Shown here: one piece after another, positions 1 through 45,592 of the stretch
Layout: each line of letters begins with the position of its first letter
Numbering within the stretch: position 1 is the stretch's first letter
Source: Candidatus Dojkabacteria bacterium
Lineage (GTDB): Bacteria > Patescibacteria > Dojkabacteria > SC72
Length of the DNA: 45,592 nt
Reading direction: 5' to 3'
NCBI GenBank assembly: GCA_023229785.1
Contig: JALNYV010000014.1
Location: forward strand, 1 to 45,592
Notes under the pieces: generated by a model
Databases searched by the model: none
Told to the model about the DNA's origin: nothing
The model's input: the letters and a program-made list of their open reading frames with translations, nothing else
Translations under genes and position numbers: made by a program

Positions 1-127
1 AATTTCAATTTTATAAAAGGGATAGTTCTAATGTAGATACATCATTATTTAGTGTTAGACCAACAATTTCTACTTTAGTTAGTGAACAATCATATTCATT
101 TAGACCAAGAGGTTCAGTAACTACATC
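1..127. repeat. Terminal redundancy, left copy
   Basis: These 127 bases are identical to the last 127 bases of the window (45466-45592). The copy lies inside an open reading frame that continues smoothly from the window end into the window start. This fits an assembly overlap of a circular or circularly permuted genome better than a non-coding direct terminal repeat. Confidence 0.97.
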
Positions 128-176
128 AGATAGATTAAGAATAAAAGTTTATGGCGGAGAACAAGCACCAAGTTAA
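1..176 (+). CDS. Structural/adhesin-like protein, 3' part of the gene that crosses the circle join
   Basis: This is the end of the gene that begins at 45057. The frame here starts at base 3 and ends in TAA at 174-176. Joined across the overlap the product is 194 aa. It is rich in Ser, Thr, Tyr and Asn and looks beta-rich, with no signal peptide or membrane segment. It sits inside the run of adhesin-like genes, so a virion surface role is inferred from context. I recognise no named family. The last 26 bases overlap the next gene in another frame. Confidence 0.75.
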   Translation, partial: FQFYKRDSSNVDTSLFSVRPTISTLVSEQSYSFRPRGSVTTSDRLRIKVYGGEQAPS

Positions 177-384
177 ATGTTTTAATAAAGGCAAATGTTG
201 TCGTAATTTAGATACTGGGGATGGTGTCTATGAATTTGATAGTGTAGCTGGTGGAAAAATTCAATTAGAAGTAAAAAATAAAGTATGTCAACATTTAGAT
301 TTAAAAACAGGGTTATGTACGATATATGCTAAACGACCTGTTGTTTGTGCTGATTGGTATTGCAAACATTGTAATTGTAAATAA
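151..384 (+). CDS. YkgJ/CxxCxxCC-type zinc- or iron-chelating small protein
   Basis: A 77-aa protein with nine cysteines: C10, C16, C17, C46, C56, C66, C71, C74 and C76. The pattern of a CC pair, then C-x-H-L, then G-L-C-T-I-Y and R-P-x-x-C closely resembles the Pfam CxxCxxCC (YkgJ, PF03692) metal-binding family. It is shorter than most members. The start overlaps the end of the preceding adhesin gene by 26 bp, and the stop abuts the next ATG. Finding such a protein between adhesin genes is odd; metal delivery or a disulfide/metal role in tail assembly is only a guess. Confidence 0.7.
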   Translation: MAENKHQVKCFNKGKCCRNLDTGDGVYEFDSVAGGKIQLEVKNKVCQHLDLKTGLCTIYAKRPVVCADWYCKHCNCK

Positions 385-771
385 ATGATACACAGTAGAG
401 TAAAATTTGATACTACATCTTTTGCCTCATTATTATCATCAGATGCTGGTTATAAATATCAAATATACGGATGGGCAATGCATAATAACGGTTCTTCTTA
501 TAGTGAAATGAATACTGGTATTAATATTGTAATTGTTACAGGAAATACTAATTTATATGGAACATATAATAGTGGTGCTGGTGCTTTATCTTATGCTGGT
601 GTATGGCAATTACCAATACAAGAAAATCCTTATTTTGAAGTTCCAGAAGGAAAAAATCTTTTAATTTCAATTCAAGGTATAAGAGTAAGTGGAACATTAT
701 GGTATGAGAAAGTATCTACTGCTGCCGCTACAACAACACCTTTAAGAATGCTAATGGGTATGGGTATCTAA
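385..771 (+). CDS. Adhesin-like beta module protein, paralogue of the 44365 gene
   Basis: A 128-aa protein starting directly after the previous stop. Residues about 28-108 match, module for module, both halves of the 230-aa protein at 44365. Shared landmarks are a hydrophobic strand followed by AMHNN, an LYG segment, a W-x-L-P segment, NPYFE and a final GIRVSGT strand. The module is probably a beta-sandwich from the distal tail or head surface. It lacks signal peptide and membrane segments. Function is inferred from paralogy and from its place among other virion genes. Confidence 0.7.
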   Translation: MIHSRVKFDTTSFASLLSSDAGYKYQIYGWAMHNNGSSYSEMNTGINIVIVTGNTNLYGTYNSGAGALSYAGVWQLPIQENPYFEVPEGKNLLISIQGIRVSGTLWYEKVSTAAATTTPLRMLMGMGI

Positions 772-787
772 ATAATAATTAAAATGT

Positions 788-1030
788 ATGTCAGAAATTA
801 CAAAAGAAACAATTGACGAAATAATAAAAAGGATAGATGAAAATGTATCTGAAGCTAAATGGGAGTTAAGAGAAGTAAAACTTCAGACTATTAAGACTAA
901 TGGCAATGTCAAAGATTTACAGCTTTGGAGAGCTAGAGCCAATGGAGCTATAACTGTAATATCAATTGTAATGACAACAATTCTGTTACCTTTAATTCTT
1001 TATTTCTTAAAGTTAAAATTATTTTCATAG
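788..1030 (+). CDS. Coiled-coil plus single TM protein, XhlA/holin-accessory-like
   Basis: An 80-aa protein with a charged helical N-half (about residues 5-40, heptad-like) followed by a single membrane helix at about 52-75 and a short basic tail. The stretch from NGNV through LxxWRxRxNGAI to the membrane helix resembles XhlA-type phage membrane proteins that act with holins and endolysins. It has no catalytic motif. The other lysis candidates lie at 10.7-11.6 kb, so this could also be a virion or anti-superinfection membrane protein. Confidence 0.5.
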   Translation: MSEITKETIDEIIKRIDENVSEAKWELREVKLQTIKTNGNVKDLQLWRARANGAITVISIVMTTILLPLILYFLKLKLFS

Positions 1031-1102
1031 TTCTTTACTCTCTGGGAGCTTATACTCCTAGTAAGTAGAGAAATATAACCCGTACCTTGAAAGGAGCTAG
1101 TT

Positions 1103-1342
1103 ATGGCTTGCAAAAGAAGAAGTCGCGCGAGTGGTAATCCTACTCGGCATCACATTCTTCCCTCCTCGAGAGGTGGGAAAGAAGGCGAAAACATCGCCAT
1201 CATACCTCGTAGAGAACACCAACTCTACCACGACCTTTTCAACAATATGACCCCTGACGAGATAATCTGTTATCTCGTCACCACATTCTGGAATGACCAG
1301 TGGGTATGGGTAGACATCAGCTACCGATATGGAGGTAAGTGA
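1103..1342 (+). CDS. Small HNH-like endonuclease domain protein
   Basis: A 79-aa protein with a good Shine-Dalgarno (AAGGAG) a few bases before ATG, unlike most genes here. Residues about 15-50 carry a short HNH-like arrangement: R-H-H-I-L-P-S-S-R-G-G, then E-N-I-A, then R-R-E-H-Q-L-Y-H and an MTP-E helix. This resembles compact HNH proteins common in phages and AT-rich bacteria. Its codons are clearly more GC-rich than those of its neighbours, which suggests separate acquisition with the next gene. Nuclease activity is inferred. A reverse-strand frame over the same DNA has no start signal. Confidence 0.65.
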   Translation: MACKRRSRASGNPTRHHILPSSRGGKEGENIAIIPRREHQLYHDLFNNMTPDEIICYLVTTFWNDQWVWVDISYRYGGK

Positions 1343-1578
1343 TGCACACATCACTTTGTCTGGGCTGTAATCAGTTCAAATCCCTAACCACTTACTATGT
1401 TCTGCCGAACAACAAATACAGGTTTGACCTGTGCTTCTCCTGCAAGGAGAAACTACAAACGATTGTTGCGAACGCAGAGCTAAGAAATGGTGGTTGGAAA
1501 GAACCGAAGCAATTGGAGATACCAGCGTATTTCCACCTGCTGAAAGAGTTTCTCTTTCCCAAAAAGGAGGGGGCGTAA
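1342..1578 (+). CDS. Small double-CxxC zinc-finger protein
   Basis: A 78-aa protein whose ATG (1342) overlaps the TGA of the HNH gene; GGAGG lies 6 nt upstream, so ATG 1342 is preferred to the GTG three bases earlier. C-L-G-C near the N-terminus and C-F-S-C about 24 residues later form one zinc knuckle. The rest is helical and basic. Base composition matches the HNH gene, so the two form one small cassette. Function unknown; DNA or RNA binding is plausible. Confidence 0.6.
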   Translation: MHTSLCLGCNQFKSLTTYYVLPNNKYRFDLCFSCKEKLQTIVANAELRNGGWKEPKQLEIPAYFHLLKEFLFPKKEGA

Positions 1579-1599
1579 AAACCCCTTCCACAAAAACAA

Positions 1600-2331
1600 A
1601 TGAAAACAGGAATAATAATACCAGATTTACATTACCCTATACACGATAAAAAGTATTTAAAGACTTTGTTTGCTTTAACTAAAGATATAAATCCTAATTA
1701 CCTTATATATCTAGGAGATTGCTTTGACGCTTATGGTATTAGTCGGTTCGCAAAAAGAAATGGTTTAGATATGGAAGTTGGAGTATGGCAAACTCATCAA
1801 GAGATACTAGGCTTTAAAAAGGAAATATATGAACCTTTAAAAGCAAAGTGCAAAAAAGGCACAAAGATATACTGGACTGGTGGTAATCACGACGATCAGC
1901 GAACTAGAGATGCTATTGAAGAAATGCCAGAAAGAGCTGAATTACTTGATTTGAATAAACACTTTCCTGATGCTGAAATATGCCAGTATAATAAATCCAT
2001 TAAAATAGGCAAAGTTTACTTTACGCACGGAGTATATACTAATGATGCTCACGCTAAAAAGCATACAATAGCTTTTGAGGGCAATGTAGTCTATGGACAT
2101 ACGCATACTGCTCAGGAGTATATTAAGACTACACACGGAAATAACGGAACACACGGAGGATTTTCAATGGGGTGCGGCTGTAACAACAATCCTGAATATA
2201 TGAAAAACAGACCAAATAGTTGGGTACATATGATAGGAGTGATATACTTTCAAGATAATGGAAACTTTAACCTTTACAAGATATTTGTAAATAAAGGAAA
2301 AGCAATATTTAATAATAAAGAGTATAAGTAA
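1600..2331 (+). CDS. Calcineurin-like metallophosphoesterase
   Basis: A 243-aa protein with all the metal-binding motifs of the Metallophos family (PF00149): D9-x-H11, GD at 39-40, GNHD at 95-98, THG around H143 and GHTH at 166-169. Length fits a single-domain phage phosphoesterase. The substrate could be a nucleotide, phosphodiester or protein phosphate and cannot be told from sequence. It lies between the GC-rich HNH cassette and the tail genes; its own codons are AT-rich like the phage core. The stop is one base from the next start in a TAATATG cassette. Confidence 0.88.
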   Translation: MKTGIIIPDLHYPIHDKKYLKTLFALTKDINPNYLIYLGDCFDAYGISRFAKRNGLDMEVGVWQTHQEILGFKKEIYEPLKAKCKKGTKIYWTGGNHDDQRTRDAIEEMPERAELLDLNKHFPDAEICQYNKSIKIGKVYFTHGVYTNDAHAKKHTIAFEGNVVYGHTHTAQEYIKTTHGNNGTHGGFSMGCGCNNNPEYMKNRPNSWVHMIGVIYFQDNGNFNLYKIFVNKGKAIFNNKEYK

Positions 2332-2332
2332 T

Positions 2333-3817
2333 ATGGCAGAACAATTAAAACCAAAAAGCATAAGAAACTTAGGAATAAATGGAGTTATTAGACCTTCAGA
2401 GGTTGATGATTCTTTAATTCCAGACGGAGCTGTTACAGAAGCTAAGAATTTTGAATTTGACCAAATAGGAGCATCTACTTCTAGACCAGGTTTGACTACA
2501 TTGGGAAGCTCAGTATCAGCTGGATATGGTTGTGTAGGAATGCACAATGCACTTTCTAATACAGCTGTAGCTGTGTTTTCTCAAGCTGGTTCTTCTGCTA
2601 TATATGTTTTTGATAAATCAACTACTTGGGGCACAGGTTTAACTGGTGGTGCTAAAAGTGCTACTATAAGATTTGTAGATTTTGGCTCTTATTCAATAGT
2701 CGTTAACTTCTCTGGTTCAATGAGAGTATGGTCAGGTGGGGCTGAAACTTCTAGTTATTGGTTTACTTCAGGACATTCTATAAATCCTCATAACCTATGG
2801 GAGCAACCAGTCAATCCTCAATATGGTGAGGTTTACAAGTCAAGAGTTTATTTATTCGGAGATACTGCTAACGCAGGCGATCCGTCAAGACTTTATTTCT
2901 CCTCGGTTATAGACAGTCAAGGTTCAATTACTTTCAGTCCGACAGTAGATTATGTAGATATAAACCCTGGCGATGGAGAAGACGGAACAGGCTTAAAACG
3001 CTACTCATTAGAGCTTTTATGCTTTAAACCTAATTATATATATCGTTTTAGAACATCAGGAACAGACCCAGACCCTTTAATTAAAATAGGCACAAGGTCA
3101 AATGAAAGTATTGTAGAGGGTAAACGGGGTCTTTACTTTCATCACGACTCTGGATTTTATCGCTATACAGGTGGTTACCCAGAAGAAATCAGCAGTCCTA
3201 TTAATGACTTTATAGAAGCTATACCTTATAGTCAGTATTCTAGTATAGTCGGTTGGAACGACAATAATCACATCTATTGGTCAGTTGGAAATCTAAGCAT
3301 AGCCGAAACTAAGGAAACAACTACTTGGAAAAATGTCGTCTTACGTTATACAGAATCAAGTGATGTTTGGACAGTCTATTCATATAGTAACGATATAAGG
3401 TCAGCTATTACTTATAACAACGGAACAAGTATTAGTAGAATAGTTGGTACAGACCACGGAGTAGTAGCTACTCAAAACAGTGGAACTTCTGACTTTGGAG
3501 AGCCTATTTACTACACTCTAAGAACTAAGTGGTATGAATTTGACGGACTGACCTTTAGTAAGGTAATTAATGACTTAGTAGCCATATCAGAGAAAAGTCA
3601 AGCTATGACACTTATGTATCAGGTAGATGATGATTCTACTAGGTGGCAAACACTAGGTCAGATAACTGATTTTAGAACAGAATTTAATAACAATGATATA
3701 AGATTTAATCGTATAAGATTTAAAGTAACTGGTAGTTCAGTTTATGAATCACCAGTCTTTAGGGGTTTAGAGATTATACGAGGTATATTTGAAGGAGTAA
3801 TTAAAAATGGCAGATAA
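2333..3817 (+). CDS. Virion stabilisation/tail nozzle-like protein (P22 gp10-like)
   Basis: A 494-aa protein. The N-terminus (residues about 10-60) has the typical layout of podovirus DNA-stabilisation or nozzle proteins: a short Gly-Ile/Arg-Pro lead, D-G-A-x-x-x-A-x-N-F and a 'SRPGLTTLG' box. The rest is a long beta-rich body with repeated Trp/Tyr strands, consistent with a propeller as in P22 gp10 or T7 gp12. It directly precedes the tailspike, which it overlaps by 11 bp. I see no enzyme motif. Assignment rests on N-terminal pattern and gene order. Confidence 0.6.
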   Translation: MAEQLKPKSIRNLGINGVIRPSEVDDSLIPDGAVTEAKNFEFDQIGASTSRPGLTTLGSSVSAGYGCVGMHNALSNTAVAVFSQAGSSAIYVFDKSTTWGTGLTGGAKSATIRFVDFGSYSIVVNFSGSMRVWSGGAETSSYWFTSGHSINPHNLWEQPVNPQYGEVYKSRVYLFGDTANAGDPSRLYFSSVIDSQGSITFSPTVDYVDINPGDGEDGTGLKRYSLELLCFKPNYIYRFRTSGTDPDPLIKIGTRSNESIVEGKRGLYFHHDSGFYRYTGGYPEEISSPINDFIEAIPYSQYSSIVGWNDNNHIYWSVGNLSIAETKETTTWKNVVLRYTESSDVWTVYSYSNDIRSAITYNNGTSISRIVGTDHGVVATQNSGTSDFGEPIYYTLRTKWYEFDGLTFSKVINDLVAISEKSQAMTLMYQVDDDSTRWQTLGQITDFRTEFNNNDIRFNRIRFKVTGSSVYESPVFRGLEIIRGIFEGVIKNGR

Positions 3818-5447
3818 AAATATATATTCTTACGGATTTGATAAAGGCTTAAAACGAGAGATTAAAGATAACTCTACGGGTGTTGTTTATGATTATTTAA
3901 GAAACCAAATTAATACTGGACAAATAATGGATAGGGGTAACTTAAACTTAGGAGAATCTAATTTAAGACTTTATGATGCAGTTGTAGATGTTAATTATTG
4001 GGGAGATTATACTGATATACAGTCAGCTTTAGATGCTGGGCATAAAAGAATTTTCTTAAGAAATGGAACATATATTATTAATAATAGTATCCGAATACTT
4101 GGTAATAATATATCTATAACTGGAGAAGATAGAAATAATACGATAATTAAAGCTAATAATAATTTAAGTAATGCAATTAATATAATAGAAATTGGCGATA
4201 CAAGTTTAGCTGGTGGTGGTGCTTCAAGTAATGAAATTATTTCTAACTTAACAATAGATGGAAATTCTGATAATAATACACAAAATCATACTGGTATTTA
4301 TATTTATGATAATGAAGATCATATAATTGAAAACTGTAATATAAAAAATTGTGGAAATTATGGGCTTAATATATATAGTGGAAATGATGGGTCTAGTAAT
4401 ATTTACATTAGAAATAATATATTTAGTAATAATGAAAATGCTATTTATACTACAGCATCATCAAGTTTTATTTTATCAAATGATTTTACTCAAACTACTA
4501 CATCAAACATATCTGGTCAACTTTTTGCTTATAATATAAGCAATAATCGTTTTAGTGGTGGTACTTACCATATTAATATTACAGGTTCTGATAGAAATAT
4601 TATATCAAGTAATTATTTTTATTCTACTGATGGCAATATGATTTTATTTGACTATACAACTGCTAATACAGAATGTAAATATAATATTATATCTAATAAT
4701 TCATTTCAAACATTTGGAGGGGCTTCAACTGCTCAAGAAGATGTTATTGTATTTTCAGGAGCACAATATAATGAGATAAGTAATAATATTTTTTATGGTT
4801 CGTTTTTTAAGACAAATGATACTTATGCTTTTATTTTATTAAAGACTGATACATCTTATTCTATTTATAATAATATATGTGGTAATACAATATTTCAATC
4901 TCAAGCTGTAGCAAGTAAAGCTAAATATGGAATAGTAGAGTTTGACTCTAATCAAGATTATAATATAATTTCAAATAATATAGTCCAAGGTGCTGTAACG
5001 GCAAATTTTTTGATACAAGGTGCTAATACAATATCTGAAAATAATGGTAATGCATCTGAATTAGAAAAGAATAAGATAGTAAAAATGAAAAATACATCTG
5101 GTGCTGGACTTCGTTTAGGAAATGTTGTGTCCTTTAAAGCTGTAGCAGCTGGGGATGAAGTTACAACTACTACTACCATTGGAGATGATTTAAGTTTTGG
5201 TATGGTTACAGAAACTATTAATAATAATAATTATGGCAATATTAAAACAGAAGGAAAAACTCTTGATTTATGGGTAAATAACTCAGCTACTTCCATATCT
5301 ATAGGAGATTATCTTTCTACCTATTCACACGCTTATTACGCTAACAAAGCAGTAGTAGGAGATATGGCTTTTGCTATAGCTTTAGAAGCTCCCACAACTA
5401 GCACAGCTCAAATATCAGCCTTATTAGTATCACCAAGAAAAATATGA
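3807..5447 (+). CDS. Tailspike with right-handed parallel beta-helix and DUF2190-like C-domain
   Basis: A 546-aa protein. The N-terminal ~65 residues would attach to the tail. Residues about 66-410 begin with an S-A-L-D-A-G...I-F-L-R-N-G-T-Y box typical of pectate-lyase-3-like spikes, followed by many short Asn-rich 'I-x-x-N' rungs of a parallel beta-helix. The C-terminal ~120 residues resemble the DUF2190 surface domain (G-D-x-x-S, K-x-x-G-x-x-x-x-L-W-V strands). It probably recognises or degrades a host glycan. No catalytic residue can be pinned down by eye. Frequent Asn codons (AAT) make this the most AT-rich late gene. Confidence 0.82.
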   Translation: MADKNIYSYGFDKGLKREIKDNSTGVVYDYLRNQINTGQIMDRGNLNLGESNLRLYDAVVDVNYWGDYTDIQSALDAGHKRIFLRNGTYIINNSIRILGNNISITGEDRNNTIIKANNNLSNAINIIEIGDTSLAGGGASSNEIISNLTIDGNSDNNTQNHTGIYIYDNEDHIIENCNIKNCGNYGLNIYSGNDGSSNIYIRNNIFSNNENAIYTTASSSFILSNDFTQTTTSNISGQLFAYNISNNRFSGGTYHINITGSDRNIISSNYFYSTDGNMILFDYTTANTECKYNIISNNSFQTFGGASTAQEDVIVFSGAQYNEISNNIFYGSFFKTNDTYAFILLKTDTSYSIYNNICGNTIFQSQAVASKAKYGIVEFDSNQDYNIISNNIVQGAVTANFLIQGANTISENNGNASELEKNKIVKMKNTSGAGLRLGNVVSFKAVAAGDEVTTTTTIGDDLSFGMVTETINNNNYGNIKTEGKTLDLWVNNSATSISIGDYLSTYSHAYYANKAVVGDMAFAIALEAPTTSTAQISALLVSPRKI

Positions 5448-5638
5448 TTATAAAACACCAAAACAAGTATTATACAGTAGAAAAAGAGTTTGATAAACAA
5501 GCTCGTCTTAATGAAATTAAACTAGAATTAGACAGATTAAAAGACTGGCAGAAAAACCAAAAAGATAGAATAGATAGTCTATATCAAAGAAAAGTAGAGC
5601 AGTTGACTGGAGAACAAAAGGAACTCAATTTACTATAA
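5444..5638 (+). CDS. Small coiled-coil protein
   Basis: A 64-aa protein whose ATG overlaps the tailspike TGA (ATGA). After a short N-terminal strand (I-K-H-Q-N-K-Y-Y-T-V), residues about 20-60 form a charged amphipathic helix with heptad spacing of Leu, Ile and Trp. Proteins of this type often sit between phage tail genes as small assembly factors, but no family is recognised. Confidence 0.6.
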   Translation: MIIKHQNKYYTVEKEFDKQARLNEIKLELDRLKDWQKNQKDRIDSLYQRKVEQLTGEQKELNLL

Positions 5639-5657
5639 TATAAAAATAAGTTAAAAT
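5629..5657 (+). promoter_or_regulatory. Weak sigma-70-like promoter fused to a start codon
   Basis: TTTACT, 17 nt, then TAAAAT, ending 6 nt before the ATG at 5664. The geometry matches the stronger sites before 14181, 24465 and 33702 and would give a leaderless or near-leaderless message. The -35 is poor, and a second TATAAT lies at 5634-5639, so confidence is limited in such AT-rich DNA. Confidence 0.35.
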
Positions 5658-5663
5658 AAAGAT

Positions 5664-7019
5664 ATGGCAATAGATGTAACAAAAGCAGAACAATTATCTA
5701 AATCACAACAAACTGCTATTCAAGCTAATTTACCAAAAGCAGGAGAATTATTTTTACTTGATATTGGTGAAGGTGGTCGTGCTTTAGCTACCATTAATAA
5801 TGGTAATGTTGTTAGATTAGGATTTGATTTTCCTCAAGACTGGCAAGGTAAAACTATAGGTCAATGGCAAAATGAATTTACTAGAGATTATGCTAGTCAA
5901 TTAGGAGTTGATTTAAATAGTTTAAAACAGCCAAATGTGGCAGACTTAAATCAATTCTATGGTCAAGGAGGTAAATTAACTAATGTAAACCAATTTAAAG
6001 GATTATATAGTAATGTATATGGAGGTGCTACACAAGAAGTTCCAACTGGTAATGTACAAACAGAAGGTGGAACAGTAAGTGCTGCTGGACTTCAAAATAC
6101 ATCTCAATCTGGTTTACAAGAAGGAAAAGCATATAAATTCCCTAATGACCCTAAAGTATATAGAGTAGAAAACGGACAGTTAGTTCATATACCAGACGAA
6201 CAGACTTTTAGAGGTATGTATGGTGGACTTCCTGAATTAGGAACTAATGTAACCGAGCTACAGGGTACAATAGCTGATTATCAAAGTGGTGGTACTACCC
6301 CCTCCTCTACTCCAAGTGGAGGTATAAACATACCAGATACTGGCAATCCCTTATTAAACGAAACCCTAAAGACTTTAAATGATTATTTAGCTGAATTACA
6401 GAGTAGGGGAGAGGTACTTAACCCTGAGATAGAGATAACCCCTGAAAAAGCAGCTGAGTTTTTAGCTCAAGCTCAATCTGAAATAAACCCATATTATGCT
6501 AGTCAGCTTGGTTTAGCTAGAGAAAACTTATTAAGAAATGCTGGTTACACTACAGATAGTATAGCTCAATTTGAAAGTCAATTAGGCAAACAATACGGTC
6601 TAGCTCAACGACAAATAGGAGAGAGTGCGGCTGATAGAGGATTTGCTCAATCTGGTATTAGAAAACAAGAGGAAACTCAATTAGCTGAAGATGTCCAAAA
6701 TAGAATAGACACTAACAGACGAGATTTACAATTTCAATTAGGAAGTTCAGCTAGACAGTTTGCTCAACAGTTTGGTGGAACAGAGGGCTTTCAAACACCA
6801 AGTTTAAGTATAGCTTCAGCCCCTAGAGTTACAGGTCAAGGAACACTTGAACAAAGTGGTCAAACACCTTTTGTAGATTTATCAGATTCAGTTTATGACG
6901 ATATAATAGGTGAACAAGAATATAATCGTAGAGGAGCTGTTAGGTCTAGGTCATCTGAACTAGAAGGTGCTTTTAGAACTAACCAAGCGATAGACCAACA
7001 ACGACAATTAATACTATAA
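5664..7019 (+). CDS. Ejection/internal virion protein 1, putative
   Basis: A 451-aa protein. The N-half is mixed and includes a compact Y-K-F...K-V-Y-R-V-x-N-G-x-L-x-H-I box at about 155-180 that resembles small beta modules of bacterial surface proteins. A Pro/Ser/Thr/Gly linker follows, and residues about 270-380 are a long Gln/Ala-rich helical region. It is the first of three consecutive large helical proteins placed after the tailspike and before the endolysin, the usual place of podovirus ejection proteins. No enzymatic motif is visible. The name rests on gene order and composition. Confidence 0.5.
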   Translation: MAIDVTKAEQLSKSQQTAIQANLPKAGELFLLDIGEGGRALATINNGNVVRLGFDFPQDWQGKTIGQWQNEFTRDYASQLGVDLNSLKQPNVADLNQFYGQGGKLTNVNQFKGLYSNVYGGATQEVPTGNVQTEGGTVSAAGLQNTSQSGLQEGKAYKFPNDPKVYRVENGQLVHIPDEQTFRGMYGGLPELGTNVTELQGTIADYQSGGTTPSSTPSGGINIPDTGNPLLNETLKTLNDYLAELQSRGEVLNPEIEITPEKAAEFLAQAQSEINPYYASQLGLARENLLRNAGYTTDSIAQFESQLGKQYGLAQRQIGESAADRGFAQSGIRKQEETQLAEDVQNRIDTNRRDLQFQLGSSARQFAQQFGGTEGFQTPSLSIASAPRVTGQGTLEQSGQTPFVDLSDSVYDDIIGEQEYNRRGAVRSRSSELEGAFRTNQAIDQQRQLIL

Positions 7020-7021
7020 AT

Positions 7022-9136
7022 ATGGCTAGAAATTTTTATAAACAAGACGGAAGTTATTACTACTCTGATACTAATCAGCGTGTATTAAATATTCCCGAAT
7101 TACAAGAAGCATCTAGAGCTGGTGGAATTGAGATACAGCCACCACAAACACCTCCTGGAGCTGGTAATGTAGAAAGTAATTTAAGTGGGACTACTTATAA
7201 TCAAGTAAATACTCCAGCACCAACACCTCAAACTTTTGGAAGTGGTGGTACAGATTACGGAAAGTTTGGTATGGCTTTAATGGACTTACTTAAACAGCAA
7301 CAACAGCTAGGAACTAGAGGTTTTGCTGAACAAGGCTTTAATGCTCAAGAAGCTCAAGCTAATCGTGTTCTGGCTAAAACTCCTGATGAGCTTATAGGGG
7401 CCAATCCTAATTTACAAAGCCAAGTAAGGTCGGCTAGTGCTGGAGCTGTAAGCCCAACTATATCTGGTGCTAGGTCATCTCAGCAGACTTTTAGTGAACA
7501 AATAGCTGGACTTGGCAATGCTTTAAATCAGGCTCAAGGAATAGGACAGTGGTTACAAGGACTAGAACGCCAAGACAAAGAAGATGCTTTGAATTTAATG
7601 TTTAAATTTCCTGAAGCTGTTAAAAATATGGATGATGATGCTAAAAAGAAATTTGCTAAACTGGCTGGGGTTAATGTTGATTTTATAGATGCTATTCCAA
7701 ATACAGTATCTAATCAAGGACCTTCTATAACAGAACAATTAGCTGCTGCTAAAGCAGGTTATGATATAAAAGATGGACAAATAACACCAAAAACTTATGA
7801 AAGCACTGGAACAATTAGCCCTAGTGATAAAACTGGCGGATCAGTTTCTTGGAGGACAAATAATCCAGGTAATATAAAATGGGGTGAATTTGCTAAAAGT
7901 TTAGGAGCAGTTGATTCTGGAATACAAGCCACTGATGGTGGAACTTTTGCGTCATTTGAAAGTGAAGACGCTGGTAAAGCTGCTCAAATACAATTATTAA
8001 AAACAGCTTATAGTAATCTACCATTAGAACAAGCTATGAAAAGATGGTCTGGTAATGGTTATGGTGCTGATGTAGCTCCTGATTTACCATCCAATATTAA
8101 AATAGGAGAATTAAATGACCAACAATTTAATTACTTATTAGATTCAATGAAGACTAGAGAAGGATGGAAAGAAGGAACTGTGGCTGGTGGAAGTCTTGCT
8201 GATTTACAACTTCAATCTGATATAGCTCAAATTAGAAATGGATTACTTACTAAAGGAGATGCTACTGATATTAAAGAAAAGTATTTTAATGACCCACAGA
8301 AATTACAACAAATAACTGATGCTTTTAATGACCCTAAAACTAAAGCTATTACAGCTACTCAAGCAACTAAATATGATGTACCAAATGATATAACTGGATG
8401 GCAACTTGATAACATATTAAAAGCTAGAGAAGCTAATGGTTATGGTAATCAATCATTTCAAGAATTACACGATTCTTCTGGTAATAAAGAATATCAAAAT
8501 ATTATTCAATGGCTTGAAACTAAGGAAGATATGACTAATATTCGTGCTTTAAAACAGGGTGGAGAATATATTAAAACATTATCTCCAGAAGAACAACAAA
8601 GAATATTTAATGAATATAGAGATGCTTTTGGAGTAAATAGTGTTCAGGAATTATTAAATGTTGGTGATGTAAACACTGGACCATTTACAGGTAGAACATT
8701 AGGAATTAGAGAAACAGCTGTCCCTGGTGCTTCAGATAAAGAAAGAAGACAAATTGCTTTAGATGTTATTTCTGGTAAATATACGATTGATTTTATGAGA
8801 GAAATTTCTGGTGTTGCTATTTCACAACAGGAAGCGGCTAGATTACAAAAATTAGTCCCAAATATTAGACTTAATGATAAGAGATTTGTTGAAGCAGCCA
8901 AAGATGCCGAAGATGGTATTGAAAGAAATCTATTAGCAGCCGCCAATAAGTTTGGATTTAATACTATTGAAGAATTAGGACAAGCAACTCAATTAACTAG
9001 AAATGGTCAATATTGGAATATAGATAATCAGGTTTTAGAAGCCATAGCTAATGGTTCTGAATTAGATTTTTCTCAACAAACTGGACTATCTGATGAAGAA
9101 GCCTATCAAGAATACTTAAATATATTAAATCAATAA
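7022..9136 (+). CDS. Ejection protein 2 with lytic transglycosylase-like (virion muramidase) domain
   Basis: A 704-aa protein, the second longest in the genome. Residues about 275-350 contain T-N-N-P-G-N-I-K, then G-G-T-F-A-S-F-E-S-E-D-A-G and a helix ending in Q-A-M-K-R-W-S-G-N-G. This is the pattern of virion-associated peptidoglycan hydrolases related to phage structural lytic transglycosylases. The flanking regions are long, helical and Gln-rich, as in internal virion proteins that pass through the tail. It would cut peptidoglycan locally during DNA entry. Confidence 0.72.
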   Translation: MARNFYKQDGSYYYSDTNQRVLNIPELQEASRAGGIEIQPPQTPPGAGNVESNLSGTTYNQVNTPAPTPQTFGSGGTDYGKFGMALMDLLKQQQQLGTRGFAEQGFNAQEAQANRVLAKTPDELIGANPNLQSQVRSASAGAVSPTISGARSSQQTFSEQIAGLGNALNQAQGIGQWLQGLERQDKEDALNLMFKFPEAVKNMDDDAKKKFAKLAGVNVDFIDAIPNTVSNQGPSITEQLAAAKAGYDIKDGQITPKTYESTGTISPSDKTGGSVSWRTNNPGNIKWGEFAKSLGAVDSGIQATDGGTFASFESEDAGKAAQIQLLKTAYSNLPLEQAMKRWSGNGYGADVAPDLPSNIKIGELNDQQFNYLLDSMKTREGWKEGTVAGGSLADLQLQSDIAQIRNGLLTKGDATDIKEKYFNDPQKLQQITDAFNDPKTKAITATQATKYDVPNDITGWQLDNILKAREANGYGNQSFQELHDSSGNKEYQNIIQWLETKEDMTNIRALKQGGEYIKTLSPEEQQRIFNEYRDAFGVNSVQELLNVGDVNTGPFTGRTLGIRETAVPGASDKERRQIALDVISGKYTIDFMREISGVAISQQEAARLQKLVPNIRLNDKRFVEAAKDAEDGIERNLLAAANKFGFNTIEELGQATQLTRNGQYWNIDNQVLEAIANGSELDFSQQTGLSDEEAYQEYLNILNQ

Positions 9137-9140
9137 ATAT

Positions 9141-10688
9141 ATGGCCTTAACACGAGAACAATTTCAACAGTTAAGAAATAAAGGATTATCTCCACAACAG
9201 ATAGCTAATTTTGAAGCTGGTAATCAACCTCAATCAACTACACCAACTACACCAACTAAACTACCTCAAACTAAAATAGGGGAAGTTGCCGAAGGAGCTG
9301 GTAGAGGGATAATTAAAACATTAAGTGGTATATCTTCATTAGGAGAACGTGGTTTAAAGGCTGTTACTGGTGGAATAGGAGCTTTATTTACAGATAAAAC
9401 ATTTCAAGATGTTAAACAAGATATAAAAGCTCCAACTAGTGCTGAAAGATTAATACCAGAAGAACTAAGAACCAATAAAGGCTTGACTGGTTTGGGTAAG
9501 GTTGGTATGGGAGCAGAACAAGTCGCTGAATACTTTATACCAGGAACATCTGCTTTAAAATTAAGTAAGGCTATTAAGGGTGTTTCTACTGGTGCTAAAT
9601 TAGCTAGATTTGGTGTTAGATCCTTAGCTGAAGCAGGAATTACTGGTGGACAGGCAGCCTTACAAGAAGGCAAGGTAGATGAAAAGGTTGGAAGCATATC
9701 ATTATTTGGTGGTGTAGCACCTCTTATTGGTAAAACTATTGGTTTAACTTCTAAGGGTATTCCTAAGTTAATGAGATTTATAAGTCCAGTAGATGACGAG
9801 GCTTTTAATGTTTTAAAAAATAGGTTTACTGGAGTAAATAAAGCAGTTAAAGAAGGACCAACAGCTCAAAAAACTCTTGATTATACAAGACAAAAAGCTA
9901 TGGGTTTAAAAGAAAAGTTAAGCAAAGAGTGGAAACAAGGAGTTGGAGCAATAAAAAATGAATTTAAACAACAGCGTATAGATTTCCCAAAACCCATAGT
10001 CAATAAAATGACAGCTATAGCTGAACAATATAGAGCATTTGATTTACCAAGAAATATGAAAAGTATAACCGTTGGTAAGGGTTTAGAGGTTTATAATAAA
10101 TTAAATAGCCTATATGGTCAAAGAGCAGTTAGAGAAAGTGCTGAAGGTGCTATATTAAGAAAATTAAGAACTGACTATCGTAAATTTTTAGTACAAGGTT
10201 TTGGTGGAGAAGGTGGAGCAATAGATAACTTGTTAAAAAACTATTCAGCTAAATCAGATATATTTAGTAATATTGATGATTTAGTCAAAGTGTTTGGTAA
10301 AAAACCAGTAGAAAGCACCACAGCTGCTAATAGATTACAAGCTATATTTGAAGAAAATAAGTTAGCTTATTTAGATGCAGTAATTCAATTTGAAAAAGAA
10401 ACAGGAGCAGATGTATTAAGTAGAGTAGCAGCTCAAAAATTTCAACAAATATTACCAAGTGGAATAACTAAAGCTTCTGGTGGGTTACCAACTAAAGCAG
10501 ATTTACTTCAACGAGTAGTTCAAATTTTAGCCCTTCCTTTAACATCTCCTAGATTAGCTTTAGAAAGAGCAAGGGCTGGGGAAGCTTTAAAACCATTATT
10601 AAATAAAACATCTAATATTCCAGGAATAAAACAAACAGGACAAAGAGTATTCGGAGATGAAACTCCTAGATTATCTTCACAATTATGA
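9141..10688 (+). CDS. Ejection protein 3, putative membrane-interacting internal protein
   Basis: A 515-aa protein. It opens with an L-T-R-E-Q-F-Q-Q-L-R-N-K-G-L-S-P-Q-Q-I helix and a Pro/Thr linker. Residues about 45-210 are Gly/Ala-rich amphipathic or weakly hydrophobic segments, and the rest is helical and basic. This layout is common for podovirus internal proteins that insert into the host envelope during ejection. It closes the trio of large proteins, and its stop overlaps the endolysin start (ATGA). No catalytic motif was seen, and the name is inferred from context. Confidence 0.5.
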   Translation: MALTREQFQQLRNKGLSPQQIANFEAGNQPQSTTPTTPTKLPQTKIGEVAEGAGRGIIKTLSGISSLGERGLKAVTGGIGALFTDKTFQDVKQDIKAPTSAERLIPEELRTNKGLTGLGKVGMGAEQVAEYFIPGTSALKLSKAIKGVSTGAKLARFGVRSLAEAGITGGQAALQEGKVDEKVGSISLFGGVAPLIGKTIGLTSKGIPKLMRFISPVDDEAFNVLKNRFTGVNKAVKEGPTAQKTLDYTRQKAMGLKEKLSKEWKQGVGAIKNEFKQQRIDFPKPIVNKMTAIAEQYRAFDLPRNMKSITVGKGLEVYNKLNSLYGQRAVRESAEGAILRKLRTDYRKFLVQGFGGEGGAIDNLLKNYSAKSDIFSNIDDLVKVFGKKPVESTTAANRLQAIFEENKLAYLDAVIQFEKETGADVLSRVAAQKFQQILPSGITKASGGLPTKADLLQRVVQILALPLTSPRLALERARAGEALKPLLNKTSNIPGIKQTGQRVFGDETPRLSSQL

Positions 10689-11428
10689 AGTTACCAATAA
10701 AATACAGGCTATATAATAATCGTCTATGGGTAAGATGGGGATTAGATGAAGTATGGAAAGAAGTAAGAACTACTACTAATAAAAAGGTTACCCCTATTAC
10801 TCAGAATTTTGGAGCAGACTTTGTATGGAATTTAGCTTCTCATCCAGAGTGGAAAGGTAGATGGTTTTATAAAGACATTATAGGTATAGATGGACATAAT
10901 GGAATAGACTTTGAAGCTCCAACTGGAACTAGACTATATGCTCCTCACGATGGAGTGATTACAGAACTTCTTATCGCTGATGGTTATGGAATAAGATTAC
11001 AAGGAGCAGAGTATTCATCTATTTTCTATCATCTAAAAGAATTTCATTGTTCCCTTAATCAAGAAGTTAAGCAAGGGGATTTTATAGCCCTCACAGACAA
11101 CACAGGACGTTATACGACAGCTCCACACCTTCACTGGGGTGTTAAGGGCTTAGATGGTAAATACTTTGACCATAGAGGATTTATAGAAGACCTAGATATA
11201 GTAGAGTTCCCATATAAAGAAGGACAATGTTTTCTAGTAAAACCAGATGGACAATTCTATGTTTATGAGAGTGGAGATTTAATTTATTACGACAGCGATA
11301 AACAACCCGACCGACATATCCCTATAGTAGATTTCTTTATCAAGAAGAATAAGGAAGGACTACCACCTAACTTTATAAAGGTTTTAGATATAAGTGAATT
11401 TAATAAGTTTAATAATTTAATAAAATGA
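10685..11428 (+). CDS. M23 (LytM-type) peptidase endolysin
   Basis: A 247-aa zinc endopeptidase expected to cut peptide cross-links of peptidoglycan at lysis. The catalytic domain spans about residues 65-160, with H71-x-x-x-D75 (in HNGID) and H148-x-H150 (in HLHWG) as the zinc/active-site residues of family M23. The C-terminal ~75 residues (from about 175) are a separate beta-rich segment that may bind the wall. No signal peptide is present, so release depends on a holin; the small membrane protein that overlaps its 3' end by 4 bp is the natural candidate. Confidence 0.88.
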   Translation: MKLPIKYRLYNNRLWVRWGLDEVWKEVRTTTNKKVTPITQNFGADFVWNLASHPEWKGRWFYKDIIGIDGHNGIDFEAPTGTRLYAPHDGVITELLIADGYGIRLQGAEYSSIFYHLKEFHCSLNQEVKQGDFIALTDNTGRYTTAPHLHWGVKGLDGKYFDHRGFIEDLDIVEFPYKEGQCFLVKPDGQFYVYESGDLIYYDSDKQPDRHIPIVDFFIKKNKEGLPPNFIKVLDISEFNKFNNLIK

Positions 11429-11634
11429 TTATGTGGACAAAAATTAAAGGAATTTTAGGCAGTATCAGATTTTGGTTGATAACATTATTTTGGCTATCAA
11501 CTTATATTGCTAAAGTAGAAGTAGATGGTTTCTTACTATCAGAGTTATTTAATCAAATTGGTTATTGGTTAGGTAGCGTAGCTGGAGTTGGAACAGTTGA
11601 TCAAATTGCTAAAGCATTGAAAGAAGCTAAATAA
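11425..11634 (+). CDS. Small membrane protein, candidate holin
   Basis: A 69-aa protein whose ATG overlaps the endolysin stop. One clear hydrophobic helix lies at about residues 13-30 and a second weakly hydrophobic Gly-rich helix at about 42-57, followed by a charged end (K-A-L-K-E-A-K). Size, membrane topology and coupling to the M23 endolysin point to a holin. No sequence family is recognised with certainty. It is the last gene before a terminator. Confidence 0.6.
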   Translation: MIMWTKIKGILGSIRFWLITLFWLSTYIAKVEVDGFLLSELFNQIGYWLGSVAGVGTVDQIAKALKEAK

Positions 11635-11647
11635 TCATAGGTCTATT

Positions 11648-11674
11648 AAACTGCTTCTACTGGAGCAGTTTTTT
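11648..11674 (+). terminator. Rho-independent terminator of the late/lysis operon
   Basis: Perfect 8-bp stem AAACTGCT (11648-11655) with AGCAGTTT (11664-11671), an 8-nt loop, and a run of six T at 11669-11674. It lies 14 nt after the holin-like gene and ends the late transcription unit. Confidence 0.88.
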
Positions 11675-11713
11675 AGTTATACACAGTTGGGGTATTGCCA
11701 AATTAAAAATTAA

Positions 11714-11742
11714 TTGCTATACTTTTAATGAGCTACTATAAT
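11714..11742 (+). promoter_or_regulatory. Strong sigma-70-type promoter driving a non-coding RNA
   Basis: TTGCTA (11714-11719), 17-nt spacer, consensus TATAAT (11737-11742). It lies 40 bp after the late terminator, with no start codon for any gene until 12207. The predicted transcription start is near 11749, just before a highly structured block. Confidence 0.72.
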
Positions 11743-11748
11743 ATCTGT

Positions 11749-11847
11749 CAAAATCAGAAAGATGAGCCTTTAGCAAGGTTCCTATCTCCGTTACGGGGCT
11801 AGCCTCTTTCTGAGCTAGGACAGTAGGAATCTTGCTAAGGGCTTTTT
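11749..11847 (+). ncRNA. Predicted small structured RNA ending in a terminator-like U-run
   Basis: A 20-bp helix joins 11765-11784 with 11824-11843, every pair Watson-Crick or G-U (two G-U pairs). It is followed directly by TTTTT (11843-11847). The 39-nt apical part can form CTCCG-TTA-CGGGG (11786-11798) and CTAGC/GCTAG hairpins. An alternative pairing of TCAGAAAGA (11754-11762) with TCTTTCTGA in the apical loop is also perfect, so two folds may compete. The region has a near-consensus promoter and no open frame. It matches no RNA family I know. Confidence 0.65.
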
Positions 11848-11852
11848 GTATC

Positions 11853-11904
11853 TCTAGCTTCCTCTAATCCAATACTTCTAGACTATATTGGATTGGGGGC
11901 TAGG
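11853..11904 (+). ncRNA. Long bulged hairpin directly after the first RNA
   Basis: A lower helix of 10 pairs (11853-11862 with 11895-11904, including G-U pairs), a 3-nt bulge at 11863-11865, then a perfect 9-bp helix AATCCAATA (11866-11874) with TATTGGATT (11886-11894). No U-run follows, so it is probably not a simple terminator. It may be a second RNA or a read-through domain of the first. Confidence 0.5.
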
Positions 11905-11984
11905 AATATAAAAACACCAAATTTATATCAGTCTAGCCAGACCTTCTTACTAGGTAACTAGGGACTATAAATACTAGGGGAAAG

Positions 11985-12168
11985 TAAGCCAACACGGATA
12001 CTCCAACCTTTTGCTAATCCAACAATTAAAACTAACAGTTCTATTCCTATAAAGGAATATTGATACAAGCTCCAGTAGTAATAGTGGAGAGGGGAATACA
12101 GAGATGTATGTGATACCTAGATACTCCTATTTAGCAAAGGTAGAGCAACGGCTTGGCAAGTTGGCTTA
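11985..12168 (+). ncRNA. Predicted ~184-nt structured RNA with nested long-range helices
   Basis: An outer helix TAAGCCAAC (11985-11993) with GTTGGCTTA (12160-12168) is a perfect 9 bp. Nested inside it, 12008-12017 pairs with 12131-12140 (10 bp, one G-U). Inside that are two local hairpins: TATTCCT/AGGAATA (12042-12059, 4-nt loop) and CTCCA/TGGAG (12070-12089). No open frame fits this stretch. The 3' strand of the outer helix also contains the -35 box of the next promoter. Confidence 0.55.
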
Positions 12169-12197
12169 GTAGTTAACTATAGTATACTAGAGTATAC
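12161..12197 (+). promoter_or_regulatory. Promoter with inverted-repeat operator over the -10, before the RHH-like gene
   Basis: TTGGCT (12161-12166), 16 nt, TATACT (12183-12188). The -10 lies within a perfect inverted repeat, GTATACT-AG-AGTATAC (12182-12197). The gene at 12207 encodes a ribbon-helix-helix-like protein, a class that binds short palindromes, so autorepression is the simple reading. Confidence 0.55.
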
Positions 12198-12206
12198 AGT
12201 AACATT

Positions 12207-12371
12207 ATGAAAGATAAGAAAGTAAATAATAATTGGGAAAATTCTGAATACAGTGATTTAATCAGAATAAAACCAGAAGACAAAGAATACATTAAAACAG
12301 TTAAAGGTGATTTATCTATGGCTGGATTTTTACATTTTATAATACAAACTTATAAAGCTAATAATAAATAA
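12207..12371 (+). CDS. Small ribbon-helix-helix-like (Arc/CopG-type) putative regulator
   Basis: A 54-aa protein starting at ATG 12207. After a polar N-tail, residues 18-50 read as an I-R-I-K-P-E-D strand, a helix (K-E-Y-I-K-T-V), a G-D-L-S-M-A turn and a second helix (F-L-H-F-I-I-Q-T-Y-K), the strand-helix-helix plan of RHH DNA-binding proteins. A perfect 16-bp inverted repeat covers its own -10 box. It is the first gene after the non-coding block and precedes YopX in a TAATATG cassette. A role as an early-region repressor is inferred. Confidence 0.55.
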   Translation: MKDKKVNNNWENSEYSDLIRIKPEDKEYIKTVKGDLSMAGFLHFIIQTYKANNK

Positions 12372-12372
12372 T

Positions 12373-12801
12373 ATGAGAGAAATAAAATTTAGAGCTTGGG
12401 ATAAAAGAAATAAGAAGATGTTATTTTTTAATGAAGCGTGGGTTTGTCAAGAATATAGAAGTTTAGCATTTTGGAATAGTGATGAAGATATAGATTATTA
12501 TAAAGATTTAGAATCTTATAAATTTAGTGAAGATAAAATAAATGATTTAGAATTACAGCAATTCACTGGATTGCTCGACAAGAACGGCAAAGAGATTTAT
12601 GAGGGGGATATTATAACTGATATAAAATTAAAAACAAAAATTTTATTTACAATAGATTTTGGTTTTGCAACAAAAGATGATGGTTATGGTGTAATTGTTT
12701 GGTCGCCAAAAAGTGGAGAGAGTTATAATATAACAAAAGAATTTTGTGAAAGAGGAGAAGTCATCGGCAATGTCTACGAAAATAAAGATTTATTAACTTA
12801 A
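12373..12801 (+). CDS. YopX family protein
   Basis: A 142-aa protein with the YopX hallmarks (PF09643): the N-terminal R-E-I-K-F-R-A-W-D, the central L-Q-Q-F-T-G-L-L-D-K-N-G-K-E-I-Y-E-G-D-I block at about 60-79 and the C-terminal I-G-N-V-Y-E-N. The family is widespread in phages and prophages and its function is not established. Length is normal. It follows the RHH-like gene by one base in the cassette TAATATG. Confidence 0.92.
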   Translation: MREIKFRAWDKRNKKMLFFNEAWVCQEYRSLAFWNSDEDIDYYKDLESYKFSEDKINDLELQQFTGLLDKNGKEIYEGDIITDIKLKTKILFTIDFGFATKDDGYGVIVWSPKSGESYNITKEFCERGEVIGNVYENKDLLT

Positions 12802-12805
12802 ATAT

Positions 12806-13048
12806 ATGAACCTAGACATAGAAATAGTAAGAGGCTCTAAAGTCCTCCGTCATAAATCTAACTCTAGTATTAAACTAGCCCTAGAGTGGCTATATCTTAC
12901 TAAAAGAAAACTAACAGACTTTGATTACATAGAAGTAAGAGTATTTGATACAGTATTTACTACTAGAGGAAAAGAGTATATGCCCAGAGAAGATAAACAG
13001 TTTTATACTTTTCAGGAAGCTAGAGAGTTTATAAGTAATTTAGAGTAA
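12806..13048 (+). CDS. Hypothetical early phage protein
   Basis: An 80-aa protein of mixed alpha/beta character with a balanced charge. It has a repeated strand-helix feel (I-E-I-V-R-G-S-K..., Y-I-E-V-R-V-F-D-T-V) and no cysteine, membrane segment or known motif. It lies between YopX and the RNA ligase with 1-4 nt gaps, so all are probably one transcript. No family recognised. Confidence 0.6.
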   Translation: MNLDIEIVRGSKVLRHKSNSSIKLALEWLYLTKRKLTDFDYIEVRVFDTVFTTRGKEYMPREDKQFYTFQEAREFISNLE

Positions 13049-13049
13049 T

Positions 13050-14093
13050 ATGAAATTAACAAAAGAACAATTAAAATTAATTGAGCTAATGATTAATGAT
13101 GGCTATATTAATTGTCAAAAACATCCAAACGTTGATTTATGGATTTATAATTATAGTAATAAAACTCAATTTGATAAGATGTGGAATGAAGCTACTATAA
13201 TGTGTAGAGGTCTTATTTTAGATGGGGATAATAATATAGTAGCTTTACCATTTAAAAAGTTTTTTAATTATGGAGAAGATATTAATTTAAAAATTCCAAA
13301 CGAAGAACCAATTATAAGTGAAAAAATAGATGGTTCATTAGGTATTTTATATTGGATTAAAGATACCCCATATATTGCTACACGTGGTTCATTTATTTCT
13401 GAACAAGCTGTTTGGGCTACTAAATGGTTACATAAATATCTTGAAAATGGTGGAGAATGTATGAATAAAAATGCTACTATGTTATTTGAAATTATTTATC
13501 CTGAAAATAGAATAGTTGTTGATTATAATGGATATGAGGGATTAATTCACCTTGCCCAAATAGATTTAAATACTGGTAAGCAAATTATAAATCCTTATAT
13601 TCCAAAAGGAATTAAATCTGCGAAAATAGTTAAAAATCAAGATTTAGAAACACTTAAGAATATAAAAATAGATAATCAAGAGGGCTTTGTAATTTTTTAT
13701 CCTAAATCAGAATTAAGATTAAAGGTTAAATTTGAAGAATATGTTAGATTACACAGATTAATTACTGGTGTGAATGAAAGGCGTATTTGGGATATACTTC
13801 GTAATAATCAAGATATAAATGAATTGCTTGATAGAGTACCTGATGAATTTTATAATTGGGTTAAAAAAATAATTGATGATTTAAAACACACGTATGCTAG
13901 AATTCATAAAGAAGCTATAGCTGTTAGTTTATCAGTCCAAAATTTAGATACAAGAAAAGAACAAGCGGAAATAATTAAAAAATATAAATATCCATCTGTA
14001 GTATTTAGTTTATTAGATGGCAAAAATCCTAATCAAATTATTTGGAAACTATTAAAACCAAAATCTAATAAACCATTTAAAATAGAAATATAG
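13050..14093 (+). CDS. T4 Rnl1-like RNA ligase
   Basis: A 347-aa nucleotidyltransferase. Motif I is E-K92-I-D-G-S, with K92 as the AMP-accepting lysine; R-G at 53-54 lies upstream as in Rnl1-type ligases. Motif III is F-E-I-I (146-149), motif IV E-G-F-V-I-F (211-216) and motif V L-R-L-K-V-K-F (223-229). The C-terminal 110 residues are helical. Such enzymes reseal tRNAs cut by host anticodon nucleases. No polynucleotide kinase/phosphatase partner is recognisable; the metallophosphoesterase at 1600 is far away. Starts in a TAATATG cassette. Confidence 0.85.
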   Translation: MKLTKEQLKLIELMINDGYINCQKHPNVDLWIYNYSNKTQFDKMWNEATIMCRGLILDGDNNIVALPFKKFFNYGEDINLKIPNEEPIISEKIDGSLGILYWIKDTPYIATRGSFISEQAVWATKWLHKYLENGGECMNKNATMLFEIIYPENRIVVDYNGYEGLIHLAQIDLNTGKQIINPYIPKGIKSAKIVKNQDLETLKNIKIDNQEGFVIFYPKSELRLKVKFEEYVRLHRLITGVNERRIWDILRNNQDINELLDRVPDEFYNWVKKIIDDLKHTYARIHKEAIAVSLSVQNLDTRKEQAEIIKKYKYPSVVFSLLDGKNPNQIIWKLLKPKSNKPFKIEI

Positions 14094-14145
14094 AGTAACT
14101 ACTATATATTAAATAGGTATGTGTATAAGTCTAAAAGTTATCCAC

Positions 14146-14174
14146 TTGACATCATTATTTTATTATGATACACT
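14146..14174 (+). promoter_or_regulatory. Sigma-70 promoter ending 6 nt before the ATG at 14181
   Basis: Consensus TTGACA (14146-14151), 17-nt spacer, TACACT (14169-14174). A start about 7 nt after the -10 would coincide with ATG 14181, so the message should be leaderless or nearly so. It follows an 87-bp gap after the RNA ligase gene. Confidence 0.68.
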
Positions 14175-14180
14175 GGTAAT

Positions 14181-14702
14181 ATGAGTAATAAAAAAGAAAT
14201 AATTGAATTAAGAAGAAATGGAGCTACATATCAAGAAATAGCTGATAAATATAGTATTTCCCGTCAAAGAGTACATCAGATTATTACTGGTTATAAATCT
14301 CCAGCTACTTTAGAAAAATTAATACAATCTAGAATTAGAGAAGAAAGAGCAATGCAAAAAATCAATCAGTTATTAAGAGAAAAAATAAATTTAAACATTA
14401 AATATCCTAATAATAAAAATATAACTCATTTAACTGGTATGGAGTCTGGTAGTAGAGATAGAAATAGGGAATTAGTAAGGATTAGAGATAAATATACTTG
14501 TCAAATATGTGGTAAAGTTTGGCAAAAAGGGAAAAGAAGATTTGATGTTCATCATTTAGACGAAGATAAAAACAAAACAAGACAAATAGATAACTTATTA
14601 GAAGAATCAAAAAATATGATTACATTATGTCATTCTTGCCATCTTAATTTGCCAGGACACAAACTATCAATGAAAAAAGCTAAAAATAAATCTTATGAAT
14701 AA
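14181..14702 (+). CDS. HTH plus HNH endonuclease
   Basis: A 173-aa two-domain protein. Residues 1-40 form a helix-turn-helix (G-A-T-Y-Q-E-I-A-D-K-Y-S-I-S-R-Q-R-V), similar to sigma-region-4 or homing-enzyme NUMOD-like DNA readers. Residues about 103-160 are a zinc-bound HNH nuclease: C107-x-x-C110, D122-V-H124-H125, N139 and C150-x-x-C153-H. It could be a free-standing homing endonuclease or a phage DNA-processing nuclease. It has its own promoter fused to the start. Confidence 0.82.
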   Translation: MSNKKEIIELRRNGATYQEIADKYSISRQRVHQIITGYKSPATLEKLIQSRIREERAMQKINQLLREKINLNIKYPNNKNITHLTGMESGSRDRNRELVRIRDKYTCQICGKVWQKGKRRFDVHHLDEDKNKTRQIDNLLEESKNMITLCHSCHLNLPGHKLSMKKAKNKSYE

Positions 14703-14868
14703 ATTTAAAACCTATAAAGTATTTGAAAAATCTGAAAAAGTTATTATTGATGAAACAATTAAAAGAATATCTGCTACTGGTAGACATCAAACAAAACAAG
14801 GAGTATTAAACGATATGCTATTAGAATATCCAGTAATGCTTAAAAGATTAAAAGACTTACAAAAATAA
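14695..14868 (+). CDS. Small basic protein, possible regulator
   Basis: A 57-aa protein; ATG 14695 overlaps the end of the HNH gene by 8 bp. It is rich in Lys and helical, with a V-I-I-D-E-T-I-K-R-I segment and a short turn before a second helix (G-V-L-N-D-M-L-L-E). This resembles a strand-helix-helix arrangement, but the match is weak. Its stop is one base from the next ATG (TAATATG). Confidence 0.5.
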   Translation: MNKFKTYKVFEKSEKVIIDETIKRISATGRHQTKQGVLNDMLLEYPVMLKRLKDLQK

Positions 14869-14869
14869 T

Positions 14870-15025
14870 ATGGAAAAAACAATAACAATACAAGTAAGTG
14901 AGAAAGGTAGCGATAAAGCACCCATTATCCGTAATTATCAAATAGACCCAGAAGACATAGATGTATTTGATATAGACCTATTTGATATGATTAAGACTTT
15001 ATTAGATGAAAAGGAGGAATTTTAA
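14870..15025 (+). CDS. Small acidic hypothetical protein
   Basis: A 51-aa protein translated from a TAATATG cassette. The first half is a beta-like strand (T-I-T-I-Q-V-S-E), the second half is acidic with repeated D-x-F-D/D-I-D elements and a final helix L-L-D-E-K-E-E-F. It ends one base before the next gene, and its last codons contain that gene's Shine-Dalgarno. No family recognised. Confidence 0.5.
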   Translation: MEKTITIQVSEKGSDKAPIIRNYQIDPEDIDVFDIDLFDMIKTLLDEKEEF

Positions 15026-15026
15026 T

Positions 15027-15275
15027 ATGGCAGTATCATTTAAACAAAGAGGCTACATAGCTCACGCTCTAAAAGTAAATAGAAATATGTACCCAGAGCT
15101 AAAAGCAATGTTCCCTCCTAAAGTAGAAAATGGAGCAGATATTTCTATAGCAGAACTAGAAGTTAAGGTAAGTAAGCTAGACCCTATGTCTGTATCAGAT
15201 GTTATATCTATGTTAGAAGATGACTTAATTTTAGAAGGCTTTAATCAACTTAACTATTTAATAAATAATAACTAA
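15027..15275 (+). CDS. Hypothetical early protein
   Basis: An 82-aa protein. ATG 15027 is chosen because AAGGAGG lies about 10 nt upstream and the upstream TAA is one base away; an in-frame ATG at 15006 would overlap the preceding gene. It is alpha-helical, with a basic N-terminus (F-K-Q-R-G-Y-I-A-H-A-L) and an acidic C-half. No motif recognised. It is one of five small genes in a row. Confidence 0.6.
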   Translation: MAVSFKQRGYIAHALKVNRNMYPELKAMFPPKVENGADISIAELEVKVSKLDPMSVSDVISMLEDDLILEGFNQLNYLINNN

Positions 15276-15281
15276 AAAAAT

Positions 15282-15653
15282 ATGGCAAACTTAAATCAAG
15301 GAAAACAAGTAGGAGAACCTTGTGCCTACTGTCAGCAACCATTAGAGCAAGGTAAATTCGGGGCTTATTGTAAGCCTTGTTATCAGAAGTATAAAAACAG
15401 CCAACAAGCTACACCTCAACCACAATATGTAAAACAACAAGATAAACCAGATTGGGAAGCTATTTCAAGAGGTAAAGTAAGACACGGAATAGTTTGTGCT
15501 ATGCTACAAAATGGTAAAAGTTATGACGACATAGCTACTCAATTACTAAGATTTGAACAGCTTATTATGAACGGAGTAACAACCACTGGTAGAAATCCTA
15601 ATGCTGAACAAAACTTTGTAGATGAAATGGAAGAGCTTAATAACCTTATGTAA
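15282..15653 (+). CDS. Zinc-ribbon protein
   Basis: A 123-aa protein. C14-x-x-C17 and C30-x-x-C33 (about) form a zinc ribbon near the N-terminus, followed by a Gln/Pro linker and a helical C-half (from W-E-A-I-S-R-G-K-V-R-H). The build resembles small phage single-strand or nucleic-acid-binding accessory proteins, but no family name can be given. Stop and next start form a TAATATG cassette. Confidence 0.6.
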   Translation: MANLNQGKQVGEPCAYCQQPLEQGKFGAYCKPCYQKYKNSQQATPQPQYVKQQDKPDWEAISRGKVRHGIVCAMLQNGKSYDDIATQLLRFEQLIMNGVTTTGRNPNAEQNFVDEMEELNNLM

Positions 15654-15654
15654 T

Positions 15655-15873
15655 ATGACCTGTGAAAAATACATTTTAGAGCAACTAGAAAACAGACCAA
15701 ACGGATTAGCTGGTGGTACCTTAGAGGACAATGTCAGAGATTTAGCTGGTTATAAGTCCTCTACTGTATCACGAATAGCTAGAAGTATGGCAGAAGATAG
15801 GAAGATACAAAGAGGTGAATTTCTAGTAAATGGTAAGAAGTGTGTATTTTATAGGCATTTAAAGTTTAAATAA
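15655..15873 (+). CDS. Small winged-helix-like protein
   Basis: A 72-aa protein starting at ATG 15655, one base after the upstream stop. The order helix (I-L-E-Q-L-E-N-R), G-L-A-G-G-T-L, helix (D-L-A-G-Y-K-S-S-T-V-S-R-I-A-R) and a C-terminal hairpin (I-Q-R-G-E-F...K-K-C-V-F-Y-R) is that of a winged helix in which the S-S-T-V-S-R-I-A-R segment reads DNA. A DNA-binding regulator is likely; the target is unknown. Confidence 0.6.
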   Translation: MTCEKYILEQLENRPNGLAGGTLEDNVRDLAGYKSSTVSRIARSMAEDRKIQRGEFLVNGKKCVFYRHLKFK

Positions 15874-15886
15874 CTAACATAAAAAT

Positions 15887-16384
15887 ATGTTTACAAAAAG
15901 AAAAATAAAAGGCAATACCTCCCACGCTAAAAATGGGGAGTTTGCTAAAAGCGATTACAAGATTACTTTAAGAAGAAAGAGATTGAGTAAGATACTAATA
16001 CTAGAGATAGCTGTTTTAACAACACTGTTCATAATATTAGCCGATTTAGCAGCTCAAAAGGTTTTTACAGCTATTTATCCCATAAACCACGTAGAAGCCT
16101 CTTATACGCCAAATTTGAGCCTTGAGGAGCATATCTGTGAGGCTACCAATGGTGAGAATTGTGAAGTATTAGTAAATTTGGCTAAATGTGAAAGTTCCCT
16201 AAACAAAGAAGCTGTCAATGTAAATACTAACGGAACTTATGACGCTGGACTTTTCCAGATTAATAGTATTCACAAAGACATAAGTTTAAGTCAAAAATTA
16301 GATGTTTATGCTTCTGCTCGTTGGTCAAACGAACAAATTAAAAAAGGTAACGGACACATTTGGGTCTGTTGGAAAAAAATATAA
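15887..16384 (+). CDS. Membrane-anchored lytic transglycosylase/lysozyme-like protein
   Basis: A 165-aa protein. A basic cytoplasmic N-tail is followed by one membrane helix at about 35-53, then an extracytoplasmic domain. C101-E102-S-S-L-N with N-x-N-G-T-Y-D-A-G-L-F-Q-I-N-S-I-H-K (114-130) is the SLT/goose-lysozyme-like signature, with E102 as likely catalytic acid; cysteines at 84, 92, 101 and near the end could pair. It lies in the early region rather than beside the endolysin, so it may act in host surface remodelling or superinfection control rather than only in lysis. Confidence 0.78.
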   Translation: MFTKRKIKGNTSHAKNGEFAKSDYKITLRRKRLSKILILEIAVLTTLFIILADLAAQKVFTAIYPINHVEASYTPNLSLEEHICEATNGENCEVLVNLAKCESSLNKEAVNVNTNGTYDAGLFQINSIHKDISLSQKLDVYASARWSNEQIKKGNGHIWVCWKKI

Positions 16385-16386
16385 AT

Positions 16387-16764
16387 ATGAAACAAGAACT
16401 TTTACAGCTTCCTGCTACCATAAGCAAGGTAAGCTCAATGGCTAACAAAGTATTAAGATTACAGATAGACACAAACGAGAATTTAAGTGAAGAGCAAATG
16501 GCTAAGATTATGTCTAAGTATGATAAATTCGGATACTTTTGCTTCTTAGAGGACACCAGAATAAAGGAAGATGATGTTATAGATTTGCCACCTTTACCAA
16601 AAGACGAAGCAGATCAGAAATCCCCTAGTCAAAGGCTAAGAGCTAGAATGTTTGTCTATTACAAAGAAACTCATACAGAAGATAAATTCAATGAATGGTA
16701 TGCTGATACGCTTAATAAAATAGGCGAACAATACTTACAAAAACTTGATGCTCCAATAGAATAA
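16387..16764 (+). CDS. Hypothetical early protein
   Basis: A 125-aa protein; ATG 16387 lies 2 nt after the previous stop, and an earlier in-frame ATG at 16360 would overlap the transglycosylase gene. A beta strand (V-L-R-L-Q-I-D-T-N) is followed by helices with acidic patches, a basic segment (S-Q-R-L-R-A-R-M-F) and a final helix. No cysteine-rich or enzyme motif. Function not recognised. Confidence 0.6.
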   Translation: MKQELLQLPATISKVSSMANKVLRLQIDTNENLSEEQMAKIMSKYDKFGYFCFLEDTRIKEDDVIDLPPLPKDEADQKSPSQRLRARMFVYYKETHTEDKFNEWYADTLNKIGEQYLQKLDAPIE

Positions 16765-16781
16765 ATTAAATTTTAATCCCT

Positions 16782-17144
16782 ATGCAAGATTTAAATTTAG
16801 AATGGAAACCAGACGAAACAATGAGGATATGTCGTACTCCTGATTGTGGTGAAATATTAGAAGGCAAACAGATTTACTGTAAAAAGTGTTATAGATGGCG
16901 TAAGTTAAAATCTATACAAAAGGCTAATAAGAAAAGATCTATGGAACCAGAAACCTTTCCTACTTGGAAATGCGACCAATGTAATGAGGTATTACAGTTA
17001 GACTTTAACCCTGCTGGTATTAGTTATAGGAATATAAAGTTTGATAAATTCAAAGCTAAACATTATTCAAAGTGTAAAAATGTATTACCAAAAAAAGAAA
17101 TGGACAACCGCTCAGAAGGCTACGTACAAGGACAATCTCTATGA
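16782..17144 (+). CDS. Double zinc-finger protein
   Basis: A 120-aa protein with C-R-T-P-D-C-G-E and C-K-K-C near the N-terminus (one ribbon) and C-D-Q-C later with H/C near residues 93-98 (second knuckle). It is basic between the two. Nucleic-acid binding is likely. The last 65 bp overlap the DUF1064 nuclease gene in another frame, suggesting translational coupling with it. Confidence 0.6.
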   Translation: MQDLNLEWKPDETMRICRTPDCGEILEGKQIYCKKCYRWRKLKSIQKANKKRSMEPETFPTWKCDQCNEVLQLDFNPAGISYRNIKFDKFKAKHYSKCKNVLPKKEMDNRSEGYVQGQSL

Positions 17145-17487
17145 TTCCAAATTTGAGGCAAGTTATGCGGCGGATCTGGATTTACTTGTAAGAGCTAAGA
17201 AAGTTAAATCTTGGGAAAGACAGGTTAAGATACCTTTAGAGATAAATGGATTTCATATCTGTAATTACTATATAGACTTTATTGTTTATCATACTGACGG
17301 AACTATTGAATATACAGAAGCCAAGGGATGGCCTTCTCCCATTTGGAAACTGAAATGGAAGATGTTTGAAGCTCTTTATTCAGAGAAACCAGATGTTAAA
17401 TTAACAGTCGTTCAACAAGGTAATTTTAAAATGCCTCACGCAAAGAAGAATAAGCAAATTAAAGGAATAGCAAAATTAAAAAAATAG
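17080..17487 (+). CDS. DUF1064-type PD-(D/E)XK endonuclease
   Basis: A 135-aa protein from ATG 17080 (an earlier in-frame ATG at 17041 is deeper in the upstream gene). It follows the DUF1064 (PF06356) pattern: Y-D-S-K-F-E-A at the start, Q-V-K-I-P-L strand, Y-Y-I-D-F-I-V, then E-Y-T-E-A-K-G-W. The E of F-E-A, D of Y-I-D-F and E-x-K are the nuclease triad. Such proteins are phage endonucleases with Holliday-junction or general DNA-processing roles. It ends the small-gene run; a non-coding structured block follows. Confidence 0.75.
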   Translation: MYYQKKKWTTAQKATYKDNLYDSKFEASYAADLDLLVRAKKVKSWERQVKIPLEINGFHICNYYIDFIVYHTDGTIEYTEAKGWPSPIWKLKWKMFEALYSEKPDVKLTVVQQGNFKMPHAKKNKQIKGIAKLKK

Positions 17488-17494
17488 TTCATTA

Positions 17495-17571
17495 GAGAAT
17501 CCTAAGCCTGCCAAATTGCTTGGGGATTCTCACAGGGATACTGGTTTTCTAGCAAGGGTTCTAGTATCTCT
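17495..17571 (+). ncRNA. Two consecutive hairpins after the DUF1064 gene
   Basis: Hairpin 1 pairs GAGAATCC (17495-17502) with GGATTCTC (17524-17531), with an inner AAGC/GCTT helix. Hairpin 2 pairs 17534-17544 with 17561-17571 (11 bp, two G-U) around a 16-nt loop that contains TAGCAAGG. No U-run follows either. They begin only 8 nt after the stop codon. Confidence 0.55.
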
Positions 17572-17672
17572 ATGAGAGTTAAATAATTAGAATATAAAGT
17601 GTATGGAAACAGTGCAAGAAGAATTAGGTTCAGTAATAACTGGATAACTCCCAATAACTTGGGATTTATCAA

Positions 17673-17776
17673 GAGTGTGGGTAGTGGCGGAATAGCTAAC
17701 CGTCAATATAGTAAGAAATAAACTTGCCCAATAGGGACAACGCAGAAAAGAGACTGTTACTTACCTACCTACACTC
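17673..17776 (+). ncRNA. Structured RNA domain closed by a 12-bp helix
   Basis: GAGTGTGGGTAG (17673-17684) pairs with CTACCTACACTC (17765-17776), 12 bp with one G-U. Enclosed are a GGCGG/CCGTC hairpin, a TTGCCC-AATA-GGG(A)CAA hairpin and a GTAAG/CTTAC pairing, so a multibranch fold is possible. Just upstream, TCCCAA-TAAC-TTGGGA inside GATAA/TTATC forms one more good hairpin. There is no open frame longer than 14 codons. Confidence 0.5.
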
Positions 17777-17796
17777 CTGATAGATTAGTTTATTGC

Positions 17797-17870
17797 TTAC
17801 AGGCGGGAAGTTGTGTGCAAGCTACGCCAACAGATTAGTAAAACTAGTTAAGTCTAATCACCGCCTGTAA
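17797..17870 (+). ncRNA. Compact three-way-junction RNA element upstream of a gene
   Basis: TTACAGGCGG (17797-17806) pairs perfectly with CCGCCTGTAA (17861-17870). Inside are GTTG/CAAC and GATTAG/CTAATC hairpins separated by 0-3 nt, giving a tight three-way junction of 74 nt. It lies 28 bp before ATG 17899, with a TATAAT box at 17889-17894 in between. A ligand- or protein-binding leader or a free RNA are both possible. I cannot match it to a known riboswitch or ribozyme. Confidence 0.55.
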
Positions 17871-17898
17871 AGAATAAATTAAATAATATATAATTACT

Positions 17899-18054
17899 AT
17901 GAAGATAACAAAAATAACAAAAGAGTATTATGAGGTAGACGGAGAGAAAGTTTACTTCCTTGAGCCATTAGAAAAGGTCATATCCATAAAAGAATTGCAG
18001 AAAATTATGGATACGGCAGAAGAGTTAGTTAATAAATTAAGAGGAAAAATATGA
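17899..18054 (+). CDS. Small hypothetical protein heading the methylase block
   Basis: A 51-aa protein. A short beta hairpin (Y-Y-E-V-D-G-E-K-V-Y-F) is followed by an amphipathic helix with regular Leu/Ile. TATAAT lies 4 nt before the ATG, though no good -35 is present. Its stop overlaps the next ATG (ATGA). No family recognised. Confidence 0.55.
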   Translation: MKITKITKEYYEVDGEKVYFLEPLEKVISIKELQKIMDTAEELVNKLRGKI

Positions 18055-18305
18055 AACTATACGAACTACAACAAACATTTGACGAGATGACGGCTCAATT
18101 AAAAGAATTGGATAATTGTGTTTCGCCAGATAAAAATAGCGAGCAATATAAAATGCTCTGGGACGATAGGGCGGAGATTAAAGGTCGGCTAACTGCATTG
18201 TTAAAAACAAAAACAGCTTGTTGCGAAAGACCGTTTGCAGCAGAGGGATTAACATACTGTTCCAACTGCGGTGGTGATGGCAGGGGAATAGTTAAAACTT
18301 ACTAA
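18051..18305 (+). CDS. Coiled-coil protein with C-terminal zinc knuckle
   Basis: An 84-aa protein. Residues 1-50 are helical (E-L-Q-Q-T-F-D-E-M-T-A-Q-L-K-E-L) and the end has C-C-E-R-P-F...Y-C-S-N-C-G-G-D-G, a zinc-binding knuckle. Codon use is more GC-rich than that of phage core genes, as for its neighbours up to 19829. Function unknown. Confidence 0.55.
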   Translation: MKLYELQQTFDEMTAQLKELDNCVSPDKNSEQYKMLWDDRAEIKGRLTALLKTKTACCERPFAAEGLTYCSNCGGDGRGIVKTY

Positions 18306-18306
18306 T

Positions 18307-18528
18307 ATGAACGACAAAATAACACAAAAGTGGAAAGATGAGACCATCAAGCAAGCAGGGGCGTTAGCCGAGAGAGAGAAAGCAAATAATATACCCGCTG
18401 TTTCAAGAAGGGAAATTTATAGAAATACCTGCGAAATGATGTATGACCATTATTCAATTCTTCATATAGTTGATATTGAAACTGCTCTCGGAATTATTCG
18501 GGGGGTATTAGAAGATAAAAAAATATGA
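18307..18528 (+). CDS. Hypothetical helical protein
   Basis: A 73-aa alpha-helical protein from a TAATATG cassette. It has a K-W-K-D-E-T-I-K-Q-A-G-A-L-A-E-R-E helix and a hydrophobic C-half (Y-S-I-L-H-I-V-D-I-E-T-A-L-G-I-I). No motif recognised. The stop overlaps the next start by 4 bp, so this block is a tight operon leading to the MT-A70 methylase. Confidence 0.5.
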   Translation: MNDKITQKWKDETIKQAGALAEREKANNIPAVSRREIYRNTCEMMYDHYSILHIVDIETALGIIRGVLEDKKI

Positions 18529-18707
18529 AAACAATATCTAAAAAAGACTTAATGGAGTTTTTGAGAGAGGAAAAGAAAGCCAGTATTGCCAATAAACAAT
18601 ACTCAAAAGAAAGTTCAGTTAATAAAGCCTACTATGAAGGTATGGTTTTGGCTCAAAATAGAACCATTGAGTTCATTAAAAAAATGTTGAGAAACTATGA
18701 AATATAA
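18525..18707 (+). CDS. Hypothetical small helical protein
   Basis: A 60-aa Lys/Glu-rich helical protein with no cysteine, membrane segment or known motif. Its start overlaps the preceding stop (ATGA) and its last 11 bases overlap the methylase gene, so it is translated in the same unit. Confidence 0.5.
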   Translation: MKTISKKDLMEFLREEKKASIANKQYSKESSVNKAYYEGMVLAQNRTIEFIKKMLRNYEI

Positions 18708-19215
18708 AACAATTTTAGCAGACCCCCCTTGGAACTTGGGAGAGATGAGAATGAAGAAGGCAAGACCAAAAGCTATGTTGCCCTATCCTAAGATGAAAAC
18801 AGAGGCTATATGTGCCTTACCAGTGGCTGGACTTGCTGACGATAACTGCAATCTATTCCTTTGGACGACACACACTTTTTTGCCTGATGCCTTTGAAGTT
18901 ATGAAGGCGTGGGGATTTCGCTATCATTGTTTGCTTACTTGGGATAAAACTAATGGTATCCCTTGCTGGGGATTTAAAAGAAAAACAGAATTTGTTTTAT
19001 ACGGCTATAAAGGAAAAATTACAGTCAATCAAACAGGGAAATTTATTCATACATTGTTCACCGAAAAGCTAACAGAACATTCTAAAAAACCAAACATTTT
19101 CTATGAGATTTTAGAAAGCAATACGCCAGAACCGAGAATAGAATTATTTGCCAGAAATAAAAGAGACGGCTGGGATGTCTGGGGTAACGAAGTAGAAAGT
19201 GACATATCCCTATGA
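18697..19215 (+). CDS. MT-A70 family DNA N6-adenine methyltransferase
   Basis: A 172-aa protein with the MT-A70 (PF05063) signature: catalytic D-P-P-W at residues 9-12, L-F-L-W-T-T-H in the middle, then the K-T-E-F-V-L-Y-G strand and the C-terminal E-L-F-A-R ... G-W-D-V-W-G-N-E that binds the cofactor. Phage members methylate adenines in their own DNA, which can block host restriction. No cognate restriction enzyme is nearby. It overlaps the IS607 recombinase start by 4 bp. Confidence 0.9.
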   Translation: MKYKTILADPPWNLGEMRMKKARPKAMLPYPKMKTEAICALPVAGLADDNCNLFLWTTHTFLPDAFEVMKAWGFRYHCLLTWDKTNGIPCWGFKRKTEFVLYGYKGKITVNQTGKFIHTLFTEKLTEHSKKPNIFYEILESNTPEPRIELFARNKRDGWDVWGNEVESDISL

Positions 19216-19829
19216 AAATATACAAAATAACAGAAGCAAGTGCGTATCTCGGGATAAGTATAAATTCATTAAAGACGCTTGCCAACAACAACAAAATAAA
19301 TTCTTTCAAAACAGACGGAGAGCATAGGCGTTTTCGGGAAGATGATTTGGACACCTATATGGGAGTTAAGAAAGAAAAACAAGAACGGCTAACTGTTATT
19401 TATGCCAGATGTTCTACCGCCAAACAGAAAGAAAACCTTGAAAGGCAGAAAGACAGACTAAGAAAACACGCCGAAGAAAAGGGATACAAGTATTTAATGA
19501 TAGACGAAATTGCAAGCGGAATAAACGAGAAACGGAAAGGGATACACAAGTTAATCAAGATGTGTTTTGAGGGAAAGGTTGAACGGATTTTAATCGAATA
19601 TAAAGATAGACTGGCAAGATTTGGCTACGAGTATCTGGACGCAATTTTTAGGAATTTAGAGATAATTGTTGAGATAGTGGAAATTAAAGAAAAGAAGTAT
19701 GAAGAGGAATTAGCAGAGGATATTATGAAGATTCTTACTTGCTACTCTGCCCGATATTACGGGGCGAGAGGCGGTCGAAAGAAGAAAATTGAACCAGTTA
19801 AAGAACCCAACGAATCTAATGGAATTTAA
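19212..19829 (+). CDS. tnpA: IS607-type serine recombinase/transposase without a TnpB partner
   Basis: A 205-aa protein. Residues 1-50 are a MerR-like excisionase helix-turn-helix (I-T-E-A-S-A-Y-L-G-I-S...H-R-R-F-R-E-D-D-L). The catalytic domain has Y64-A-R-C-S68-T with S68 as nucleophile, and E-Y-K-D-R-L-A-R-F-G (129-138) with the conserved arginines. This order is specific to IS607-family TnpA. No tnpB gene follows, and I could not define element ends. It is tied by a 4-bp overlap to the methylase, so it may be domesticated or a remnant. Confidence 0.88.
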   Translation: MKIYKITEASAYLGISINSLKTLANNNKINSFKTDGEHRRFREDDLDTYMGVKKEKQERLTVIYARCSTAKQKENLERQKDRLRKHAEEKGYKYLMIDEIASGINEKRKGIHKLIKMCFEGKVERILIEYKDRLARFGYEYLDAIFRNLEIIVEIVEIKEKKYEEELAEDIMKILTCYSARYYGARGGRKKKIEPVKEPNESNGI

Positions 19830-19841
19830 AAAGGAGGTTAT

Positions 19842-19952
19842 ATGAGTATAGATTATCCAATTTTTGCTAAAAAGAATGATGCTTGTTTATTTTTTGAAGA
19901 TAAGGGTGGAAATTGGGAAGTGAAAAAAGTATTAATAACATTTGAAGATTAA
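19842..19952 (+). CDS. Very small hypothetical protein
   Basis: A 36-aa protein. AAGGAGG at 19831-19837 gives one of the few strong Shine-Dalgarno sequences in the genome, which supports translation despite the length. The sequence is beta-like with Phe pairs (C-L-F-F-E-D) and a W-E-V-K-K-V strand. No family recognised. Confidence 0.5.
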   Translation: MSIDYPIFAKKNDACLFFEDKGGNWEVKKVLITFED

Positions 19953-19963
19953 CCAAATAAATT

Positions 19964-20188
19964 ATGACAGATAAAAAAGTAATTGAGAAGTTTAAGAAGA
20001 AATTTGAAGAACAAAAATTTACCAACAAAAATGGTTATCCTATTCCTGAAAAAATTGAACAATTCATCTTAACCACCCTTAAACAATATCAGGAAGAGTT
20101 AGTGAAACAATTAGAAATAGAAAATACTGGTGCTAAGATTTATCGTGAAGGACTTTCTTTAGCAATAGAAATAATTAAAAAGAAATAG
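19964..20188 (+). CDS. Hypothetical helical protein
   Basis: A 74-aa Lys/Glu-rich protein. Helices flank a short N-G-Y-P-I-P-E-K turn; the C-terminal part (G-A-K-I-Y-R-E-G-L-S-L-A-I-E-I-I) resembles the protein at 18525. Composition returns to the AT-rich phage type. It is the last gene before a structured non-coding stretch. Confidence 0.5.
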   Translation: MTDKKVIEKFKKKFEEQKFTNKNGYPIPEKIEQFILTTLKQYQEELVKQLEIENTGAKIYREGLSLAIEIIKKK

Positions 20189-20199
20189 TTTCTTACTTA

Positions 20200-20333
20200 C
20201 TGGGACAAAGACCGAAGATATTGCCTGCAGGTCTGGCTTCTGAAAATTAGAGAGGTGTAATGCTAGTCATTACATCTAAGCCCTATACCGTAAAATATCG
20301 GGACGGCATACGCCGAGGCTAGGAAGCCCCCAG
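20200..20333 (+). ncRNA. Predicted ~134-nt structured RNA before the glycan cluster
   Basis: The fold seen by eye is a closing helix CTGGG (20200-20204) with CCCAG (20329-20333); hairpin AGACC/GGTCT (20209-20234); directly after it GGCTTC (20235-20240) pairing with GAAGCC (20323-20328), which abuts the closing helix. Inside that are the hairpin TGTAATG-CTAGT-CATTACA (20256-20274) and CGGC-ATAC-GCCG (20304-20315). Adjacent helices could stack. An alternative GGCT/AGCC hairpin competes at 20317-20328. There is no open frame in the 218-bp gap. Confidence 0.55.
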
Positions 20334-20406
20334 CGAATAGGAAAATATACAATTAAATATCAAAAACCTTAAAATATAAGGGATTTATTAATTAAAAATA
20401 TACAAT

Positions 20407-21120
20407 ATGGAAAAGATTAACTTAATAGAAGAGGACTTTTCGGCAAAAGAAATTGCCGTTGAATGTATGAATAAAATCAATGAAATTATTGATTGGGTAA
20501 ATGAAGTAGACGCAGTTAGGTTAGCTAATGCTTTTGGTAATCATTTAGAAGGTAAAGACCGCCTACAAACCTTAGAGGATAAGATTGACTCTATAGTTTC
20601 AGCTATTAAGTGTCTTAAAAATGATAATGAATTTAATAACAAAAGGATTGAGTTTATAATTAAGAATAGTAAAGCTCCAACTCAATATGATGATTATAAT
20701 ACTGTATCACTCCAAGACCTTTGGGATGAAGAGAATGATAAATTAATTGCTGAAAAATTAGACAATAGTTTTGAGGGGAAGTATACAGTTGAACCCATTG
20801 TAAAAGAATGTGATTGTAATGGTGAACCTTGCCAGTGTAAACCTTATGAACCGACTGTAAAAGATGCAAAGAAAACTTTAGATAAAATAAATGAATCTAT
20901 CAAAAAACAAATGGGTGAATACTATCCAGAAGAAGCTAAAATGGGTGAGCCGACTGTAAAAGAACCTCTATGCCCTCACGGCTATCCTTATAATTGTCCA
21001 GCCTGTATTAAAGATATAGAGATTGAAGAAATAATTGAGGAGTTTCATAAAGAGTACTATGTTCTTGATAGACCAAAATTTGAATCTTGGCTAAGAGATA
21101 AGTTAAATAGTTTAAAATAA
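20407..21120 (+). CDS. Hypothetical acidic protein with Cys clusters
   Basis: A 237-aa protein. The first half is coiled-coil-like (residues about 10-95). Then come C-D-C-N-G-E-P-C-Q-C at about 139-148 and C-P-H-G-Y-P-Y-N-C-P-A-C at about 196-207, both able to bind metal. A near-repeat P-T-V-K-D/P-T-V-K-E occurs around these. It immediately precedes the glycan cluster in a TAATATG cassette but has no enzyme motif. A scaffolding or regulatory role is possible; no family recognised. Confidence 0.6.
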   Translation: MEKINLIEEDFSAKEIAVECMNKINEIIDWVNEVDAVRLANAFGNHLEGKDRLQTLEDKIDSIVSAIKCLKNDNEFNNKRIEFIIKNSKAPTQYDDYNTVSLQDLWDEENDKLIAEKLDNSFEGKYTVEPIVKECDCNGEPCQCKPYEPTVKDAKKTLDKINESIKKQMGEYYPEEAKMGEPTVKEPLCPHGYPYNCPACIKDIEIEEIIEEFHKEYYVLDRPKFESWLRDKLNSLK

Positions 21121-21121
21121 T

Positions 21122-21616
21122 ATGTCAATAATATACAAAAGTAAAAGAATAGGAAAAAACGGAAAACCATTTTGGCTTTACAAATTCCGTACTTTAATGG
21201 ATAATATAGATAAGACTAGCTCTTTTGCTCAACAAGACCAGTATGTAAAATTTGGGAAGTTTCTTCGTAAGACTAAAATAGACGAATTACCTCAGCTTAT
21301 TAATTGGATTAAAGGTGATATTAATTTCTTTGGTTATCGTCCAGAAGAAGAACGAGCTTGGAACATTTTGCCTTCTGAAATAAGAGAAATATTATCTAAA
21401 AATAAACCAGGTATTATAGATCTTAGTTCACTTCACTTTTATGATGAAGAAACCTTATTACAAGTAGGAGATGCTAATAAAACTTACTGGGAAGTTATAA
21501 GACCAATGAAACTTACTTTACAGATGTTTTACTCTGAAAATAGATGTTGGATTTTAAACCTCGCTATTATTTATATATATTTTCGTAAAGCTTTAAAATC
21601 ACTATGGAAAAAGTAA
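21122..21616 (+). CDS. Bacterial sugar transferase (PglC/WcaJ-type phosphoglycosyl transferase core)
   Basis: A 164-aa protein of the PF02397 family, which moves a phosphosugar from a nucleotide sugar to undecaprenyl phosphate at the membrane. Seen: K-F-R-T (21-24), L-R-K-T-K-I-D54-E55-L-P-Q-L with the catalytic D-E pair, and G-D-I-N-F-F-G-Y-R-P-E (65-75). The N-terminal ~25-40 residues of the family, including the re-entrant membrane helix, are absent, and a stop lies in frame just upstream. A hydrophobic helix near residues 140-155 may anchor it instead. First gene of the cluster. Confidence 0.85.
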   Translation: MSIIYKSKRIGKNGKPFWLYKFRTLMDNIDKTSSFAQQDQYVKFGKFLRKTKIDELPQLINWIKGDINFFGYRPEEERAWNILPSEIREILSKNKPGIIDLSSLHFYDEETLLQVGDANKTYWEVIRPMKLTLQMFYSENRCWILNLAIIYIYFRKALKSLWKK

Positions 21617-22257
21617 AACAAATACAAAAAGATATTTTAATTGCTAGTTACGAAGCAGGCGCTTGTCATTTGGGGTCTGCTTTAAGTTGTGTAGATATTT
21701 TACACGACCTTTTTTATATCCAAAAAATAAAACCAGAACAATTTTTATTTGCTAAAGCCAGTGGAGTAGCCTGCTACTACGCTATCCTTGCTGATTTAGG
21801 GTATTTTCCTAAAGACAAGCTAGGTGAATATCTAAAACAGTATCCTTTGCCTTCTAAAGAAGTTGCTGGAATCCAACACTCCTTTGGAAGTTTAGGCCAC
21901 GGATTAAGTGTAGCTACTGGACTGGCTTTATCAGATAGAAATAGAGATATATATGTTCTACTTTCAGATGGAGAGTGTCAGGAAGGTTCTACCTTAGAAG
22001 CAGTAGCTTTTATAGGGCATCATAATCTTACTAATCTTCACGTCATAGTAGACAACAATAAAATACAGGCATTAGGGCATACTAGAGATATAATAAAAAT
22101 GGATACTATTTGGAATTATATGGAAAACAACTTACCTAACTGTAAGATAGTAAATACAGTCAAGGGTCAGGGGATAGATTTTATGGAAGACTCAGCTGAC
22201 TGGCACTACAAGAACCTAACTAAAGAACTTTTAGATAAAGCATTATGCCAGATTTAA
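21604..22257 (+). CDS. Transketolase N-terminal (TPP-binding) subunit
   Basis: A 217-aa thiamine-diphosphate domain. C-H22-L-G-S-A matches the G-H-x-G-S box, G-S-L-G-H-G (95-100) follows, and S-D-G-E-C-Q-E-G-S (121-129) with V-D-N-N-K (149-153) is the Mg/TPP motif. It is paired with a separate gene for the pyrimidine domain. Split transketolases are known from archaea and many sugar clusters. The usual N-subunit is about 270 aa, so this one is short. In a glycan cluster, transfer of a two-carbon ketol unit to make an unusual sugar precursor is a reasonable inference. Confidence 0.85.
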   Translation: MEKVKQIQKDILIASYEAGACHLGSALSCVDILHDLFYIQKIKPEQFLFAKASGVACYYAILADLGYFPKDKLGEYLKQYPLPSKEVAGIQHSFGSLGHGLSVATGLALSDRNRDIYVLLSDGECQEGSTLEAVAFIGHHNLTNLHVIVDNNKIQALGHTRDIIKMDTIWNYMENNLPNCKIVNTVKGQGIDFMEDSADWHYKNLTKELLDKALCQI

Positions 22258-22712
22258 GAAAAGACTTTTTTGAAATAATGTGTGAACTAGCTGAAAAGGA
22301 CAAGGACATTATAGTTCTTGTCGGAGATTTAGGTTATAACTTTTATGAGGATTTTGCTAAAAGATTTCCTGAACAGTTTATTAACGCAGGATGTGCAGAG
22401 CAAAATATGATAGGAGTAGCTGCAGGACTTGCTCTCGGAGGGAAAAAACCTTTCGTTTACTCTGGGAGCATTTTCTTGGCTAGTAGAGGCCACGAGTTTA
22501 TACGAGATGATGTAGCTTATGCCAATCTTAATGTAAAGTTGGTAGGAACAGGTGCTAGTGGATTTTTAGGTCATACCCATAACTGGCAAGGAACAGAGAA
22601 CGAACTTGATTTGCTTAAGAACCTACCTAATTTACAAATATCTTTTCCAAAAGATAAAGAAGAATTAAAGAAAGCCCTAATCAACGAAGGAGCAAGTTAT
22701 ATAAGAATATGA
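22245..22712 (+). CDS. Transketolase C-subunit reduced to the pyrimidine-binding domain
   Basis: A 155-aa protein overlapping the N-subunit gene by 13 bp. G-D-L-G near residue 27, N-A-G-C-A-E52-Q-N-M-I-G-V-A-A-G-L-A (47-63) carries the glutamate that activates thiamine diphosphate in its partner. The normal C-subunit is near 300 aa; here the final transketolase C-domain is missing altogether, while the end of the gene overlaps the next start cleanly (ATGA). The loss therefore looks settled, not a sequencing break. Confidence 0.83.
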   Translation: MPDLRKDFFEIMCELAEKDKDIIVLVGDLGYNFYEDFAKRFPEQFINAGCAEQNMIGVAAGLALGGKKPFVYSGSIFLASRGHEFIRDDVAYANLNVKLVGTGASGFLGHTHNWQGTENELDLLKNLPNLQISFPKDKEELKKALINEGASYIRI

Positions 22713-23332
22713 GAAGACTAATATACCAACACAAAAACAGTCCAGAAGCCTATAACAAAATATACGAAGAACGTCAGGGCAAGGTAGACTGGCAAGATAT
22801 TCGTAGACAGAAGGCTATGCTTAAATATTTTAATGGTGGCCCTATCTTAGATATAGGTTGCCTTGACTCCAGTGTACCTGATATTCTTATAGAATTGCGA
22901 TTAGAGGGTATTATAAGCTATTTAGGTACTGATACAGCCACAGAGGCTATAAGGCATCAAAATGAGCTATTTTATGACGATAAAGGGGTAAATTTTATAG
23001 TAGATGATATATTCAATACTAAAATAGATAGACAATTTGATTATGTTTTACTAGGAGAAGTTTTAGAACATTTAGAAGAACCAGATAAGGCTGTACATCA
23101 AGCTATGAGATTAGTTAAGTCTAATGGTTATCTAGTAATATCTGTTCCCTATGAAGAATACAAGGAGTTTGGAGCAGTTGATAAAGACAGACATATTTGG
23201 AGTTTTGATAAAAAAGACTTTGAATTTCTAAAACAATACGGAAAAGTAAAGTTTAAAGTATTAGGTAGTCAATATTTTCCTTATAAATATTGCTGGCCAC
23301 AATTAATAATTTACATAAAAAAATATGATTGA
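22709..23332 (+). CDS. Class I SAM methyltransferase (glycan cluster)
   Basis: A 207-aa protein with the SAM-binding motif I P-I-L-D-I-G-C-L-D-S (about 45-54), an acidic end of strand 2 (G-T-D-T-A), and F-D-Y-V-L-L-G-E-V-L-E-H-L-E-E-P as motif post-II. A G-Y-L-V-I-S-V-P strand and H-I-W-S-F-D follow, usual in sugar or lipid O-methyltransferases. Its placement between sugar enzymes suggests methylation of a sugar or of a sugar precursor. The start overlaps the upstream stop by 4 bp. Confidence 0.8.
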   Translation: MRRLIYQHKNSPEAYNKIYEERQGKVDWQDIRRQKAMLKYFNGGPILDIGCLDSSVPDILIELRLEGIISYLGTDTATEAIRHQNELFYDDKGVNFIVDDIFNTKIDRQFDYVLLGEVLEHLEEPDKAVHQAMRLVKSNGYLVISVPYEEYKEFGAVDKDRHIWSFDKKDFEFLKQYGKVKFKVLGSQYFPYKYCWPQLIIYIKKYD

Positions 23333-24440
23333 TTTTATAAATAGTTCTTATAGACGTTATTATAGCGAACACCGAGAAGAAATTTTAGACGCAATAGATA
23401 GGTGTTTTAAAGGTGGCGATTTCATCTTAAGAAAAGATGTAGAAGAGTTTGAGCAGAAACTTTGTGCTTTCACTGGGGCTAAGTATGCTGTTGGTGTGAA
23501 CTCAGGAACAGATGCTCTTAAACTTTCATATAAAGCAATGGGTATTAAGCCAGGAGACGAGGTTATTACAGTATCTCATACCTTCATAGCTCCCATAGAA
23601 GAAATTGTTCATCACGGTGGAATACCTATTTTAATAGATGTTGGAGAAGACGGACTTATGAACGTAGATGAGATAGAAAGTGCTATCAGTCCCCAGACAG
23701 TAGGCATAGTGCCAGTCCACTTATCTGGCAAGGTCTGTGATATGAAACGAATAAACGAGATAGCCGAGAAGCACGGACTTTGGGTAGTAGAAGATGCCTG
23801 TCAGGCTTTAGGAGCTAAATTAGATGGTAAAAGTGCTGGAACAATGGGTAATACAGGATGTTTTTCCTTTATCAGTCCTAAGACTTTAGGTGGTGCTGGA
23901 GATAATGGAGGTATTATAACTAACGATTTTGAAACTTATCAGAGACTTCTATTACTAAGAAATCATTGGAACATAACTCAGGGAGCTTTACACGGACTTA
24001 ATATTCCTCAACCAGAGGTAATGGACTGGGGTTATAACTCAAGAATGGATAATATTCAAGCTGCTATTTTAAATATAAAATGGAAATACTACCCAGAAAT
24101 GTTAAAGAGACGAAAAGAGATAGGTGAGATGTATAACGAAGGACTTAAAGATTTACCTATTCTTCTTCCAACCTCACAACCAGAACAAATCTATCAGGAG
24201 TATATCATCCGAGTTAAAAACAGAGAAAAGTTTATGAAGCATATGGTAGATAACGGAATAGAGCTGTTAGTAAGAGATACTATTCCTAATCATAAGCAAA
24301 GGGGTTTAAAGTTAGACCATTTTGATTTACCAGTTACTGAAGAAATGGCCACTGATAATGTTCGTATTCCTTGTTATCCAGAACTTGAGGATGAAGAGGT
24401 AGCAGAGATAATAAAAGTTGTAAAATCATTTTACAAGTAA
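23325..24440 (+). CDS. DegT/DnrJ/EryC1 sugar aminotransferase
   Basis: A 371-aa PLP enzyme of full family length (PF01041). G-T-D-A (61-64) binds phosphate, V-V-E-D157-A-C-Q (154-160) contacts the PLP ring nitrogen, and S-F-I-S-P-K186-T-L-G-G-A-G-D carries the Schiff-base lysine. It would aminate a keto-sugar nucleotide, such as the product of the dehydratase encoded next. The 24-bp gap after it holds a promoter. Confidence 0.92.
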   Translation: MIDFINSSYRRYYSEHREEILDAIDRCFKGGDFILRKDVEEFEQKLCAFTGAKYAVGVNSGTDALKLSYKAMGIKPGDEVITVSHTFIAPIEEIVHHGGIPILIDVGEDGLMNVDEIESAISPQTVGIVPVHLSGKVCDMKRINEIAEKHGLWVVEDACQALGAKLDGKSAGTMGNTGCFSFISPKTLGGAGDNGGIITNDFETYQRLLLLRNHWNITQGALHGLNIPQPEVMDWGYNSRMDNIQAAILNIKWKYYPEMLKRRKEIGEMYNEGLKDLPILLPTSQPEQIYQEYIIRVKNREKFMKHMVDNGIELLVRDTIPNHKQRGLKLDHFDLPVTEEMATDNVRIPCYPELEDEEVAEIIKVVKSFYK

Positions 24441-24458
24441 TTTAAAATAAGTTATAAT
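24431..24458 (+). promoter_or_regulatory. Sigma-70 promoter ending 6 nt before ATG 24465
   Basis: TTACAA (24431-24436), 16-nt spacer, consensus TATAAT (24453-24458), then 6 nt to ATG. The -35 lies in the last codons of the aminotransferase gene. It would allow the second half of the glycan cluster to be expressed on its own as a leaderless message. Confidence 0.6.
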
Positions 24459-24464
24459 TATTCT

Positions 24465-25274
24465 ATGAAAAATGAAAGAATACTAATCACAGGTGGAGCT
24501 GGTAGTATTGGATCTGAACTAGCTAAGCAACTAAACAAAGAAAATCAAGTATTTATACTAGATATTAACGAGACTGAATTATTTAACCTTATTGAATCAG
24601 AAAAGATGAATGGTGTAGTTGGCGATGTCAGAGACAAGGAAGTATTAGAAGAAATATTTGCTAGATTTCAACCAGCCTATGTGTTTCACTGTGCTGCTTT
24701 AAAGCACGTTACACCTTCAGCTTGGACACCTAAAATATATATAGATACCAATATTGGTGGAACTATAAATGTGCTAGAATTAGCCAAGAAATATGGTGTT
24801 AAGATGATTAATATATCTACTGATAAGGTAGTTAATCCTGAATCTATTATGGGGGCTACTAAGAAAGTAGCCGAGTTGGCTGTTAAAAACGATAAAGAAG
24901 TATCAGTAAGATTTGGAAATGTATTAGGTTCTAGAGGTTCTTTACTTGAAATATGGAATAGACAAATGAAAGAAGGCAAACCTTTGACTGTTACTGATTC
25001 TAGAATGGAACGATATTTTATGGAAATACCAGATGCTTGTGAGCTTTTAATTGAAGCAGCAGAGGTAGGAGAAGGAGGCCAAATTCTTATAATGGATATG
25101 GGTGAACCTGTTAATATATTAGAACTTGCCAAAGAGATTATAACTAAAAAGAAATATGGTTTAGAGCCAGAAATTATAGGAGCTAGACCAGGAGAGAAAT
25201 TAAGTGAAGACTTAATGACTACTACTGAAAAAGAGTTAGCAGTCAAGAAAGATAAATTTTATATAATTAATTAA
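24465..25274 (+). CDS. CapD/PglF/FlaA1-type NDP-sugar 4,6-dehydratase (short SDR)
   Basis: A 269-aa NAD-dependent enzyme of PF02719. G-G-A-G-S-I-G (10-16) binds NAD, H-C-A-A-L-K-H-V (75-82) is family-specific, and S-T-D-K121-V-V-N-P-E-S-I-M129-G-A-T-K133 is the active site with Met in place of the SDR tyrosine, as in CapD/PglF/WbpM. The membrane domain of the long members is absent, as in FlaA1/PseB. It should make a 4-keto-6-deoxy sugar nucleotide, the natural substrate of the aminotransferase beside it. Confidence 0.9.
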   Translation: MKNERILITGGAGSIGSELAKQLNKENQVFILDINETELFNLIESEKMNGVVGDVRDKEVLEEIFARFQPAYVFHCAALKHVTPSAWTPKIYIDTNIGGTINVLELAKKYGVKMINISTDKVVNPESIMGATKKVAELAVKNDKEVSVRFGNVLGSRGSLLEIWNRQMKEGKPLTVTDSRMERYFMEIPDACELLIEAAEVGEGGQILIMDMGEPVNILELAKEIITKKKYGLEPEIIGARPGEKLSEDLMTTTEKELAVKKDKFYIIN

Positions 25275-25279
25275 TATGT

Positions 25280-25969
25280 ATGAGAAAAAAAGAAAGCCCA
25301 AAGGCTATTAAAAACGTAATAAAAAAAGTTGTTAAAGAACAAAAAAAAGTTGTTAACAAACTAGAAGATATTAAATACTGGCAGAAAAGACCAGCAGATG
25401 ATACTCGTAAAGACTGGCGTTTAGACAGGGATACTGACTGGGTAAGTGAATATTGGGGAAGCCAAGCACATCCTCATAGGTCATTAATCACCGAAGCTCT
25501 TGTAAGAATAGGCGATTTTGGTAGTTTGTTAGAAGTTGGTTGTAATTGTGGTCCTAACTTACAGCAAATTAGAAACAAATATCCTAAAACTAAACTTTAT
25601 GGTATAGATGCTAGTCCAGTAGCAGTAGAAAAAGGACAAAGATTATTTGGAACAGAGATTCAATTAGGCACAGCTGATAAACTTCCAGTAGATGTGGATG
25701 TTATATTATCTGATGCTGTTTTAATTTATGCTGAGCCAGATTATTTTAAGAAGATAGCAGAAGAATTTAGTAAGAAAGCTAAGAAAGCTATTATTTTAGT
25801 TGAGTGGTATGATGAATCTAAGACTGGTGTTGAGAAAGATGGACACTGGGCTAGAGATTATCAATTTAAAGGTTTTGAGTTAAAAGATAAAATTAAAATA
25901 ACAGAACAACAATGGCCAAACAAGGCTTGGAGTCAAAATGGATACGTATTCGTGTTTCTTCGTCAATAG
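25280..25969 (+). CDS. Class I SAM methyltransferase with basic coiled N-tail
   Basis: A 229-aa protein. Residues 1-30 are Lys-rich and helical. L-L-E-V-G-C-N-C-G-P-N-L (83-94) is SAM motif I, Y-G-I-D-A-S-P is motif II, and D-V-I-L-S-D-A-V-L-I-Y-A follows. It ends with a hydrophobic Y-V-F-V-F-L strand typical of the fold. The upstream TAATATG cassette has its ATG at 25276, which opens only an 11-codon overlapping frame; the real start is ATG 25280. Substrate unknown, probably a glycan. Confidence 0.8.
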   Translation: MRKKESPKAIKNVIKKVVKEQKKVVNKLEDIKYWQKRPADDTRKDWRLDRDTDWVSEYWGSQAHPHRSLITEALVRIGDFGSLLEVGCNCGPNLQQIRNKYPKTKLYGIDASPVAVEKGQRLFGTEIQLGTADKLPVDVDVILSDAVLIYAEPDYFKKIAEEFSKKAKKAIILVEWYDESKTGVEKDGHWARDYQFKGFELKDKIKITEQQWPNKAWSQNGYVFVFLRQ

Positions 25970-26703
25970 CTAATTTTAAAGATAAAGCAGAACGTAGATT
26001 AAGTTACGAGGGAGATTATACGTTATTTCTTGGGTTGTATCACTGGATAGACTATCTAAAGTTTTTACTAACTTTAGGTAAAAAACGAGTATTATGGTGT
26101 GGTTCAGATATATTAAACTTAAATAAGTTTTGGGCGTTCATTTTAAAACTTACTAAAGCAGAACACATCTGTGAGAATCAGGTAGAACAAGGTGTTTTAT
26201 CGGGATTTGGTATTGAGCCTAGAGTCCAACCAGTTCTTTTGACTAACCCCAAGAGATATAAGAGATGTTTTAGACCTAGTAAATACCCAGAAGTGTTTGT
26301 TAATTGCCACGAGGGTAGAACAAAGGAGTATGGATTAGAAACTATAATTAAGATAGCTCCTAAGCTACCTGAAGTATTGTTTCATATTTATGGAATAGAA
26401 CCTTACGATCCGTTTCTTCCTAATAACATAGTATTTCACGGTAAAGTTAGTGAAAGTGAGTTTGATAAGGATATTAAGCAGTATCAAGGAGCATTACGCC
26501 TTAACTTATTTGACGGATTTGGAGAGGTATTAGCTAAGTCTATACTTATGGGACAATATCCTATATCTAAGATTCAATATCCAGGTATTACATCTTATGT
26601 TAATGAAAACGACTTAATAACTAAAATAAGAGCATTAAAATATAAAAAGAAACCTAATCCACAAGCAGATTTATGGAGAACATTACTCAGCAAGAAAATA
26701 TAA
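25912..26703 (+). CDS. Glycosyltransferase, GT-B-like
   Basis: A 263-aa protein overlapping the methyltransferase gene by 58 bp; no other ATG exists until far downstream. Landmarks are V-L-W-C-G-S-D-I-L-N, then H-I-C-E-N (a donor-domain turn), F-V-N-C-H-E-G-R, an L-F-H-I-Y-G strand, and D-G-F-G-E-V-L-A-K-S-I-L-M-G-Q-Y-P, the E-x7-E-like nucleotide-sugar site of GT4-type enzymes. It is smaller than a typical 350-aa GT4, so the acceptor domain is reduced. Acceptor unknown. Confidence 0.72.
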   Translation: MAKQGLESKWIRIRVSSSIANFKDKAERRLSYEGDYTLFLGLYHWIDYLKFLLTLGKKRVLWCGSDILNLNKFWAFILKLTKAEHICENQVEQGVLSGFGIEPRVQPVLLTNPKRYKRCFRPSKYPEVFVNCHEGRTKEYGLETIIKIAPKLPEVLFHIYGIEPYDPFLPNNIVFHGKVSESEFDKDIKQYQGALRLNLFDGFGEVLAKSILMGQYPISKIQYPGITSYVNENDLITKIRALKYKKKPNPQADLWRTLLSKKI

Positions 26704-27626
26704 ATTTACATCTGATATATACTCCTTTTACTGGTGTAGGTCTACACGGAGGATATAGGGGAGATGAATGGTTTTCTAATCGTATAGATGTATTTAAAAA
26801 TAATACTCTTAAGAGTTTATTAAATCAGACTAGCAAGAATTTTGTTCATTGGATTTCATTTAGACCAGAAGAACGTGGACATCCTTTAGTGGTAGAATTG
26901 GCTAAGTATTTAGATTCATTTGATAGTTATAAGTATATATTTACTTTTAACGGACTAATGTATCACGATGATAAGTTTACCAACTATACTTTAAAGACTA
27001 GATTTAAGAATTTTTTACAGATGTATCACGATAATCTTAAACAGAATCCGTTTAAGTTACTCAAGTTAGTATGGGAAAATAAGAATAAGACTCTAGTTCC
27101 ACGAATATATAGTTCTTTAATAGATATAGCTAAGTACATAGGTACTAATTATAAATGGATATATCTTACTAGGATAGATTCAGACGATATGTTAGCTAGT
27201 GATGCTGTTGATTTAATACAGAAACAGAACCCAGAGTGGAAAAGAGCTTTAGTATTTAAGAACGGATATATATATAACTGTAAAACTGGACAAGTAGCAG
27301 AGTGGCTACCACCAACTAATCCTCCTTTTCATACTATAATATTTCCAGCTTCTACTTTCTTTGATTCTCAGGCTCATTATGAATATTATGACGACTTTAA
27401 AAGCCACGAAGATACTACTAGAGTATTTAATCCTATAGTATTACCAGATTATAAGTATATGGTTGCTTATCACGGTAGAGGTCATATATCTACAGCTTGG
27501 GAATCTCCAGTCATAAAGAAAATTCATCACAGAATAAAATATAAGAGAATAAATCCTTTTATTGGTAAAATCTTATCTAGCGAAATAAAGAAAGATTTTG
27601 GAATATGGGGACAAAAAATTGTATGA
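26673..27626 (+). CDS. Putative rhamnosyltransferase-like glycosyltransferase
   Basis: A 317-aa protein resembling PF11316 (putative rhamnosyl transferase). It has R-x-D-V-F-K-N-N-T-L-K-S-L-L-N-Q-T near the N-terminus, W-I-S-F-R-P, Y-L-T-R-I-D-S-D-D (164-172; the D-x-D-type metal site), a G-Y-I-Y strand, and Y-H-G-R-G-H with S-T-A-W near the end. The start overlaps the preceding GT by 31 bp. It would add a sugar in the glycan assembled by the cluster. Confidence 0.78.
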   Translation: MENITQQENINLHLIYTPFTGVGLHGGYRGDEWFSNRIDVFKNNTLKSLLNQTSKNFVHWISFRPEERGHPLVVELAKYLDSFDSYKYIFTFNGLMYHDDKFTNYTLKTRFKNFLQMYHDNLKQNPFKLLKLVWENKNKTLVPRIYSSLIDIAKYIGTNYKWIYLTRIDSDDMLASDAVDLIQKQNPEWKRALVFKNGYIYNCKTGQVAEWLPPTNPPFHTIIFPASTFFDSQAHYEYYDDFKSHEDTTRVFNPIVLPDYKYMVAYHGRGHISTAWESPVIKKIHHRIKYKRINPFIGKILSSEIKKDFGIWGQKIV

Positions 27627-28333
27627 CACATTTAGTAATAGGAAAAGGAGAAGTGGGTAAAGCAATAGCTAAAATATTTAAAGCTGATACCTTTGATATT
27701 AAAAATGGAGGTATGGAAGACGGACATTATGATGTATTACACATTTGCTTTCCTTATTCAGAAACATTTATCTTAGATGTAAAGAAGTATGATAGAATTT
27801 ATAGTCCTGATATAATTATTGTACACTCTACTGTGCCTATAGGGACTACTAGAAAATTAGGTTATAAAGCAGTACATTCTCCAGTGAGAGGAGTTCATCC
27901 TAATTTAGAAGAAGGTATAAGAACATTTGTTAAATATATAGGGGCAACAGATACAGAAACTGGCTATGAAGTAACACAATTATTTGAAGAATATGACTTA
28001 ACACCTAGCAGTATTTGTGACCCAGAAGATACAGAAGCTGGTAAACTTTTATCTACTACTTACTATGGTTGGAATATTCTATTTGAAAAGCTAGTACATA
28101 AGTTCTGTAAAGATAATAGTCTAGACTTTGATATAGTATATACAGACTTTAATAACACCTATAATGATGGTTATAAAGAACTAGCTATGGATTATGTAGT
28201 AAGACCAGTATTAAAACACATAGAGGGAGAAATAGGTGGTCATTGTGTAATCCCTAACTGTAAGATATTAGATTTTGACCCAGCAAAAATAATAGCAACA
28301 TACAATGAAGAAATTAAAAAGAGTAAAAGTTAG
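27623..28333 (+). CDS. Short UDP-glucose/GDP-mannose dehydrogenase-like oxidoreductase
   Basis: A 236-aa protein; ATG 27623 is chosen because it gives an ATGA overlap with the GT stop and places the Rossmann strand at the N-terminus (V-I-G-K-G-E-V-G). H-S-T-V-P-I-G-T-T (68-76), H-S-P-V-R-G-V-H-P (85-93), a lysine at 141 and G-G-H-C-V-I-P-N (205-212) with the catalytic-type Cys match the UDP-sugar dehydrogenase pattern. The family is usually about 400 aa; the C-terminal NAD/UDP domain is missing. It may oxidise a sugar or sugar precursor. Confidence 0.72.
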   Translation: MTHLVIGKGEVGKAIAKIFKADTFDIKNGGMEDGHYDVLHICFPYSETFILDVKKYDRIYSPDIIIVHSTVPIGTTRKLGYKAVHSPVRGVHPNLEEGIRTFVKYIGATDTETGYEVTQLFEEYDLTPSSICDPEDTEAGKLLSTTYYGWNILFEKLVHKFCKDNSLDFDIVYTDFNNTYNDGYKELAMDYVVRPVLKHIEGEIGGHCVIPNCKILDFDPAKIIATYNEEIKKSKS

Positions 28334-28562
28334 CTGGCAGGATATTACATCTGATTTTAGCTGGCAAGAGGATATACAAGAAGTAATAAAGGATTTTAAA
28401 AAAGATATATGTGAATCATTTGGCTATGTTATATATGAAGATAAAGATATATTAGTTATTGCTCCTGATATTATATGGAGAGATAAAGAAATAGATAGAT
28501 TTAGTTATCAAATAATACCAAAGAAACCAATTAAAGAGATTGTAGTTCTACCCCCCAACTAG
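28305..28562 (+). CDS. Hypothetical protein closing the glycan transcript
   Basis: An 85-aa alpha/beta protein overlapping the dehydrogenase gene by 29 bp. A V-S-W-Q-D-I element recurs as F-S-W-Q-E-D-I, followed by F-G-Y-V-I-Y-E-D-K-D-I-L-V-I-A and a Pro-rich end. No family recognised. Its last codons form part of a terminator-like hairpin. Confidence 0.5.
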   Translation: MKKLKRVKVSWQDITSDFSWQEDIQEVIKDFKKDICESFGYVIYEDKDILVIAPDIIWRDKEIDRFSYQIIPKKPIKEIVVLPPN

Positions 28563-28577
28563 GGGAAAAACTTTTTT
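28553..28577 (+). terminator. Possible terminator of the glycan cluster
   Basis: CCCC (28553-28556), loop AACTA, GGGG (28562-28565), then AAAAAC and six T (28572-28577). The stem overlaps the stop codon of the preceding gene. GGGG can alternatively pair with a C-run at 28580-28584 around A5/T6. The short stem makes the call moderate. Confidence 0.45.
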
Positions 28578-28586
28578 CACCCCCTT

Positions 28587-28610
28587 TCCAACTTAGCCAA
28601 ATTTGTTGGA
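28587..28610 (+). other. Hairpin in the gap before the packaging genes
   Basis: TCCAAC (28587-28592) pairs with GTTGGA (28605-28610) around a 12-nt loop. C-rich and G-rich stretches outside it may extend the stem. Together with the adjacent terminator candidate it separates the glycan cluster from the late genes. Confidence 0.4.
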
Positions 28611-28633
28611 TTGGGAGGTAAAACTATAAACAT

Positions 28634-28693
28634 ATGTGGATAGCAATAATAATTTTAATAGTATTAATAGCCAGTAGTGGAAAAGAAATATGA
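28634..28693 (+). CDS. Tiny hydrophobic peptide
   Basis: A 19-residue frame, M-W-I-A-I-I-I-L-I-V-L-I-A-S-S-G-K-E-I, that is almost wholly a membrane helix. Its TGA overlaps the next ATG (ATGA), the same coupling used by longer genes here, which is the main support. It could be a small membrane effector or a translated leader. Confidence 0.35.
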   Translation: MWIAIIILIVLIASSGKEI

Positions 28694-28824
28694 AAGTAGA
28701 TGGTTTACAGGCTTATAAACAGCCTAATTCTGATGCTTATTATAGAAACTATGATAAAATATTTGGAAATAAAAAGAATAAAAAAGGAAATACTGATAGC
28801 TCTAGACGAAGCAAAAAGAAATAG
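28690..28824 (+). CDS. Small basic phage protein with AYYRNYDKIFG motif
   Basis: A 44-aa protein starting at the ATGA overlap. The segment P-N-S-D-A-Y-Y-R-N-Y-D-K-I-F-G-N-K-K is a pattern I have seen in small phage proteins placed before the terminase, followed by a Lys-rich tail. The frame overlaps the candidate at 28751 by 74 bp. Role unknown. Confidence 0.5.
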   Translation: MKVDGLQAYKQPNSDAYYRNYDKIFGNKKNKKGNTDSSRRSKKK

Positions 28825-28894
28825 AGACTATTATATAATTGACCAATTAAAGAATAGACTAAGAAAGTTAAAGAGAGTTAGGTTAGAATATTGA
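28751..28894 (+). CDS. Small coiled-coil protein overlapping the previous gene
   Basis: A 47-aa frame (ATG 28751) rich in Lys, Arg, Ile and Leu, with A-L-D-E-A-K-R-N-R-D-Y-Y-I-I-D-Q-L-K-N-R-L in helical heptads. An earlier in-frame ATG (28700) would add a hydrophobic N-part that lies entirely inside the other gene and is less likely. Because 28825-28894 has no other coding use, this frame is probably translated. Confidence 0.4.
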   Translation: MIKYLEIKRIKKEILIALDEAKRNRDYYIIDQLKNRLRKLKRVRLEY

Positions 28895-28918
28895 AAACCT
28901 AAAAAAACCTAAAGTATT

Positions 28919-29233
28919 ATGGCAGGAGATATATCAAGAAAAAATGGAGAACTTGGTGGCAGACCCAAAGGAGAAAGTCCTGTTACTAAGTTAAAGAAGA
29001 AACTTAAACAGCATTTTAGAGATGATGAAATTGATGATTTAATAGCTAGTGCTAAAGTTAAAGCTGAAACATCTGATAAAATGTTAATGTTTTTATTAGA
29101 GCATATATTTGGTAAAGCTAGACAGAATATAGGTTTAGATGGTGGAGAAGATAATGAGCCTATTAAAATGGATATGACAGTTGATGAAGCAATAAATAAA
29201 ATATATGGCAGTAAAGGAAGCGACAGCAAATAA
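28919..29233 (+). CDS. Putative small terminase subunit
   Basis: A 104-aa protein just upstream of the large terminase, overlapping it by 29 bp. It opens with G-E-L-G-G-R-P-K-G, has a basic helix (K-L-K-K-K-L-K-Q-H-F) and then L-M-F-L-L-E-H-I-F-G-K-A-R-Q-N-I-G-L-D-G, a common pattern in small phage proteins that precede terL. It would recognise the packaging site. The size is at the low end for TerS. A reverse-strand frame over the same DNA lacks any start signal. Confidence 0.65.
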   Translation: MAGDISRKNGELGGRPKGESPVTKLKKKLKQHFRDDEIDDLIASAKVKAETSDKMLMFLLEHIFGKARQNIGLDGGEDNEPIKMDMTVDEAINKIYGSKGSDSK

Positions 29234-30650
29234 CTTAGTTCATACTGCTTATTTTAGTGGAGTACCTAAAGACCAATTAAAGAACTTTTTATTAAGAGGA
29301 TATAGTCCATTACCTTGGCAGATGAAGTTTCACGCTGAGGCAAGGAGAGCTGATCAGGAAGGATATGCTACTGATGTAGGTTGTGGTGGAGCTAGAGGCC
29401 CTGGTAAGAGCCACGCAGTATTTGCTCAAGTTACATTAGATGATTGTCAGAGAATACCAGGATTAAAAGCATTGTTCCTTAGACAAACAGGCAGAGCTGC
29501 TAAAGAATCATTTGAAGACTTAATTGATAGAGTGTTATCTGGTAAGATAAACTATAAGTACAGAGGACAGCCAGGACAAGTATCGTTTGAAAATGGCTCT
29601 AAGGTTATTCTAGGAGGATTTAAAGACGAAAGAGATATAGACCAGTACATTGGAATTGAATATGATATTATAGCTATAGAAGAGTTAAACCAGCTTACAG
29701 ATAACAAGGTAGAAAAGCTAAAAGGTTCTTTAAGAACAAGTAAAAAGAATTGGCGACCTAGAACTTACAACTCATTTAACCCTGGTGGTATAGGTCATTT
29801 GTATGTTAAAGAGAAGTTTGTAGACCCTTATTATCAGCACAAACAGACTAAGACAGTATTTATACCTAGTACTTATTTGGACAATCCTTATCTTAATGTA
29901 GAATATACTGATTATTTAGAGAATTTAAGTGGTAATCTAGGTAAGGCTTGGAGAGAGGGTAACTTTGATATATTTGATGGACAGTTCTTTGGAGAGTGGA
30001 ATGTAATAAAGCACGTTATAAATCCTTTTGCTGTACCTAAACATTGGAACAGATACAGAGCTTATGACCACGGTAGAAATGCCCCAGCTTGTTGTAAGTG
30101 GTATGCAGTAGATGAATATGGACAAGTGTTTGTTTATAGGGAATTGTATAAAGCTGGAATGAATGTAGATGAGTTGGCTAAGGAGATTGTAAGATTATCA
30201 GAAGGCGAAGAGTATGTCTTTTCAGTAGCTGACCCTAGTATATTTGCTCAACACGGATTTGTAGATAGTTTTGGTGGACAAACAATAGCTGAATCATTTG
30301 CTAGACAAGGTGTTATATGGACACCAGCAAGTAATCGTAGAGTAGATGGTTGGTCTATTATGCATCAGTATTTAGACTGTAAGAGTGGCGACCCTAAGAT
30401 GAGATACTTTAATACTTGCCACGATAGTATTAGAACAATACCAGGACAAATACACGATGATAAGAAACCAGAAGATTTAGATACTAAGGGTGAAGACCAC
30501 GCAGTAGATACAGACAGATATTTCTTATTAGCACTACACGAATCATCAGCACCTAGACTAAAGACTGAAACTGAATTAAAATTAGATAAGATGAAGGAGT
30601 CTAGTGGACTATCCCCAGAAGCATTAAATGAATTTTATTATAAAAAATAG
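29205..30650 (+). CDS. terL: Large terminase subunit
   Basis: A 481-aa packaging ATPase and nuclease. Walker A is G-G-A-R-G-P-G-K-S (61-69) and Walker B is Y-D-I-I-A-I-E-E (153-160). S-F-N-P-G-G (190-195) fits the coupling motif. The RNase-H-like nuclease begins at Y-R-A-Y-D288-H-G, with V-A-D343-P and a late D-H-A-V-D-T-D-R-Y as further metal ligands. Length is normal. It docks on the portal encoded directly downstream. Whether the enzyme makes headful or fixed-end cuts cannot be told from the sequence alone. Confidence 0.95.
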   Translation: MAVKEATANNLVHTAYFSGVPKDQLKNFLLRGYSPLPWQMKFHAEARRADQEGYATDVGCGGARGPGKSHAVFAQVTLDDCQRIPGLKALFLRQTGRAAKESFEDLIDRVLSGKINYKYRGQPGQVSFENGSKVILGGFKDERDIDQYIGIEYDIIAIEELNQLTDNKVEKLKGSLRTSKKNWRPRTYNSFNPGGIGHLYVKEKFVDPYYQHKQTKTVFIPSTYLDNPYLNVEYTDYLENLSGNLGKAWREGNFDIFDGQFFGEWNVIKHVINPFAVPKHWNRYRAYDHGRNAPACCKWYAVDEYGQVFVYRELYKAGMNVDELAKEIVRLSEGEEYVFSVADPSIFAQHGFVDSFGGQTIAESFARQGVIWTPASNRRVDGWSIMHQYLDCKSGDPKMRYFNTCHDSIRTIPGQIHDDKKPEDLDTKGEDHAVDTDRYFLLALHESSAPRLKTETELKLDKMKESSGLSPEALNEFYYKK

Positions 30651-30651
30651 T

Positions 30652-32706
30652 ATGGAAGAACAATACAAAGGAGGGTTTAAAGAAAGCCTACTTAACAAGC
30701 GAGAGTTAGAAGACTTTAAACACGCTCAAAAAAGAATAGAACAGCTTAAAGATAATCGTAAAGACCATTATGGTGTTGATTTAGATGACCTATGGGCTGA
30801 AGCTGATAGAGATTATGCTCCTCATAGGCTTAATTCTACAGGTAAACGATATGTTGTTACTGATGAAGATAAAGGTTGGAGAGGTGCTTTAGTTAGATTA
30901 GGTAGTAGTGATTGGCAGTCAGATATTGCTCAGTCTAATCCGTTTGTTAAAATACAAACAGCTTTATCTATTTTAGTAGACCAGAACCCTAGTGGTGTAT
31001 TTACTCCAGTATTAAAGAAATTCCAAGCTACTACTGAACTTATACATCAGTTGTATAAGCGTAGTTGGGAAGTAGCTAGAAGTAAATCACAGCTTAAACT
31101 ATTTATATTTAACCTAACTAAGTATGGTTGGGCTATTGGTCGTACATTTCCTTTGAAATTAGTAAGAACAGTTAAAGTATTAAAGGTTCTTAATCCTGAT
31201 GACCCATCAAAGAACGAGTACGAAGAAAAGAAAGTTGTAGACTATGATGATGTTATGAGAGAGAATCTAGACCCTCGTAATACTTGGATAGATGATATGA
31301 CCAGACCAAATGATTATGATTCAATGAACGACTGGTGTTATCGTAAGGTCTATACAATGGAACAAGCCAAGAAAGAGTTTGGTAAGTATAAGTTTTGGAA
31401 GTATGTTAAGCCTGGTGGAACTTTAGACGAAACCTTAACTGATAACGCTAAAAAGAGTGATAAGGATACAGTTAGAGATGACTTAGTAGAGGCTTACTTC
31501 TACGAGAACCTAGCTAGAGATTTATTCTATGTAGAATTTAATGGAGTACCTCTTGTTATAGAACCACTACCAGTATCAAACTATAATGGCTCTAAGAAAC
31601 TATCTTGTTGGCATACTTATTGGAATATTAGACACGCTGAATCTCCATACGGTATAGGGGTATATGAAGCTATTAGATACCAGAACTCAATGTTGGATAG
31701 AATTACTAATATGACTATTGACCAGTTGACCTTGAGTATTTATAAGATGTTCTTTTATCAAGGAACTGATAAGCTAACTGAAACAGGAGACTTTAGAATC
31801 TCCCCAGGGGTAGGCAAACAAGTATTAGATCCTAAAAGTATTAATTGGTTGGAAACACCTGGTCCAGGTAGAGATGCTTGGGAAGGATTACAGTATTTCC
31901 AAGATAAGATAGATGAGTATTCAGGAATAGGCGACCCTCTATTAGGGGCTGTAACAGGTAAAACAGCCTTTGAGATAGCTCAAGCTAAGGAAGCTGCCTT
32001 AAAGCGTCTTAAAGACCCTTTAAACAATATTCTAGAAGCTCTTAACACTGAGGCTTATATTACTATTTCCCTTATGCAGTTAATGTATTCTATACCTGAA
32101 ACTCACGTTATATCTGACCCTGACTTAATGCAGAGATATTTAGAAGAAGTACAGGCAGACCCAGAGCTATATGAAAGAAATGAAAATGATGAATTTGTAG
32201 CTAAGATATACAGACAGTTTCCACTTAACCTAGATGAAGACGAAAACAAGAACTTAATAGAAACTGATGAAACTAAATTCTTTAGAATTAAACCTAAATA
32301 TCTAAACTGGGAGGGTATAGTAAATATCAAGAGTCAATCAATACTTTCACCTTCTAAACAGATTGATAAGGCAATGGATATTGAAATGTATAACCTATTA
32401 ACTCCTTGGGTTTCTATACCTAATGGACAACAGTTATTTGGTAAAATGGCTAAATCACTTATTAAGCATTACGATAAAGACCCTAAGGAAATATTACCTG
32501 ATAGCTGGATAAACGAACAACCACAGCAACCACAGCAGTTACCTCAGCCTCAAGGACAACCACAGGGACAACAAGGAGGAGGATTATTTACTAAAGCTAA
32601 TACAAACATAGGAACTCAGACAGGGCAGAATCCTCAAGCTGGTGGAGGTTTATTTCAAAAGATAGGACAAATGGCATCTAAATTAAATCCATTTAGAAAT
32701 CAATGA
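30652..32706 (+). CDS. Portal protein
   Basis: A 684-aa protein from ATG 30652, one base after the terL stop; an in-frame ATG at 30628 lies inside terL and is less likely. Size, position after terL and motifs such as L-D-P-R-N-T-W-I-D-D (wing), Q-N-S-M-L-D-R-I-T-N (stem helix) and the G-D-P-L-L-G-A-V-T-G-K-T-A-F-E turn point to a P22-like podovirus portal. The last ~60 residues are a Gln/Pro/Gly-rich low-complexity tail. It forms the dodecameric DNA entry ring. Confidence 0.85.
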   Translation: MEEQYKGGFKESLLNKRELEDFKHAQKRIEQLKDNRKDHYGVDLDDLWAEADRDYAPHRLNSTGKRYVVTDEDKGWRGALVRLGSSDWQSDIAQSNPFVKIQTALSILVDQNPSGVFTPVLKKFQATTELIHQLYKRSWEVARSKSQLKLFIFNLTKYGWAIGRTFPLKLVRTVKVLKVLNPDDPSKNEYEEKKVVDYDDVMRENLDPRNTWIDDMTRPNDYDSMNDWCYRKVYTMEQAKKEFGKYKFWKYVKPGGTLDETLTDNAKKSDKDTVRDDLVEAYFYENLARDLFYVEFNGVPLVIEPLPVSNYNGSKKLSCWHTYWNIRHAESPYGIGVYEAIRYQNSMLDRITNMTIDQLTLSIYKMFFYQGTDKLTETGDFRISPGVGKQVLDPKSINWLETPGPGRDAWEGLQYFQDKIDEYSGIGDPLLGAVTGKTAFEIAQAKEAALKRLKDPLNNILEALNTEAYITISLMQLMYSIPETHVISDPDLMQRYLEEVQADPELYERNENDEFVAKIYRQFPLNLDEDENKNLIETDETKFFRIKPKYLNWEGIVNIKSQSILSPSKQIDKAMDIEMYNLLTPWVSIPNGQQLFGKMAKSLIKHYDKDPKEILPDSWINEQPQQPQQLPQPQGQPQGQQGGGLFTKANTNIGTQTGQNPQAGGGLFQKIGQMASKLNPFRNQ

Positions 32707-32930
32707 TAAGTCAAGCAGAAAGAAAACAATTAAAATCACTTATACAGTCTGGAGCTTGGACTGCAGTTGATAATTTTGCCAATGATTATATTAATTCAAT
32801 ACGCCAACGATCTGTGGTTAGAGATACTGAGTGGAATACACTTAAAGAATCTTTAACCAATGAAGGACAGGTTAGAGGTATCACAAGTTTTATTAATTCG
32901 TTAATAGAGGAAGCAAATAGAAATGACTAA
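32703..32930 (+). CDS. Small helical virion-region protein
   Basis: A 75-aa protein whose start overlaps the portal stop (ATGA). It is all-helical (A-E-R-K-Q-L-K-S-L..., W-N-T-L-K-E-S-L-T-N-E-G) with no cysteine. Small helical proteins of this type often follow portal genes, but function is unknown. Confidence 0.55.
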   Translation: MISQAERKQLKSLIQSGAWTAVDNFANDYINSIRQRSVVRDTEWNTLKESLTNEGQVRGITSFINSLIEEANRND

Positions 32931-33015
32931 ATTAGAAACCTATATCCAATTTGCCAAGTTAGTCTTTGGCTTATATGGACTAATAGTATTAACTTACATA
33001 GCAATACGCATATGA
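32923..33015 (+). CDS. Tiny single-span membrane protein
   Basis: A 30-aa frame, overlapping the upstream stop by 8 bp and the downstream ATG by 4 bp. Residues about 10-29 are a membrane helix (L-V-F-G-L-Y-G-L-I-V-L-T-Y-I-A-I). Overlaps on both sides support translation in the late operon. Function unknown. Confidence 0.45.
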   Translation: MTKLETYIQFAKLVFGLYGLIVLTYIAIRI

Positions 33016-33266
33016 TTAAACCCTTACAAGACTATGTTGTCTTAGAAGAAATTAAAAAGGAAAGTAAACTAATTATTGTTGATGGAGTAGATTTTGAACC
33101 TACTCACAGAGCTACAGTAATTGAGATGGGAGAGAATAGTAAACTTCCAATTAAATCAGGCGATACTGTTTTGATTAAAGAGTATGGCTTTGAAAAGTTA
33201 AAGTTAGAAGATAAGAAGGAAATTCTTATCGGTAAAGAAGAAAACATTTACGCAATAATCAAATGA
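33012..33266 (+). CDS. GroES/Cpn10-like co-chaperonin
   Basis: An 84-aa protein with the Cpn10 plan (PF00166): I-K-P-L-Q-D-Y-V-V-L-E-E at the start, a mobile-loop-like charged segment, A-T-V-I-E-M-G-E-N, I-K-S-G-D-T-V-L-I-K-E-Y-G, and the final E-E-N-I-Y-A-I-I-K strand. It would replace host GroES on GroEL to fold the capsid protein, as T4 gp31 does. It lies between portal and capsid genes, which fits. Cellular GroES is about 95 aa, so this one is slightly short. Confidence 0.8.
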   Translation: MIKPLQDYVVLEEIKKESKLIIVDGVDFEPTHRATVIEMGENSKLPIKSGDTVLIKEYGFEKLKLEDKKEILIGKEENIYAIIK

Positions 33267-33664
33267 TTACCTATCACGAGAAATTTAGAATGCCAGACCT
33301 TAATAAACAAAATGATTGGTTTTTAGAGGTTAATTGGAATCCTAAAGATAAAAAGATAAATGACTGTAAAATTGTAAGAGTTACTTTCCCTGACGGTAAA
33401 GAGGCTTTGATAGAACGAGAGAAATTACACGCTGTATTGTTTGCTATTGGTAGAGCAGATGAACAACGTGAATTAGTTCCTCAAACTCAAACCAGAGTAA
33501 TGAAGTTTAAAAAGTTGTTAAAGGTTAAGGCTTTTAAGAATATGGAAAAAGGTGAAGAGTTAATATTTCCTTATGAATTTGAAGTGCCAATAGCTCAAAT
33601 AGAAACTATTGGTAAAGCACCTAAGCAACACGTTATAGGTTCTAATGAAAAGTTGATTAAATAA
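33263..33664 (+). CDS. Hypothetical late protein
   Basis: A 133-aa beta-rich protein overlapping the co-chaperonin by 4 bp. Strands such as V-R-V-T-F-P-D-G-K-E-A-L-I-E-R and R-V-M-K-F-K-K-L-L-K-V-K-A-F surround a K-L-H-A-V-L-F-A-I-G helix. No cysteine pattern or enzyme motif. It is the last gene before an internal promoter. Function not recognised. Confidence 0.55.
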   Translation: MITYHEKFRMPDLNKQNDWFLEVNWNPKDKKINDCKIVRVTFPDGKEALIEREKLHAVLFAIGRADEQRELVPQTQTRVMKFKKLLKVKAFKNMEKGEELIFPYEFEVPIAQIETIGKAPKQHVIGSNEKLIK

Positions 33665-33665
33665 T

Positions 33666-33694
33666 TTGCCAAGCGTCTAAAAATTAGTTAAAAT
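33666..33694 (+). promoter_or_regulatory. Sigma-70 promoter ending 7 nt before ATG 33702
   Basis: TTGCCA (33666-33671), 17-nt spacer, TAAAAT (33689-33694), then 7 nt to ATG. The predicted transcription start falls on or beside the start codon. It would boost the scaffold/capsid part of the late operon. Confidence 0.58.
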
Positions 33695-33701
33695 TAAGTA
33701 T

Positions 33702-34145
33702 ATGCCAAAAGAAACAACAAATGCTCTATTAAAAGAGCTGATAGGAGAAATTAAATCCCTTAAAGAAGAATTAAAACCTAAGGAAGGTCCAAGGGTTGAA
33801 CCAGTCAAAGAGGAAACTAAACCCGAAGAAGGTGGACCAACTATACCTGCTTCTGCTCCAGTTCCTACTGAATACAGAGAAGTAGTTAAAACAGTTTTAA
33901 ATGACCAATTTGGTGTTAAAGTTATACCTTTAGCAGATAGACCAGCTTTTCAGTTGGAAATTACTGTACCTCAGAAGTATAGCAACGCTACCAAAGAATA
34001 TATTGAAACTTATGGTGGAGATTTAAGGTCAAGAGTAGTAGATTATGCTCAAGGTTCTAATGGAGTAAGAGATTGGTGTGAAACAGTTTATAAAAACTTA
34101 GGAGCTGAAATACAAGCGTTAATAGTATCAGATAGAAATAAATAA
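33702..34145 (+). CDS. Hypothetical capsid-region protein
   Basis: A 147-aa protein. An N-terminal coiled-coil (L-L-K-E-L-I-G-E-I-K-S-L-K-E-E-L) is followed by a Pro/Glu/Lys linker (about residues 27-55) and a folded alpha/beta C-domain with V-L-N-D-Q-F-G-V-K-V and W-C-E-T-V-Y-K-N-L. It starts at a promoter-fused ATG, just upstream of scaffold and capsid genes, so a head-assembly role is likely. No family recognised. Confidence 0.55.
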   Translation: MPKETTNALLKELIGEIKSLKEELKPKEGPRVEPVKEETKPEEGGPTIPASAPVPTEYREVVKTVLNDQFGVKVIPLADRPAFQLEITVPQKYSNATKEYIETYGGDLRSRVVDYAQGSNGVRDWCETVYKNLGAEIQALIVSDRNK

Positions 34146-34146
34146 T

Positions 34147-34374
34147 ATGTCAGAAGAAATGAAACCAGTAGTCTATATTCCCTATGATAGACTAACAGCT
34201 GGAAAAGATTGGGAGATAGGACAAACTTACAGAATTAAATTGATAGTTAAACAAAAAACCAAAGACGAAGATGGTGCTATGTTTGAAATTATAGATGCTT
34301 CATCTTTAGAAATGCCTGGTCGTAAAGAAAGAGCTGAAATACATTCAGACAGTGGTACATATAAAGGAGCTTAA
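34147..34374 (+). CDS. Hypothetical small beta-rich capsid-region protein
   Basis: A 75-aa protein from a TAATATG cassette. It is mostly strands (Y-I-P-Y-D-R-L, T-Y-R-I-K-L-I-V-K-Q-K, A-M-F-E-I-I-D-A-S). Its stop codon lies inside a perfect 12-bp palindrome. It may be a minor head or decoration protein. No family recognised. Confidence 0.55.
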   Translation: MSEEMKPVVYIPYDRLTAGKDWEIGQTYRIKLIVKQKTKDEDGAMFEIIDASSLEMPGRKERAEIHSDSGTYKGA

Positions 34375-34453
34375 GCTCTAACCGAAGCCTCTTAGGAGGT
34401 TTTGGCCAGTGCTTAACTGGATTTAATTAGCATATCTCGGCCCTTCATCCGAG
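34367..34453 (+). other. Cluster of hairpins before the scaffold gene
   Basis: Palindrome GAGCTTAAGCTC (34367-34378) covers the stop codon. Then AAGCCTC (34385-34391) pairs with GAGGTTT (34396-34402; one G-U) and runs into TTT, like a weak terminator. CCAGT/ACTGG (34406-34420) and CTCGG/CCGAG (34436-34453) follow. The series fills the whole gap and may tune scaffold/capsid expression. Confidence 0.5.
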
Positions 34454-34475
34454 TAAAAACAGGAAGTAAAAAAGT

Positions 34476-35297
34476 ATGTCAAAAAACATAGTGGGAGCAA
34501 TCCCAGAGTTCACCGATGGTGGACAAGAGGAGGTTAAAGAACCTATTAAGGTGGAGACGGAAACTCCAAGCAGTCCTCCTGCAGAAATTAAACCTGTTGA
34601 GGAAGTTCAAGAACCAGAACGAAAATTTGAACAAGTCAGCGAAGATGCTTTAAAGGATGAGAAAGATGATGGCGTTGTTGAAGTTCCAGAGGAACGATAT
34701 GTTCCTAAGGAGCAATTTGACAAAGCTACGCAGGGCCTACGTGATGAAATTGTTTATTTAAAAGGGAAACTTCGTGAAGTTACTGGTACTGAAAAACGTA
34801 CCATTGAGAAACAGATTGAAGTTAAAGAAGAACAAGTCAATGAGCTAGAGGACTTAAATCCAACAGACATTGAAATTGTTGAAAAAATCCTTAAAAGTAA
34901 AGGTTATATCACTCAAGCAGAGTCTAAAAAAATGTCTTATGAGAGTACAAAAAATGACATTTTAAATACTTGGCTTGAAAATCACCCTGAGTATAAACCA
35001 GAGAACGATGTAGATGATTCCAAATGGAATGCTCTACAACGTGAGGTAAGTTTATATAAACAACCTGAAGACCCACGAGATATTAAAGATAGACTTGACA
35101 GGGCTCATCGGGAAATCTCAAAATTTAAAGGCGATCCAACACTATCTGTTAAAAAACAGCAACTTAAAATTGCTGGTGTAGGAGCAGGTGGAGTGCAACG
35201 GTCTTCTTCTAGACCTTCAAAACTTACAGAAGCTCAAAAGGCTATCTATAGGCAAGGAGGTTGGTCGGAAGAGGAAATCTCTCAAATGGATAAATAA
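34476..35297 (+). CDS. Scaffolding-like protein
   Basis: A 273-aa highly charged protein. The N-terminal 80 residues are Glu/Pro-rich and probably disordered, residues about 85-135 are a coiled coil (D-E-I-V-Y-L-K-G-K-L-R-E...), and the C-terminus is basic then helical (S-R-P-S-K-L-T-E-A-Q-K-A-I-Y-R-Q-G-G-W-S-E). This is the usual design of an internal scaffold, placed two genes before the capsid protein. AGGAAG lies upstream of its ATG. No protease gene is visible. Confidence 0.65.
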   Translation: MSKNIVGAIPEFTDGGQEEVKEPIKVETETPSSPPAEIKPVEEVQEPERKFEQVSEDALKDEKDDGVVEVPEERYVPKEQFDKATQGLRDEIVYLKGKLREVTGTEKRTIEKQIEVKEEQVNELEDLNPTDIEIVEKILKSKGYITQAESKKMSYESTKNDILNTWLENHPEYKPENDVDDSKWNALQREVSLYKQPEDPRDIKDRLDRAHREISKFKGDPTLSVKKQQLKIAGVGAGGVQRSSSRPSKLTEAQKAIYRQGGWSEEEISQMDK

Positions 35298-35313
35298 GTT
35301 ACCTAACAAATTT

Positions 35314-35784
35314 ATGAGTTTTAGATTAGTTCAAAGTGGTGGAGCTGTTACAGACCCCACAGTAATTAATGTTACAGGCTCAGGTACTATTAATAACAAC
35401 AACCCAGTTGACTGGAACAGAGATGCTGATTATTTAGTTTCTCCAACTACATCAAGTTCAACTTCTACAATGGTATTCGGTATTGCTAAAAGCTATGCTG
35501 AAGGCGAATCAGATACATTTGTAAAAGTTGTTCCTTTTGTACAAGGTCAATTATGGGAAGCTGATTGTGCTAATGCTGCTACCACTGGTCAAATCGGTGT
35601 TAGACAGGCATTAAGTGCTTCAGATAGAGGTGTTATTCATAATCAGGAAACTGATAATGTAAATGGTACTGGAATCTTTTTGCCATATTATATGGTAGGA
35701 AGTACGTCAGGTAGCGGTAAGTTAGTAGGAAAATTCATCTACACAGACAATGTTGTAGGTCAGAATCAAACTACTTTCATTTAA
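35314..35784 (+). CDS. Head decoration-like protein
   Basis: A 156-aa beta-rich protein. ATG 35314 lies 16 nt after the scaffold stop; an in-frame ATG at 35188 would run 110 bp into the scaffold gene and is unlikely. G-G-A-V-T-D-P-T-V-I-N-V-T-G-S-G-T-I near the start and repeated S-T-S-T/T-G-S-G-K segments suggest a trimeric decoration or cement protein. Position directly before the capsid gene supports this. Family not certain. Confidence 0.6.
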   Translation: MSFRLVQSGGAVTDPTVINVTGSGTINNNNPVDWNRDADYLVSPTTSSSTSTMVFGIAKSYAEGESDTFVKVVPFVQGQLWEADCANAATTGQIGVRQALSASDRGVIHNQETDNVNGTGIFLPYYMVGSTSGSGKLVGKFIYTDNVVGQNQTTFI

Positions 35785-35801
35785 TATTAACTTAAAATAC
35801 T

Positions 35802-36806
35802 ATGGCTAGTGGAGTTCCATTAACTTTAAGTGATGCCGCTGATTTAATTGACGTATCTATTCAAGATATTTGGCTAAAAGGAAGTGAATCCGAGACAAGT
35901 CTATATAAGGAGTATATGAACGTCGAATCAGGCGTTACAGATTACTACTTAAAAGACAGCTCTCTAACAGGCTTAGGTTACGCAGGTAGAATTACAGAGA
36001 ATGCTGCTGTTACAGCTGCTTCTCCTGTACAAGGTTATGACAAAACATATACACAGGTTCAATTCGGTGTATTATTGGCATTTACCAAACATATGTGGTT
36101 CTTCGGTATTAAAAAAAGAAATCTTACAAAGATTACTTCCGAAGCTCGCAAGGCTTGCTCTGACTTAAGAGAACTTAGATGTGCTGATTTGCTAGACAAT
36201 TCTTTCTCAACTTCTTACTTAGCTCAAGATATTAGTGGCAATTACACAGTAACAATTGCTGGTGGTAATGGTGTAGCTTTTATTTCAGCTTCTCAAACCA
36301 GAGAAGATGGTGGTTCAAACTGGAGCAATCGTGTTACAGATGGATCTACCGTCAATATGGACTTTGAGTATGATGCTTTAAAAGCTGCTCACAGAACTGC
36401 TGCATTGCAAGTTGGACCAACTGGCAAACCATTAAACATAAGTTTGGATACTTTTGTATGTTCAAGAGGTTACGCTGTTCATAATAGAGCTGAGGAAATC
36501 CTTGGTGCTATGAACAGAGGTTATATGCCTGGCTCTGCTGATTATGATAAATCAGCTGTTGCTAAGTATAGAATACACGCTAATCCTTGGATTACTTCAA
36601 ATACTTCTTATTGGTGGATGTTTGATTCTTCAAAGAAGAACGACAGCTACGGATTCCAATATAAGGAATCACAACCAATTTCATTAGAAGGTCCAAATGT
36701 AGTCTTTAAGACTGGAGAAATCCAATACAAGGCTAGTTTGATGTTTGACATCGGTCACAACGATCCTCGTGGTTGGGTTGGTTCTAAGAATACCAACGCT
36801 GCTTAG
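35802..36806 (+). CDS. Major capsid protein
   Basis: A 334-aa protein, HK97-fold by inference. It lies after the scaffold- and decoration-like genes and before a terminator-like hairpin, as expected for a highly expressed capsid gene. It lacks a membrane segment. Features include a helical N-arm (D-A-A-D-L-I-D-V-S-I-Q-D-I-W), an E-loop-like Gly-rich stretch (I-A-G-G-N-G-V-A-F), a spine helix (F-E-Y-D-A-L-K-A-A-H-R-T-A) and a C-terminal K-A-S-L-M-F-D-I-G-H strand. No delta domain or protease is seen. Confidence 0.75.
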   Translation: MASGVPLTLSDAADLIDVSIQDIWLKGSESETSLYKEYMNVESGVTDYYLKDSSLTGLGYAGRITENAAVTAASPVQGYDKTYTQVQFGVLLAFTKHMWFFGIKKRNLTKITSEARKACSDLRELRCADLLDNSFSTSYLAQDISGNYTVTIAGGNGVAFISASQTREDGGSNWSNRVTDGSTVNMDFEYDALKAAHRTAALQVGPTGKPLNISLDTFVCSRGYAVHNRAEEILGAMNRGYMPGSADYDKSAVAKYRIHANPWITSNTSYWWMFDSSKKNDSYGFQYKESQPISLEGPNVVFKTGEIQYKASLMFDIGHNDPRGWVGSKNTNAA

Positions 36807-36813
36807 TAGAGTC

Positions 36814-36845
36814 TAGCATAGCTCTTTTACTCAATATGCTATTTT
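36814..36845 (+). terminator. Probable terminator after the capsid gene
   Basis: TAGCATA (36814-36820) pairs perfectly with TATGCTA (36835-36841), 14-nt loop, followed by TTTT. It starts 8 nt after the capsid stop and could partially stop transcription so that capsid mRNA exceeds tail mRNA. Confidence 0.5.
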
Positions 36846-36857
36846 ACCCTTTTAGGG

Positions 36858-36910
36858 AGTGGGGTATCCGTCTGGATGCCCTTAGTCTGGGAGAACCAGA
36901 ATACCCCACT
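36858..36910 (+). other. Strong stem-loop with stacked inner hairpin downstream of the capsid gene
   Basis: AGTGGGGTAT (36858-36867) pairs perfectly with ATACCCCACT (36901-36910). The hairpin TCTGG-GAGAA-CCAGA (36886-36900) ends exactly where the outer strand begins, so the two helices can stack. No U-run follows. It may stabilise mRNA ends or be a regulatory RNA element. Confidence 0.6.
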
Positions 36911-36933
36911 ATAAATAATTTATAACTAATAAT

Positions 36934-37395
36934 ATGAATTTAGGCGGATATAACTATACAAATTTCCAAAATGTAAGAGTTAAAGGTAATAACTCAGGTG
37001 GTCCTGGCTCAGTAAGGTTTCAATCTGGAAGTGCTTATGAACAAACACTAGTAGCAAATGCAGATTACACTGATGCTGACAAAACCGTTACTCTACCAGC
37101 TAAGACTGGTACAGTAGGTGTTACAGGTACTTTTTCAGTATCACTTCCATCGGCTTTAGGAAATGCTAATTTATATTCTACAGCAGTTACCGTAACTGGT
37201 ATTAGAGCAGAAGATGGATTAGTGGTTTCACCGATTGGAGAAACAGGAACATATACCTATGGAACACAAGGAACAAGATATATTGTTGTTGGTGCGAAAC
37301 CTAGCAATGGTTCTATTGTGTTGACTTTTCAAAATCTTGGTCAAGGAACTGGATATATCGAAGGATTAACCTTTGGTTATACAGCAGTAAGATAA
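36934..37395 (+). CDS. Beta-rich minor virion protein
   Basis: A 153-aa protein rich in Gly, Thr and Val. The N-terminus (S-G-S-A-Y-E-Q-T-L-V...K-T-V-T-L-P-A-K-T-G-T-V) resembles short stalk repeats of phage fibres. The C-domain is a beta-sandwich with G-I-R-A-E-D-G-L-V-V-S-P and F-T-Y-T-type ends. Adjacent to head and tail genes; probably a head fibre or adhesin. Exact role unknown. Confidence 0.6.
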   Translation: MNLGGYNYTNFQNVRVKGNNSGGPGSVRFQSGSAYEQTLVANADYTDADKTVTLPAKTGTVGVTGTFSVSLPSALGNANLYSTAVTVTGIRAEDGLVVSPIGETGTYTYGTQGTRYIVVGAKPSNGSIVLTFQNLGQGTGYIEGLTFGYTAVR

Positions 37396-37399
37396 AACT

Positions 37400-38248
37400 A
37401 TGAGTGAAAACGAACAACAAGAACAGCAGGGTAGAGCTTGGTTGCATAATATGCAAATGATGAATACTGTCATATCTCAAATGAAAGAGATACCAATTCT
37501 ACCCTCTGAAGAAGTCAAGGAACAAAATGCTTTGTTAAAAGTTGAGTTCCCAGAAGAAGGCGGTGTGCTAACTTATATAGAAGGCTATGATGAGCCATAT
37601 AGAGGTTTCCCTTATGCTGAATTCGTAGAAAAGATTGATACAATGAAAAAGATTGTTCGTACTACACTCAGTGGCACATATCACGAGTTAAAGAGACGAC
37701 CTAAAATAGCTTTAATAACTATTTTACCTGCTCTATGGTTAATACGACCAGTAATACGTATTTCTGTATATGTATTTTATAGAATGATTGAGAGATTTAA
37801 AATTAAAACAATTAGATACTCTCAACCTATACAAGAATTACACAGAATATTAAGCCTAGAACCTAAAAAAGATAGTCCTAAGTTTAGACGTCAATTAAGA
37901 GATTTAATCTGTATGACAGCTGAATTTGACAATGCTTATAGGTTTAGAATGCAAGATATTCTAGTTAATTTAGACAAGGAAGCTCTTAAACAGAATCCTA
38001 TCAAAGAAATACTACGATTATTTGAAATATTACAAGGTAGAGAAAAGACTCAAGAGATTCGTGATACGTGGAAGTTAGTAAAGTTTTTTATAACTTACTA
38101 TCTAAGGTTTGATAAGGAATTGTTAAGTATTTTAACAACAGCTTTATCAGGTTTAAATAAAAAAGAGTTCAAACTATCCAAAGAGGACAAGGTATTTTGT
38201 AAGCCTCGTAAGGATTATAAGTTTGGATTCTTAGATAACAACAAATAA
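37400..38248 (+). CDS. Hypothetical protein with hydrophobic helix
   Basis: A 282-aa protein unlike the beta-rich neighbours. Residues 1-95 are acidic and Gln-rich at first. A hydrophobic stretch (A-L-I-T-I-L-P-A-L-W-L-I-R-P-V-I-R-I) at about 102-122 may be a membrane segment. The C-terminal 150 residues are helical and basic, with L-R-R-Q-L-R-D-L-I-like helices. It could be a small tail-length, ejection or assembly protein. No family recognised. Confidence 0.5.
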   Translation: MSENEQQEQQGRAWLHNMQMMNTVISQMKEIPILPSEEVKEQNALLKVEFPEEGGVLTYIEGYDEPYRGFPYAEFVEKIDTMKKIVRTTLSGTYHELKRRPKIALITILPALWLIRPVIRISVYVFYRMIERFKIKTIRYSQPIQELHRILSLEPKKDSPKFRRQLRDLICMTAEFDNAYRFRMQDILVNLDKEALKQNPIKEILRLFEILQGREKTQEIRDTWKLVKFFITYYLRFDKELLSILTTALSGLNKKEFKLSKEDKVFCKPRKDYKFGFLDNNK

Positions 38249-38249
38249 G

Positions 38250-38621
38250 ATGGGATACTATTTTTCAAGAGATAAAACACCAGAGTATCGTAGTGCTACG
38301 TTAGAAAGTGCAGCTACTACTTCTACTATTTGGACTCCCAGAACTGGTAATAAATGGGTTGTAGACAGTCTTACAATAGCAGCTAATTTAGGTGCTGTAA
38401 TTAAATTCTATAAAGGAACAACTACATCAGGCCCTGATGCGATAGCGACTTTTGTAGTTGGTGGAAGTGATTATATATCTTTAAATGCTATTATAGATGG
38501 TTCTGCTACTACTAATTATCTTTATGCGACAACCGATACAGGTTCAACAGGTGGCCAGTACATTTTTGCTACTGGTTTTGAAGATACTTTAGATGATGTA
38601 GTAAACGAAACAGGAGTCTAA
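38250..38621 (+). CDS. Beta-sandwich virion protein
   Basis: A 123-aa protein with E-Y-R-S-A-T-L-E-S at the start and a W-V-V-D-S-L-T-I-A...A-V-I-K-F-Y-K-G body ending in L-Y-A-T-T-D-T-G-S-T. The layout is loosely like the C-terminal modules of the 38966 and 42165 proteins. Probably a virion surface protein; identification rests on gene order. Confidence 0.55.
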   Translation: MGYYFSRDKTPEYRSATLESAATTSTIWTPRTGNKWVVDSLTIAANLGAVIKFYKGTTTSGPDAIATFVVGGSDYISLNAIIDGSATTNYLYATTDTGSTGGQYIFATGFEDTLDDVVNETGV

Positions 38622-38672
38622 TTTGACTTATAAGATGATTAAGGTGGCAGAACAAAAAAGTTCTGTGTTTCA

Positions 38673-38963
38673 ATGTGTATGTTAAATGTAAAAATACAAT
38701 TTGATAAACCAAACTCTGATATTAATGATAATCAACCAAACTCTAGTTTAGTTACTAACAACATTAATTCTAGTATAGAAGATGACAGACCTAATTCTGT
38801 AACAGCACATAGTTTTCAAGCTACTACTGTAAGCACTCCTTCAGGAATATCAGCTGGTATGCCTATAGGGTTACTACTAGCGTTGACTTATGCTGGAGAC
38901 CCTGGTCCTACTATTGAAAACTTTATTGGAAAATCACCAAATGTAACAATTAAAGATTATTAA
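38673..38963 (+). CDS. Small Asn/Ser-rich protein
   Basis: A 96-aa protein. The first half has a recurring D-x-x-P-N-S element (D-K-P-N-S, D-N-Q-P-N-S, D-D-R-P-N-S) at about 17-residue spacing, and the second half is Gly/Pro-rich with a weak hydrophobic stretch (G-M-P-I-G-L-L-L-A-L). Both ATG 38673 and ATG 38679 are possible. An AGAAC/GTTCT inverted repeat lies just upstream. Possibly a linker of the tail. Confidence 0.45.
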   Translation: MCMLNVKIQFDKPNSDINDNQPNSSLVTNNINSSIEDDRPNSVTAHSFQATTVSTPSGISAGMPIGLLLALTYAGDPGPTIENFIGKSPNVTIKDY

Positions 38964-38965
38964 AA

Positions 38966-39787
38966 ATGGCAGACTCAAATGTAGAAATAACAGCTGGGAC
39001 TGGTACTAATATAGATACCAGAACAGAAGCAGGTGGCGATCATCGTCAGGTGATTGTTCTTGGCGACCCATCAGTAACAGATTCAGTAGCAGAGGTTAGA
39101 GCAACAGACCCTGATAGTAATTCAGAAGGAATTGTTGTCAGAGATGTTAACACTTCAGCTATTGTTTCTCGTTTAGCTAGTACCCTTACAATAAAAACAG
39201 ACCCTGGTTATGAATTAGGCTCTATTAAAGGTATAAACAGTACTGTGGCGATTTATTTTGATAGAGGCGAGCCAACAGTAATAGCAAAAGCTGGTACAGG
39301 AACATTTACAGTTAAATTTGACCCTGGTTATGAACTTGGTTCAGTTAAGAGTATAAATTCTACTGTAGCAGTTTACTTTGACCAGTCTAACCCTAGTGTA
39401 AATGTTGGAACACCATCAGTAAATGATTTAAGTGGAACAGCTATTTTACCTCAGGTGTTATCTGGTTCATTTACGGGAAGTTATCCTAGTGGATATACTA
39501 TAAAAGCTCCGATAGCTAGTAGAGTTATAAAAGTATATGCCTATTCATTAACAACTACAGCTCAGGCTAGTTCAGTGGTTAAATTCGGAGATGGTGGAGC
39601 TGCTGGTACTACATTTACAGAAACAGCTTTGTATGCTCCTAGTCAGGGTATATCTGGTAGTAATCAACAAGTTACCCCACCAGGGTATCTATTTGCAACA
39701 GCTAGTGGTTCAACATTAGCTATTAAGTGTGATGAAACAACATCACTTATACATTATACAGTATCTTATTTCTTAGAATCAGCATAA
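38966..39787 (+). CDS. Adhesin-like protein with INSTVAVYFD repeats
   Basis: A 273-aa protein. Residues about 70-145 hold two copies of a D-P-G-Y-E-L-G-S-[IV]-K-x-I-N-S-T-V-A-[IV]-Y-F-D module. Residues about 155-273 form a beta-sandwich ending P-P-G-Y-L-F-A-T...Y-T-V-S-Y-F-L-E-S. The module and the terminal domain recur in the 731-aa protein at 42165, so these are paralogues. Likely a tail or head fibre component that contacts the host or anchors other adhesins. Confidence 0.68.
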   Translation: MADSNVEITAGTGTNIDTRTEAGGDHRQVIVLGDPSVTDSVAEVRATDPDSNSEGIVVRDVNTSAIVSRLASTLTIKTDPGYELGSIKGINSTVAIYFDRGEPTVIAKAGTGTFTVKFDPGYELGSVKSINSTVAVYFDQSNPSVNVGTPSVNDLSGTAILPQVLSGSFTGSYPSGYTIKAPIASRVIKVYAYSLTTTAQASSVVKFGDGGAAGTTFTETALYAPSQGISGSNQQVTPPGYLFATASGSTLAIKCDETTSLIHYTVSYFLESA

Positions 39788-39788
39788 T

Positions 39789-40451
39789 ATGGCAATAGCA
39801 TTTGACAACGCAACAAGTGGTTTTACAGTCAGTTCGGCTACTCATACAATATCATCATTTGTTACAACAGGAAGTGATATAGTTTTAACTGTTGGTGTTC
39901 TTTCTACCTCTAATGCTATATCTGGGGTTACTTTTGGTGGAAATGCTATGACACAAGTCGGCACTGAAATCACTATGGGTAATGGATATAAAACCTCTCA
40001 ATGGATTTATAAAGTTGGAAGTGCTACTACTGCGAATATAGTCGCTACTGTTGGTGGTTCTGCTGGTAATGTGTTTGTAGCTGCCGCTTCTTATACAGGA
40101 TGCGACCAATCTACACAACCAGATAATTCAGGACAGACATATTTTTCAATTGTTAGTACATCAGATGCTAGTTCTTTAACACCTACGGTAGATGATTGTT
40201 GGGTAGTATGTTATGCAGGAGATGAGGGAGAAGCACCAGCAGCAGGAGCAAACACAACATTACGAGTAGCTCAAGTAGTTCACGGTATTTTTGATAATAA
40301 TGCTGCTATAAATCCTGCAGCAAGTACTACAATAACAACAACCACATCTTCCAGTAATAGAAGTTCCCATCATTTATTGTCTTTAACACCAATAGCTGGT
40401 GGGGGAGCAGTAGACACAATAAACTCACTTAATTTATTAGGAGTACAATAA
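39789..40451 (+). CDS. Adhesin-like beta-sandwich protein
   Basis: A 220-aa protein of Thr/Ser/Gly-rich strands: F-T-V-S-S-A-T-H-T-I, V-L-T-V-G-V-L-S, G-V-T-F-G-G-N-A-M and A-A-A-S-Y-T-G. This is a layout often seen in Ig-like or concanavalin-like phage surface proteins. It starts in a TAATATG cassette and is one of the virion adhesin set. No family name is certain. Confidence 0.6.
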   Translation: MAIAFDNATSGFTVSSATHTISSFVTTGSDIVLTVGVLSTSNAISGVTFGGNAMTQVGTEITMGNGYKTSQWIYKVGSATTANIVATVGGSAGNVFVAAASYTGCDQSTQPDNSGQTYFSIVSTSDASSLTPTVDDCWVVCYAGDEGEAPAAGANTTLRVAQVVHGIFDNNAAINPAASTTITTTTSSSNRSSHHLLSLTPIAGGGAVDTINSLNLLGVQ

Positions 40452-40452
40452 T

Positions 40453-41844
40453 ATGGCAAAAACACTTTTAACAGACAATACAAACTTAACCAACGATAAA
40501 CAATATACTTTTTTATCTCAAGATGTTGTGGCTACTGGCTCAACAATAAGAGTTCAAAGTATAATTGGTTTTGAATCACTTACCACTTCATCTGGTCAGA
40601 TACTTTGTATTGGTAAAATAGGCGATGAAAAGACTGAAATAAGACGCACTTCTAATACTACAGCTTTAAGTACAACTTATAATCAAGTTACTTTAAGAGA
40701 TACATTACAATTTAATCACCCACAAGATACTCCAGTATATATAATTGATTGGGATAGAGTAGAAATTCAACACGCTACTACTGTTTCAGGGTCTAAGTCT
40801 ACAATAGTAACTTACCCTTATAATATTACTCCCGATCAGGAAAACACAATAATAAAAGATAGTTCTAAAACTAGTGGTTATTACTTTACTCGTTTTAATG
40901 AAACCATAGGTAATACTAGCTCTAATTGGTCAGACGCTATACCCTATGGGGGTTTTGATGCTAATTCAGTAGCCAAGATTAAAGAAAGAGCATTAAACTC
41001 TCTAGGCGAGGAAGTAGATGGAAAACTAATAACCCACGAACTTCTAGATGAATGGTTATGGGAAGCTAGACGACAATATCACGAAGCTCCTGGCAAAAGA
41101 CCATTTAGACGAAAGTACAATACTGCTATAGGCAGTGTAGTAACTGGTAGTTTTAGAATTGATTTACCAACAGACGTAGAAAGACCTTATTCAGCTGAAA
41201 ATGTATTTGGTGTAAGAATAGGCACGGAAGATAATATGAATTTCTACGACAAGAAAGAATATGACTTTGATTATCGCAATAAGCCTCATTCTACCTTAGA
41301 TGTGCCATATACAGTCAATACTAGCACCTCTATTTGGCTCGCAAATGGGCGTGATTTTAGCGATTCTGCTGTTATATCGGTAGAAGGTACTAATATCGGA
41401 TTATCACGTGTTACAGGCGAAACTGGGAGCTTCTACGTGTATTCTCACGGTGATTGGTCAGCTTCAGCTGGTTCTGATGCCTTTCAAAACATAGATGCTG
41501 GACTTCCTGACAAATTTACAGTTTGGGCTAACCCAGAAGGCAGTGCTTATATATATTTTAACAGACCATTTTCTACTACCTATGTAAATCAGAATATTTG
41601 GTGTGATTATTATAGAACTTTAGTCGGCTATAACTCAGACGGAGATATTTTAGACGAACCCGACTATGATATGTATATTTATTTCTTAAAAGCTAAAATT
41701 AAGGATAGGAAAAGTAAAGGAGAATTTGACATAACTAAAGATTCAGACTTCCAACAGTGGATACTATATAAAGATATGGCTTTAAAGAAAGAATATGCTG
41801 GAGTTGAATTAAGAATGTTCCCAGATATAGAACATTTACCATAA
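40453..41844 (+). CDS. Probable head-tail adaptor or tail tubular-type protein
   Basis: A 463-aa protein. The N-terminal half is beta-rich with small repeated strands. A helical insert (residues about 175-215: K-I-K-E-R-A-L-N-S-L-G...L-L-D-E-W-L-W-E-A-R-R-Q) and the C-terminal Y-D-M-Y-I-Y-F-L-K-A-K-I...L-R-M-F-P-D-I-E-H-L-P segment resemble podovirus adaptor proteins that ring the portal. Other parts of the protein may be a fused surface domain. No catalytic motif. Assignment is tentative. Confidence 0.5.
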   Translation: MAKTLLTDNTNLTNDKQYTFLSQDVVATGSTIRVQSIIGFESLTTSSGQILCIGKIGDEKTEIRRTSNTTALSTTYNQVTLRDTLQFNHPQDTPVYIIDWDRVEIQHATTVSGSKSTIVTYPYNITPDQENTIIKDSSKTSGYYFTRFNETIGNTSSNWSDAIPYGGFDANSVAKIKERALNSLGEEVDGKLITHELLDEWLWEARRQYHEAPGKRPFRRKYNTAIGSVVTGSFRIDLPTDVERPYSAENVFGVRIGTEDNMNFYDKKEYDFDYRNKPHSTLDVPYTVNTSTSIWLANGRDFSDSAVISVEGTNIGLSRVTGETGSFYVYSHGDWSASAGSDAFQNIDAGLPDKFTVWANPEGSAYIYFNRPFSTTYVNQNIWCDYYRTLVGYNSDGDILDEPDYDMYIYFLKAKIKDRKSKGEFDITKDSDFQQWILYKDMALKKEYAGVELRMFPDIEHLP

Positions 41845-41848
41845 AATT

Positions 41849-42163
41849 ATGCCAGGCGATAAAGAAAGATTACAACCAACAACACCTGATTATGCGTCAG
41901 TAGGAACATCTACAACGCAGATATTGCCTTTTAGATATGTTAGAGCAGGTGCTACATTCATTAACATTTCAGATAATTTTATAACACTAAGATTAGATGG
42001 TACAGCTTCAGTAGATATGTATAGTGGAATTACTCTATCTCCTGGTGGTGGTACTTGGACAATGGATGAATATACTCTAACTAATGATAAAATATATGCC
42101 AAAGCTAGTGGAGCTAGTTCTACACTTTGTATACAAGAATTTATAAACGGAGCAGAAGACTAA
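41849..42163 (+). CDS. Small beta-rich virion protein
   Basis: A 104-aa protein. F-I-N-I-S-D-N-F-I-T-L-R-L-D-G and G-I-T-L-S-P-G-G-G-T-W-T-M followed by K-I-Y-A-K-A-S-G-A-S-S-T-L resemble a common small phage fibre-associated module. Its stop and the next ATG form a TAATATG cassette. Role inferred from location. Confidence 0.55.
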   Translation: MPGDKERLQPTTPDYASVGTSTTQILPFRYVRAGATFINISDNFITLRLDGTASVDMYSGITLSPGGGTWTMDEYTLTNDKIYAKASGASSTLCIQEFINGAED

Positions 42164-42164
42164 T

Positions 42165-44360
42165 ATGGGAGTAGTAAATACAAAATCAAATACAATGTAT
42201 GTAAACTTTGACCCTAATAATCAAAGTTTTACTCCTATTTCTTCGGTTGTAGATAGTGGAAACTCTAGCACAGACCAACTTGCTAATGGCGCTAACTTTA
42301 CTGGTACAGGATTTGATTGCACTGGATATTCTAATGTAGGTATCACTATTCATAGTGATAAGGATTCAGCAGCTTCAGGAATAAAGTTTCAATTCTCAAT
42401 GGATAACACTAATTGGGACGATACTTATTCTTTTACTTTAGATGCTTCTGCTTCAACTACTCGTAGGTTTCAGTTTCCAGTATGTGCTAGATATTTTAGA
42501 GTTTTTTATACCAACGGAACTACTCTAACTACTGAATTTAGATGTCAAACTATAGTTCATAGGTCTAACATTTTGACTTCAATTCATAGACTAGATGATA
42601 CTATTAAACAAGATAGGTCAACACAGATAGTCAAAGCTGTTACTGCGGCTAAATATAACGAACAACAATCTTATACTTCTGTTGCCGAAGGAGAGTATGA
42701 TAATCTTTCTATTACTGCTTGGAGAGAATTAAGAACTAAAGACCAAAGACAACTTGATTTAGCAAATTGCAATGACTCCACTGCCTTTACTGTTTTAGGA
42801 AATGACACTACTAATCTAGCTAATACAGTTGACCACGTTTTTGGAACTGGAGCAATTACTTTTGATAAGGTCAATGGTTTAGCTAATACAGTTTATGCTG
42901 GTGTTCAAGATACTATTACATCTTTAAATGTTAGTGAGATATTTGAGTCTGGTGGATTTGTAGGATTAGGATGTAAACTTACATCTCTAGCTGATGTAGT
43001 ATCTGTATTTTTAAGAATAGGAACAGATTCTAGTAATTATAATGAGTGGGAATGGGCAGTAGCAGACTTAACTGTTAGTCGTTGGATGGCACTTAGAGCG
43101 GCTACAAGCCAACCTTCTGGTTATGCTGGTAATGGTTGGAATCCAGCCGCAGTAACTTATATAGCCTTTGGTGTGGAATTTAGTGATGAAACAGATACTT
43201 TAGCAGGAATTAAATTTGATAATGTCCATTTAGTAGGTGGTAGGGTAACTGATTCTACTATTGATGCTACTCTTACCAGTTCTATAAACACTCCTAATAT
43301 AAATGTTCATAGGATGGGTGGCACTCCAACTGATGTAAGTGCTGGAAATTATAGTGCTGGAACACAGAGAGTTGTTTTGGCTACTAACCAACCAGAAATT
43401 CCTGCAATAACAAGAGTTAAAAGCCTAGTAGATGGTACAGTAAGTATAAGCAATAGACCAGATATTAATCGTGTTCATAATATAGTTGATGGCACTATGT
43501 CCATAAGTAGTATAAACAGTACAGTCGCTGTGTATTTTGATCCAGCAAGTCCATCAGTTAGTGCTACTTTTGGCGGAACTATGGCTGTTTACTTTGATCA
43601 GTCAAATCCAAAAGTAAATTTAGGAACTGATGTAGTAAATGTAGACGCCACTGGACAAGGAGATGTGCCTATCACTTTAGATGGAGAGAATGTAGGAATA
43701 TCTGATGGTACTTTAGATTATGTAACAAGAGTTAGAAATATAGTTGATGGTACTTTAACAACTGTAGCTAATGTTACAAATATAACTAATACAGTTGGTG
43801 TTAATATTGGGATAACAGAAGGAACTATTACTGTAAGAACAGACCCTAGCTATGAACTCGGCTCAATCAAAGGCATTAACTCTACTGTAGCTATCTATTT
43901 TGACCAGTCAGAGCCAACAGTAAAAGCTGAGCAATCAGGAACTTATGCTATATATTTTGACCAATCTAACCCAAAAGTTAATCTTGGTACAGATATAGTT
44001 AATACTACTGGTACTATTCTTATTTCTAATTCAGCTACAGGTACTTATACAGGAACAAGTGATTTAGGTAAGACTTTGGCTTCACCGATAGCTAATTCAA
44101 ATATAAAAGTGTTTGCTTACTCTGTTCAAACTACAGGAGTAGTAAGTACAGTTGCTAAGTTTACTAATGGCTCTTCAACTGATTTATGGACAGCTTTAGC
44201 TACACCAGCAGCTAGTGCTTCGGAAATAAGAGGTGCTAATATGGCAGTAGAACCACCTGGATATATATTCGCTACTGGAGCTAATGTTACTTTAGCACTT
44301 CATACAGGTAATGCTACTTTAGTTCATTATTCAGTAAGTTATTTTAGAGAATCAGTATAA
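42165..44360 (+). CDS. Large modular adhesin with INSTVAVYFD repeats
   Basis: A 731-aa protein, the largest in the genome. Residues about 25-130 are a discoidin-like or carbohydrate-binding beta-sandwich, followed by a mixed middle that includes E-W-E-W-A-V. From about 430 a repetitive stalk has several I-N-S-T-V-A-[IV]-Y-F-D or M-A-V-Y-F-D-Q-S-N-P-K-V-N-L-G units plus I-V-D-G-T units. The last ~120 residues match the C-domain of the 38966 protein. Likely receptor binding; no enzyme motif. Confidence 0.7.
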   Translation: MGVVNTKSNTMYVNFDPNNQSFTPISSVVDSGNSSTDQLANGANFTGTGFDCTGYSNVGITIHSDKDSAASGIKFQFSMDNTNWDDTYSFTLDASASTTRRFQFPVCARYFRVFYTNGTTLTTEFRCQTIVHRSNILTSIHRLDDTIKQDRSTQIVKAVTAAKYNEQQSYTSVAEGEYDNLSITAWRELRTKDQRQLDLANCNDSTAFTVLGNDTTNLANTVDHVFGTGAITFDKVNGLANTVYAGVQDTITSLNVSEIFESGGFVGLGCKLTSLADVVSVFLRIGTDSSNYNEWEWAVADLTVSRWMALRAATSQPSGYAGNGWNPAAVTYIAFGVEFSDETDTLAGIKFDNVHLVGGRVTDSTIDATLTSSINTPNINVHRMGGTPTDVSAGNYSAGTQRVVLATNQPEIPAITRVKSLVDGTVSISNRPDINRVHNIVDGTMSISSINSTVAVYFDPASPSVSATFGGTMAVYFDQSNPKVNLGTDVVNVDATGQGDVPITLDGENVGISDGTLDYVTRVRNIVDGTLTTVANVTNITNTVGVNIGITEGTITVRTDPSYELGSIKGINSTVAIYFDQSEPTVKAEQSGTYAIYFDQSNPKVNLGTDIVNTTGTILISNSATGTYTGTSDLGKTLASPIANSNIKVFAYSVQTTGVVSTVAKFTNGSSTDLWTALATPAASASEIRGANMAVEPPGYIFATGANVTLALHTGNATLVHYSVSYFRESV

Positions 44361-44364
44361 TAAT

Positions 44365-45057
44365 ATGGCAGTTTTAACATCAACACCATTTGATTTAACA
44401 GCAGACGCAGACATAATCGCTGCACCTGGAGCAGGTAACTATCTCCATATTTTAGGTATTCAATTTCATAACAACGATATAACTACTGGAAATAACAATA
44501 CTGTTCGTTTAAAAAATGGTAGTGCAGGATCTAACCTTTATGGTGGAGCAACTGGAGCAATTTATACTCCAGCTAAAGGTGGTTCGTTTGACCTTTTACC
44601 AGATTGTGATTTAGAACCTTATTGGGTACTTTCAGAAAATACTGCTTTGTATATGGATGTTTCAGCGGCATATAGAATATCAGGAGTAGTATGGCATTTA
44701 ACTTCAGCTACTTCAACAATAAATGTACAACACGCTACATTTGATATTACATCATCAACAGCTGTCGTATCAGCAACAGCTAGTCAAACTATAAAGGTTG
44801 TAGGAATAGCGATGCACAATAATTCAACCACAGCCGATGATACAGTTTTAGTTTATGATGGCGACCCTGACGGAGCAGGTACAGCTTTATATGGAGGTGC
44901 TACTGGAGCTGTTCGCCTTATAAATTCAGGTGGACAGTGGGTATTACCACTTAATTATGCTAATCCTTATTTTGAATGTTCAACTAATACAGCTCTTTAT
45001 TTAAAACCAACTGGTGGAATAAGAGTATCAGGAACAATATTTTATTATAAATCATAA
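44365..45057 (+). CDS. Two-module adhesin-like protein
   Basis: A 230-aa protein made of two tandem ~110-residue modules (about 1-112 and 118-230). Each has an I-x-x-H-N-N turn (F-H-N-N, M-H-N-N), an L-Y-G-G-A-T-G-A segment, a W-V-L-type strand, N-T-A-L-Y and a final R-I-S-G-V/R-V-S-G-T strand. A third single copy is the gene at 385, so the modules flank the circle join. Probably a virion surface protein. The stop overlaps the next start (TAATG). Confidence 0.7.
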   Translation: MAVLTSTPFDLTADADIIAAPGAGNYLHILGIQFHNNDITTGNNNTVRLKNGSAGSNLYGGATGAIYTPAKGGSFDLLPDCDLEPYWVLSENTALYMDVSAAYRISGVVWHLTSATSTINVQHATFDITSSTAVVSATASQTIKVVGIAMHNNSTTADDTVLVYDGDPDGAGTALYGGATGAVRLINSGGQWVLPLNYANPYFECSTNTALYLKPTGGIRVSGTIFYYKS

Positions 45058-45592
45058 TGGCATCTACATTAAATTTTAAAACAGACCAGCCACCAGCAAA
45101 ACTTACACCTGCTGGACATACAAAAATAGCTACAAGTATAAATCAAACAGCTATTAAATCTTATATTCGTTCTGGTTCTGGTTCATTAAAAAATCAAAAT
45201 TTAACACCAGTTAGTACAAATATATATATTCACGCTGCTGCTCCAACCGAACCTGCTGGTGATGGTTCTATAAACACAACAGACTTCACTGGATTATCAG
45301 CTACTCTTTATTCAGCTGCTGCTGGAAATTATATTAAATCATTTACTTCTGAAACTAGTTTTTTTACTGCTGATAAAGATTTTGATAATGAAGAAGCTAT
45401 TTGGACAATAACTTATGTAGCATATTATAGTGGAACACCAACAGAAGGCTATACCCCATATGTAAAATTTCAATTTTATAAAAGGGATAGTTCTAATGTA
45501 GATACATCATTATTTAGTGTTAGACCAACAATTTCTACTTTAGTTAGTGAACAATCATATTCATTTAGACCAAGAGGTTCAGTAACTACATC
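45057..45592 (+). CDS. Structural/adhesin-like protein, 5' part of the gene that crosses the join
   Basis: ATG 45057 overlaps the upstream TAA. The frame is open to the end of the window and continues, via the 127-base overlap, at base 3 to the stop at 174-176. The product is 194 aa: an N-terminal K-T-D-Q-P-P-A-K-L-T-P-A-G stretch, then beta strands rich in Ser, Thr and Tyr. No family recognised; context suggests a virion surface role. Confidence 0.75.
   Translation, partial: MASTLNFKTDQPPAKLTPAGHTKIATSINQTAIKSYIRSGSGSLKNQNLTPVSTNIYIHAAAPTEPAGDGSINTTDFTGLSATLYSAAAGNYIKSFTSETSFFTADKDFDNEEAIWTITYVAYYSGTPTEGYTPYVKFQFYKRDSSNVDTSLFSVRPTISTLVSEQSYSFRPRGSVTT
45466..45592. repeat. Terminal redundancy, right copy
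   Basis: Exact copy of bases 1-127. Removing one copy gives a 45,465-bp circle with the reading frame intact across the join. Confidence 0.97.

What the first reader, a model, noticed from the sequence alone, without database searches (positions are those of the whole stretch)
21122..28333. Phage-borne glycan biosynthesis and transfer cluster
Ten consecutive, mostly overlapping genes encode a phosphoglycosyl transferase core, split transketolase, two methyltransferases, a DegT aminotransferase, a CapD/PglF dehydratase, two glycosyltransferases and a UDP-sugar dehydrogenase-like protein. Dehydratase, aminotransferase and PglC-like transferase are the core steps of bacillosamine-type lipid-linked sugar assembly, but the acetyltransferase is absent and transketolase and methylation are added. 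No replication genes are kept, yet 7.2 kb is spent on sugars, so the benefit must be large. Host surface remodelling to block superinfection, or glycosylation of the virion, are the leading ideas.
Basis: partly seen in the sequence, partly recalled or inferred. Interest (0 to 1): 0.9.

Follow-up and report, generated by a model that had tools for sequence, protein, structure and literature searches.

The report
Membrane-free glycan cassette in phages
This virus of bacteria carries a ten-gene kit that looks able to make and attach an unusual sugar; a number of uncultured relatives keep versions of the kit beside their DNA-packaging genes, and its enzymes lack the membrane parts such enzymes often have, so it may coat the virus itself rather than the host cell.

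Summary
The ten genes are real, apparently intact and phage-borne, and not a one-off capture. Thirty-eight distinct IMG/VR contigs carry the second glycosyltransferase (GT2); 34 have terminase or portal within 6 kb, same strand. One (L101/L155) has all ten genes, then terminase and portal. But none of 20 tested records from the terminase scan has TKC. Two features look new. The phosphoglycosyl transferase lacks the re-entrant membrane helix said to occur in all members, as do 101 of 131 rows scored. The split transketolase lacks its C-terminal domain. No ORF in 39 loci has four or more membrane segments (0 of 764), so no flippase, polymerase or ligase was seen. GT1, GT2 and MT2 track the packaging lineage (one change each); transketolase and dehydratase genes look shuffled. 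Best reading: a cytosolic glycosylation module with a fixed transfer side and exchangeable sugars, probably decorating virion proteins. 'Bacillosamine-type' is partly supported: PglF-like dehydratase, but an aminotransferase far from PglE and no acetyltransferase. Host surface remodelling remains possible; host and acceptor are unknown. New variant of a known kind (phage-borne glycan clusters).

The parts
21122..21616 (+). PGT: PglC-type phosphoglycosyl transferase catalytic domain without the N-terminal re-entrant membrane helix (164 aa)
   Evidence: PF02397 from profile position 34; in-frame stop three codons upstream; D54-E55 and R49 invariant in 47 helix-less homologues; model pLDDT 88 matches PglC 8g1n, E 1.5e-9
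21604..22257 (+). TKN: thiamine-diphosphate-binding half of a split transketolase-like enzyme (217 aa)
   Evidence: PF00456 2.4e-11; best PDB match is the N-terminal chain of a split transketolase, 6yak; H22, D122-G123, N152, H201 conserved
22245..22712 (+). TKC: pyrimidine-binding half (155 aa), no C-terminal transketolase domain
   Evidence: PF02779 1.1e-20; E52 in 29 of 29 mini and 25 of 25 longer rows; most of the best 120 homologues are 152-159 aa
22709..23332 (+). MT1: SAM-dependent methyltransferase
   Evidence: PF08241 8e-12; relatives in L050/L160, L101/L155, L145/L152, L159
23325..24440 (+). DegT-type sugar aminotransferase (PLP lysine K186)
   Evidence: PF01041 1.3e-91; K186 in at least 90% of 27 rows
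24465..25274 (+). DH46: short soluble PglF/CapD-type UDP-sugar 4,6-dehydratase
   Evidence: PF02719 5e-81; 5bju best PDB match; D120, K121, M129, K133 in at least 90% of 21 rows
25280..25969 (+). MT2: methyltransferase related to pseudaminic-acid-associated methylase
   Evidence: TIGR03587 8.5e-17, below its cut-off
25912..26703 (+). GT1: GT-B-fold glycosyltransferase
   Evidence: no Pfam match; model matches SenB, GumK, WbnH and others
26673..27626 (+). GT2: glycosyltransferase of the Rhamno_transf type
   Evidence: PF11316 2.3e-5; S170-D171-D172 invariant in the 14 rows of A4
27605..28333 (+). UGD-like: short NDP-sugar-dehydrogenase-like protein with GGHC motif
   Evidence: TIGR03026 5.6e-6, below cut-off; phrog_9148; C214 in at least 90% of 12 rows
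28919..29233 (+). probable terminase small subunit next to the cassette (by position)
   Evidence: no PHROG match; a 27% match lies just upstream of terL in L149 and L158
29205..30650 (+). terminase large subunit
   Evidence: phrog_2 7e-40, PF04466
30628..32706 (+). portal / head-tail connector
   Evidence: phrog_332 4e-8

Best explanation
A recurrent, modular, cytosolic glycosylation cassette of uncultured tailed phages. DH46 and DegT make an amino-6-deoxy nucleotide sugar; the mini-transketolase pair and methyltransferases modify it; the UGD-like enzyme may oxidise it or a second sugar; the helix-less phosphoglycosyl transferase with GT1 and GT2 assembles a short glycan on an acceptor reached from the cytosol, most likely a virion protein. 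The transfer side (GT1, GT2, MT2) is inherited with the packaging genes, while sugar-making genes are exchanged between phage lineages, so related virions would carry different sugars. Shown: gene content, conserved catalytic residues, absence of membrane parts, location, patterns of inheritance. Inferred: substrates, order of steps, virion acceptor, benefit (evading host recognition or altering adsorption).
For: 34 of 38 distinct GT2 contigs have terminase or portal within 6 kb on the same strand; in L056, L150 and L151 GT2 abuts the portal gene. L101/L155 has the same ten genes followed by terL and portal. 0 of 764 ORFs of at least 80 aa in 39 loci (window included) have four or more hydrophobic segments, against 4 in the bacterial locus L069 and 11 in four other bacterial loci; no cassette protein of the window has a 19-residue mean hydropathy above 1.4. 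The helix is missing from 101 of 131 PGT rows. GT2, GT1 and MT2 need one lineage change each (shuffled means 8.7, 6.3, 5.6); TKC 4 (4.5), TKN 3 (3.7), DH46 2 (2.9); the AU test rejects a single window-lineage clade for TKC, TKN, DegT and DH46 (p 2e-42, 3e-4, 6e-8, 4e-3).
Against: No acceptor identified and no virion data. PGT keeps R49, which by my count aligns with PglC Arg88, named as critical for polyprenol phosphate, so a membrane-lipid acceptor remains possible with host enzymes doing the rest. GT genes that track packaging genes could equally track the host. The cassette is not universal: 0 of 20 tested records from the terminase scan have TKC, and none of the 32 loci of that scan showed a cassette protein in the stretch held, though many are short. 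Four of 38 GT2 contigs lack terminase or portal within 6 kb of the stretch held. In the GT2 tree two rows of the other group, L051 and L157, sit next to the window's group. DegT is more clustered than the other sugar-making genes (3 changes, shuffled 5.4). One cassette PGT (L051) keeps the helix, and many other PGTs on viral contigs do too. Short soluble dehydratases are also found in bacteria (344-366-aa chains), so that trait is weak evidence. Cyanophage LPS clusters have been proposed to act on the host surface (PMC7824862, passages).
Confidence: 0.5

Rival explanations
1. Host surface remodelling: the PGT still primes undecaprenyl phosphate through its amphipathic helices, GT1 and GT2 extend it, and host flippase and ligase export a new glycan that blocks superinfection or changes adsorption.
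For: PGT family membership, catalytic dyad and R49; C-terminal helices present in the model; phage LPS clusters are known and were proposed to prevent superinfection (PMC3037559 and PMC7824862, passages); the enzymes resemble surface-glycan enzymes, including a bacterial cluster with the same gene order (L069).
Against: Membrane helix absent; no multi-pass membrane protein in 39 loci, the complete window included; location at packaging genes; PGT seen in only 7 of 38 GT2 contigs, although many loci are cut.
Confidence: 0.32
2. Modification of phage DNA or another nucleic acid by the glycosyltransferases.
For: Cytosolic enzymes near DNA packaging; this role has been proposed for phage glycosyltransferases in general (PMC10202952, passage).
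Against: No hydroxymethylase or similar base-modifying gene among the window proteins scanned; the 50 best fold matches of GT1 shown are small-molecule, polysaccharide, lipid and protein glycosyltransferases, none a DNA glucosyltransferase.
Confidence: 0.08
3. Cargo or headful filler with no function in infection, or a host fragment by misassembly.
For: Filler was raised for cyanophage LPS clusters (PMC3037559, passage).
Against: Conserved catalytic residues, recurrent gene sets and location in many contigs; continuous in two differently opened assemblies.
Confidence: 0.04

Closest known systems
Monotopic phosphoglycosyl transferases (PglC, WcaJ, WbaP type; PF02397)
   Same: Catalytic domain, Asp-Glu dyad, fold (PglC 8g1n, E 1.5e-9)
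   Different: No re-entrant membrane helix; a cited paper says all superfamily members have it (PMC10519829, passage)
Split transketolases (Carboxydothermus 6yak/6yaj)
   Same: Two chains, PP half then pyrimidine half; catalytic residues
   Different: No C-terminal domain; sits among sugar-nucleotide genes. The mini form also occurs in bacteria (9 of 12 genome loci, by frame length). Transketolase genes with one or two of three domains were noted in a Fonsibacter (SAR11) hypervariable region with many glycosyltransferases, function uncertain (PMC6811365, passage)
Pgl bacillosamine pathway (PglF, PglE, PglD, PglC)
   Same: PglF-like dehydratase, an aminotransferase, a PglC-like enzyme
   Different: No acetyltransferase among the ten; aminotransferase far from PglE; PglC helix missing; transketolase and methyltransferases added
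Pseudomonas WbpB/WbpE/WbpG-type pathway (recalled)
   Same: Related phage cassettes add a Gfo/Idh/MocA oxidoreductase, a QueC-like protein (just below Pfam's cut-off) of the sugar-amidotransferase kind and a class-I glutamine amidotransferase
   Different: None of these three among the window's ten; substrate unknown
Cyanophage LPS gene clusters (P-SSM2, S-SSM7, S-SM2)
   Same: Phage-borne sugar gene clusters
   Different: Those lie near tRNAs, hli03 or phoH, in large genomes (S-SSM7 232 kb, P-SSM2 252 kb; PMC3037559, passages); these lie at terminase and portal, on contigs of at most 49.6 kb among the 38
Paceibacterota MAG locus L069
   Same: PGT, TKN, mini TKC (156 aa), DegT (69% identical), dehydratase in the same order
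   Different: A minus-strand ORF lies between PGT and TKN; PGT has the helix (197 aa), dehydratase is 613 aa with membrane segments, multi-pass proteins nearby

Membership tests
Monotopic phosphoglycosyl transferase superfamily | Bac_transf domain and Asp-Glu catalytic dyad | tested here: met
   PF02397 4e-29; D54-E55 invariant in A2 (46 rows) and A3 (47 rows)
Monotopic phosphoglycosyl transferase superfamily | N-terminal re-entrant membrane helix | tested here: not met
   Match starts at profile position 34, stop codon just upstream; no hydrophobic N-terminus in 101 of 131 rows
Monotopic phosphoglycosyl transferase superfamily | PglC catalytic fold | tested here: met
   Model pLDDT 88; Foldseek 8g1n E 1.5e-9
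Transketolase | ThDP-binding PP and Pyr domains with catalytic residues | tested here: met
Transketolase | C-terminal transketolase domain | tested here: not met
   TKC is 155 aa; conserved columns beyond its end are empty in 29 of 29 mini rows and filled in 23-24 of 25 rows sorted by length as full (L046 was among those 25 by its length although its TKC part is mini)
Transketolase | Two-carbon transfer between sugar phosphates | not testable with these tools
   Substrate unknown
Bacillosamine (Pgl) pathway | PglF-type 4,6-dehydratase | tested here: met
   Best PDB match 5bju; D120, K121, M129
Bacillosamine (Pgl) pathway | PglE-type C-4 aminotransferase | tested here: inconclusive
   288 bits to 7b0d against 88 to 1o61, recalled as PglE; the best NCBIfam model is PseC (a C-4 enzyme, recalled), below its cut-off
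Bacillosamine (Pgl) pathway | PglD-type acetyltransferase | tested here: not met
   None among the ten cassette proteins
Wzx/Wzy-type O-antigen or capsule locus | Flippase, polymerase or ligase (multi-pass membrane proteins) | tested here: not met
   0 of 764 ORFs in 39 loci, the whole window included; the other loci are parts of genomes
Virion glycosylation system | Glycan on a virion protein | not testable with these tools
   No proteomic data

The most novel reading that the evidence does not exclude
The helix-less phosphoglycosyl transferase is a soluble enzyme that moves a sugar-1-phosphate onto a cytosolic, non-lipid acceptor such as a capsid or tail protein (phosphoglycosylation), and the mini-transketolase pair adds a two-carbon branch to the nucleotide sugar. 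These phages would then build virion coats with exchangeable branched sugars by a route that I know from no other virus.
Probability: 0.18. Interest if true: 0.92.

Novelty: new variant of a known kind. Interest (0 to 1): 0.72.

Why it matters
[quoted passage not shown] The split between a fixed transfer side and exchangeable sugar-making genes predicts that related phages differ in their sugars, a testable idea about how phages vary their surface or their host's.

Tried and rejected
A scan of the viral collection with the window's aminotransferase alone found no relative. A DNA-level search of 50,697 phage records gave only a 57-base match in the dehydratase gene, in 8 Maribacter phage records. 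Against the same records the dehydratase protein matched 234 records, all under 60% identity, TKC matched 20, all under 60%, and the UGD-like, portal and putative major head proteins matched none.

Host: the mini TKC appears in some bacterial MAGs titled Paceibacterota, Staskawiczbacteria and Nomurabacteria (which I recall as Patescibacteria), and L069 has the same gene order, so I tested that phylum as host. The portal protein matched 0 of 379 genomes of the phylum of G002 (the tool warns that an empty answer without a positive control shows nothing). Of 286 genomes of that phylum 186 had a TKC match, but most listed open frames were 300 aa or more, so the mini form is not general there. Host left open.

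Contig length as evidence that the mini TKC is phage-borne (the 120 listed are on contigs of 45,592 bases or less) was dropped as proof, since metagenomic contigs are short in general; gene context was used instead. A first idea that the transketolase substrate motif is lost was dropped when an alignment kept H112 in line. Helix loss as a single event is not shown: 88 helix-less rows lie in one set of 89 (support 0.56), 12 lie outside. Promoter-like and terminator-like sites were no more than in shuffles. Rfam at gathering scores: none. Profiles of GT1 and GT2 found no clear PDB relative. Correction on checking: the terminase-scan records tested number 20 of 32 loci, none with TKC; the two positives there, L050 and L056, had come from the TKC scan.

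Literature: searches without a useful hit are. Nothing on helix-less phosphoglycosyl transferases in phages appeared in the listings; from those listings I read passages only in PMC6133551 and PMC10519829, whose main texts do not contain the word phage. No wider claim is made.

Rows dropped: for the lineage trees L103, L154 and L159 (lineage unknown) and rows under 60% of the window protein's length; loci sharing an identical 60-aa GT2 stretch were merged (59 loci to 38). In one search eight duplicate or near-duplicate loci were dropped. L152 was labelled as window lineage from its contig's terminase and portal. In some searches the second group holds more than one terminase type.
Full report
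What is there. Ten overlapping or closely spaced plus-strand ORFs fill 21122-28333, followed by two short ORFs, a probable small terminase, the large terminase (29205-30650) and portal (30628-32706). The window ends in a 127-bp direct repeat, and an IMG/VR record of the same phage is opened inside the cluster, so the cluster is continuous within the phage genome.

The transferase. PGT is the catalytic half of a PglC-type enzyme: the Pfam match starts at profile position 34 and stop codons stand in frame just upstream. A homologue search gave 1,191 matches, best 120 listed. The closest are nearly all about 160-170 aa with no hydrophobic N-terminus; classical ones are about 190-230 aa with a strong helix. 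Scored on one alignment, 101 of 131 rows (120 listed proteins, the window's own included, plus 11 from loci) lack the helix; 88 of these fall in one set of 89 rows in a tree built on the catalytic part alone, 12 lie outside it. A few listed proteins are probably gene fragments at contig ends. The context of most database proteins is unknown; nine helix-less rows come from viral contigs. Helix-bearing PGTs also occur on viral contigs, including one cassette, L051. D54-E55, R49, K21 and R73 are invariant in 47 helix-less rows. The model (pLDDT 88) matches PglC. PMC10519829 (passage) states that all superfamily members include the re-entrant helix, and PMC6133551 (passage) speaks of its essentiality in PglC.

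The other enzymes. The transketolase halves match the split transketolase of Carboxydothermus, but TKC ends after the pyrimidine domain. Of 368 homologues the best 120 were listed, most of them 152-159 aa. Catalytic residues are kept in the mini and full-length sets alike. Three bacterial genomes with the mini form also have a separate TKC of 312-344 aa. DegT, DH46 and the UGD-like protein keep K186, D120/K121/M129 and C214 respectively in at least 90% of the rows aligned. GT1 is a GT-B enzyme by fold.

The cassette elsewhere. Scans with TKC, PGT, GT2 and UGD-like queries gave loci that I annotated with profiles built here. Thirty-eight distinct contigs carry GT2; 34 have terminase or portal within 6 kb on the same strand; if GT2 lay at random this would be expected in perhaps 40% (a rough figure of mine; binomial 3e-10). 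TKC was seen in 19 and PGT in 7 of the 38, minima because many loci are cut. L101/L155 holds the same ten genes as the window, MT1 in another place. L145/L152, from a phage with a 75% identical putative head protein, keeps DegT, MT2, GT1, MT1, GT2 and the UGD-like gene, but its record has no TKC and L145 and L152 show no PGT, TKN or dehydratase. Relatives add a Gfo/Idh/MocA oxidoreductase, a QueC-like protein and a glutamine amidotransferase.

Against universality: of 32 loci from the terminase scan none showed a cassette protein in the stretch held, and of the 20 records among them that I searched whole none has TKC. Many are short or distant (terminase 29-60% identical), and one of these records, G307 (L031), does carry GT2 (L152).

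No membrane parts. None of 764 ORFs of at least 80 aa in 39 loci has four or more hydrophobic segments; the bacterial locus L069 with the same gene order has four such ORFs. In L069 the PGT has its helix and the dehydratase is a 613-aa protein with membrane segments, against 259-286 aa for phage dehydratases. Short soluble dehydratases exist in bacteria too, so the transferase is the stronger case.

Inheritance. Contigs were put into two groups by their terminase and portal profiles. GT2 (33 rows), GT1 (25) and MT2 (27) each split with one change. DegT (21) needs 3, DH46 (17) 2, TKN (15) 3 and TKC (17) 4; for the last three this is about what shuffled labels give. A tree with one change keeps at most one on any subset, so the smaller row sets do not by themselves explain the difference. 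In the GT2 tree two rows of the second group, L051 and L157, lie beside the window's group. The window's TKN and TKC are 64% and 67% identical to L172 of the other group but only 31% and 41% to L155 of its own. The transfer side thus stays with the packaging genes while the sugar-making side is exchanged.

Interpretation. The data fit a cytosolic kit in which GT1 and GT2 recognise a fixed acceptor encoded or met by the lineage while the donor sugar varies. A virion protein is the simplest acceptor, given the lack of export parts and the place among packaging genes; this step is inferred. Host lipid acceptors remain possible because PGT keeps R49, which by my count corresponds to PglC Arg88 (numbering partly recalled).

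Sugar chemistry. UDP-GlcNAc 4,6-dehydration is likely. The aminotransferase is closest to 7b0d and then to enzymes that I recall as C-3 aminotransferases; the Gfo/Idh/MocA genes in relatives would fit a 3-keto route, but the window's ten lack one. Two-carbon branching by the transketolase pair is a guess from enzyme class alone.

Known context. Cyanophages carry LPS clusters of unknown function (PMC3037559, passages), proposed to block superinfection (PMC7824862, passages). Transketolases with one or two of three domains were noted in a SAR11-type hypervariable region among glycosyltransferase genes (PMC6811365, passage). I therefore file this as a new variant of a known kind, with the helix-less transferase family as its most surprising part.

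Noticed in passing
window 19212-19829: IS607-type serine recombinase (HTH plus resolvase domain; phrog_6620 transposase) just upstream of the cassette; no second transposon protein was recognised among the proteins scanned.
   Followed up: no
window 13050-14093: T4-type RNA ligase / tail-fibre attachment protein homologue (phrog_562, 7e-65).
   Followed up: no
L178, L168, L170 and others, between the cassette and the terminase: A small basic protein of about 125-160 aa with an IWDLEF..K..EIRE-like motif lies between cassette and terminase in many phages of the second group; a crude pattern found it in 12 of 38 loci. Some copies have an N-terminal membrane segment. Function unknown; possible partner or acceptor.
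   Followed up: partly
L046 9452-10462: TKC carries an N-terminal extension of about 180 aa that looks like a homing-endonuclease or zinc-finger piece (336 aa in all).
   Followed up: no
related loci such as L044 12056-12403, L057 19232-19636, L183: Left-handed-helix acyltransferase-like proteins near terminase and portal, in 19 of 38 loci by a crude motif count; the window cassette has none.
   Followed up: partly
window, whole: Many ORFs lack a Shine-Dalgarno-like site by eye; starts are often preceded by A/T-rich sequence such as TAAAATAAT. A possible host hint.
   Followed up: no
L069 7473-13563 (Paceibacterota MAG): Bacterial locus in the same gene order with a 69% identical DegT and membrane-bound forms of PGT and dehydratase; possible donor or relative.
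   Followed up: partly
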